37,403 nt of DNA from Egibacteraceae bacterium (GTDB lineage Bacteria > Actinomycetota > Nitriliruptoria > Euzebyales > Egibacteraceae). This document shows, one piece after another, positions 1 through 37,403 of the stretch. The stretch covers positions 1-37,403 of the forward strand of contig DATLGH010000088.1 in NCBI GenBank assembly GCA_035540635.1. Reading direction: 5' to 3'. Each line of letters begins with the position of its first letter. Position 1 is the first letter of the stretch. A program made the translations under genes and the position numbers. The notes under the pieces are model-generated. The model was given only the letters and a program-made list of their open reading frames with translations. It did not search any database and was not told the origin of the DNA.

Positions 1-224
1 CTCGCGGGGGCAGGCGGGTCGGGCTCGTCGGAACGGAGGCGGCGGCGGGCGGTGTGACGACGCTCGCCGTCGTGGACGGGCCTGAGGCGCTCGCCCGGGT
101 GCTCTACGACACGCTGCGCGCAGCCGACGCCGAGGCGGTGGACGTCGTCGTCGTCGAGGCGGTGCCCGAGACCGGCATCGGCCGGGCGGTCATGGACCGG
201 CTGCGGCGTGCGTCCGCAGGCTAG
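1..224 (+). CDS. Threonylcarbamoyl-AMP synthase (Sua5/YwlC type), C-terminal end
   Basis: Partial gene running in from the left edge; codons start at base 3 and the TAG stop is at 222-224, leaving about 73 residues. The tail reads LYDTLRAADAEAVDVVVVEA, then PETGIGRAVMDRLRRAS. This matches the C-terminal Sua5 domain, whose usual form is a LY-LR-D stretch followed by an acidic segment and GLG-A--DRLRRA. Full-length Sua5 makes threonylcarbamoyl-AMP from threonine, bicarbonate and ATP for the t6A37 modification of ANN-decoding tRNAs in the cytoplasm. The catalytic YrdC domain lies outside the window, so I infer the enzyme from the C-terminal domain only. A short YrdC-only protein would not have this tail. 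Confidence 0.72.
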   Translation, partial: RGGRRVGLVGTEAAAGGVTTLAVVDGPEALARVLYDTLRAADAEAVDVVVVEAVPETGIGRAVMDRLRRASAG

Positions 225-271
225 CACGCAATCCGCGCCTCGACAGGCGCCGAACCGCCCGTGAGCCGGCA

Positions 272-280
272 TTGTCCACA
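272..280 (+). promoter_or_regulatory. Perfect actinobacterial-type DnaA box
   Basis: The 9-mer TTGTCCACA matches the preferred DnaA box of high-GC actinobacteria. It lies in the gap between the Sua5 gene and the unknown gene at 379, inside a small inverted repeat (TGTCC at 273-277, GGACA at 282-286). It is a single box with no AT-rich stretch or neighbouring boxes, so it is not an origin. It could be a regulatory or titration site, or chance. Confidence 0.3.
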
Positions 281-320
281 GGGACAGGTTCACCTCCGCA
301 CTCCGGGCACCCGAGACCAT

Positions 321-326
321 TACTGT
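321..326 (+). promoter_or_regulatory. Possible -10 box for the gene at 379
   Basis: TACTGT fits the TANNNT -10 consensus and lies 53 nt before the Shine-Dalgarno-led ATG at 379. I see no TTGNNN -35 box at a normal distance, so the assignment is weak. Confidence 0.25.
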
Positions 327-378
327 GAGTCCCGGCAAGGCAGAGGGGCTGCCCGACAGCTCCACAGGAGACGCACCG

Positions 379-816
379 ATGAGCAGCACAGCGACCGAGA
401 CGGACTGGTTCAGACGCATCGCGGCCCTCACCGTCGAGCCGGACGGGGAGCGGCCGGAAGACCCGGTCGTCGCCGCCCGCCTTCTCGTCGTCCGACTCGT
501 CTGCACCGCCCGGCTCGTCGCCTCCTCGCCCACCGCCGCGGCTGCCTGCCCTCCCGTCGCCGCGGGACTGGCGACGGAGCTCTCCGCCGCCGACGTGCCC
601 CACCTGCCCCGCATCGGGCGTACCGACGCCCGCACGCTCGCCGCGGATTACCTCGAGGCGCTCTGCGGGGCGGCCGGCGCGGTCTACTTCTGTCGGCGGA
701 TCGAGCACGCCAGCGGACGCTGCTGGTTCAGCGTCCAGGGCCCCGGCGCCGACCTCTGCGGCCGCGTCCTTGCCGCCGGCCACCGGTGCTCCACGCCGAC
801 CCAGGACGTCTCGTAG
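379..816 (+). CDS. Unknown 145-aa protein with seven cysteines
   Basis: The ATG at 379 is preferred because AGGAG (366-370) sits 8 nt upstream; an in-frame start at 325 lacks such a site. The protein begins MSSTATETDWFRR, has a helical alanine/valine-rich middle and a C-terminal half with cysteines in YFCRR, GRCWF, DLCGR and HRCST, plus three earlier ones. I do not recognise a family. Seven cysteines in 145 residues is high for a cytoplasmic actinobacterial protein and might mean metal or redox binding, but there is no clear CxxC pair. No signal peptide or membrane segment is visible. It stands alone between Sua5 and a convergent minus-strand gene group. Codon use is strongly GC-biased at third positions, supporting real coding. 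Confidence 0.6.
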   Translation: MSSTATETDWFRRIAALTVEPDGERPEDPVVAARLLVVRLVCTARLVASSPTAAAACPPVAAGLATELSAADVPHLPRIGRTDARTLAADYLEALCGAAGAVYFCRRIEHASGRCWFSVQGPGADLCGRVLAAGHRCSTPTQDVS

Positions 817-897
817 CCACGCGGCCGCGCGGCACCCACCGGCTCGTCGGCCCGGGCGCGCGGCACTAGCGGTCGAACCGCCGGCGTGCCGCCTGCC

Positions 898-1326
898 TCA
901 AGGTCGCTGGCGCCACACCGGCCGGCCGAGGTACCCGGCGTTCGGCGGGAACAGGCCGATGACACGCTGCTCGACGGTGGCGTCGACGGCCGCGGCGGCG
1001 AGGTCCTCGGCGGAGGCGTCACCCGCCACGAAGCGGCGGAGCACGTCGACGAACTCCTCGACGAACAGCGGGAAGGCTGCGTCCACCACGCGGCCGTTCA
1101 CGTCGAGCCATATGTGGTCGACCTCCCAGCCACGCAGGTCGAGGCCACCGCGGTAGACGGTCGCGGACAGGCCGAGGTCCGCGGTGACGGCGGTGACCCG
1201 GCGCACCGTCGCGCGCGTGTCGACAGCGGACAGCGGCTCGTCGCGGTGGACGGCCGCAAGCCGGCGGCGCAGCTTCGCGTCGAGCGCCCGCGGCAGGGGC
1301 TGCGAGCGGAACCGCGTGGCCGCCAC
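898..1326 (-). CDS. Conserved-looking 142-aa protein with a transglutaminase-like H/D segment but no Cys
   Basis: I place the start at the GTG at 1326 because GGAGGT lies 5 nt upstream; the longer open frame running through the helicase gene is an antisense artefact. A helical N-terminus (ALDAKLRRRLAAVHRDEPL) leads to LGLSATVYRGGLDLRG, then VDHIWLDVNGRVVDAAFPLF, and a C-terminal FPPNAGYLGRP. The H-x-W-L-D-V then V-V-D-A spacing resembles the His and Asp strands of transglutaminase/NlpC-like folds, but the chain contains no cysteine, so a papain-type mechanism is excluded. It may be a non-catalytic relative or unrelated. It lies 62 bp downstream of the RecD2-like gene on the same strand and could be cotranscribed. 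Function unknown. Confidence 0.65.
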   Translation of the reverse strand: MAATRFRSQPLPRALDAKLRRRLAAVHRDEPLSAVDTRATVRRVTAVTADLGLSATVYRGGLDLRGWEVDHIWLDVNGRVVDAAFPLFVEEFVDVLRRFVAGDASAEDLAAAAVDATVEQRVIGLFPPNAGYLGRPVWRQRP

Positions 1327-1388
1327 GTGGCACCTCCTTCCTGTCCCCCAGTATTGATCGGCAGGCGAGGCCCCGGGGGTGAACCTCC

Positions 1389-3545
1389 TCAGCCGCCCGC
1401 ACCCGCAGCCGCGAGCCGCGCGGCCAGGCGCGTGCGACGGTGGCGGGTTCCCGACCCGGTACGCCGCGCCGCCGCCACGACGAGCTCGGGGGTCCCAACG
1501 AGCAACAGCCCCCGGGAGGCGCGGGTCACCGCGGTGTAGACGAGCTCGCGCCACAGCATCGCCCGGTGCGCGGGGTCGAGCACGAGCACCACGACGGGCC
1601 ACTCCCCGCCCTGCGACTTGTGCACGGTCAGGCACCAGGCCGGCGACAGCTCGGCGGCGCGCTCCGCGTCGTAGGTGACGGTGCCGTGCGGGAAGGCGAC
1701 CTCCACCGTCCGGTCGCGGGCGTCGGTCGCCACGACCTCCCCGACGTCGCCGTTGGCGACGTCGAGCTCGGCGTCGTTGCGCGTCTGCACGACCCGGTCG
1801 CCCTCGTGCCACCCCGCGACGGCCCGCCGGCCGGCGGCCGGGTTCAGCCGCTCCTTCAGCCGGGCGTTCAACCGGTCGACGCCCGCCGCTCCCCGGTACA
1901 TCGGTGCGAGGACCTGCACGTCGGCGGGCGTGCAGCCGAAGTAGTCGGGGGCACGGACAGCGACGATCTCCGCGACGCGGTCGGCGACCCGGTCGGGATG
2001 CTCGCTCACCGCGAACACGTCGCCCATGGCGGGGCGCAGCTGCGCCACCTCCCCGGCGTTGATGTCGTGGGCCAGGGTCACGATGCGGCTCGCGGCGGCC
2101 TGGCGGTGGATGCGGGTCAGTCGCGTGGCGGTGACGAGTCCCCGCGCCCGCTCGTCGAGCAGGTCGCGCAGCACCGCCCCGGGACCGACCGACGGCAGCT
2201 GGTCGGCGTCGCCGACGAGCATGAGATGGGCGCCGTCGTCGACCGCCCGGACGAGCGCCTCGGCGAGGCGGAGGTCGGCCATCGACCATTCGTCTGCGAC
2301 GATCATGTCGTGGGGCAGGCGGCGGTCGCCGTCGTAGCCGAACACGAAGCCCCCTCCCGGCGCGCCGCGGGCCTCGAGCAGCCGGTGGATCGTGCTCGCC
2401 GAACGCCCCGTCAGCTCCTCCACGCGCTTGGCGGCCCGGCCGGTCGGGGCGCAGAGGGCGACGCGGAGGTCGGCGGCCTCGCACGCCCTGGCGACCTCCA
2501 CGACGGTGCGGGTCTTGCCCGTGCCGGGACCGCCGGTGAGCACCGACACCGGCGCGCGCAGCGCGGCGTGCACCGCGGCGGACTGCTCGGGCGTCAGCCC
2601 CTCGTCGGGTTCCCAGCGCCCGGCGGGTCCGGCGACCCGGGAGCGGGCGGCGTGCAACCGGGCGATCGCGTCGGCCAGCCCCCGCTCGGCGGCGAGGTCG
2701 CCGGGCGTGTACCACCACCGCCTTTCCGCCTCCTCGACGACGAGGTCGCCGTGTGCCGCCGCCGCCTCCAGCGCGCGCGCCACCACCGGCGGGTCGGCGC
2801 GCAGCAGGCGCGTCGCCTCGACCGTCATGGTGGGCTCGTCGAGCAGCACGTGCCCGCCGGCGAGGCAGGCCTGGCGGTGTGCGGTGCGCGCGCCCGCGAC
2901 GAGCCGCCGCTCGTCGTGTGGGTCGAGCCCCTGCCGGCGCGCGAGCGCCTCGGCGTGCTGCCAGCCGACGCCCCGGACGGCGAGCAGCGCGTAGGGGTCG
3001 TCGGCGAGCACCTCGGCGACCCCGTCCCCGAAGGCCCGGTGCGCCGCCGCGGCCACCGCCGCCGACAGGCCGACCGTGCCGAGGTCGGTGACCAGCGCGG
3101 CGAGCGCACCGGTGTCGCGCCATGCCGCCGCGATCGCGCTCGCGAGCTTGGGGGACACCCCCCGCACCTCGGCGAGGCGGTCCGGCTCGGCCGCCACGAC
3201 GGTCGGCAGGTCGAGGCCGAACGCGGCGACGAGCCGCTCAGCGGTCTTCTCGCCGACGCCGGGGAACCGCTCGGACGACAGGAAGGCGACGAGCGCGGCG
3301 GGGCTGCGCGGGCGGTCCTGCTCGTAGTAGGCGGCCTGGAACGTCGGCCCGTACTTGTGGTGCTCGGTCCAACGGCCGACCAGGCGCACGGGCTGGCCGG
3401 TCACCAGAGTCGCGAGGGGCCCCGCCGCCCGCCCGCCGTCGCCGGACAGCTCCACGACCCCGAAGCCGGTCGCGGGGTTGGCGAAGACGACGGCGGCAAC
3501 CTCGCCCACCAGCTCTTCGTCGCCGAGCAGCCCGTCAGTGCGCAT
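1389..3545 (-). CDS. RecD2-like ATP-dependent DNA helicase (SF1B)
   Basis: A 718-residue 5'-3' helicase of the RecD2/RecD type. N-terminal residues 1-75 look like the OB-fold of RecD2; a helix-hairpin-helix-like part follows (PGVGEKTAERL and a later VRGVSPKLASAIA). The P-loop GGPGTGKT is at about 338-345, followed by APTGRAAKR (motif Ia), DEWSM (Walker B, about 418), GDADQLPSVGPG (motif III) and VHKSQG (motif V, about 641) with TAVTRA at the end of the UvrD-like C-terminal domain. Length and the N-terminal extension fit RecD2 rather than the RecBCD subunit, and no recB or recC is nearby. RecD2 proteins act in repair and replication-fork processing. A TTG three codons upstream (3554) is an alternative start; neither start has a strong Shine-Dalgarno. 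Confidence 0.9.
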   Translation of the reverse strand: MRTDGLLGDEELVGEVAAVVFANPATGFGVVELSGDGGRAAGPLATLVTGQPVRLVGRWTEHHKYGPTFQAAYYEQDRPRSPAALVAFLSSERFPGVGEKTAERLVAAFGLDLPTVVAAEPDRLAEVRGVSPKLASAIAAAWRDTGALAALVTDLGTVGLSAAVAAAAHRAFGDGVAEVLADDPYALLAVRGVGWQHAEALARRQGLDPHDERRLVAGARTAHRQACLAGGHVLLDEPTMTVEATRLLRADPPVVARALEAAAAHGDLVVEEAERRWWYTPGDLAAERGLADAIARLHAARSRVAGPAGRWEPDEGLTPEQSAAVHAALRAPVSVLTGGPGTGKTRTVVEVARACEAADLRVALCAPTGRAAKRVEELTGRSASTIHRLLEARGAPGGGFVFGYDGDRRLPHDMIVADEWSMADLRLAEALVRAVDDGAHLMLVGDADQLPSVGPGAVLRDLLDERARGLVTATRLTRIHRQAAASRIVTLAHDINAGEVAQLRPAMGDVFAVSEHPDRVADRVAEIVAVRAPDYFGCTPADVQVLAPMYRGAAGVDRLNARLKERLNPAAGRRAVAGWHEGDRVVQTRNDAELDVANGDVGEVVATDARDRTVEVAFPHGTVTYDAERAAELSPAWCLTVHKSQGGEWPVVVLVLDPAHRAMLWRELVYTAVTRASRGLLLVGTPELVVAAARRTGSGTRHRRTRLAARLAAAGAGG

Positions 3546-3561
3546 CGCCGCCAAGTCTGCC

Positions 3562-3582
3562 AGCCCCGGTCGCGCCGGGGCT
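3562..3582 (-). terminator. Perfect 8-bp GC hairpin between two minus-strand genes
   Basis: AGCCCCGG (3562-3569) and CCGGGGCT (3575-3582) pair perfectly around a 5-nt loop. It lies 80 nt after the stop of the YtxH/BON gene and just 17 nt before the ATG of the helicase. There is no T-run, so it could be a Rho-independent-like terminator of the upstream gene, or a 5'-leader structure affecting helicase translation. Confidence 0.4.
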
Positions 3583-3661
3583 CCCGCGCTGTGGAACGCC
3601 CGCCGCGACCAGCCGGCCGCGGCGGGATGAGGGCGCTTCCGCTACGCCACTCGCGCGCTGT

Positions 3662-4528
3662 CTAGCGGGGGGCGGTCAGCTGGAGGTCGACGTCCTCGAC
3701 GCCCGGCACGCTCGCGATGACGTCGCGGATGGAATCCTCGTCGAAGCCCTCCGGGACGCTGCCGCGCACGAAGACCGTGCCCTCGGCGACGTTGACGTTC
3801 AGCTTCGGCAGCCCCGCCGTCCGGGGGTCCTCCCCGAGGCGGGTGCGCACCTCGTCGGCGATGGGCTTCTGGGCAGGGGGCGCGGCCATGTCCGCCGTGT
3901 CCTGCTGGAGGCGCTGCGCGGTCGTCGCGAGGTCCTCCCGGATCTCGTTGCCCCGCTGCGCGAGCTCGGTGCGCAGCTCCTCTCCGCGCTTCGGCGCGGT
4001 CAGCATGCCGATGAGGTAGCCGACGCCGGCACCGAGCAGCAGCGCGACCCAGGCCGGCAGGCCCCGGCGGGCCGGCTGGACGCCGAGCTTCTCCGCGGGC
4101 TTGCCGTGCGAGAGCCACTCACCGAGGCGCTCGAGCTGCTCGTCGCTCAGCCGTTGCGCGGTCGCGCGGGCCTGCTGCGCGGTCTCGGAGCTGCGCACGC
4201 GCTGGGCGAGCTCGCTCGCGCGTTCGTCGAGCTCGGCCTCCTTGATGAGCGTCTTGGTCCGGTCCACCACGCGGCTGCCCGTCGCCTGCGCGCGGGCGAA
4301 CGCCTCCGACTCACGCAGTCGCTCGGCGAGGTCGCTCGCGCGCTCGGCGAGCTCGGCGGCGCGCTCCTGCAGGCCGTCGGCCTGCTCGCGCGCCTGCTCG
4401 GCGAGGCTGGACGCCTTGACCTTCAGGGCCCCGGCGGCCGCCTTGCGGCCCGCCGGCGACCGCGCGGCTGCTCGGGTGGCCTTCCTCCCCGTCCTGCTTG
4501 CCGCGACCTTCGTCTTGAGGCTCGCCAT
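3662..4528 (-). CDS. YtxH-like membrane protein with histone-H1-like N-terminus and C-terminal BON domain
   Basis: A 288-residue protein with three parts. Residues 1-40 are Ala/Lys/Arg-rich (MASLKTKVAASRTGRKATRA), like an H1-type tail. Residues 40-150 are a long charged helix rich in AEL/ASEL repeats, probably coiled coil. Residues 158-180 are one transmembrane segment followed by LTAPKRGEELR, the hallmark of YtxH proteins (APK-GEELR). The last 70 residues (IADEVRTRLGEDPRT, then GTVFVRGSVPE) match a BON domain, a lipid- or envelope-binding fold seen in stress proteins. AGGAGGA 5 nt upstream supports the ATG. It is monocistronic or the first gene ahead of the helicase. Role inferred: envelope-stress or membrane-tethering protein. 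Confidence 0.75.
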   Translation of the reverse strand: MASLKTKVAASRTGRKATRAAARSPAGRKAAAGALKVKASSLAEQAREQADGLQERAAELAERASDLAERLRESEAFARAQATGSRVVDRTKTLIKEAELDERASELAQRVRSSETAQQARATAQRLSDEQLERLGEWLSHGKPAEKLGVQPARRGLPAWVALLLGAGVGYLIGMLTAPKRGEELRTELAQRGNEIREDLATTAQRLQQDTADMAAPPAQKPIADEVRTRLGEDPRTAGLPKLNVNVAEGTVFVRGSVPEGFDEDSIRDVIASVPGVEDVDLQLTAPR

Positions 4529-4568
4529 GCGTCCTCCTCCTGTGCGCAGTCGTAGAGGTGTGGTTGCT

Positions 4569-4574
4569 ACCCTA
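4569..4574 (-). promoter_or_regulatory. Possible -10 box for the YtxH/BON gene
   Basis: On the minus strand this reads TAGGGT (TANNNT), about 40 nt before the ATG at 4528, which has its own Shine-Dalgarno. No recognisable -35 box is seen. Confidence 0.25.
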
Positions 4575-4695
4575 CGTCCCCCGCGAACCGGCCGGAGAAA
4601 CGGTGCGCGGTCCCGCCGCCTCGCCCTGCTGTCCCGCGGCCGTGCAAGGCGCGCCGCGGCGCACCGCCACCAGGCTCACCGGGCGACGCGGTCGC

Positions 4696-6678
4696 TCACG
4701 CCGCGCGCCGGCCCCGCAGGAAGTCACGGACGACGAGGCGGCCGAGGTCGCGGAGGTCGGGGTAGAAGATCCGGCCCCCGTAGCCCGACACCATGTGCTC
4801 GACGAAGGCGGCGGCGCCGGGGTCGTGGTCGAGCAGGAACACGTTCATGGTGGCGCCGGTGCGTGCGAGACGTGCCGCCTCCCCCAGCGTCAGCCGTAGC
4901 GTCTCGGGCTCCGGGGGCCAGGAGAAGTAGGCGGAGACGCTCCCGCCGGGACCGGTCTGCAGGTGGGCGGTCGGCTCCCCGTCGGTGACCATGATCACCT
5001 GCTTCTCATCGCTCGGGTGGGCGCCGAGCAGACGGCGGGCGATCATGAAGGCGTGCTGCATGTTCGTGCCGTACACCCGCTCCCAGCCCGTCGTGAGCAG
5101 GTCGCGCGGCGCGAGCCGTCGCGCGTAGTCGCTGAAGCCCACGACGTAGAAGCGGTCCTCGGGGAAGCGCAGCGAGATGAGCGAGTGGAGGGCGAGCGCC
5201 ACCTTCTTCGCGGGTATCCAGTTCCCGCGCAGCGGCATGGAGAAGCTCATGTCGAGGAGCAGGACCGTGGCGGCGCGCACCCGCCGCTCCGCCTCGGCGA
5301 GCTCGAAGTCCTCGGGGTCGAGCACCACCCGGCGGTGGCCCCGGCCGGGCGTCGGGCCACCCCCGCGGACGATGGCGTTGTGCAGGGTGCGCCCCACGTC
5401 GAGGCGGAACGGGTCGCCGAACCGCAGCGGGCGCGTCGACCCGCTGAGCTCCCCGTCGCCGCCGGCGCCGCGGGCGTCGTGGGAGCCGATGGACCCGGTC
5501 ACCGCGCGCTCGTAGATCCGGGCGAGCGAGCGCTCGCCGAGGCGGCGGACGCCGCGGGCGGTGAGCTCGAGGCGCCCCCGGTGGCGCTGGGCCGCCCCGG
5601 CCGCCTCGAGGACCCGCTCGATCTCCTTCAGCGCCCGCAGCGCGCGGGCGGCGTCCTCGCCGAGCAGGCGGCGCAGCGCCTCCTCGTCGACGTCCTCCAG
5701 CCGGGCGCCGGCGTAGGCCTGTCCGAGGGCCTCCGCGAGGTCCTCGTAGTCCTGCAGGTGCTCGACCCAGTCGACGGTGTCGGCGAAGGAGCCGGCGAGG
5801 TCACCGCTCGGCATGGCGCCGCGCATCGGCTGGTCCCAGGCGAGGTGGGGGAAGAGCCCCTGGAGGGTTTGCGCGAGCTGCGCGGCCTGCGCCGACAGGT
5901 CGAGGTCGCCGAGCAGCTGCTCCGCCATCGCCGCGAGCTCGGCACGCTGCTGCGGATCGAGGCCGGCCAGCATCCGGCTCGTCGCGGCCATCCGGCGGGC
6001 GAGCTCGGCGAGGAGCTCGTCGAGCGTCGCCGGGTCCCCCGGCAGGAGGTCGCCGTGGCGCTCCTTGAAACGGGCGAAGTCCCCGCTCACGTCCTCGCCG
6101 CGGTCACGCTTCGCCACGAGGCCGTTGAGGTCCGCGAGGAGGTCGCGCATCCGCGCGAGGTCGTCGGCCGACAGCGAACCCAACGCCCCGGCCAGGCGCC
6201 CGAACGTCGCCCGGCCGACGTCGCGACGCAGCTCGTCGAGCAGCTCCCGGAAAGCCGCCGCCGCCCCGGCGTCCTCCCAGTCGTAGCGCTGCAGCGCGGC
6301 CAGCCGGCCCGCGGTGTCGTCCGGCAGCGCGTCGAGCGCTTGCCGGCGTGCTGCGGCGCCCGCCTCGTCGGCGGAGAAGTCGAGCGCCGCGCGCTCCCGG
6401 TCGAGGATCCGGCTGAGGCGCTCGGCGACCCGTTGCAGCGGGCCTTCCAGTCCCATGCGTGCGAGCTCGCGACGCCGTGCCTCCTCAACGCGCCGGCGCA
6501 GGGCCTCGAGGCCGGGGGTGCGCCCGGTCAGCCCGCGCCGCAGCAGCCGGGCGAGGGCCTGGTCCGGTCCGAGGCCCGCGAGCAGGTCGTCACCGATCTC
6601 CTCGAGCACCGCGTCGGCGGTCACCTCAGCGGGGAACGGATCCTGGGTGCCGCTCCAGCGGTCGTAGCGGGCTCTCAT
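4696..6678 (-). CDS. VWA-domain protein, partner of the upstream AAA+ ATPase (Rv0959-like)
   Basis: A 660-residue protein. The N-terminal two thirds are helical, Asp/Glu/Arg-rich and without recognisable catalytic motifs. A von Willebrand A domain begins near residue 470: TVLLLDMSFSMPLRG carries the MIDAS motif DxSxS (about 474-478), with the later MIDAS Thr in GTNM and Asp in VTDGEP. Such proteins pair with AAA+ ATPases in the way Mg-chelatase D pairs with I. The ATG overlaps the ATPase stop as ATGA (6675-6678), so the two are translationally coupled and probably made in fixed ratio. Length and order match the mycobacterial Rv0958-Rv0959 pair from memory. No chlorophyll or cobalamin genes are nearby, so a metal-chelatase role is unlikely. 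Client unknown. Confidence 0.85.
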   Translation of the reverse strand: MRARYDRWSGTQDPFPAEVTADAVLEEIGDDLLAGLGPDQALARLLRRGLTGRTPGLEALRRRVEEARRRELARMGLEGPLQRVAERLSRILDRERAALDFSADEAGAAARRQALDALPDDTAGRLAALQRYDWEDAGAAAAFRELLDELRRDVGRATFGRLAGALGSLSADDLARMRDLLADLNGLVAKRDRGEDVSGDFARFKERHGDLLPGDPATLDELLAELARRMAATSRMLAGLDPQQRAELAAMAEQLLGDLDLSAQAAQLAQTLQGLFPHLAWDQPMRGAMPSGDLAGSFADTVDWVEHLQDYEDLAEALGQAYAGARLEDVDEEALRRLLGEDAARALRALKEIERVLEAAGAAQRHRGRLELTARGVRRLGERSLARIYERAVTGSIGSHDARGAGGDGELSGSTRPLRFGDPFRLDVGRTLHNAIVRGGGPTPGRGHRRVVLDPEDFELAEAERRVRAATVLLLDMSFSMPLRGNWIPAKKVALALHSLISLRFPEDRFYVVGFSDYARRLAPRDLLTTGWERVYGTNMQHAFMIARRLLGAHPSDEKQVIMVTDGEPTAHLQTGPGGSVSAYFSWPPEPETLRLTLGEAARLARTGATMNVFLLDHDPGAAAFVEHMVSGYGGRIFYPDLRDLGRLVVRDFLRGRRAA

Positions 6679-8105
6679 ATCCCCGACGCGCGGTAGCGGA
6701 ACGACCCCGGGCCGACGTCGGTGCGGTCGAGCCGGCGCGACAGGTGCAGCCCCTCGAGGGCGAACTCGAACGCCGAGGCCGCCAGCGCGGGGCTTTCCGA
6801 CATCGAACCCTCGCGAGCGGGGCGCTCGCCCCCCTCGAGGGCGGCGACGAGCCTGCCGAGGCCGGGGATCTCGTCGAGCTGCCCGAGGAGCTCCTCGGAG
6901 CTCACGAGGTCGCCGGTCTCCACCGCGAGACCCTCGTCGAACTTCGCCACGAGGCCGGAGAGGTCGACCCCGGCCGTGCGACGGCGGAACACCTCGAGCA
7001 GGCAGCGGCGGAGCAGCCGCTCGAGGATCTCGGCCTCGCGGCCCTCCTCGAAGGTCTCGAACTCGACTTTGCCACTACCCGCGGCGACGACCTGGACGAG
7101 GTCAGCGGGTCGGGCCACGGCGTGCCCCTCTCCCGTGCGCGCCGCGCGCCGGGCGGCGCTGGCGGCGAGCGTCTCGTAGTTGGCGGTGGAGAACCGGACG
7201 CTCACGCCCGATCGTTGGTTGACCTCCGGCGCGGTCCGCAAGGAGCGGGTGAACGCCGCGAGAACCTCGGTGAGGAACGATGGCACGGTCACGTGCCGGG
7301 CGAGCACGCGCGCTTCTCGGTCGACGACCGCGATCTCGTCGGCGATGCGCAGCGGGTAGTGGGTGCGCACCTCCGCGCCGAAGCGGTCCTTCAACGGGGT
7401 GATGATCCGACCACGGTTCGTGTAGTCCTCCGGGTTTGCGGTGGCGACGACGAGGAGGTCGAGCGGCAGGCGGAGGCTGTAGCCGCGCACCTGCACGTCG
7501 CGCTCCTCCATGACGTTCAGCAGCGCGACCTGGATGCGCTCGGCGAGGTCGGGCAGCTCGTTGATCGCGATGATGCCGCGGTTGTGGCGCGGCACGAGGC
7601 CGAAGTGGATGGTGAGCTCGTCGGCGAGGTAGCGGCCCTCGGCGACCTTGATGGGGTCGACGTCGCCGATGAGGTCGGCCACGGCGATGTCCGGGGTGGC
7701 AAGCTTCTCCGCGAAGCGCTCCTCGCGCCCGATCCAGGTCAGGGGCGTGTCGTCGCCGTGCTCGCGCACCAGGGCGCGGGCCGCGGGTGAGAAGGGGTGG
7801 TAGGGGTGGTCGTTCACCTCGCTGCCGGCCACGACGGGGATCGCCTCGTCGAGCAGGGCGGGCAGCGAGCGCAGGATCCGGCTCTTCGCCTGACCCCGCT
7901 CCCCGAGGAGGATGAAGTCGTGGCCGGCGAGCAGCGCGGTCTCGAGCGCCGGAAGGACGGTGTCGTCGAACCCCACGAGCCCCGGGACGACCGGCTCGCC
8001 GTCACGCAGCCGCGCCGCCGCGTTGTCGGCGATCTCCTGCTTCACGCTCCGGTCCGGGTAGCCCGCGGCGCGCAGCGCTCCGATGGTCTCCGGACGCTTG
8101 TGCAT
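6675..8105 (-). CDS. MoxR/Mg-chelatase-like AAA+ ATPase (Rv0958-like)
   Basis: A 476-residue AAA+ ATPase of the type often labelled magnesium chelatase or sigma-54-interacting regulator. The ATG at 8105 is preceded by AAGGG; longer frames upstream are not credible. The P-loop is GERGQAKS at 68-75, so the usual third glycine is alanine. The Walker B strand is IIAINELPDL, with Asn (residue 182) where Asp is normal, followed by the conserved QVALLNVMEERDVQVRG pore/sensor region and ATANPEDY (sensor 1). The C-terminal part forms the helical lid and an extension. No DNA-binding or sigma-54 GAFTGA motif exists, so the regulator label would be wrong. It is first in a two-gene operon with the VWA protein. 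Probable role: ATP-driven remodelling of an unknown client. Confidence 0.88.
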   Translation of the reverse strand: MHKRPETIGALRAAGYPDRSVKQEIADNAAARLRDGEPVVPGLVGFDDTVLPALETALLAGHDFILLGERGQAKSRILRSLPALLDEAIPVVAGSEVNDHPYHPFSPAARALVREHGDDTPLTWIGREERFAEKLATPDIAVADLIGDVDPIKVAEGRYLADELTIHFGLVPRHNRGIIAINELPDLAERIQVALLNVMEERDVQVRGYSLRLPLDLLVVATANPEDYTNRGRIITPLKDRFGAEVRTHYPLRIADEIAVVDREARVLARHVTVPSFLTEVLAAFTRSLRTAPEVNQRSGVSVRFSTANYETLAASAARRAARTGEGHAVARPADLVQVVAAGSGKVEFETFEEGREAEILERLLRRCLLEVFRRRTAGVDLSGLVAKFDEGLAVETGDLVSSEELLGQLDEIPGLGRLVAALEGGERPAREGSMSESPALAASAFEFALEGLHLSRRLDRTDVGPGSFRYRASGI

Positions 8106-8259
8106 GGTCGGCCCTTCGTTACGACGCTCCTCTAGGTCTACCCGGTCGAGGGTCCGTGACTCTCCGGGGCGCCCCCTGCACAATGAGCGGCCCAATGTCC
8201 TCCGCAGACCCCTTGGATCGGCCGATGACGCCCACGCAGCGCAGCCGCAGAGCCCGCCG

Positions 8260-8664
8260 GTGACCGTGACGACCAACCGGCCCTCGCTCCACTCGGGAGG
8301 CGGCGCGTACCCCCTCGAGGGCGCCCTCGTGCGCCTGCCCGCGGACGCCGACGCGCTCAGGGCGCTCCCCCCCGCGCCCCCGGGGGACGTCGTGAGCGTG
8401 TCGTTGTCCTCCCTGGCCGCCGCGGAGGCCGCCGCCGACCTGCTCACCGGCCTCGGCTACCGCGTCGTCGGTGTCGCACCGTCGGCCGGACCGGGCGCAG
8501 TGGCCGACTTCTTCGTGCCCCAACCCGTGCTCGAGCGGCATCCGCGCTGGTGGCGCTCGCTGGCGGACCGGGCGGACCGCACGTTCAGCCTCGCGGCGGG
8601 GCCGGTCCAGATCGCACTCGCCGACGTCCTGCGCCTCCACCGCTCGGGCCAGGCGCTCACGTAG
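8260..8664 (+). CDS. Unknown 134-aa protein
   Basis: Open frame with good third-position GC bias. I place the start at the GTG at 8260 (second in-frame GTG at 8266); no clear Shine-Dalgarno is present and the true start is uncertain. The protein has an early PLEGALVRLPADADALRAL segment, a region LAAAEAAADLLTGLGYRVVG that looks like helix-strand, and a tail FFVPQPVLERHPRWWRSLAD ending in ALADVLRLHRSGQ. I do not recognise a family. No signal peptide or TM segment. It is convergent with the anti-sigma kinase gene (16 nt between stops) and divergent from the ATPase gene. The antisense frame over the same bases is less protein-like, so I prefer this strand. Confidence 0.5.
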   Translation: MTVTTNRPSLHSGGGAYPLEGALVRLPADADALRALPPAPPGDVVSVSLSSLAAAEAAADLLTGLGYRVVGVAPSAGPGAVADFFVPQPVLERHPRWWRSLADRADRTFSLAAGPVQIALADVLRLHRSGQALT

Positions 8665-8680
8665 CGAAGCGGTGTCAGGG

Positions 8681-9157
8681 TCAGCCCCGGCCCTGGCTGC
8701 GCTCCACCTCCTTCACGAGCGCGAGGCCCACTTCGGGCCAGTACTTCCGCAACGTCACGCTGGTCCCGTCCTCCTGGCGGATGAACTGCAGATCGTCGAC
8801 GAGCGCGCGCATGAGCAGCACGCCCCTGCCAGTCTCGTTCTCCCCGTCGGGTTCGGGGTCGAGGAGGATGTCAGCTGGCAGTTCGAAGCCTGGGCCAAGG
8901 TCGACGACCTCGATCTCGCAGCCCTCGGCGTCCACGCTGAAGGCCACGGAGTAGGCGTTCGACCCCACGGCGTGGCGGATGGCGTTGGCGCAGGCTTCGG
9001 TGAGGGCAACCTGGATGTCGTTGGTGGCTTCACGCGGGGCGCCGATGTCATCGAAGACACAGCCGGCCACGTTGCGCAGCAGGCTCACGAACCGGGCGTC
9101 CCGGGGAAGTGACAGTTGTATGCTGAACAGCACGTCGGCTTCCCCTCCCTTTTCCAT
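8681..9157 (-). CDS. RsbW-type anti-sigma factor / serine protein kinase (GHKL ATPase fold)
   Basis: A 158-residue single-domain HATPase_c protein. The N box is EACANAIRHA (about residues 54-63), the G1 box VDLGPGF (about 91-97) and the G2 box GRGVLLM (about 117-123). This is the arrangement of RsbW/SpoIIAB-like kinases that bind a sigma factor and phosphorylate an anti-anti-sigma protein. GAGGAG upstream supports the ATG at 9157. No sigma factor or STAS-domain anti-anti-sigma gene is adjacent, so the partners are elsewhere; the SpoIIE-type phosphatase at 24826-26316 is a plausible antagonist. It might instead be one of the many orphan RsbW-like regulators of actinobacteria. Confidence 0.88.
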   Translation of the reverse strand: MEKGGEADVLFSIQLSLPRDARFVSLLRNVAGCVFDDIGAPREATNDIQVALTEACANAIRHAVGSNAYSVAFSVDAEGCEIEVVDLGPGFELPADILLDPEPDGENETGRGVLLMRALVDDLQFIRQEDGTSVTLRKYWPEVGLALVKEVERSQGRG

Positions 9158-9213
9158 GTCGGTCCACTCCTCGCGGGCTCAACGGAGCCTTCCATCTCCT
9201 AGGACGACACAAA

Positions 9214-9253
9214 CGGGGGCAACCCCGCCGGGGTGAGGGAGGCAACCTCCCTC
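9214..9253. repeat. Two adjacent GC hairpins with GGCAAC-type loops
   Basis: CGGGG-GCAA-CCCCG (9214-9227) is a 5-bp stem with a GNRA tetraloop. GAGGGAGG-CAA-CCTCCCTC (9235-9253) is a perfect 8-bp stem with a 3-nt loop. Both carry the core GGCAACC. They lie in the 234-bp gap between the anti-sigma gene (minus) and the rhodanese gene (plus), upstream of the probable rhodanese -10 box. They could be a leader structure of the anti-sigma transcript, a regulatory RNA, or protein-binding palindromes. Confidence 0.45.
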
Positions 9254-9338
9254 CTCACGCCCCCGGGGACGGGCGTCCGGCCGGCGCCGAGCTACCGATT
9301 GCACTGTTTGCCACCCCAGGACCGCGGCGGGTGCTGGC

Positions 9339-9344
9339 TAGGCT
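9339..9344 (+). promoter_or_regulatory. Possible -10 box for the rhodanese gene
   Basis: TAGGCT matches TANNNT and lies 47 nt before the ATG, which has its own AAGGAG site. No -35 box at 16-19 nt spacing is visible. The same hexamer occurs before the mini-ORF at 33524. Confidence 0.3.
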
Positions 9345-9391
9345 CGTGCTCCACCTGTCATGAGGTGGATCTGCCGACAAGGAGCGCTGCC

Positions 9392-10240
9392 ATGCCCGCC
9401 AATCCTGACGCCATCGTCACGGTCGACTGGGTCGCCGAACACCTCGACGACGACGACGTGGTGATCGCCGAGGTCGACGAGGACGCCACCGCCTACGAGG
9501 GCAGCCACATCCCCGGCGCGATCGGCTTCGACTGGAAGGCCGACTTCCAGGACCCCATGCGGCGGACCTTCCTCGACCGCGCCGGCTTCGAGCAGCTGAT
9601 GGACGCGAAAGGCATCACCAACGACAGCCACGTCGTCCTCTACGGCGGCAACAACAACTGGTTCGCGGCCTACGCGTACTGGTACTTCAAGATCTACGGC
9701 CATGAGCGCGTGAGCCTCATGAACGGCGGCCGCAAGCTGTGGGAGCTGCAGGGCCGGCCGATGACGAGCGAGCCGACGAAGGTCGAGCCGGGTTCCGGCT
9801 ACACGGCTTCCGAGCCCAACGCCGAGCTGCGTGCCCGCCGCGACGACATCCTCCAGCGCTACGTCGGGGCCCCCGAGGGCACCGCACTCGTCGACGTGCG
9901 TTCCCCGGCCGAGTACGCCGGGGAGCTCATCGCCCCGCCGCACCTGCCGAACGAGGGCGCCCAGGTGCCCGGTCACATCCCCGGCGCGGTGAACATCTCG
10001 TGGGGTAAGGCGGTCAACGACGACACCGGTGAGTTCCTGCCGGTCGAGGAGCTGCGCGAGCTCTACGCCGGCCAGGGTGTCACCGACGACAAGGACGTGG
10101 TGGCCTACTGCCGCATCGGGGAGCGCAGCGCGCACTCCTGGTTCGTGCTGCACGAGGTCCTGGGCTACGACAAGGTGCGCAACTACGACGGCTCCTGGAC
10201 GGAGTACGGCTCCCTCGTCGACGTTCCCGTCGAGCGATGA
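9392..10240 (+). CDS. Thiosulfate sulfurtransferase (tandem rhodanese, CysA type)
   Basis: A 282-residue protein with two rhodanese domains. The N-terminal domain has the structural VVLYGGNNNWFAAYAYW in place of an active cysteine loop. The C-terminal domain has the active loop CRIGERSAHSW with the catalytic cysteine following VVAY. It transfers the sulfane sulfur of thiosulfate to cyanide or another acceptor in the cytoplasm. Length and motifs fit the CysA2/SseA-like enzymes of actinobacteria. AAGGAG (9379-9384) 7 nt upstream fixes the ATG at 9392; a longer open frame upstream is not coding. It is convergent with the aminotransferase gene and appears to be transcribed alone. Physiological acceptor unknown. 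Confidence 0.92.
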   Translation: MPANPDAIVTVDWVAEHLDDDDVVIAEVDEDATAYEGSHIPGAIGFDWKADFQDPMRRTFLDRAGFEQLMDAKGITNDSHVVLYGGNNNWFAAYAYWYFKIYGHERVSLMNGGRKLWELQGRPMTSEPTKVEPGSGYTASEPNAELRARRDDILQRYVGAPEGTALVDVRSPAEYAGELIAPPHLPNEGAQVPGHIPGAVNISWGKAVNDDTGEFLPVEELRELYAGQGVTDDKDVVAYCRIGERSAHSWFVLHEVLGYDKVRNYDGSWTEYGSLVDVPVER

Positions 10241-10261
10241 CGAGCGGGAGGCGCAAGGCCC

Positions 10262-11368
10262 TCAGCGGTCGGCGAGCAGGCGCTCGACCGCCGCGAGCAG
10301 CAGCAGGACGTTGCGCTCGCTCGCCGACGCGCCCATGAGCCCGATGCGCCACGCGCGACCGGCGTAGTCGCCGAGACCGGCGCCGACCTCGATGCCGTGG
10401 TCGGTGAGGAGGCGCCGGCGCCACGCCGCCTCGTCGACGCCGGCGGGCAGCGCAACGGTCGTCAGCTGCGGCAGCCGGTGACCCTCCTGGGCGAGCAGCT
10501 CGAGCCCGAGGCCCTGCAGGCCCTCGTGGAGCAGCCGCCCGAGGCGGGCATGCCGGTCGATCCGGTCCGCGAGGCCCTCCTCGAGGACGAGCCCCAACCC
10601 GGTGTGCAGCGCGTAGAGCATGGAGATGGGGGCGGTGTGGTGGTAGGTGCGCCCACCTGCCGCGTCGATGTAGCCGAGGATGAGCGTCACGTCGAGGTAC
10701 CACGACTGCACGGGGGTTCGCCGGCTGCGGACCCGTTCGACGGCGGCGTCGGAGAAGGTGACCGGCGCCAGGCCGGGTGGGACCGACAGGCACTTCTGCG
10801 TGCCGGAGTAGCACACGTCGACCGACCAGCCGTCGACGTCGACGTCGACGCCGGCCAGGCTCGTCACCGTGTCGAGCACGAGCAGCGTGTCGGTCCCCGC
10901 CAGCGCCGCGCCGATCTCGGCCACCGGCTGGTGCACGCCGGTCGACGTCTCGGCGTGGACGAGCGTAGCCATGACCGGCCGGTGCCGGCGCACGGCTTCC
11001 ACGAACGCGCCCGGGTCGATGATCCGCCCCCAGGGTGCCTCGACGGCGTGCACCCGCGCTCCGGCCCGGCGCGCGACCTCTGCGAGGCGGCCACCGAACA
11101 CGCCGTTCACGGCGACGACCACGGCGTCGCCCGGCTCGACGAGGTTCACCACCGCCGCCTCGAGCCCTGCGCTGCCGGTGCCCGACACCGGGAAGCAGAC
11201 GCGGTTGGTGGTGCGAAACACCGCCCGCAGGCGGTCGCCGATCTCGTCGAGCAGCGGCGTGAAGTCGGGATCGAGGTGTCCGAGCAGCGGTGCGGCCATG
11301 GCCTGGCGCACCGCCGGATGCACGTCGCTCGGTCCGGGGCCCATGAGGATGCGATCAGGTGGGAACAT
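10262..11368 (-). CDS. Class V PLP aminotransferase (alanine-glyoxylate/serine-pyruvate type)
   Basis: A 368-residue fold-type I aminotransferase. It begins MFPPDRILMGPGPSDVHP, the GPGP-x-V-HP signature of alanine-glyoxylate aminotransferases. VSGTGSAGLEA contacts the cofactor phosphate; the PLP-binding lysine is in YSGTQKCLSVPPG. TYHHTAPISMLYAL is the conserved substrate-side motif, and the C-terminus has WRIGLMG. Likely reaction: amino transfer between glyoxylate and alanine or serine, or the ureidoglycine variant; the exact donor cannot be read from sequence. The ATG lies only 6 bp from the divergent ATG of the DUF2087 gene and lacks a Shine-Dalgarno, so its promoter must lie inside that neighbour. 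Control of one by the other is an inference only. Confidence 0.9.
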   Translation of the reverse strand: MFPPDRILMGPGPSDVHPAVRQAMAAPLLGHLDPDFTPLLDEIGDRLRAVFRTTNRVCFPVSGTGSAGLEAAVVNLVEPGDAVVVAVNGVFGGRLAEVARRAGARVHAVEAPWGRIIDPGAFVEAVRRHRPVMATLVHAETSTGVHQPVAEIGAALAGTDTLLVLDTVTSLAGVDVDVDGWSVDVCYSGTQKCLSVPPGLAPVTFSDAAVERVRSRRTPVQSWYLDVTLILGYIDAAGGRTYHHTAPISMLYALHTGLGLVLEEGLADRIDRHARLGRLLHEGLQGLGLELLAQEGHRLPQLTTVALPAGVDEAAWRRRLLTDHGIEVGAGLGDYAGRAWRIGLMGASASERNVLLLLAAVERLLADR

Positions 11369-11374
11369 GGCGGC

Positions 11375-11917
11375 ATGGTAGGCGCACTCGACTTCCTCAA
11401 GGTGGTTCTCGAACCGCGGCGGCTTGCAGTCCTCGGCTCGGTGGCGCTGCAGGCGCGCACCGTCGGCGAGATCGCAGGACGCACCGGGCAGCGCCCACGG
11501 GAGGTTCTCGAGACGCTGGCGCCCCTCGTCCAGGGCGGCGTCGTCACCCGTGCGGGCGACCGCTACGCGGTCTCGGCGGAGGCGTTGCGCGCGCTGGCCC
11601 GCGACTTGCCGCAGGCCGCGCCACCCGCACGCGAGATCGGCTACGGGATGACCGCCGAGGAGCAGGCGGTGCTCGCCCGCTTCTTCTCCGGGGCGCGGCT
11701 CACCGAGATCCCCGCGGCGCGCGGCAAGCGCCGCGTGGTGCTCGAGCGCATCGCCCTGGAGTTCGAGCCAGGGCGGCGCTATGCCGAACGCGACGTGAAC
11801 GCGCTGCTCGAGCGGTACCACGGTGACTACGCCGCACTCCGGCGGTACCTGGTCGACGAGGGCTTCCTCGACCGGGCGCGGGACGAGTACTGGCGCGCGG
11901 GCGGCCGCGTCGACTAA
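11375..11917 (+). CDS. DUF2087 protein with ArsR-like winged-helix N-terminus
   Basis: A 180-residue probable regulator. Residues 1-65 look like a winged helix of the ArsR kind (DFLKVVLEPRRLAVLGSVAL, then TVGEIAGRTGQ as helix-turn-helix). Residues 95-175 match DUF2087: LTEIPAARGKRRVVLERIAL, FEPGRRYAERDVNALLERYH and YLVDEGFLDR followed by YWRAGG. In this family the DUF2087 part probably also contributes to nucleic-acid binding. Start chosen as the ATG at 11375, since conservation begins there; no strong Shine-Dalgarno. It is divergent from the aminotransferase gene with 6 bp between starts and 33 bp ahead of the esterase on the same strand. It may regulate either; not shown by sequence. Confidence 0.82.
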   Translation: MVGALDFLKVVLEPRRLAVLGSVALQARTVGEIAGRTGQRPREVLETLAPLVQGGVVTRAGDRYAVSAEALRALARDLPQAAPPAREIGYGMTAEEQAVLARFFSGARLTEIPAARGKRRVVLERIALEFEPGRRYAERDVNALLERYHGDYAALRRYLVDEGFLDRARDEYWRAGGRVD

Positions 11918-11950
11918 CGTCGCGCGACAGCCGGTGGCAGGAGGCCGACG

Positions 11951-12706
11951 ATGGTGCACGTCATGCCGGGCTGCGAAGCCTGGTCCGCGGAGGGCGGCGA
12001 CGTCGGCGTGCTCGTCGTGCACGGCTTCACCGGTAACCCGTCGAGCATGCGCCCGCTCGCCGAGGCGCTTGCCGCGCAGGGGTACGCCGTCGAGCTGCCC
12101 CGCCTGCCGGGTCACGGCACCCGCTGGCAGTGCCTGCAGAAGACGACATGGCACGACTGGACCCGCGAGGTGGTCGCCGCGTTCGAGACCCTGCGGGCGC
12201 GAACGCGGGCACGCGTGGCCGTGGGACTGTCGGGCGGCGGAGCGCTCGGTCTGTACCTCGCGGAGACGCGGGGAGAGCACCTGTCCGGACTCGCGCTCGT
12301 GAACCCGTGGCTCTACCACACGGACCCGTTCCGGGTCTTGCTCCCCGTGGCGAAGTGGGTGCTGCCCGCGGTGCCCGGGGTCGGCAACGACATCGCGAAG
12401 CCGGGCGCCGACGAGAAGCCCTACCCGAAGGTGCCGCTGAAGGCGGCCGCCAGCTTCATCGCCTTTCAGCGCCGGGTGCGGGCGCGTCTGGGTGCAGTCA
12501 CCGTGCCGACGCTGCTGTTCACGACGCGCCAGGACCACGTCTTCGACCCGGAGAGGAACAGCCGGCTGCTTCTGGAGGGGATCGCCTCGGCGGACGTCGA
12601 GCAGGTGTGGTTGGAGCGCAGCTACCACGTCGCCACCCTCGACTACGACGCCGACGAGATCATCACCCGTACCGCCGCCTTCACCGCCCGCGTCACGAAG
12701 GGCTGA
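11951..12706 (+). CDS. Alpha/beta-hydrolase, Est30-like carboxylesterase/monoacylglycerol lipase
   Basis: A 251-residue alpha/beta hydrolase. HGFTGNPSSMRPLAEALA forms the oxyanion region, as in Est30-type carboxylesterases. The nucleophile elbow is GLSGGG (Ser near residue 95), the acid is Asp in TRQDHVF and the base is His in SYHVATLDYD. The cap region is short (LYHTDPFRVLLPVAKWVLPAV). AGGAGG 7 nt upstream (11939-11944) supports the ATG. Likely substrates are short- to medium-chain esters or monoacylglycerols; the specificity is inferred from the family. It lies between the DUF2087 gene (33 bp) and the channel gene (19 bp), so a three-gene transcript is likely. Confidence 0.88.
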   Translation: MVHVMPGCEAWSAEGGDVGVLVVHGFTGNPSSMRPLAEALAAQGYAVELPRLPGHGTRWQCLQKTTWHDWTREVVAAFETLRARTRARVAVGLSGGGALGLYLAETRGEHLSGLALVNPWLYHTDPFRVLLPVAKWVLPAVPGVGNDIAKPGADEKPYPKVPLKAAASFIAFQRRVRARLGAVTVPTLLFTTRQDHVFDPERNSRLLLEGIASADVEQVWLERSYHVATLDYDADEIITRTAAFTARVTKG

Positions 12707-12725
12707 CCACGGCGGGCGCCGCATC

Positions 12726-13460
12726 GTGAGTGACGACACCCCGCCCACCATCGGCCCGGATCCCGACGACGAACCGAGCCGGCGCGAACGCCTGGCGGCG
12801 CTCATCGAGGAACGGCTCGACATCCCCATGGCGGTGCTGGCGGTGGCCTGGGCGGTGCTCGTCGCCTACGACCTCGTCGCACCGCCGGAGATGCGCGAGG
12901 AGCTGGCCCTGGCGGGCAACGTCATCTGGGCGGTGTTCGTCGTGGAGTTCGTGCTGAAGCTCAGCGTCTCGGGGCGTCCTGTGCGGTTCCTGCGGCGGCG
13001 CTGGCCGAGCGTGCTCTTCCTGCTGCTGCCGGCGCTGCGGATGTTCCGGGTCCTGCGGGCGGTGCGGGCGCTGCGTGCGCTGCCGGCCGCCCGGGTCATA
13101 GGTTCGTCCTACCGCGCCGTCGGCACGGCCCGCAACCTGCTCCAGGGGCGACTCACGTTCCTGATGACCGCCACCGGCATCGCGGTCTTCTCGAGCGCCC
13201 AGATGCTCTACCTGCTCGAGCGCGGGAGGGACGGCGGTGTCCGCGGCCTGGGCGACGCCCTCTGGTGGTCGGCGAACCTCGCCGTCACCGGCAACCTCGT
13301 CTTCGACCCGGTCACCCTGCTCGGCAGGGTCCTCGCCATCCTGCTGTCGGCGTACTCCGTGGTCGTCTTCGCGTCGGTCGCCGCAGCGCTCGGCGCGTTC
13401 TTCATCGAGGCCCGTGCGGAGCGCGCAGCGGTCGAGGAGGAAGCCGGCGGCGACGCCTAG
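12726..13460 (+). CDS. Voltage-sensor-type ion channel homologue with non-canonical selectivity filter
   Basis: A 244-residue six-helix channel of the ion_trans superfamily. S4 is clear: Arg at 105, 108, 111, 114 and 117 in LRMFRVLRAVRALRALPAAR. S5 is about 140-163, the pore helix DALWWSANLAVT about 177-188 and S6 about 198-227, with a short acidic tail. The usual K+ filter TVGYGD is absent: the same place reads VTGNLVFDPVT. Start GTG at 12726 without strong Shine-Dalgarno, 19 bp after the esterase stop. Its TAG stop shares CTAG with the convergent 59-aa gene. A gated cation pore of unknown selectivity is likely. I recall actinobacterial relatives with similarly altered filters, so this may be a subfamily trait. 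Confidence 0.8.
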   Translation: MSDDTPPTIGPDPDDEPSRRERLAALIEERLDIPMAVLAVAWAVLVAYDLVAPPEMREELALAGNVIWAVFVVEFVLKLSVSGRPVRFLRRRWPSVLFLLLPALRMFRVLRAVRALRALPAARVIGSSYRAVGTARNLLQGRLTFLMTATGIAVFSSAQMLYLLERGRDGGVRGLGDALWWSANLAVTGNLVFDPVTLLGRVLAILLSAYSVVVFASVAAALGAFFIEARAERAAVEEEAGGDA

Positions 13461-13636
13461 AAGAGCCAGCCGCCCGCGAAGATTGCCCAGAGGATCGCGA
13501 GCACGACGACGACCGCGCCGGCGATCGTCACGGGCTTGCCCCACCGGCTCGTCGCCCCCACAGGGTCGGCGGACTGCCCGGCGCGATCGTGGACCTCGCC
13601 GTGGTTGACGTTGGTTTCCTTGGGCTGCTCGCTCAT
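13457..13636 (-). CDS. Small single-pass membrane protein, 59 aa
   Basis: Short gene starting ATG at 13636, which overlaps the stop of the upstream gene as ATGA (13633-13636). The protein has a polar N-terminus (MSEQPKETNVNHGEVHDRAG) then a single hydrophobic C-terminal helix, VTIAGAVVVVLAILWAIFAG, ending in GWLF. Orientation is probably N-terminus in the cytoplasm, because Arg and Lys precede the helix. Translation is likely coupled to the 193-aa membrane protein, implying a joint function. Its stop codon overlaps the stop of the convergent channel gene in the palindrome CTAG. No family recognised; a membrane-protein subunit or regulator is possible. Confidence 0.65.
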   Translation of the reverse strand: MSEQPKETNVNHGEVHDRAGQSADPVGATSRWGKPVTIAGAVVVVLAILWAIFAGGWLF

Positions 13637-14214
13637 CGCTGGATCTCGATCCCCGCGTCCTCGAGCTGGCGCTCGAGCTCCGTGACATTGGCTTCATCGG
13701 AGAAGAACGTGAAGGCCCCGACCAGGACCGCCACGCCGAGCACAAGACCGAGCAGTCCCGTGACGATCCCGCCGAGGGCGACGCCGGCGCCGGTGACCGA
13801 CGGCGCGGCGGCTCGCCGACGACCGGAGATCCCAAGCGCGAGGGCGAGGATGCCGAGCAGCACACCGAGGGGCGCGAGCAGCGCGGTGAGGCTGGAGAAC
13901 AGCGCCGCCACTCCGAGGGCGAGTGCGAACGCCGCTGCGGCGCTTGTCTTCGCGCCCGTCGCGCTCGCGACCACCGTTCCCGACGGGGCCGGCACGCGCC
14001 TGGGCGCATCCCTGCGGGCGGGCCGCTCAGCATCCTGCGTCTCCCCAGGTGCGGGAGGGACGTCGTTGCTGGTCCGCTCCTCCGCTTCACGACCACCGGG
14101 CGCCCGCGTGGACGCCTCGGCGCCGTGCGGCGACCGCCCGCGGGCGACCTCGTCGTCGGCCGTGGTGGTGGTCCGTTCGGTGGTCGTGTCTGCGTCGGCG
14201 GATCGGCGCGCCAT
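13633..14214 (-). CDS. DUF4190-like membrane protein with long disordered N-terminus
   Basis: A 193-residue protein. The first ~88 residues are polar, rich in Thr, Glu, Arg and Pro, with no predicted fold. Then come two or three hydrophobic segments: AAFALALGVAALFSSLTALL, APLGVLLGILALALGI and VALGGIVTGLLGLVLGVAVL. The order of paired helices with GVLLGILALALGISGRRRA between them resembles DUF4190. A short extracytoplasmic or cytoplasmic tail (DEANVTELERQLEDAGIEIQR) looks like a helix. GGAGG upstream supports the ATG at 14214. It is the first gene of a two-gene unit with the 59-aa membrane protein. Function unknown. Confidence 0.68.
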   Translation of the reverse strand: MARRSADADTTTERTTTTADDEVARGRSPHGAEASTRAPGGREAEERTSNDVPPAPGETQDAERPARRDAPRRVPAPSGTVVASATGAKTSAAAAFALALGVAALFSSLTALLAPLGVLLGILALALGISGRRRAAAPSVTGAGVALGGIVTGLLGLVLGVAVLVGAFTFFSDEANVTELERQLEDAGIEIQR

Positions 14215-14412
14215 AGCGTCCTCCAGGTGTGGGGCGGTTCGGGGCGGCCCGGCGGCGGGTCATGCGGCCCTCGCTCCCAGGTGTGCCCGGAAGGCGCATG
14301 TGGCTAACCTGTCCGCCCCTTCGCCCGGCCGGCCACGTCTGGTGGCGGCTCAACGCGGCCGGCCGCGGCCGGGTGATGTTGCCGTGCGGGCGCCTCGGGT
14401 AGAGGTCGGCCC

Positions 14413-14841
14413 ATGGTCGTGCGGCTGGAGCTCTACGCCACCGGGGGTGCACCCCCCGAGGACACCTGGGCGGTGGTCTCCGACCTCCGTCGCCTTCCCG
14501 AGTGGACCGACGCCGAAGAGGTCGAGCGGGTCGAGCCCGAACCAGTCGCGCCTGGCACCGAGTTCGTCGTCGTGCGCGGTGACGACCGCCGTCTGTGGCG
14601 GGTGATGACGGCCGAGCCCCGGCTGCTCGAGGTCACCACCCAGACCCCCCGGGGGCCGCTCGCCATCGGCGTCCGCGTCGTACGGGACCCGTACGGCTCC
14701 CGCCTCGTGCTCGCCGGTGCCTACGACCCTCCTTGTCGCCGCGACGCCCTGCGGGTACGCGCCATCGACGCCCCGGCCTTGCGCCGGCGCTTCGACCGGT
14801 GGTCCCGGGCGGCACTCCGGCTCGCCGCAGCGGTCCGGTGA
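14413..14841 (+). CDS. SRPBCC (polyketide cyclase/START-like) protein
   Basis: A 142-residue protein with the layout of the SRPBCC fold: an N-terminal strand (RLELYATGGAPPEDTWAVVSD) with the helix and LRRLPEWTDA that start most members, followed by alternating strands (GTEFVVVRGDDR, LWRVMTAEPRLLEVTT, SRLVLAGAYDPP), and a long C-terminal helix (RRRFDRWSRAALRLAAAV). Such proteins bind hydrophobic ligands in a deep cavity; the ligand cannot be predicted. AGAGGT is 6 nt upstream of the ATG. It is divergent from the DUF4190-like gene and convergent with the zinc-permease relic. Confidence 0.78.
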   Translation: MVVRLELYATGGAPPEDTWAVVSDLRRLPEWTDAEEVERVEPEPVAPGTEFVVVRGDDRRLWRVMTAEPRLLEVTTQTPRGPLAIGVRVVRDPYGSRLVLAGAYDPPCRRDALRVRAIDAPALRRRFDRWSRAALRLAAAVR

Positions 14842-14863
14842 CCCGAAGCAGCCTGCAGGACGT

Positions 14864-15039
14864 TCAGCACGACCCGACGCGCTCGTAGGGCCCGTGGTGC
14901 TGCTCGCGGACCGTCTTGTCGATCACGAACAGGTGCAGGCCCATGGCGACGCCGTCGCCGCCCACAGCCGCGACGCGACGAGGTGCACCGCAGCGATCGC
15001 CAGCGCGACGGCGAGCGCCACCGCCTCCACCGGCGTCAT
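14864..15039 (-). pseudogene. Relic of a zinc-permease-like (ZIP-like) membrane protein, middle deleted
   Basis: Two fragments in different frames. From the ATG at 15039, MTPVEAVALAVALAIAAVHL continues VASRLW, like the first helix of a family I remember with (A/G)AVHLLAGRL near the N-terminus; this frame stops at 14923. In the +1-shifted frame, from about 14955 to the TGA at 14864, VAMGLHLFVIDKTVREQHHG then PYERVGSC closely resembles the family's C-terminal AMGLHF-V-D--LRE-H---YDRVGR. The ~180 residues expected between are missing. The ATG overlaps the stop of the EamA gene as ATGA, so initiation signals survive. A fully unrelated small protein is the alternative. Confidence 0.5.
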
Positions 15040-15980
15040 GCCCGCGACGTGGTCCGGGCCCGGCTGCTCGTCACCGACAGGTACACCCCGGAGAGGATGA
15101 GCGTCGCGCCGACCCAGAACGCCGGGGCTGGCAGCTCGTCGAGGATGAGCCAGGCGAATGCCGTCGCCGCGACGGGCTCGGCGAGGATGACGACCGCCAC
15201 AGCGGTCGCGGTCAGGGTCGACAGCAGCGCGTTGAAAACGGTGTGGCCGAGCAGCTGGGGCCCGATCACGAGCCCGGCGACGGCAAGCCAGGTCCCCGTG
15301 GTGTAGCCCCCGAGCGGGGTGCCGGTGACCAGGCACAGGGCGAGCAGGAGCGCAGCGGCGACCCCGTAGACCGGCGCGGCGTAGACGGTCAGGGGCAGCC
15401 GCCGGCGCGCCGACCGCCCGATGACGAGGTAGCCGGCGACCATCACGGCACCGCCGAGGGCCATGGCGTCCCCGAGCAGCGCCCGCGGCCCGAGCTCCAC
15501 CGCGCCGGCGTCGGCCACGGCGATGCCGGCGGCGCCAAGCACGGCGACGCCCATGCCGAGGCAGGTGCGCCGGCTCGGCGGCTCGCCGAGGAAGACGGCT
15601 GTGCCGATGCCGACGAACAGCGGGGCCGTCGTGACGAGCACCACCGAGGACGCGACGGTGGTGAGCTCCAGCGAGGGGATCCACAGGCCGAAGTGCAGCG
15701 CGAGCATGATCCCCGCAGCGCCGAGCTGGAGCCGTCGGGCCCGGTCGAGGCGCATCCCGGTGGCGCGCCGCACCTGCACCGCGAACGGCGCGAGGGCCAC
15801 CGCCCCACCGGCGCAACGCCAGAACGCGAGCGCGAACGCCGGCGCGTCCGCTAGGCGGATGAGGATCGCCGCGGTCGACACCGCGGTGACGCCCACGGCG
15901 AGTGCGGCGGTGACGACCGGCGGGGACAGCAGCCGGACGGGAGGGGAGCCGGGACGCGGCCCAGCTCCCGGAAGGCTCAC
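15036..15980 (-). CDS. EamA/DMT-family transporter
   Basis: A 314-residue membrane protein with about ten hydrophobic segments in two EamA repeats. Repeat one starts near VVTAALAVGVTAVSTAAILI and contains AFWRCAGGA and LHFGLWIPSLELTTVASSVV, the typical DMT signature; repeat two contains LGDAMALGGAVMVAGYLVIG and ILAEPVAATAFAWLILDE, the classic end-of-repeat motif. Such carriers export metabolites or amino acids; the substrate is not predictable. Start GTG at 15980, only 3 bp after the SDR stop, so cotranscribed. Its stop overlaps the start of the zinc-permease relic. No obvious odd residue. Confidence 0.88.
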   Translation of the reverse strand: MSLPGAGPRPGSPPVRLLSPPVVTAALAVGVTAVSTAAILIRLADAPAFALAFWRCAGGAVALAPFAVQVRRATGMRLDRARRLQLGAAGIMLALHFGLWIPSLELTTVASSVVLVTTAPLFVGIGTAVFLGEPPSRRTCLGMGVAVLGAAGIAVADAGAVELGPRALLGDAMALGGAVMVAGYLVIGRSARRRLPLTVYAAPVYGVAAALLLALCLVTGTPLGGYTTGTWLAVAGLVIGPQLLGHTVFNALLSTLTATAVAVVILAEPVAATAFAWLILDELPAPAFWVGATLILSGVYLSVTSSRARTTSRA

Positions 15981-15983
15981 GGC

Positions 15984-16739
15984 TCAGCGCATCCGGCGGA
16001 TGCCCGCCCAGTACAGGGGCGCGGCGACGTGGCGCACGACCGTGACGGGCCGGTACCACCGCGGGACGGTGCGCTCGCGGGCGCCGCTGCGGGCGACCTT
16101 CACGATGACGTCGGCGACCATGGCGGGGTTGCCGATGAGACGCTCGAGCGGCGTGGCCTTGTAGCGGTCCTGCGGGAACCCCTCCGTGACGATCAACCCC
16201 GGGTTGACCTGGCTCACGGTGATGCCGCGATCGACCCAGTCGAGCCCGACCGCCTCGGTGAACCCGACGAGCGCGAACTTCGACGCCGTGTAGGCCGGCT
16301 CCCCGGCGGCGAGCTTGCCCGCGACCGAGGCGACGTTCACGACACGGGACGGTGCGGAGGCCTCGAGCAGGTCGGCGAAGGCTGCCATGCACCGCACCGC
16401 GCCGGTGAAGTTGAGGTCCATCGTGCGCGTGACCGTTCCGACGTCCTCCCAGGACGCGAAGCGGCTGCCGAAGGTCGCCCCGGCGTTGTTCACGAGGACG
16501 TGGCACGCACCGTAGCGGCCCTTCACGTGGTCGGCGAGCGCGAGCACCTGCGCGTCGTCGGTGACGTCCGCGGGGTAGGGCTCCACGCCCGGCCGGGCAG
16601 CGGCCAGGGCGCGGAGCCGGTCCTCACGCCGCGCGACCGCGACGACGCTCATGCCGGCGGCTGCGAGCGCGCCTGCCGTCGCCTCGCCGATGCCGCTCGA
16701 CGCGCCGGTGACGACAGCGACCTTTCCCTGCAGCCGCAT
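15984..16739 (-). CDS. Short-chain dehydrogenase/reductase (classical SDR)
   Basis: A 251-residue classical SDR. Rossmann motif TGASSGIG at about 11-18, adenine-ring NNAG at about 86-89, catalytic Ser in VNVASVAG, and YTASK. RREDR after strand 2 suggests NADP(H) preference. After position 185 it has a long C-terminal part, ending in YWAGIRRMR, like the SDR family members of actinobacteria that may be membrane-associated. Substrate unknown. AAGGAG upstream supports the ATG at 16739. It is the first gene of the EamA unit. Confidence 0.9.
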   Translation of the reverse strand: MRLQGKVAVVTGASSGIGEATAGALAAAGMSVVAVARREDRLRALAAARPGVEPYPADVTDDAQVLALADHVKGRYGACHVLVNNAGATFGSRFASWEDVGTVTRTMDLNFTGAVRCMAAFADLLEASAPSRVVNVASVAGKLAAGEPAYTASKFALVGFTEAVGLDWVDRGITVSQVNPGLIVTEGFPQDRYKATPLERLIGNPAMVADVIVKVARSGARERTVPRWYRPVTVVRHVAAPLYWAGIRRMR

Positions 16740-16779
16740 GCGCGGGCTCCTTACCGGTTCACGGGAAGGCCAGCCTAGG

Positions 16780-16992
16780 CTAAGCGGTGGAAGCCGTCGT
16801 GTCCGGCGACCGCACGTCGGTGAGGGGGGCGAAACCCCCGCCGAAGGGGTAGTCGCCGCTGGTGACCTCCCCCGCGCCGAACCGCTCCGCGGGTGCGGGC
16901 CCCGGCTGAGGTTGCCGAGGGCAGCAGGAAGTGCCCGCGGTGCGAGGCGGGGTACCCTGGCCGACCGATGAACGCCCTGCGCGCCGGCTCAC
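16780..16992 (-). CDS. Possible small ORF or gene remnant (doubtful)
   Basis: A 70-codon minus-strand frame in the 228-bp gap between the SDR and lipoprotein genes. The first half is low in protein character; the second half, RFGAGEVTSGDYPFGGGFAP then LTDVRSPDTTASTA, reads like a genuine C-terminus. It overlaps the first codons of the lipoprotein gene and has no clear Shine-Dalgarno. It may be a short gene with a start inside the gap, a remnant, or noise. No family recognised. Confidence 0.2.
   Translation of the reverse strand: MSRRAGRSSVGQGTPPRTAGTSCCPRQPQPGPAPAERFGAGEVTSGDYPFGGGFAPLTDVRSPDTTASTA
16953..16958 (+). promoter_or_regulatory. Possible -10 box for the lipoprotein gene
   Basis: TACCCT (TANNNT) ends 9 nt before the ATG at 16968, and no Shine-Dalgarno precedes that ATG. 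The mRNA would be nearly leaderless. No -35 box seen. Confidence 0.35.
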
Positions 16993-17366
16993 GTCCCGGC
17001 AGGATCCTCCCGGCGGGCTGGCTGGGGGGGCTGATCGCGCTCGCGGCGGCGTCCGTGCTCCTCGCCGCGTGCGGCGGGGCGCGCGGGGTGACGCTCACCG
17101 AGCTCGCCCATAACGCGCCCGACTACGACGGGCGTCAGGTGGCCACGTCAGGGATCGTGCTCGAGTTCGGCGACGACGAGGGGCCGGTACCGCACCACTT
17201 CGTCCTCCAGGACGCGGACGTCAACCGCGTCGAGCTGCTCCCCGACGAGGCGGCCGCGCCCTACGTCGGCTCGGCTGTGCGGGTCGTCGGCGAGTTCCGG
17301 TTCGACGAGAACCGGGGGCGCATGCTCCACGTCGAGTCGATCGAGCCGGTTACAGCGGGCCGCTGA
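16968..17366 (+). CDS. Lipoprotein with OB-fold-like domain
   Basis: A 132-residue exported lipoprotein. Basic N-terminus, hydrophobic WLGGLIALAAASVLLA and lipobox LAAC with the acylated cysteine near residue 35. The mature part of about 98 residues looks like a single OB-type beta-barrel: VTLTELAHNAPDYDGRQVAT, then SGIVLEFGD, HHFVLQDADVNRVELLPDEA and a final VRVVGEFRFDENRGRMLHVE. The pattern GRQVATSGIV followed by a ligand or nucleic-acid barrel is like other lipoprotein OB domains. Start chosen because the -10 box and signal peptide fit; the frame extends upstream without a credible start. It is convergent with ppc. Function unknown. Confidence 0.78.
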   Translation: MNALRAGSRPGRILPAGWLGGLIALAAASVLLAACGGARGVTLTELAHNAPDYDGRQVATSGIVLEFGDDEGPVPHHFVLQDADVNRVELLPDEAAAPYVGSAVRVVGEFRFDENRGRMLHVESIEPVTAGR

Positions 17367-17423
17367 GGCGTCCCGCCGCAGCCCCCGTCACCTCGCCGCC
17401 CCCTTCTCCCCCGCGGGAGGGCG

Positions 17424-20162
17424 TCAGCCGGTGTTGCGCAGCCCGGCGGCGATGCCGTTCAGGGTGACGAGCAGCGCCCGCCGCAGCTCGCCGTCGGGCT
17501 CCTCGACGGCGCGCACGCGCGCGAGGAGCGCCACCTGGAGGTAGTGCAAGGGGGCGAGATAGGTGTCGCGGACCGCGAGGGTGCGCCGGAGGACCGGTTG
17601 GTGCTCGAGCAGCCTGCCCTCACCGGTGAGCGTGAGCACCTCGGCGAGCGTGCGCTCGTGCTCGGCGACGACGACGTCGAAGAGGTGCTGCAGCTGCGCG
17701 GGGACGAGCCGTTGCACGTAGCGGTGCGCGATGTCGAGGTCGACCTTCGTGAGCACCATCTCGGCGTCGGAGACGAGCATCCGGAAGAACCGCCACTGGT
17801 CGTGCATCTCGGCGAGGGTGTCGCCGAGCCCGGCGGCGCGGGCTGCCGCGAGGCCGGACCCGAGGCCGAACCACCCGGGGACGATCTGGCGCGACTGGTT
17901 CCAGCCGAACACCCAGGGGATCGCGCGCAGTCCCGTCAGCTCGTTCCCCGAGCGGCGCGCCGGACGGGACCCGATCTTGAGCTCGCTCAGCTCCTCGACC
18001 GGTGTCGCCGTCCGGTAGTACTCGAGGAACCCCGGCGCGTCGACGAGCGCCCGGTACGCGGCGTACGCCGCCCGCGACACGAGCTCCATCGCCTCGTCCC
18101 AGCGCGCGAGGTTGGCGGGCGCGGCGATGAGCTCACGGTGCAGCAGTGACGCCTCGAGGGTCGCGCCGAGGGTGAGGTCGAGGGTGCGCCGCGCGAGCGC
18201 GCGCAGCCCGTACTTGTCGGAGATCACCTCGCCCTGCTCGGTGATCTTGATCTGTGCGTCGACGGTGGCGGGCGGCTGCGCGAGCACCGCCTTGTGGGTG
18301 GGTCCCCCGCCGCGCCCGACGCTGCCGCCCCGGCCGTGGAAGATGCGCAGGGCGACGCCGTGCTCGTGGGCCACCTCGACGAGGCGGCGCTGAGCGCGGT
18401 GGAGCTCCCAGCGCGAGGTGACCATGCCGGCCTCCTTGGAGGAGTCGGAGTAGCCGAGCATCACCTCCTGCATGTCGCCGCGGAGGGCGACGAGGCGGCG
18501 GTAGGCGGGGTTGCGCAGCAGCGCGTCGAGGAACTCACCCGCCCCGCGCACGGCGGCGAGCGTCTCGAGCAGCGGCACGAAACCGATCAGGGCGATCCCG
18601 GCGTGGACGTCGAGGAGTCCCACCTCCCGGGCCAGCACGGCGGGAGCGAGCACGTCGTCGACGCCTTCGGCCATCGACACGATGTAGGACTCGATCACAT
18701 CGGGGCCGTACCGCTCGAGCGCCTCGGCGATGACCCGGAACGTCGCCAGCGCCGCGCCGGCCTCGTCGTCGAGGACGGTGGTCGGCCCGGTCAGCGGCCG
18801 CCGGCCGCAGAGCTCCTCGGTGAGCAGCGCCGTGCGGGCCTCCCGGTCGCGGTCTTCGTAGGGGGGTTGGAGCCCTATGTGCCCGTAGAGCGAGGCGAGC
18901 GCGGTGTGATGGGCGGTCGTGTGCTCCCGAACGTCCATGGTCGCGAGGTGCAGCCGGAACGCGGCGACGAGCCGCATCACCCGCGCGACGGGCCCCCGGG
19001 CGATGCGCTTGCCACGGTTGGCGATGAGCGAGTCGTACATGAGCCGCAGCTCCGCGAGGAGCTCGCCGGCCTCGCGGTACTCCTCCGCACCGGGGACGCG
19101 GTCGTCGAGGACGCGCGCCCGGGTGTTGCGCAGCCGCTCGCCGATGTAGGCGCACTTGAGCCGGTAGGGCTCCTCGCGGTTGAGGCGGGCGTAGCGCTCG
19201 TAGACGTGCGGGAGCCGGCGACGGTCCTCGGCGAGGCTCTGCTCGAGACCGGGGCTCACGCCGGTCACACGGACCGACGGCGACAGCTGGCCCGCGAGCG
19301 CCTCCACGGCGGTGAGCAGGTCGCGCAGCGCATGGTCGGCCTGGACCCGCAGGACCTGGCGCGTCACCGCTGCGGTCACGTGCGGGTTGCCGTCGCGGTC
19401 ACCCCCGACCCAGGTGCCGAAGCGCACGGGCGCCGCGTCGGGAGGCAGCTCGAGGCCGAGGCCGGCGAGGCACGTGGCGACGTCGTCGAAGAGGTCGGGC
19501 ACCACGGTGGCGAACAGCTCGTCGAAGTAGTAGAGCACCGCGCGCGCCTCGTCGACCGGCTGTGGGCGCTCCATGCGCAGCTCGTCGGTCTGCCACAGCA
19601 GCTCGACGAGCTCCTCCAGCCGGCGGTCGACCCGGTCGACGTCCGCCTTCGTCGCGCGGGGGTCGTTGCGGACGGCGAGGAGGTCGGCGATGCGGTGCAG
19701 CTTCGTGAGCACGGAGCGACGGGACGCCTCGGTGGGGTGGGCGGTGAACACCGGACGCAGTTCGAGGCGCGCGAGCACGGCTCGGATCTCGTCGGGATCG
19801 AGCCCCGCCTCGCAGATTCGCCGGACCGCCGCCGCCAGCGAGCTCTCGTCGGCCTCCTTATCCACGACCCGGTGCGTCTGCTCGGCGATGTTGGCGAGGT
19901 GGAAGTAGGTGGTGAACGCCCTCGCCAGCGGGATCGTCGTGTCGAGGTCGATGCCCTCGAGCAGCTCCTGCAGCGCCCCGCCGGCGTGGGGGGAGGCCAG
20001 CGCCGCCTTGCTCCGAAGCCGCACCTGCTCGACGAGGTTGAGCAGCCCGTCGCCGTGCTGGCGCACGAGCGTGTCGCCGAGTAGCGTCGCGAGCCGGCGG
20101 ATGTCCGAGCGCAGCCCGCTGTTGCCCGCCTCGGCGGCATCGACCGTCGTCTCGACCTCCAC
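17424..20162 (-). CDS. ppc: Phosphoenolpyruvate carboxylase
   Basis: A 912-residue enzyme that carboxylates PEP with bicarbonate to oxaloacetate, refilling the TCA cycle. Key sites: catalytic His142 in VFTAHPTEASRRS; GYSDSSKEAG at 570-579; the mobile active loop with FHGRGGSVGRGGGP at 608-621; IGSRPARR near 780 and the RNTG C-terminus, which is the conserved end of PEPC. Start chosen as GTG at 20162, because GGGAGGT sits 4 nt upstream. The open frame that continues far beyond into the acnA region is antisense and not coding. It is divergent from acnA across 213 bp, and convergent with the lipoprotein gene. Length is within the usual 880-960. Confidence 0.97.
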   Translation of the reverse strand: MEVETTVDAAEAGNSGLRSDIRRLATLLGDTLVRQHGDGLLNLVEQVRLRSKAALASPHAGGALQELLEGIDLDTTIPLARAFTTYFHLANIAEQTHRVVDKEADESSLAAAVRRICEAGLDPDEIRAVLARLELRPVFTAHPTEASRRSVLTKLHRIADLLAVRNDPRATKADVDRVDRRLEELVELLWQTDELRMERPQPVDEARAVLYYFDELFATVVPDLFDDVATCLAGLGLELPPDAAPVRFGTWVGGDRDGNPHVTAAVTRQVLRVQADHALRDLLTAVEALAGQLSPSVRVTGVSPGLEQSLAEDRRRLPHVYERYARLNREEPYRLKCAYIGERLRNTRARVLDDRVPGAEEYREAGELLAELRLMYDSLIANRGKRIARGPVARVMRLVAAFRLHLATMDVREHTTAHHTALASLYGHIGLQPPYEDRDREARTALLTEELCGRRPLTGPTTVLDDEAGAALATFRVIAEALERYGPDVIESYIVSMAEGVDDVLAPAVLAREVGLLDVHAGIALIGFVPLLETLAAVRGAGEFLDALLRNPAYRRLVALRGDMQEVMLGYSDSSKEAGMVTSRWELHRAQRRLVEVAHEHGVALRIFHGRGGSVGRGGGPTHKAVLAQPPATVDAQIKITEQGEVISDKYGLRALARRTLDLTLGATLEASLLHRELIAAPANLARWDEAMELVSRAAYAAYRALVDAPGFLEYYRTATPVEELSELKIGSRPARRSGNELTGLRAIPWVFGWNQSRQIVPGWFGLGSGLAAARAAGLGDTLAEMHDQWRFFRMLVSDAEMVLTKVDLDIAHRYVQRLVPAQLQHLFDVVVAEHERTLAEVLTLTGEGRLLEHQPVLRRTLAVRDTYLAPLHYLQVALLARVRAVEEPDGELRRALLVTLNGIAAGLRNTG

Positions 20163-20375
20163 GCGACCTCCCGGATCGACCCCCGCGCTCGCACACCACC
20201 CCGCCACGCGGCCCCGGGCGCACGCCGGGGACCACGCCGCAGCCCACGGCCATGTCACCATGGCGCGCAGGAGGAGCGTAACGCGGGCCGGCGCCGACGT
20301 GCGAGCCGCGCCGTCCCTGGGGTTTGATACCGCTGCGTCCTTTCGCCCCCCGCCGACCGTGCTAGGAGAAGCCCG

Positions 20376-23153
<2,778 letters not shown>

Positions 23154-23165
23154 GCCAGGCCCTCC

Positions 23166-24833
23166 ATGCCGCTCGACACGATCTTCCAGCAGGTCGCCGC
23201 CCTGCTCGCGATCTGCGCGGTCGTGGGGGTTCTGGCCACTCTGCTGCGCCAGCCGCTCATCGTCGGGTTCATCGCAGCGGGGATCATCGTGGGGCCGACG
23301 GTGCTCGGCATCGTGGAGGAGAGCCCCGAGATCGACCTGCTGGCGACGATCGGCATCGCGCTGCTGCTGTTCGTCGTAGGACTGAAGCTCGACTTGCGCC
23401 TTGTGCGCGTTGTCGGCCCGGTTGCGCTCGCGACCGGGCTGGGACAAGTGCTGTTCACGTCGATCGTGGGCTTCGCCATCGCCCTGGCGCTCGGCATGTC
23501 CGCCGTCACGGCCCTCTACGTCGCCGTAGCCCTGACCTTCTCCAGCACGGTCATCATCGTGAAGCTCCTGAGTGACAAGGACGAGATCGACGAGCTCCAC
23601 GGGAGGATCGCGATCGGGTTCCTCATCGTGCAGGACATCGTCGTCGTGCTCGTGATGATTGGTCTGAGCGGCTTCGCCGGAGACACCGACGTCGGCCTTG
23701 CCCGCCAGGCGCTCGACGTCGCCCTGCGCGGTGTCGCGTTCGTCGGCGGCATCCTCGCACTCGCCAAGTGGGTGCTGCCCCGCCTGCTCCGCTACCTCGC
23801 CGGGTCCGCCGAACTACTCGTGCTCTTCGCCATCGCCTGGGCGGTGCTGCTCGCCTCCGTGGGTGACCTGCTCGGCTTCAGCGAGGAGGTCGGAGCCTTC
23901 CTCGCCGGCGTCTCGCTCGCGTCGACGCCGTACCGGGACGCGCTCGGCGCGCGGCTCATGACACTGCGGGACTTCCTGCTGCTCTTCTTCTTCATCACAC
24001 TCGGTATCCACCTCGACTTCTCCCAGGCGGGCGACCAGCTGGCGGCCGCAGTGGTCCTGTCGCTGTTCGTGCTCGTCGGCAATCCCATCATCGTGATGGT
24101 CATCATGGGCGCGATGGGCTATCGGGCGCGGGTGTCGTTCCGGGCTGGTCTGACGGTGGCCCAGATCAGCGAGTTCTCGCTCATCCTCGTATCGCTGGGT
24201 TTCGCGCTCGGGCACATCGGCGGTGAGACCGTGGGTCTCGTCACGGCTGTCGGCATCATCACCATCACCCTTTCGACGTACCTCATCTCGAACTCCGCAT
24301 GGCTCTACGAGCGCTTCGCGTCCCTGCTGCGCGTCTTCGAACGCCGCCACGCCCATGATGTCCGCCTCGACGCGGACGGGGACGGCCCGCTCCCTGACGT
24401 GGTCGTGCTGGGTCTGGGCCGCTACGGCAGCCACCTTGTGGCGGCGCTGAGGCGGGCAGGCTCGCGACCACTCGGCGTGGACTTCGACCCCCGGGCGCTG
24501 CGCCACTGGGAGCAGCGCGGCTTGCAGGTCGTGTACGGCGACGCCCAGGATCCCGAGATCGTCTCCGTTCTCCCACTTCACGTCGCCGAATGGGTGATCT
24601 CCTCGGTCCGCGACTTCGACACGAACCTCGCGCTCGTCCAGGCACTGGAGCAGCGCGGCTACCGTGGCCGGGTCGCGGTCACCGCCCTGTCCGAGGACGA
24701 CGCAGGCGCCCTCGAGCGCGCCGGCGCCCATGCGGTGCTCCGGCCGTTCGCAGCTGCCGCGTCGGAGGCGGTCACGGCGCTGCTCCGCGCACGGCGGCCG
24801 GAGGACCGCCCGCCGCGGCACCCGGCTACGTGA
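23166..24833 (+). CDS. CPA2-family cation/proton antiporter with TrkA-N (RCK) domain
   Basis: A 555-residue protein. Residues 1-390 carry about 12 membrane helices, with the Na+/H+ exchanger features of CPA2: GFLIVQDIVV (Gln156-Asp157), LTFSSTVIIVKLL and AGLTVAQISEFSLIL. Residues 410-540 form a Rossmann-type RCK/TrkA-N domain with GLGRYGSHLVAAL at 416-428, which would bind NAD(H) or another nucleotide to gate K+ efflux, as in KefB/KefC and YjbQ. There is no dedicated TrkA-C domain. It starts at 23166, 12 bp after acnA; no clear Shine-Dalgarno. Its last codons overlap the convergent phosphatase gene by 8 bp. K+ versus Na+ specificity cannot be read from the sequence. Confidence 0.92.
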   Translation: MPLDTIFQQVAALLAICAVVGVLATLLRQPLIVGFIAAGIIVGPTVLGIVEESPEIDLLATIGIALLLFVVGLKLDLRLVRVVGPVALATGLGQVLFTSIVGFAIALALGMSAVTALYVAVALTFSSTVIIVKLLSDKDEIDELHGRIAIGFLIVQDIVVVLVMIGLSGFAGDTDVGLARQALDVALRGVAFVGGILALAKWVLPRLLRYLAGSAELLVLFAIAWAVLLASVGDLLGFSEEVGAFLAGVSLASTPYRDALGARLMTLRDFLLLFFFITLGIHLDFSQAGDQLAAAVVLSLFVLVGNPIIVMVIMGAMGYRARVSFRAGLTVAQISEFSLILVSLGFALGHIGGETVGLVTAVGIITITLSTYLISNSAWLYERFASLLRVFERRHAHDVRLDADGDGPLPDVVVLGLGRYGSHLVAALRRAGSRPLGVDFDPRALRHWEQRGLQVVYGDAQDPEIVSVLPLHVAEWVISSVRDFDTNLALVQALEQRGYRGRVAVTALSEDDAGALERAGAHAVLRPFAAAASEAVTALLRARRPEDRPPRHPAT

Positions 24834-26316
24834 CGGCGAGGGCGACGATGGTGAGGTCGTCGTCCAGCCGGCCGTCGGTAGCTGCCCGCACAGCGTCGAC
24901 GCAGGCCCGCACGATCTGCTTCGGCCCGCTGGCGCGGTGAGCGGAGACGAGGCTGATGAGCCGCTCGGTTCCGAACTCGCGCCCGCTCGGGTCGCGGGCC
25001 TCGACGAGCCCGTCGGTGTAGGCGACGAGGGCGGACCCGAACTCGAGCGCGTGCTCGTGGGTGGCCCACCCGGTCGTGAGCGGGCCGAGCAGCGGCCCTG
25101 TCGGCGGGAGCTCCGTGACGCCGTCCGGGGCGGCGACGAGGAGCGGCGGGTGCCCCGCGTTCGCGTAACGGCAGCGCCCGAGCGAGGGGTTGACCTCGAC
25201 GACCGCCGCGGTGAGGAACATCTCCCCCGTCTCGCCGAGGTTGGCGGCGACCCAGTCGAGGGTCCCCCCGGGGGACCGGCCGTCGCGCAGGGACGCGAGC
25301 AGCAGCTGCTTCGCCCGGAGGGCGAGCACGCCGGCCTCCGCACCGTGGCCCGACACGTCGACCACGACGAGGGCGACCTTGCCGCGCTCGAGGGGGATGA
25401 GGTCGTACCAGTCGCCGGCGACCTGCCCTTCGGCCGGCAGCAGGCACGCCTCGACCTCGACGGTGGGCGGCAGGTCGACGCGCACGGGCGCGAGCGCCGC
25501 GTGCAGGCTCACGACCGCGGGTCCGTGCTGGGCGAGCGCCTCGCCGGCGCGCACGGCCGTGTCGAGCTCGTCGATGATGCGCCGGCGCATGCGTTCCACG
25601 TCGCCGCCCAGCGCGGCGACGTCCACGGGGCCCGCCTCGGGGATTGCCGTATCGAGCTCGCCCTCGGCAACCGCCCGGGCGGCCGTGGAGACCGCCCGGA
25701 GCGGCACGGTGACCCAGCGCGACAGCAGGAAGGTCGCGGTGACGAGCAGCGCCGCTCCGGTGAAGAAGCTCGAGAAGAGCGCGGTCAGCAGCCGCTGGCG
25801 GCTCTGCCCGACGGCGAGGTTCGCCTCGACCACCCGCCGGCGCAGCACGGCCCGCAGCTCCAGCACCTGCTCCTGGAGCGCGCGGGACAGCTCGTCACCC
25901 TGCACGACGAGGCGCGCGACCGCCGCACCGTCGCCCGACTCCGCGGCGTCGACCTCGCGGGCGGCATGCTCCTGCCAGTCCAACATCGCCTGGCGGATCC
26001 TGCCGACCCGCGCGGCCAGCTCAGGATCGTCGGAGAGGATCTGGCGCAGGCGGTACTCGAGCTGGAAGGCGCCGATGCGCGGGGTGGCCGAGAGGAAGGC
26101 GTCCTCGCCGGTGATGAGGTAGCCGCGGTTGCCCGTCTCCTGCTCGACGAGGCGGTTCAGGAGTAGGCTCCCGGCGTCCAGGGCGAGCGTCAGGCGCTCC
26201 ACCTCTTCCTGGGCACGGTTGCCGTCGGCCACGTTGACGAGCGCGAGGCCGGCGTTCAGGCACAGCAGCGCGAAGAACGCGAGCAGGAGCAGGCGCACCC
26301 GCCCCGCCAGGCTCAT
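24826..26316 (-). CDS. CHASE3-like/HAMP sensor with SpoIIE-type (PP2C) serine phosphatase
   Basis: A 496-residue membrane sensor phosphatase. TM1 is about 8-28; the extracytoplasmic region about 30-170 carries RLVEQETGNRGYLITGEDA, the CHASE3 signature; TM2 about 177-199 (LLTALFSSFFTGAALLVTAT); HAMP about 200-252 (VTVPLRAVSTAARAVAEGEL). The catalytic part begins about 290 with GDWYDLI (301-307), DVSGHG (320-325, metal-binding Asp) and ends with DDDLTIVAL (metal-binding Asp). Such enzymes dephosphorylate anti-anti-sigma factors in partner-switching stress responses. GGGAGG upstream supports the ATG. The RsbW kinase at 8681-9157 is a possible antagonist, but the genes are far apart. It lies 24 bp downstream of the Cys-rich gene on the same strand and may be cotranscribed. 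Confidence 0.93.
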   Translation of the reverse strand: MSLAGRVRLLLLAFFALLCLNAGLALVNVADGNRAQEEVERLTLALDAGSLLLNRLVEQETGNRGYLITGEDAFLSATPRIGAFQLEYRLRQILSDDPELAARVGRIRQAMLDWQEHAAREVDAAESGDGAAVARLVVQGDELSRALQEQVLELRAVLRRRVVEANLAVGQSRQRLLTALFSSFFTGAALLVTATFLLSRWVTVPLRAVSTAARAVAEGELDTAIPEAGPVDVAALGGDVERMRRRIIDELDTAVRAGEALAQHGPAVVSLHAALAPVRVDLPPTVEVEACLLPAEGQVAGDWYDLIPLERGKVALVVVDVSGHGAEAGVLALRAKQLLLASLRDGRSPGGTLDWVAANLGETGEMFLTAAVVEVNPSLGRCRYANAGHPPLLVAAPDGVTELPPTGPLLGPLTTGWATHEHALEFGSALVAYTDGLVEARDPSGREFGTERLISLVSAHRASGPKQIVRACVDAVRAATDGRLDDDLTIVALAVT

Positions 26317-26340
26317 GGCGCCTCCCAGCCCCGCCGCGTC

Positions 26341-27072
26341 TCAGCGGCGGCGTACCACCATCGGCAACGGCTTGCGCGCTCGCGCCCGCCGGTCCTCAAG
26401 GTACCCGACGAGCTCGGCGTAGACCGCATCGGTGGTCATCGCCCGCAGCTCCTCGCCCATCGACACGTACACCGGCGTGCGGCCGGTGTAGGCGGCCGCC
26501 TCGTCGATGCACCACCACGCGAAGTCCGCACCACCCGGTCCCCAGGCGCCGCGGTCGTAGGAGGTGATCGTCGTGAGCCACGCGGGCTCGCCGTCGTCGG
26601 CGGTGATGTCGACGACCTCCCGCCGCAGCGGGACGATCCAGCAGACCTCGGGCTTGTGGGTCATGTGGTGCTCGCCGCGGTCACGGGCGTACTGATGGAG
26701 CGCGCAGCCCGGGCCGCGGTGCCACTCGGCCCGGTTGAGGAAGATGCAGCCGCCGTCCTTCACCCGGGTGCGGCCGTGCTCCTCGCCGGTCACCCGCGCC
26801 GACACCCCCCGGCGCACCGCGTCGGCGTAGTGCTGCATGTACGCGGGTCCGATGAGGTCGACTTTCGACTCGACCGCCGCCCGGTCGTCGGCGTCGACGT
26901 AGTGCGCACCGACCGTGCAGCACCCGAACGACGGCCCCTTCGCCGGATCGGTTCCCGGACAGCCCGCGCCGAAGATGCACGCGTAGGTCGACAGCAGGAA
27001 GCTCACGTCGAAGACGTAGCGGTCGTGCGTGTCGTCGGGGTTGAGGATCGAGACCCATTCGCGGTCGAGCAT
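26341..27072 (-). CDS. Cys-rich hypothetical protein (YkgJ/DUF3109-like cysteine cluster)
   Basis: A 243-residue cytoplasmic protein. The Cys cluster is ACIFGAGCPGTDP, then SFGCCTVGAHYVDADDR, then GGCIFLNR, GPGCALHQYA and EVCWIVPLRR, a layout I recall from actinobacterial hypothetical proteins near the YkgJ/DUF3109 type (CC-x-GA-..., GCALH). The C-terminal half has WWCIDEAAAYTGRTPVY. Eight or more cysteines and several histidines suggest metal or Fe-S binding. Start ATG at 27072 chosen because the protein then begins MLDREWVSILNP; the longer open frame upstream is unlike it. It shares the gap with the divergent LysM gene (48 bp). Function not known. Confidence 0.75.
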   Translation of the reverse strand: MLDREWVSILNPDDTHDRYVFDVSFLLSTYACIFGAGCPGTDPAKGPSFGCCTVGAHYVDADDRAAVESKVDLIGPAYMQHYADAVRRGVSARVTGEEHGRTRVKDGGCIFLNRAEWHRGPGCALHQYARDRGEHHMTHKPEVCWIVPLRREVVDITADDGEPAWLTTITSYDRGAWGPGGADFAWWCIDEAAAYTGRTPVYVSMGEELRAMTTDAVYAELVGYLEDRRARARKPLPMVVRRR

Positions 27073-27108
27073 CCAGGAAGGGTATGACCTCAACGGCGAG
27101 TTGGGCGA

Positions 27109-27114
27109 TACTGT
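27109..27114 (+). promoter_or_regulatory. -10 box implying a leaderless LysM mRNA
   Basis: TACTGT ends 6 nt before the ATG at 27121, and no Shine-Dalgarno precedes it, the pattern of leaderless actinobacterial genes. A -35 box is not obvious. Confidence 0.4.
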
Positions 27115-27120
27115 TCGCCC

Positions 27121-27603
27121 ATGAACCGAAACGACGACTTCGACTACGACTACGAACCGGGCGGCCGGGTCCTCTGGGGGCGGGTTGCCTTCTTCGGTGT
27201 CGCGCTGCTGTTGTCGTTCCTCTTCGGCCGCGGTTGCGCCGCCGGCGTCCCCGAAGACGAGCTCATCGCCGAGCGGCAGCGGGTCGCCGCGCTGCAGGAG
27301 GAGAACCGCCAGCTCGAGAACCAGCTGCAGGCGCTGAGCAGTGGACAGACCGAGCCGCCTGCCGAGGACGGGGCCGACGGCGAGGAGGCCCCGGACTCCG
27401 CGGAGGGCGAGGCGGAGACGACCGCCGCCGAGGGCACCCGCATTTACACGGTTCAGCCCCGCGACAACCTCCGCAGCATCGCGCAGCGGTTCTACGGTGA
27501 CGGGAACAAGCACGGGCTGATCTCCGAGGCCAACGGCATCGACAGCGACAACGTGCTGCAGGTCGGCCAGGAGCTCGAGATCCCGCCCGACCCCGACAGC
27601 TAG
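27121..27603 (+). CDS. Membrane-anchored LysM protein
   Basis: A 160-residue protein. Acidic N-terminus ([15 protein letters not shown]), a TM helix at about 19-40 ([20 protein letters not shown]), then heptad-like [20 protein letters not shown], a short coiled coil, an acidic low-complexity linker, and a C-terminal LysM domain ([20 protein letters not shown], then VGQELEIPP). LysM binds peptidoglycan, so the domain is expected outside the membrane. It begins at the leaderless-type ATG 27121 and is followed by hairpins before the next gene. Likely role: envelope organisation, possibly a division or spore-like factor; not known. No signal peptidase site is visible, so it is membrane-anchored. 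Confidence 0.85.
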
Positions 27604-27634
27604 GGTCGCGGGACTCCCCGCGGGCCGGCGACCC
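27603..27634 (+). terminator. Mutually exclusive hairpins after the LysM gene
   Basis: GGGTCGC (27603-27609) can pair with GCGACCC (27628-27634). Inside it GCGGG (27608-27612) can pair with CCCGC (27617-27621). The two stems share bases 27608-27609, so only one can form. It follows the stop at once, with no T-run. It may be a terminator with an alternative fold. Confidence 0.35.
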
Positions 27635-27636
27635 GC

Positions 27637-27642
27637 TATCCT
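27637..27642 (+). promoter_or_regulatory. Possible -10 box for the zinc-finger protein gene
   Basis: TATCCT (TANNNT) lies 98 nt before the ATG at 27740, giving a leader of about 90 nt. No clear -35 box. Confidence 0.35.
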
Positions 27643-27739
27643 GCGTTGGCTGCAAACGACCCCTGCGCGGCGCCCGGCACCCCGCAGGACAAGGTCCCGA
27701 CCGCGGCGCGCCGTGCAGCGCCGCCCAGGAGGACGCCCG

Positions 27740-28978
27740 ATGGCTGCATCCGCACCGACCGTCCGCCCGCAAGACGTCATCCGCCGCGTCGGCGACACGA
27801 ACGACAAGGCGCTCCGCTACGTCCTCGACCCCGACCCCAAGCTGTCCCGGCTGCCGAGGAAGGTCCGGGAGGCGCTCATCACCGACCTGCCGCCGGTCAC
27901 CGCCGGGGCTCTCCTCGGACCCGCCGCCCTCGCCCGCCACTTCATCGCCTCGGCGGCCACTGGGCGCTACCGGGACCTCTTCGCCCTCTGGCGCCTCTTT
28001 CGTGCCCGCCCCGACGAGTGCAAGCCCGTCCTCGCTGAGCGTCCCGCCGCCCTTGCGAAGGGTCGTGAGGCGCTGGGCAAAGCCGTCCGCCTCGGTCTCA
28101 CGGGCCGCGCCGACCGGGTCGCGGCCGACATCGCCGAAGCCGAAGGGCTCATCTGGCAGTGGCTGCGGGAGGCGCTCATGGCGGACCCGGCCGCTGTGGG
28201 AGCCCGCCCCGCCGTCGCGTCGGCACTGCTGCTCCGCGAACCCGACGCCGAGATTCCCCTGCCCGAGGAGCCGGACCAGGGGTGGCTTGCGGAGGCGGCG
28301 GCGACCCGCCAGCACAGCGCGCTCGCGCCTCCCGTGGAGGCGCTCCTCGGTCGCTACGTCGACCGCCTCCCGGCAACCGTCACGACCCTCGCCCTGGCGC
28401 AGGACAGCTACCCGGACCGGGTCCCCGGGCTGCTCGAGCGGGTCGACCTCGCGAGCCTCGAGATCGGCTCGATCATGGCGTGGGCCCGCGACCACGGCCA
28501 TGCCGCCAGCCTGCACGCGCGGGTCGCGCACAGCGTCGAGGAAGCCGCGGGGCGCGACCGCGCGGAAGGGCTCGCTCACTGGTACGTCTGGCAGCAGCGC
28601 GGCGTCGACCTCCCGCTGCCCGAGCCGCTGCGGGCGCACACCGTCGAGGGCCTCGACCTCACACGACCGGAAGCCGGTGTGCTCGTCAGGCGGCTCGTCG
28701 ACGAGGGCGCACCCATCGACCCGCAGGCAGAGCTCGACCAGGTCGCCGCCCGCAACCGCCAGCTCGCCGAGAAGGCGTTCGAGGGCTTCGTGTGCGCGGG
28801 GCTCGACGTCACTTTGCCGGCGGCGCTCGAAGGCAACCCCATCGTCCGCGACGGCACCCGCTGCCCGTACTGCCTCGCATGGACGTGGGTGCGCCCCGGA
28901 CACGAGCGCCGCTGCCCCCGGCAGCCCGCCACCCCGGCCGTGGAGGAAGCCGCGCCGGCCGCTGCGGGCGGGACGTGA
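27740..28978 (+). CDS. Unknown 412-aa protein with C-terminal CxxC-H-C zinc-finger-like motif
   Basis: AGGAGGA 6 nt upstream (27727-27733) fixes the ATG. The first ~370 residues are helical with no recognised domain; there is a run of charged helices (KVREALITDLPPVTAGALLG). The end holds CPYC (about 375-378) and HERRCPR (388-394), which would form a CxxC...HxxxC zinc-binding loop. The last residues are Ala/Pro-rich. The stop overlaps the start of the DPP4-like peptidase gene (GTGA, 28975-28978), so the two are probably coupled and functionally linked, though I do not know how. No signal peptide or TM. The family is not recognised; nucleic-acid or protein binding is a possibility. Confidence 0.75.
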   Translation: MAASAPTVRPQDVIRRVGDTNDKALRYVLDPDPKLSRLPRKVREALITDLPPVTAGALLGPAALARHFIASAATGRYRDLFALWRLFRARPDECKPVLAERPAALAKGREALGKAVRLGLTGRADRVAADIAEAEGLIWQWLREALMADPAAVGARPAVASALLLREPDAEIPLPEEPDQGWLAEAAATRQHSALAPPVEALLGRYVDRLPATVTTLALAQDSYPDRVPGLLERVDLASLEIGSIMAWARDHGHAASLHARVAHSVEEAAGRDRAEGLAHWYVWQQRGVDLPLPEPLRAHTVEGLDLTRPEAGVLVRRLVDEGAPIDPQAELDQVAARNRQLAEKAFEGFVCAGLDVTLPAALEGNPIVRDGTRCPYCLAWTWVRPGHERRCPRQPATPAVEEAAPAAAGGT

Positions 28979-31131
28979 CCCGCGGGCTGCGAGAGGCCGC
29001 GGCATTCCCGCGCCAGCACGCCCGCACCCGCCGGTTCACCCTCGGCCAGCCGCGCTCCCTGACGCCGGCGCCCGACGGGGCGCGGGTCGTGTTCCTGCGC
29101 GCCGGGGCCGGTGACGACCCCGTACTGCGGCTGTGGGTCCTCGACACCGCCTCGGGCGAGGAGCGGTGCGTCGCCGACCCGGTCGAGCTCGCCCGCACGG
29201 AGGCCGACGTCGTCGGCGACCTGCCGCCCGAGGAGCAGGCCCTGCGCGAGCGGACGCGCGAAGCCGCCGGCGGCATCGTCGCCTACGCGACCGACCGGGC
29301 GGTGCGGGTCGCGACGTTCGCCCTGGCGGGTCGCCTGCACGTGTGCCGTCTCGCCGCCGGAAAGGCCTCCGCCCACCCGTCCCGCCACACGGTGGTCGAC
29401 CCCCGGCCCGACCCGACCGGTCAGCGGGTGGCCTACGTCGCCGGCGCCGCCCTCCACGTCGCCGCGCTCGACGGAGCCGACGGGCGGCTCCTCGCCGGTC
29501 CGGGCGACGGTGAGGAGCAGGTCTCCTGGGGGCTCGCCGACTTCATCGCCGCCGAGGAGATGGGCCGCACCCGCGGCTACTGGTGGGCGCCCGACGGGCA
29601 GCGCCTGGCGGTCACCCGCGTCGACAACGCGCCGGTGGGCCGCTGGCACATCACCGACCCGGCCCACCCGGCGCGCCCTCCCCGCCCGGTCGCCTACCCG
29701 GCGGCAGGAACCGACAACGCCGACGTCGGGCTCTTCGTCGTCGACCTCGACGGCGGGCGGGTGCGCGTGGACTGGGACGCGGTCAGCTACCCCTACGTCG
29801 TGTCGGTCGTCTGGGGCACGTCGGGGCCGCTCACCGTCTGCGTGCAGTCCCGCGATCAGAAGGGGATGCGGGTGCTCGCGGTGGACCCCGACGCGGGCAC
29901 GACCCGGATCGTGCACGAGGCCCACGACGCCGACTGGGTGGAGATCGTGCGGGGCCTGCCCCGCTGGGCCGGCAGCCGTCTCGTCCACGCCCTCGACGAC
30001 GGGGACACGCGCCGGCTCGCCGTGGACGGACAGCCGCTCACCCCTCCGGGGCTCCAGTTGCGCGCGGCCGTGCACAGCGGGGACGACGCGGTCGTCGTGC
30101 TCGCCTCCGACGAGGACCCGACCGCGGTGGGTGTCTGGCGGGTGCCGCTGGACGGCTCAGACCCCGCACCGCTCACACCCTCCGAGGGTGTCCACGACGC
30201 CCGCGTGCGCGGACAGACCGTCGTGCTGCAGCTGCGGGGGCTCGCGGAGCCGGGGGTGCGCACCCTCGTCCACTCCCCCGCGGGCGACTCCGAGATCGTC
30301 TCCCTGGCCGAGACCCCGGTGCTCCACCCGCGCCCGCGGATGCTCGAGCTCGGCCGGCGCGGGCTGCGCGCCGCCCTCTTCCTGCCGAGCGACTACGCCG
30401 ACGAGGACGGTCGCCTGCCCGTGCTCCTCGACCCCTACGGGGGGCCACACGCCCAGCGGGTGCTGCAGCACCGTGACGGCTTCGGGGTTGCGCAGTGGTT
30501 CGCCGAGTCGGGGTTCGCCGTCCTCGTCGTCGACGGTCGCGGGACGCCGGGGCGCGGTCCCGTGTGGGAGCGCGCGGTCGCCGGAGACCTCGTCTCCGCC
30601 CCCCTCGAGGATCAGATCGACGCCCTGCACGCCGCAGCCGGGGACCATCCCCTCGACCTCGACAAGGTCGCCATCCGTGGGTGGTCGTTCGGCGGCTACC
30701 TCGCCGCCGCGGCGGTCCTGCGACGCCCCGACGTCTTCCACGCCGCGGTCGCCGGGGCACCCGTGACCGACTGGGCGCTCTACGACACCCACTACACCGA
30801 GCGCTACCTCGGCACCCCGCAGGACAACCCCGAGGCGTACCGGGTGAGCTCCCTGCTCGACGACGCGCCGGGCCTCCACCGTCCCCTGCTGCTCATCCAC
30901 GGTCTGGCCGACGACAACGTCGTCGCCGCCCACACGCTGCGCCTGTCCGAGGCGCTCCTGCGCCACGCCCACCCCCATCACGTCCTGCCCCTCGCCGGCG
31001 TGACGCACATGACGCCGCAGGAGACCGTCGCGGAGAACCTCCTGTGGTTGCAGCTCGCGTTCCTCCGGGAGGCCCTCCACCTCGAACACGGCCGCTGGAT
31101 GTCGCCGGGCGACGACGGCCCGCCGGGCTGA
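28975..31131 (+). CDS. S9-family serine peptidase, dipeptidyl-peptidase IV-like
   Basis: A 718-residue protein with an N-terminal beta-propeller of about 430 residues and a C-terminal alpha/beta-hydrolase domain. The propeller has DFIAAEEMGRTRGYWWAPDG, where the paired glutamates hold the substrate's N-terminus in DPP4 enzymes. The catalytic triad is Ser in GWSFGGYLAA (about 571), Asp in HGLADDNVV (about 646) and His in GVTHMTP (about 677). Cleavage of X-Pro or X-Ala dipeptides from peptides is expected. No signal peptide, so cytoplasmic. Start GTG at 28975 overlaps the TGA of the upstream gene (GTGA). Length fits the family (700-750). Confidence 0.93.
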   Translation: MTRGLREAAAFPRQHARTRRFTLGQPRSLTPAPDGARVVFLRAGAGDDPVLRLWVLDTASGEERCVADPVELARTEADVVGDLPPEEQALRERTREAAGGIVAYATDRAVRVATFALAGRLHVCRLAAGKASAHPSRHTVVDPRPDPTGQRVAYVAGAALHVAALDGADGRLLAGPGDGEEQVSWGLADFIAAEEMGRTRGYWWAPDGQRLAVTRVDNAPVGRWHITDPAHPARPPRPVAYPAAGTDNADVGLFVVDLDGGRVRVDWDAVSYPYVVSVVWGTSGPLTVCVQSRDQKGMRVLAVDPDAGTTRIVHEAHDADWVEIVRGLPRWAGSRLVHALDDGDTRRLAVDGQPLTPPGLQLRAAVHSGDDAVVVLASDEDPTAVGVWRVPLDGSDPAPLTPSEGVHDARVRGQTVVLQLRGLAEPGVRTLVHSPAGDSEIVSLAETPVLHPRPRMLELGRRGLRAALFLPSDYADEDGRLPVLLDPYGGPHAQRVLQHRDGFGVAQWFAESGFAVLVVDGRGTPGRGPVWERAVAGDLVSAPLEDQIDALHAAAGDHPLDLDKVAIRGWSFGGYLAAAAVLRRPDVFHAAVAGAPVTDWALYDTHYTERYLGTPQDNPEAYRVSSLLDDAPGLHRPLLLIHGLADDNVVAAHTLRLSEALLRHAHPHHVLPLAGVTHMTPQETVAENLLWLQLAFLREALHLEHGRWMSPGDDGPPG

Positions 31132-31150
31132 CCTGCCGTCGCCGACCGCG

Positions 31151-32230
31151 TCAGGACCGCAAGCGGGCGACCACGCCCTCGAGGGTCGCCACCGGACGCA
31201 GCTCCTCGGCCACCCGCGCGTCGAGGACGACGACGGGGACGAGCAGCGACGCCGCCACCCGCTCGAGCTTGCGCAGGCGCCGGTGCGCCGCCTCGAGGGG
31301 CGCGGGTGCGGCCGGGCCCCAAACCCCCGCCTCGCCGGGCGGCACCGAGCGCAGGACGCGCTTGCGCTGCGCCACGGCGGCCACGGAGGACGTGACCGAC
31401 AGCAGGGCGATCCCCCGCTGCGCGACGACGAACCGCCCGAGCCCCGGTCGCAGGGTCCGGTGCCCCCGCCGGCTGCGGTCCATCGCCACGTCGCCGACGA
31501 CGGCGGCGACGGCCGCCGCGACCCCGAAGGGACGCCATCGATCGGCGACCGCGTCGAGGGCGCGGAGCCGCTCCAGGGGGTCGGTGACGTCGTCTGCGGC
31601 TTCGTGCACGGCCAGCGCGTGCATGACCGCGCTGCCGAACGACGCGGCGAGCCCCAGGTCGCGCAGCGCGTGGGCAAGCGGCAGCGCCGGCCGGTGTCCT
31701 CCCCCGCCGCGCCCGCGGGGCCGCAGCCGGGCCTTGCGCACGCTGCGGACCGTGCGCTGCTGCTCGGCGAGGTAGCCCTGGGCGAGGACGGACCCACCGG
31801 CGCCGACGAGCACGGCCCAGCGAGCCGCACGCAGGGCGGGGGTCCCCCCGGGGACGCCGGGCGACGCGCCGGACAGGCCCTGGGCCACCCACTGCCCACC
31901 GATCCCCACCGCGGTGGAGGCCGTGTCCAGGATCATCGCGGTCGGCATGGCGCGCTGCGCCCACCCCCGGTGCCGGCCGGCCCACCCCAGGGCCGCACTG
32001 CCCGCGACGTGGGCGGCGACGGCGGCGGCCCGCACCGCGCTCCATCGCCGGGCGGCCTCCTCGGCCAGCCGGCGGCCACCGTCCCGCGCGGCGCCCTCGC
32101 CCGCCAGGTGAAGGGCGGTCCCGCCGAACCACGCGAACAGGCCGATGTAGCGGACCGCGCGCGCGGCGCTGTTGCGCCGTCTGCGGGGCCGGGACACCGC
32201 CCGGGCCAGGACGGACGTGGACGGTCGCAT
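31151..32230 (-). CDS. Multi-pass membrane protein, unknown
   Basis: A 359-residue protein with about seven hydrophobic segments (for example RYIGLFAWFGGTALHLAG, RAARWAVLVGAGGSVLAQGY, ALRDLGLAASFGSAVMHALA, FGVAAAVAAVVGDVAMDR), rich in Ala and Gly, and a basic N-terminal tail (SRPRRRRNSAARAV). Start ATG at 32230 chosen, since AGGAGG lies 6 nt upstream. Several His, Arg and Asp residues within helices are suggestive of a functional membrane protein, but I recognise no family. It is convergent with the DPP4-like gene (19 bp) and divergent from DUF1028. Confidence 0.65.
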   Translation of the reverse strand: MRPSTSVLARAVSRPRRRRNSAARAVRYIGLFAWFGGTALHLAGEGAARDGGRRLAEEAARRWSAVRAAAVAAHVAGSAALGWAGRHRGWAQRAMPTAMILDTASTAVGIGGQWVAQGLSGASPGVPGGTPALRAARWAVLVGAGGSVLAQGYLAEQQRTVRSVRKARLRPRGRGGGGHRPALPLAHALRDLGLAASFGSAVMHALAVHEAADDVTDPLERLRALDAVADRWRPFGVAAAVAAVVGDVAMDRSRRGHRTLRPGLGRFVVAQRGIALLSVTSSVAAVAQRKRVLRSVPPGEAGVWGPAAPAPLEAAHRRLRKLERVAASLLVPVVVLDARVAEELRPVATLEGVVARLRS

Positions 32231-32352
32231 GCTCGCCTCCTGTGCCCGCACGCGCGGCGGACGGTTACCGCATTCCCCGGGGGGGCAGGTGCGATACGCG
32301 GCCGCTCGTCCCGCAGCGTCGCGCCGCGTCGCCTCCCACCTCAGGAGCCAGC

Positions 32353-33039
32353 GTGACCTTCTCCCTCGTCGCCCGCGACCCCGCGTCCGGTCAGCTCGGC
32401 GTCGGCGCCGTCACCGCGATGGTCGGTGTCGGCAAGCTCGTGACCCACGCCCGGCCCCGCGTCGGGGCGGTGGCGACGCAGGCGATGATCAACCCCTACC
32501 TCGCCTTCGACGGGCTCGACCACCTCGCCGCGGGGAGCAGCGCGCAGGAGGCGCTCGACGCGGTCATCGCCGCGGATGCCGGGCGCGACTACCGGCAGTG
32601 CGGCATCGTCGACGCACACGGCGGTGTGGCGGCCTGGACCGGCTCCGAGACTCCCGACTGGTCGGGTCACCTGCTCGACACCGACGTGGCCGCCCAGGGC
32701 AACCGGCTCGTCGGTCCGGAGACGCTCGACGCGGTCGTCGCGGCGTACCGCGGCCGCAGCGACATCGAGCTCGCATGGCGCATCCTCGCGGCCCTCGAAG
32801 CCGGTGAGCGTACCGGCGCGGACCGCAAGGGAGCCGTGTCGGCCAACGTCGTGGTCATGGACACCGAGGCCTATCCCCTGTGGGACGTGCGGGTCGACCG
32901 GGCCGACGACCCCGTCGCCGCCCTCCGGGACCTCATGGAGGAGTTCGCCGAGCAGCTGCTGCCCCAGGTGCGCAAGCTTTCAACCCGGCAGGACCAGGAG
33001 GGCCAGCTCGTGCGGGAGCAGGGGCGGAGCGTCGGGTGA
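32353..33039 (+). CDS. DUF1028 protein (Ntn-hydrolase-like)
   Basis: A 228-residue DUF1028 protein. It begins MTFSLVARDPASGQLGVGAV, the very conserved start of this family, followed by GVGKLVTHARPRVGAVATQA and NPYLAFDGLDHLAAG. DUF1028 proteins have the Ntn-hydrolase-like fold, and the conserved Ser near residue 4 is at the position expected of a nucleophile. AGGAG (32343-32347) 5 nt upstream supports the GTG at 32353. Substrate unknown in the family. It is convergent with the MFS relic by 19 bp. No unusual features. Confidence 0.88.
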   Translation: MTFSLVARDPASGQLGVGAVTAMVGVGKLVTHARPRVGAVATQAMINPYLAFDGLDHLAAGSSAQEALDAVIAADAGRDYRQCGIVDAHGGVAAWTGSETPDWSGHLLDTDVAAQGNRLVGPETLDAVVAAYRGRSDIELAWRILAALEAGERTGADRKGAVSANVVVMDTEAYPLWDVRVDRADDPVAALRDLMEEFAEQLLPQVRKLSTRQDQEGQLVREQGRSVG

Positions 33040-33058
33040 CGCCCACGACGACCGGCGC

Positions 33059-33424
33059 TCAGTCCGCGCGCAGGCCGCGGCGGGGAAGGACCGGACGCTC
33101 GCCAGGACGACGTCGACGACGCCGCGGGCCACGAAGGGCCCGAAAGGCGTACGTCGCCGCGTTGAGCAGGAACGCCGGCGTGACCCCGATGCCTGCGACG
33201 AGACCTCCGGCCAGCGGCGCGAGGGCGAGCACGGGCAGGATCTCGGCGACCACCACGCCGGTCACGCCGAGGCCCGACCCGGTGAGCTGGAACACGAGCA
33301 CGGCGAGCGCGACGGTGTTGAACACGTCGCCGGCGCGGGACACCGTCTGGGCCGTCCACAACCTGCGGTAGGCCGGCAGGGCCAGCACCGACCGCAGGCC
33401 GCTCGGCAGCCGCTCAGGGTTCAT
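33059..33424 (-). pseudogene. Relic of an MFS transporter with internal deletion
   Basis: A 121-codon frame from the ATG at 33424. The first 70 residues are a good MFS start: LPAYRRLWTAQTVSRAGDVF, then LVFQLTGSGLGVTGVVVAEI and LPVLALAPLAG, covering TM1-2. The text then jumps to GLVAGIGVTPAFLLNAATYA, normally found about 100 residues later at TM5-6 (GPALGG-LVA--GV--AFLLNAATY). After that comes an Arg-rich out-of-frame tail; in another minus frame at about 33075-33150, ARGVVDVVLASVRSFPAA looks like later MFS sequence. Full-length members have about 400 residues. The start could be the ATG at 33439. A short functional protein is unlikely. Confidence 0.65.
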
Positions 33425-33481
33425 CGCCCACGCGCGCATCATCGCCGCGGTGGCGTCCACCGGCCGCCCCCGCACCACCGC

Positions 33482-33487
33482 TAGGCT
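33482..33487 (+). promoter_or_regulatory. Possible -10 box before the mini-ORF and epimerase
   Basis: TAGGCT (TANNNT), 36 nt before the mini-ORF start at 33524 and 110 nt before the epimerase. It is the nearest promoter-like site for both. No clear -35 box. Confidence 0.3.
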
Positions 33488-33523
33488 GGCGACCCCGCGC
33501 CACCGCCTGCCAGGAGACGCTCC

Positions 33524-33592
33524 ATGGAGCACCGCACGCTGGGCCGCCGGGCCCAAGGCGACGACACCCCGCCTCAGGTCGCGGCCGCCTGA
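33524..33592 (+). pseudogene. 22-codon mini-ORF, possible aldo/keto reductase relic
   Basis: ATG at 33524, AGGAGA 6 nt upstream, TGA at 33590-33592. The peptide starts MEHRTLGR, the very typical first residues of aldo/keto reductases (ME-RTLGRTG), then continues RAQGDDTPPQVAAA without any further AKR sequence. So initiation signals and eight residues remain while the ~300-residue body is missing. It ends 5 nt before the epimerase ATG, which has no Shine-Dalgarno, so the mini-ORF may now act as an upstream reading frame for that gene. The resemblance rests on eight residues; a de novo leader peptide is the alternative. Confidence 0.38.
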
Positions 33593-33597
33593 GCGGC

Positions 33598-34605
33598 ATG
33601 GCGCGACCCCGCATCGCCGTTGTCACCGGTGCTGCCGGCTTCCTCGGCCGCGCCTTCCGGGCGGCGCTGCGTGCGCGCGGATGGGACGTCCGCGGCGTCG
33701 ACGTGCGGCCCGGACCGGACGTCACGGTCGGTGACGTGTCGCGGGCCGGCGCCTGGTCCGGGGTGCTCGACGGGGCGAGCCTCGTCGTGCACGCGGCCGC
33801 GGTCGTCACCGAAGGCGGCGACCCGGCGACGTTCTGGCGGGTGAACGTCGACGGCACCCGCACGGTCCTCGACGAGGCTGCCCGCGCCGGCGTGGGGCGG
33901 GTCCTGCACCTGTCGGCGACGGTCGTGCACGGCCGGGACTTCCCCGACGGGGTCGACGAGACCGGCGCGGTGCGCATGACGGGGAACCCCTACACCGACA
34001 CGAAGGTCGCCGCGGAGCACCAGGTGCTGCTCGCCGCCGCGGCCGGCCGCGTGGGCACGACCGTCGTGCGGCTCGGCGAGGTCTACGGGCCGCACGGGGG
34101 GACCTGGACCGTGCGACCCGTCGAGCTCATGCGCCGCGGGCTGTTCGTGCTGATCGACGGGGGCCGCGGGGTGCTGTCGCCCACCTACGTCGACGACGCG
34201 GTGGACGGCGGCCTCGCGGCCGCGCTGTCCGACGACGGCCTCGGCGAGGTCTTCCACGTCACCGGTGGACAGGGCGTGCCCGCCGTCGACTACTTCGGCC
34301 GCTACGCAGCCATGCTCGGCGTCCGCCTGCGCTCGCTGCCCGCGGCCGCGGCCGCCGCGATGAGCGGTCCGCTCGGCATGGTCTCGCGCGCGGTGGGCTG
34401 GCACCCGCCGCTGTCCCCGCGCACCGTCGAGTACGTCACCCATCGCGGCACCTACTCGATCGCCAAGGCCGCACACGTCCTCGACTGGACGCCGCGGGTG
34501 TCCCTCGACGACGGGATGGTCCGGACGCAGGAGTGGTTGCGCGACGCCGGCCTCGTGCCGGAGCCCGCCGCGGACGCCGGCACGGGCGACGCGGAGGCCC
34601 GCTGA
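33598..34605 (+). CDS. NAD-dependent epimerase/dehydratase (extended SDR)
   Basis: A 335-residue extended SDR. Rossmann motif TGAAGFLG at about 10-17; LVVHAAA after strand 4; the catalytic YTDTK pattern (YxxxK) in NPYTDTKVAAEHQ, with Ser/Thr in LHLSATVVHG. RLGEVYGPHGGTW resembles the family's RxxxVYGP. The C-terminal part has the substrate domain and WTPRVSLDDGM, like sugar-epimerase or steroid-dehydrogenase (3-beta-HSD-like) proteins. Substrate unknown. There is no Shine-Dalgarno at the ATG, which lies 5 nt after the mini-ORF stop, so translational coupling is likely. Followed 22 bp later by the yqeY-like gene. Confidence 0.9.
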   Translation: MARPRIAVVTGAAGFLGRAFRAALRARGWDVRGVDVRPGPDVTVGDVSRAGAWSGVLDGASLVVHAAAVVTEGGDPATFWRVNVDGTRTVLDEAARAGVGRVLHLSATVVHGRDFPDGVDETGAVRMTGNPYTDTKVAAEHQVLLAAAAGRVGTTVVRLGEVYGPHGGTWTVRPVELMRRGLFVLIDGGRGVLSPTYVDDAVDGGLAAALSDDGLGEVFHVTGGQGVPAVDYFGRYAAMLGVRLRSLPAAAAAAMSGPLGMVSRAVGWHPPLSPRTVEYVTHRGTYSIAKAAHVLDWTPRVSLDDGMVRTQEWLRDAGLVPEPAADAGTGDAEAR

Positions 34606-34614
34606 ACGCGCCGG

Positions 34615-34620
34615 TAGCAT
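34615..34620 (+). promoter_or_regulatory. -10 box implying a leaderless YqeY-like mRNA
   Basis: TAGCAT ends 7 nt before the ATG at 34628, with no Shine-Dalgarno before that ATG. This is the spacing of leaderless genes, as at 27121. No -35 box seen. Confidence 0.4.
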
Positions 34621-34627
34621 GCGCCTC

Positions 34628-35080
34628 ATGGCGCTGACCGACCGGATCCAGACCGACCTCACCGCGGCGATGAAGGCACGCGACACGACCGCCACCGCGG
34701 CCCTGCGGGGGGTGCTGGCGGCGATCCGCAACGCCCGGGTGGCCGAAGGCCAAGCCGGCGACCTCTCCGACGAGCAGACCGTCGAGCTGCTGAACCGGGA
34801 GGCGAAGAAGCGCACGGAGGCCGCGGACGCCTTCGCCGGCGCGGGACGCGACGAGCAGGCCGCAAAGGAACGGGCGGAGCTCGAGGTCATCCGCCGCTAC
34901 CTGCCCGCTCGGCTCGACGAAGCCGAGCTGCGGGCGATCGTCGACGAGGCGGTCGCGACGACCGGCGCGAGCGGTCCGGGCGACCTCGGCCGCGTCATGG
35001 GGGCGCTCATGCCCAAGGTGCGCGGGCGCGCGGACGGCAACGCCGTGCGGGCGCTGGTCAGCGAGCGGCTGCGCGCCTGA
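34628..35080 (+). CDS. GatB/YqeY-family protein
   Basis: A 150-residue YqeY-type protein. It begins MALTDRIQTDLTAAMKARDT, the standard start of this family (M-L-ERI--DL--AMKARD), so I use the ATG at 34628 rather than the one at 34619. The rest fits: LLNREAKKRTEAADAFAGAG, ELEVIRRYLPARLDEAEL and a final GRVMGALMPKVRGRADGNAV. It shares the tRNA-binding tail domain with the GatB subunit of the tRNA-dependent amidotransferase, but stands alone; its exact role is unknown. It is convergent with the PAC2 gene (7 bp). Confidence 0.9.
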   Translation: MALTDRIQTDLTAAMKARDTTATAALRGVLAAIRNARVAEGQAGDLSDEQTVELLNREAKKRTEAADAFAGAGRDEQAAKERAELEVIRRYLPARLDEAELRAIVDEAVATTGASGPGDLGRVMGALMPKVRGRADGNAVRALVSERLRA

Positions 35081-35087
35081 CGCCGGG

Positions 35088-35954
35088 TCAGCCCTCGTCG
35101 CGGTCGCGCAGGTAGCGCTCGAAGTCCGCGGCGAGCTCGTCTCCGCTCACCGAGGGCTGCGGCAGCTCGTCGGGTGCCGCGTCCATCCTCGCCTCGAGCT
35201 CGGACACGTACTCGGCGAGGTCGGCGTCCTGGGCGACGAGCTCGCTCAGCTCCTCACGCTGGCTCGCCGCCTCCTTGACGAGCGGCGCCACGGACACGTC
35301 GGCGTCGAGCAGCCCCACCACCGCCTCGACGAGCGCGAGGGTGCCGGCGAGGTAGCTCGTCCCGGCGAGGTAGTGGGGAATGCCGGCCCACAGGCTGGCC
35401 GACTGCAGCCCCGCGTCCGCGCACGCCTGGTGGAGGATGCCGGTGATGCCTGTGGGCCCCTCGTAGTGCGACGGCCGGAGGCCGAGCCGGGCGCCGAGGA
35501 CGAGGTCGTTCGTGTTGCCGGTGACGGGGACCTCGCGGGTGTGCGGGGCGTCCACCTGCAGCGCGCCGAGCGTGACGGCGAGCTCCACGCCGATGTCGCG
35601 TGCGAGGTGGACCACCGCAGCGGTGAAGGTCCGCCACCGCAGGTTCGGCTCGGTTCCCTGGAGCAGCACCACGTCGCGGTCCGCGCCCGGGACCCGGGCC
35701 CAGGAGAAGAGGTTGCCGGGCCAGTCGATGCGCCGCTCGCCGTCCACGTTGCGCACGAGGGGCCGGGTCGCCTGGAAGTCGAAGAACTCCTCCGGGTCGA
35801 TCTCGGCGAAGCCCCCCGCGTCCATCTCGGCGGCGAGGAACTCGACCGTGCCTGACGCGGACTCCCCCGCGTCGTTCCATCCCTGGAAGGCGGCGATGAG
35901 CGCCGGGCGCCGCAACTTCGGGGGGCGTGTGCGGATGGTCACCACGTTGGCCAC
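35088..35954 (-). CDS. PAC2-family protein
   Basis: A 288-residue PAC2 family protein. N-terminal PALIAAFQGWNDAGESASGT is the family's signature, followed by WPGNLFSWARVPGADRDVVL, VTLGALQVDAPHTREVPVTG, a GPTGITGILHQACADAGLQS region and VEAVVGLLDADVSVAPL. The name comes from eukaryotic proteasome assembly chaperones; the actinobacterial members are common but without settled function. The C-terminal ~70 residues are acidic and helical. Start GTG at 35954 with a weak upstream purine-rich stretch. No proteasome genes are visible in the window. It follows the hydrolase gene by 32 bp on the same strand. Confidence 0.9.
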   Translation of the reverse strand: MANVVTIRTRPPKLRRPALIAAFQGWNDAGESASGTVEFLAAEMDAGGFAEIDPEEFFDFQATRPLVRNVDGERRIDWPGNLFSWARVPGADRDVVLLQGTEPNLRWRTFTAAVVHLARDIGVELAVTLGALQVDAPHTREVPVTGNTNDLVLGARLGLRPSHYEGPTGITGILHQACADAGLQSASLWAGIPHYLAGTSYLAGTLALVEAVVGLLDADVSVAPLVKEAASQREELSELVAQDADLAEYVSELEARMDAAPDELPQPSVSGDELAADFERYLRDRDEG

Positions 35955-35986
35955 GTCCTCGTCCCTTCCCTCGTTGGGCAGTTCCC

Positions 35987-36715
35987 TTACCCGCCAGGAG
36001 CCCGTCGCAAGAAGTCACTGAACCCCGGGCCCATCACCCGGTGACGGGTCAGCTGTACGTCGTGGCGGCCTGCGGGGACCACGAACTCGTCGGCCTGGGG
36101 CCACACCCTCCGCAGCTCGCCGTAGTGCGCCGGGTCCACCGCGGGGTCGCGGTCCCCGCGCACGAGCAGGACCGGGCAGCGCAGACCGGCCAGCCCCTCG
36201 ACGTCGACCGCCACGTCGAGGCCGCCCGCGTCCCTGCGGCAGACGTCCCTCCAAGCCTCGTCACTCCCCTGAGGGGCGTGGAGGGCGGCGAGGTGCCTCG
36301 CCCACACGGGGTATTCCCGCTCCAGACGCTCGGGGCGGAAGTTGTCCCGCCAGACGCGCAGGCCGTCGTGGTCGCGGACGCTCACCCCGACGAGGGTGAG
36401 GGAGGCGAAGAGCTGCGGGCGCGCACCGGCGACCGCCAGCGCCGCGTGTCCCCCCATGCTGAAGGCGCCGACGTGCGCCGGACCGTCGAGGGCGGCGAGG
36501 TAGGCCGCGACGGCCCCCGCGAGGACGTCGCGCGAGTAGGTGCCGTCCGCGGGCAGCGGCGTGCGGCCGTGCCCCGGCAGGTCGGGCAGGTGGACCTGCC
36601 AGCGCTCCGCAAGGGTCGCGACGAGCTTCGACCAGTGGTAGCGGCCCGTGCCGATGCCGCCGTGCAGGAGCACGAGCGGCGGGGCGGTGTCGCGGCCTTC
36701 CGTCTCGGCGTACAC
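35987..36715 (-). CDS. Alpha/beta-hydrolase fold protein
   Basis: A 242-residue alpha/beta hydrolase. LLHGGIGTGRYHWSKLVATL is the oxyanion-loop region (HGG), DLPGHGRTPLP follows, the nucleophile elbow is GAFSMGGHAAL (Ser near 92), the acid is in RGDRDPAVDP and the base is His in PAGRHDVQLT. The family includes esterases, dehalogenases and peptidases; substrate unknown. Start GTG at 36715 is the only sensible start; no strong Shine-Dalgarno. PAC2 follows 32 bp downstream on the same strand. No signal peptide, so probably cytoplasmic. Confidence 0.85.
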   Translation of the reverse strand: MYAETEGRDTAPPLVLLHGGIGTGRYHWSKLVATLAERWQVHLPDLPGHGRTPLPADGTYSRDVLAGAVAAYLAALDGPAHVGAFSMGGHAALAVAGARPQLFASLTLVGVSVRDHDGLRVWRDNFRPERLEREYPVWARHLAALHAPQGSDEAWRDVCRRDAGGLDVAVDVEGLAGLRCPVLLVRGDRDPAVDPAHYGELRRVWPQADEFVVPAGRHDVQLTRHRVMGPGFSDFLRRAPGG

Positions 36716-36922
36716 GCCGCCGATGCTAGTCGCCCATCCCGGACCGCAGCGGGGCGCGTGGGCGGCAGGCGACGCGCGGCGCTGAGGCCGACTGCGGCGG
36801 GGGCGCCCTGGTCGGGCTGTGACGGACTGGCCCGTCCGGATGGCCCCTCAACCAACCCAAGTAACTAGCCGATCACGCTGGGTGACATCGCCCACTCGTT
36901 CCCCTTGCGGAGGAATCACCCC

Positions 36923-37403
36923 ATGCGTACAGGCTACTCCCCCTCGCTCCCGCGCCTAACCGCGGTCCTCGTGGCCGTTGCGATCATCGCGGGCATCGTC
37001 CCTGCCGGCGCGGCGGAGGCCCGCAGCAGCGGAAACGTCGAGCACATCGCCCGCGACCTGCTCAACCGCCTCAACGAAGAGCGCCACGCCCGCGGCATCC
37101 AGCCGGTGGCCTGGGACGGCGACCTCGCGCGGCTCGCCACCCAGTGGTCGGCGCGGATGTCGGACACCAAGGACTACCGCCACAGCGACATGAACGCCGC
37201 CATGCAGACCTCGCCCTACCGGGAGCGGTTCAGCTACATCGGCGAGAACATCTTCCTGCTCTACCCCGCCTACGAGTCCGCCGGCTACGCCCACCGCGGC
37301 TGGATGCAGTCCGAGGGCCACCGGCGCAACATGCTCAACCGCTACCACGACGCCGTGGGCATCGGCATCATCTGCGACGCCGACGGCACCATGTGGGCCA
37401 CCA
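36923..37403 (+). CDS. Secreted CAP-domain protein, N-terminal part
   Basis: Runs off the right edge; 160 residues are visible. GGAGGA 8 nt upstream (36909-36914) supports the ATG. Residues 1-34 are a signal peptide (hydrophobic LTAVLVAVAIIAGIVPAGAA, cleavage near AEA). The mature part is a CAP/SCP (CRISP-like) domain: LLNRLNEERHARGIQPVAWD, DYRHSDM, GENIFLLYPAYESAG, and GHRRNMLNRYHDAVGIGI. The histidines in RHSD and GHRRN and the Glu in GEN match the CAP cavity. Bacterial members are extracellular, of diverse or unknown role. The C-terminus is outside the window. Confidence 0.9.
   Translation, partial: MRTGYSPSLPRLTAVLVAVAIIAGIVPAGAAEARSSGNVEHIARDLLNRLNEERHARGIQPVAWDGDLARLATQWSARMSDTKDYRHSDMNAAMQTSPYRERFSYIGENIFLLYPAYESAGYAHRGWMQSEGHRRNMLNRYHDAVGIGIICDADGTMWAT

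Follow-up and report, generated by a model that had tools for sequence, protein, structure and literature searches.

Does a predicted six-transmembrane (6-TM) channel that carries VTGNLVFDPVT where a K+ channel would carry TVGYGD represent a genuine protein family, and which ions, if any, might it conduct? The question is raised by a gene in a 37,403-nucleotide stretch of DNA from an Egibacteraceae bacterium (contig DATLGH010000088.1 of assembly GCA_035540635.1), which we refer to as the window. A preliminary description of the locus had placed the replaced filter at residues 187–197, and both its letters and its numbering turned out to be exact (Table 1). The open reading frame starts with GTG, comprises 244 codons with no internal stop, and lies 19 nucleotides behind an upstream frame (11951–12706) that reads as esterase-like. 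Its GC contents at the three codon positions (0.747/0.486/0.931) resemble those of a neighbouring ORF (0.71/0.504/0.925), which is what a genuine gene would show, and GYG is absent from both other forward frames across the filter.

Table 1. Features of the channel gene in the window.
Feature	Position	Strand	Evidence
Entire gene; clade-A Ion_trans protein of 244 aa, 6-TM, filter not of K+ type	12726..13460	+	Pfam, alignment and AlphaFold model
S1, aa 34-51	12825..12878	+	alignment and model
S2, aa 54-82, with F71, E74 and K78	12885..12971	+	alignment and model
S3, about aa 93-103	13002..13034	+	alignment
S4, about aa 104-123, R105/108/111/114/117/123	13035..13094	+	alignment and model (low confidence)
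S5, aa 142-165	13149..13220	+	model
Pore helix, aa 175-188, including W180-W181 and N184	13248..13289	+	alignment and model
Replaced selectivity filter VTGNLVFDPVT, aa 187-197	13284..13316	+	alignment
S6, aa 198-226 (modelled helix continues to 241)	13317..13403	+	alignment and model

The protein passed the cut-off of PF00520 (Ion_trans; 30.5 bits, cut-off 25) and stayed below that of PF07885 (Ion_trans_2, the K+ pore family; 12.6 bits, cut-off 22.5), and NCBIfam had no curated family name for it. The same genome contains three further PF07885 channels with the filters TTTGYGD, VLGYGD and VLGYGD. Because all three fall below the PF00520 cut-off, this 96.5%-complete assembly yielded no Ion_trans channel other than the window gene. 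These three scored weaker than E 1e-3 against the clade-A profile described below and are in neither of our trees. Two of them, L082 and L083 (C45 and C3), are short channels with the VLGYGD filter and C-terminal regions of about 200 residues that look alike by eye. When eight neighbouring ORFs of the window were searched by tblastn (E 1e-6) against 41 other loci (L002–L019 and L031–L053, some repeating the same contigs, with flanks of up to 1.5 or 4 kb), they recurred only at L002, from the same genus.

The loss of the K+ signature is common to a family that we call clade A, which consists of 31 distinct sequences, namely the window protein and 30 orthologues at 57–81% identity, all without GYG and without TVGYGD. 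A search of 61 genomes, comprising its own and those of relatives, gave matches in 39, of which 19, including the window, belong to one family at 61–81% identity; the 18 orthologues aligned with the window protein all lack TVGYGD. Fifteen weaker matches, 25–32% identical, have TVGYGD or TVGFGD, and the procedure therefore does detect normal filters. A scan of GTDB contigs provided 23 named loci: 12 from Nitriliruptoraceae, five of Acidimicrobiia type (two of them Ilumatobacter or Ilumatobacteraceae), four labelled "Actinomycetota bacterium", one Egibacter, and one filed as Proteobacteria. The last (L052, JAHWKC010000187.1) is a clade-A gene on a low-coverage contig of a proteobacterial MAG and possibly a binning error. 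No clade-A copy was found on plasmids at E 1e-5. Two irregular copies were also seen. L102 (G018:C88:4600-6000) is a single open frame in which the beginning of S2 is fused to the final part of S5 and most of S2–S5 is lost, with the pore helix, S6 and a filter GLAGTTVEEP kept, through either decay or misassembly. At G052:C349:8521-8637, a 39-residue S4-S5-like stretch with 64% identity lies about 5 kb from that genome's full clade-A gene and is perhaps a gene fragment.

The filter of clade A is shortened as well as rewritten. Counted from W181, the pore-helix aromatic, to P195, the proline at the end of the filter, the distance is 14 in all 31 clade-A rows and 15 in all 38 GYG/GFG relatives (35 GYG, 3 GFG). 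Our by-eye alignment of the pore sets LWWSANLAVT-GNLVFDPVTLLGR of the window protein against LWWSVETATTVGYGDLYPVTLWGR of KcsA. Within the filter, position 189 is Gly in only 12 of 31 rows; position 190 is N in 19, T in nine and S in three, and never acidic; most rows carry a hydrophobic residue at 191, and 30 have V or I at 192. Position 194 is E or D in 28 rows, and P195 is found in every row, as is N184 in the pore helix. No TLESW-like or TLxSWxxG motif was seen in the window protein. Filter labels throughout were assigned by pattern, with eight then corrected by eye.

In the voltage sensor, five arginines at every third residue of S4 had been described, and this count is precise (R105, R108, R111, R114 and R117), with R123 in addition. 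Across clade A, R105, R108, R114, R117 and R123 are present in 31 of 31 rows and R111 in 29. F71 and E74, the F-x-x-E of the charge-transfer site in S2, are likewise kept in all 31, and the acid near the outer end of S1 (residue 49) is D in the window protein and, across the clade, E in 29 rows and D in two. The usual Asp of S3 is replaced by Ser95; the position is S in 30 of 31 clade-A rows and A in one, Q or E in clade B, D in 15 of 18 C-type rows, and D in 29 and E in seven of 38 GYG/GFG rows, an assignment that depends on the alignment of the short S3.

AlphaFold2 with 81 aligned sequences predicted a 6-TM model with a mean pLDDT of 84.9 and a pTM of 0.68; an earlier model from 29 rows was poor (74.9 and 0.40). 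In the 81-row model, block pLDDT values reach 91–95 for the pore helix (175–188), the loop 189–197 and S6, and range from 62 to 75, in blocks of ten, for S4 and its neighbours. The model agrees with the earlier reading of an intact S5-pore-S6 in that all three parts are present: a single pore helix is followed by the loop and then by S6, and a second pore helix is not predicted. Foldseek and VIA-align matched the model to Kv, KCNQ, Slo, SthK, HCN, CNG, TRPV and eukaryotic Nav chains, all from tetrameric or pseudo-tetrameric channels, with moderate scores and mostly large r.m.s.d. Such deviations over the whole model indicate the general channel fold only, and since the matches span K+, Na+, TRP, HCN and CNG channels, they point to no single selectivity.

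Clade A belongs to a larger group without GYG. Using a profile of clade A and its 35–42%-identical relatives, we searched the phylum at E <= 1e-12 and obtained 86 matches in 78 of 396 genomes, 75 of which were examined, the other 11 all having E-values of 2.9e-15 or weaker. Among the 52 loci that were new in this search (L126–L177), GYG is absent from each of the 29 best-scoring (L126–L154) and present in 22 of the 23 with weaker scores (L155–L177). A nearer relative with TVGYGD was not found among the 75 matches examined; the nearest GYG/GFG relatives that we examined, in the same or related genomes, are those with 25–32% identity, so that the close canonical homologue that could have overturned the original reading did not appear. 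Clade B has filters of the form [IV][TSAVG]G[EQR]P (for example TITG[EQ]P), has lost the pore-helix WW and is without both anchors used to measure the loop. C-type filters read TV[GSA]S[EDG] or TxGS[DE] (TVGSE-like) and have a W-to-P distance of 14 in 18 of 18 rows; they are thus also one residue shorter than GYG/GFG.

Seven of 15 matching plasmid records were examined; six have TxGS[DE]- or SLGPE-type filters, and one, from Vibrio, has TVGYGD. The C-type plasmid carriers include Sinorhizobium, Deinococcus and cyanobacteria, and the type is therefore not confined to Actinomycetota. The earlier suggestion of a distinct subfamily with a changed filter is supported, and the larger group reaches beyond that phylum. 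The plasmid loci L178–L183 (Sinorhizobium, Deinococcus, Gloeothece, Kovacikia) read TIGSDFWP, TSLGSEYWP, TMGSDYFP and SLGPEHWP; in the four annotated records the proteins are named "ion transporter" or "potassium channel family protein", and L179 adjoins a K+ efflux gene and L178 lies near an MgtC/SapB gene. One isolated row, L135 (G410:C1:101379-102050), has a clade-A-like S4-S5 linker (LPAARVVSTSYRA) and a filter, VVAMQGDPVPE, unlike those of A, B or C. Two C-type rows, L143 and L146 (G293:C49 and G105:C19), have a longer S4 with extra arginines (RVFRVFYFVRLLRLARIGRGLRLLR), and an insertion at this site is also seen in the plasmid rows from Deinococcus and cyanobacteria.

Trees were built without the filter columns from sets of 109 and 98 rows. 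Partial, broken, repeated or weak sequences (L030, L052, L084, L098, L102–L105 and duplicate loci) were left out of both; the 98-row set also omits L091, L096, L097, L099, L173 and L177, which have long branches or belong to the outgroup, as well as 12 of the 31 clade-A rows. With 109 rows, a single branch separates GYG/GFG from non-GYG rows (98/93, in 96% of bootstrap trees), and with 98 rows the same branch has 100/99 and appears in 100% of 200 bootstrap trees. The 109-row tree recovers clade A (100/96) and clade B (100/99), and the monophyly of clade A bears out the proposal of a distinct subfamily. Clade A appears to group with clade B and the C-type rows, in an order that the trees do not fix. 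In AU tests with 109 rows, grouping 15 C-type rows with eight GYG rows was not rejected (p 0.14), and placing A+B+X with those eight rows was borderline (p 0.05); with 98 rows, the test did not reject a tree uniting the 24 C-type and plasmid rows (p 0.459). Because the AU tests allow other arrangements, a single origin of the filter loss is favoured by the GYG/non-GYG branch but not proven.

How strongly is the new filter itself maintained? When seven-column windows were ranked by conservation, counted from the most conserved, the filter stood 4th among 171 in GYG/GFG rows, 47th among 191 in C-type rows, 141st among 180 in clade B and 173rd among 187 in clade A. Its entropy is 1.44 bits in clade A, 0.66–0.78 in C-type rows and 0.53–0.82 in GYG/GFG rows, depending on the columns taken. 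C-type rows thus preserve a rather constant filter, a point in favour of the cation channel proposed below. In a descriptive comparison of 15 pairs chosen by hand from the tree, each row being used once and some pairs not being strict sisters, the clade-A filter had a dN/dS of 0.37, nearly twice the 0.20 of the other membrane segments pooled; values similar to that of the filter were found in S2 (0.42) and the S5-pore loop (0.34), and the pore helix had 0.17. In S6, V214-F215-A216 does not vary across A2, the 29-row alignment of clades A and B, although L137, a B row examined later, departs from it. The low value in the pore helix, together with this invariant triplet, indicates that the pore domain is still selected for. 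Within the core, the clade-A filter is thus one of the more weakly conserved segments, although the residues at its positions are restricted and not random.

What might such a protein do? Because the whole bacterial group shares the filter loss, its members probably pass other ions or none. We lean, with roughly even confidence, to a homotetrameric voltage-gated cation channel that derives from K+ channels, is not K+-selective, and has a rewritten filter that is one residue shorter. On depolarisation, the arginine-rich S4 would shift and, through its pull on the S4-S5 linker, open the S6 gate; Na+ and K+, perhaps also Ca2+, might then pass a wider filter lined by the small polar side chains of T/S/A188, G/S/A189 and N/T/S190, with an outer acidic ring of E/D194 above this lining. 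Such a non-selective channel is the best-supported reading because the sensor charges and the pore helix are constrained and because rewritten filters form non-selective pores in NirBac and NaKTs, discussed below. The loose filter of clade A, the missing S3 Asp, the hydrophobic residue at 191 and V or I at 192 argue against it. The poor conservation of the filter and the S3 without its Asp make a voltage sensor that does not conduct a serious rival, in our judgement unlikely: the pore domain would have been kept for assembly or signalling, and the clade-A filter would have drifted. An entropy of 1.44 bits, the rank of 173 of 187, the filter dN/dS of 0.37 against 0.20, Gly189 retained in only 12 of 31 rows and the absence of the pore-helix WW from clade B as well are consistent with such drift. 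The drift is bounded, however, since position 190 is always N, T or S, N184 and P195 occur in all 31 rows and dN/dS stays well below 1; the pore helix remains conserved, and no conserved partner gene accompanies the channel in the 41 loci searched.

A Na+- or Ca2+-selective voltage-gated channel, with a role in keeping sodium or pH balanced in saline, alkaline surroundings, appears quite improbable to us. The labels CSSed, CS-Sed or T1Sed mark the source isolates of 15 of the 23 named relatives; PMC6146748 describes CSSed10, CSSed11 and T1Sed as soda-lake sediment datasets, and the CSSed16 labels among the relatives are not among these names. The soda-lake origin of many relatives would fit such a role, and alkaliphiles are described as admitting Na+ through voltage-gated channels (PMC4225499), but this origin is weak evidence because it may only mirror which genomes were sequenced. 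The acid at 194 in 28 of 31 rows would suit a cation filter of this kind, whereas position 190 is never acidic in clade A, and neither a second pore helix nor a TLESW-like motif is present in prediction or sequence. Retained K+ selectivity through a non-canonical filter is less probable again. TbIRK, with GGYVG, is reported to prefer K+ over Na+ by a factor of >7 (PMC5429665), so a missing signature alone does not exclude K+ selectivity; against this, clade A has Gly189 in only 12 of 31 rows and GYG in none, and its loop is one residue short in all 31. A sequencing or frame artefact, or a gene in decay, is hardly credible. The shortened copy L102 does show that decay or misassembly occurs in the clade, but the frame is open with neighbour-like codon-position GC, 30 distinct orthologues share the trait, and dN/dS over the other membrane segments is 0.20. 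With no GYG in the other frames besides, we rejected a frame error as the cause of the changed filter for the family, and the error that the preliminary description had named as a possible refutation left no sign.

Among known systems, the non-selective channel that we favour resembles Kv/KCNQ-type K+ channels in its 6-TM plan, S4 arginines, S2 F-x-x-E and single pore helix, and differs from them in the absence of TVGYGD, a loop one residue shorter and Ser in place of the S3 Asp. In the PDB, the sequence closest to its pore is KcsA (phmmer), and the closest to its S4–S6 is KCNQ (profile search). Deleting filter residues is said to have made Shaker non-selective in the work of Heginbotham in 1992. 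The window protein would most likely be a 6-TM counterpart of two bacterial channels, NirBac of Anaeromyxobacter and NaKTs of Tsukamurella paurometabola, an actinomycete. NirBac channels are reported as relatives of K+ channels that keep the architecture and have the P-loop replaced by unrelated sequences, differing even between close relatives, and they were measured as non-selective (PMC4607889). They are of Kir type without a voltage sensor, whereas the window protein, known here from its sequence, is 6-TM with S1–S4 and had no Pfam match to a Kir cytoplasmic domain. NaKTs is described as a tetrameric, Ca2+-activated, non-selective 2-TM channel with the filter LPMGNGPLSP, and its authors' own database search returned no other channel of similar sequence (PMC5052707). 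Its filter is non-canonical like that of the window protein, which is 6-TM and has a different one.

Metazoan CNG channels, with the filter TIGE, are a whole clade with a shortened non-GYG filter, as is the group described here (PMC7576140). The TITGEP of clade B resembles TIGE, and the TVGSE of clade C does so less. Unlike CNG channels, the window protein has no cyclic-nucleotide-binding domain and ends 18 residues after position 226. NsvBa and NaChBac are bacterial 6-TM voltage-gated non-K+ channels, as proposed for the window protein, and NsvBa is a non-selective channel of an alkaliphile within the Nav family (PMC4225499); in these, a TLxSWxxG filter, absent here, lies between two pore helices. 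Hv1 and VSP consist of the voltage sensor only, whereas S5, the pore helix and S6 are present in our model.

Changed filters on the frame of a K+ channel are thus already known singly. A survey of eukaryotic Kv-like and CNBD channels reported that strong deviations from TVGY/FG mark individual channels and not clades; within its sample metazoan CNG alone departed from this rule, and plant CNGC, which is non-canonical too, fell outside that survey (PMC7576140). In open-licence papers on channels of Actinobacteria, Nitriliruptor or Rubrobacter with non-canonical or TVGSE-type filters, we found no description of the present group. The bacterial group described here, in which a single conserved 6-TM frame carries several filter types, would be a further case at the level of a clade. 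We tentatively suggest, with somewhat less than even confidence, that a large bacterial voltage-gated lineage lost K+ selectivity once, through a one-residue contraction of TVGYGD to a TVGSE-like filter, and then diversified its filters into TITG[EQ]P, [ST]GNxVFEP and small-polar forms in soda-lake species, which would make it a non-K+ lineage derived from K+ channels, apart from the Nav/Cav line. The group would also form a natural series in which to follow the loss of selectivity and its replacement, and the GYG relatives in related genomes would serve as controls.
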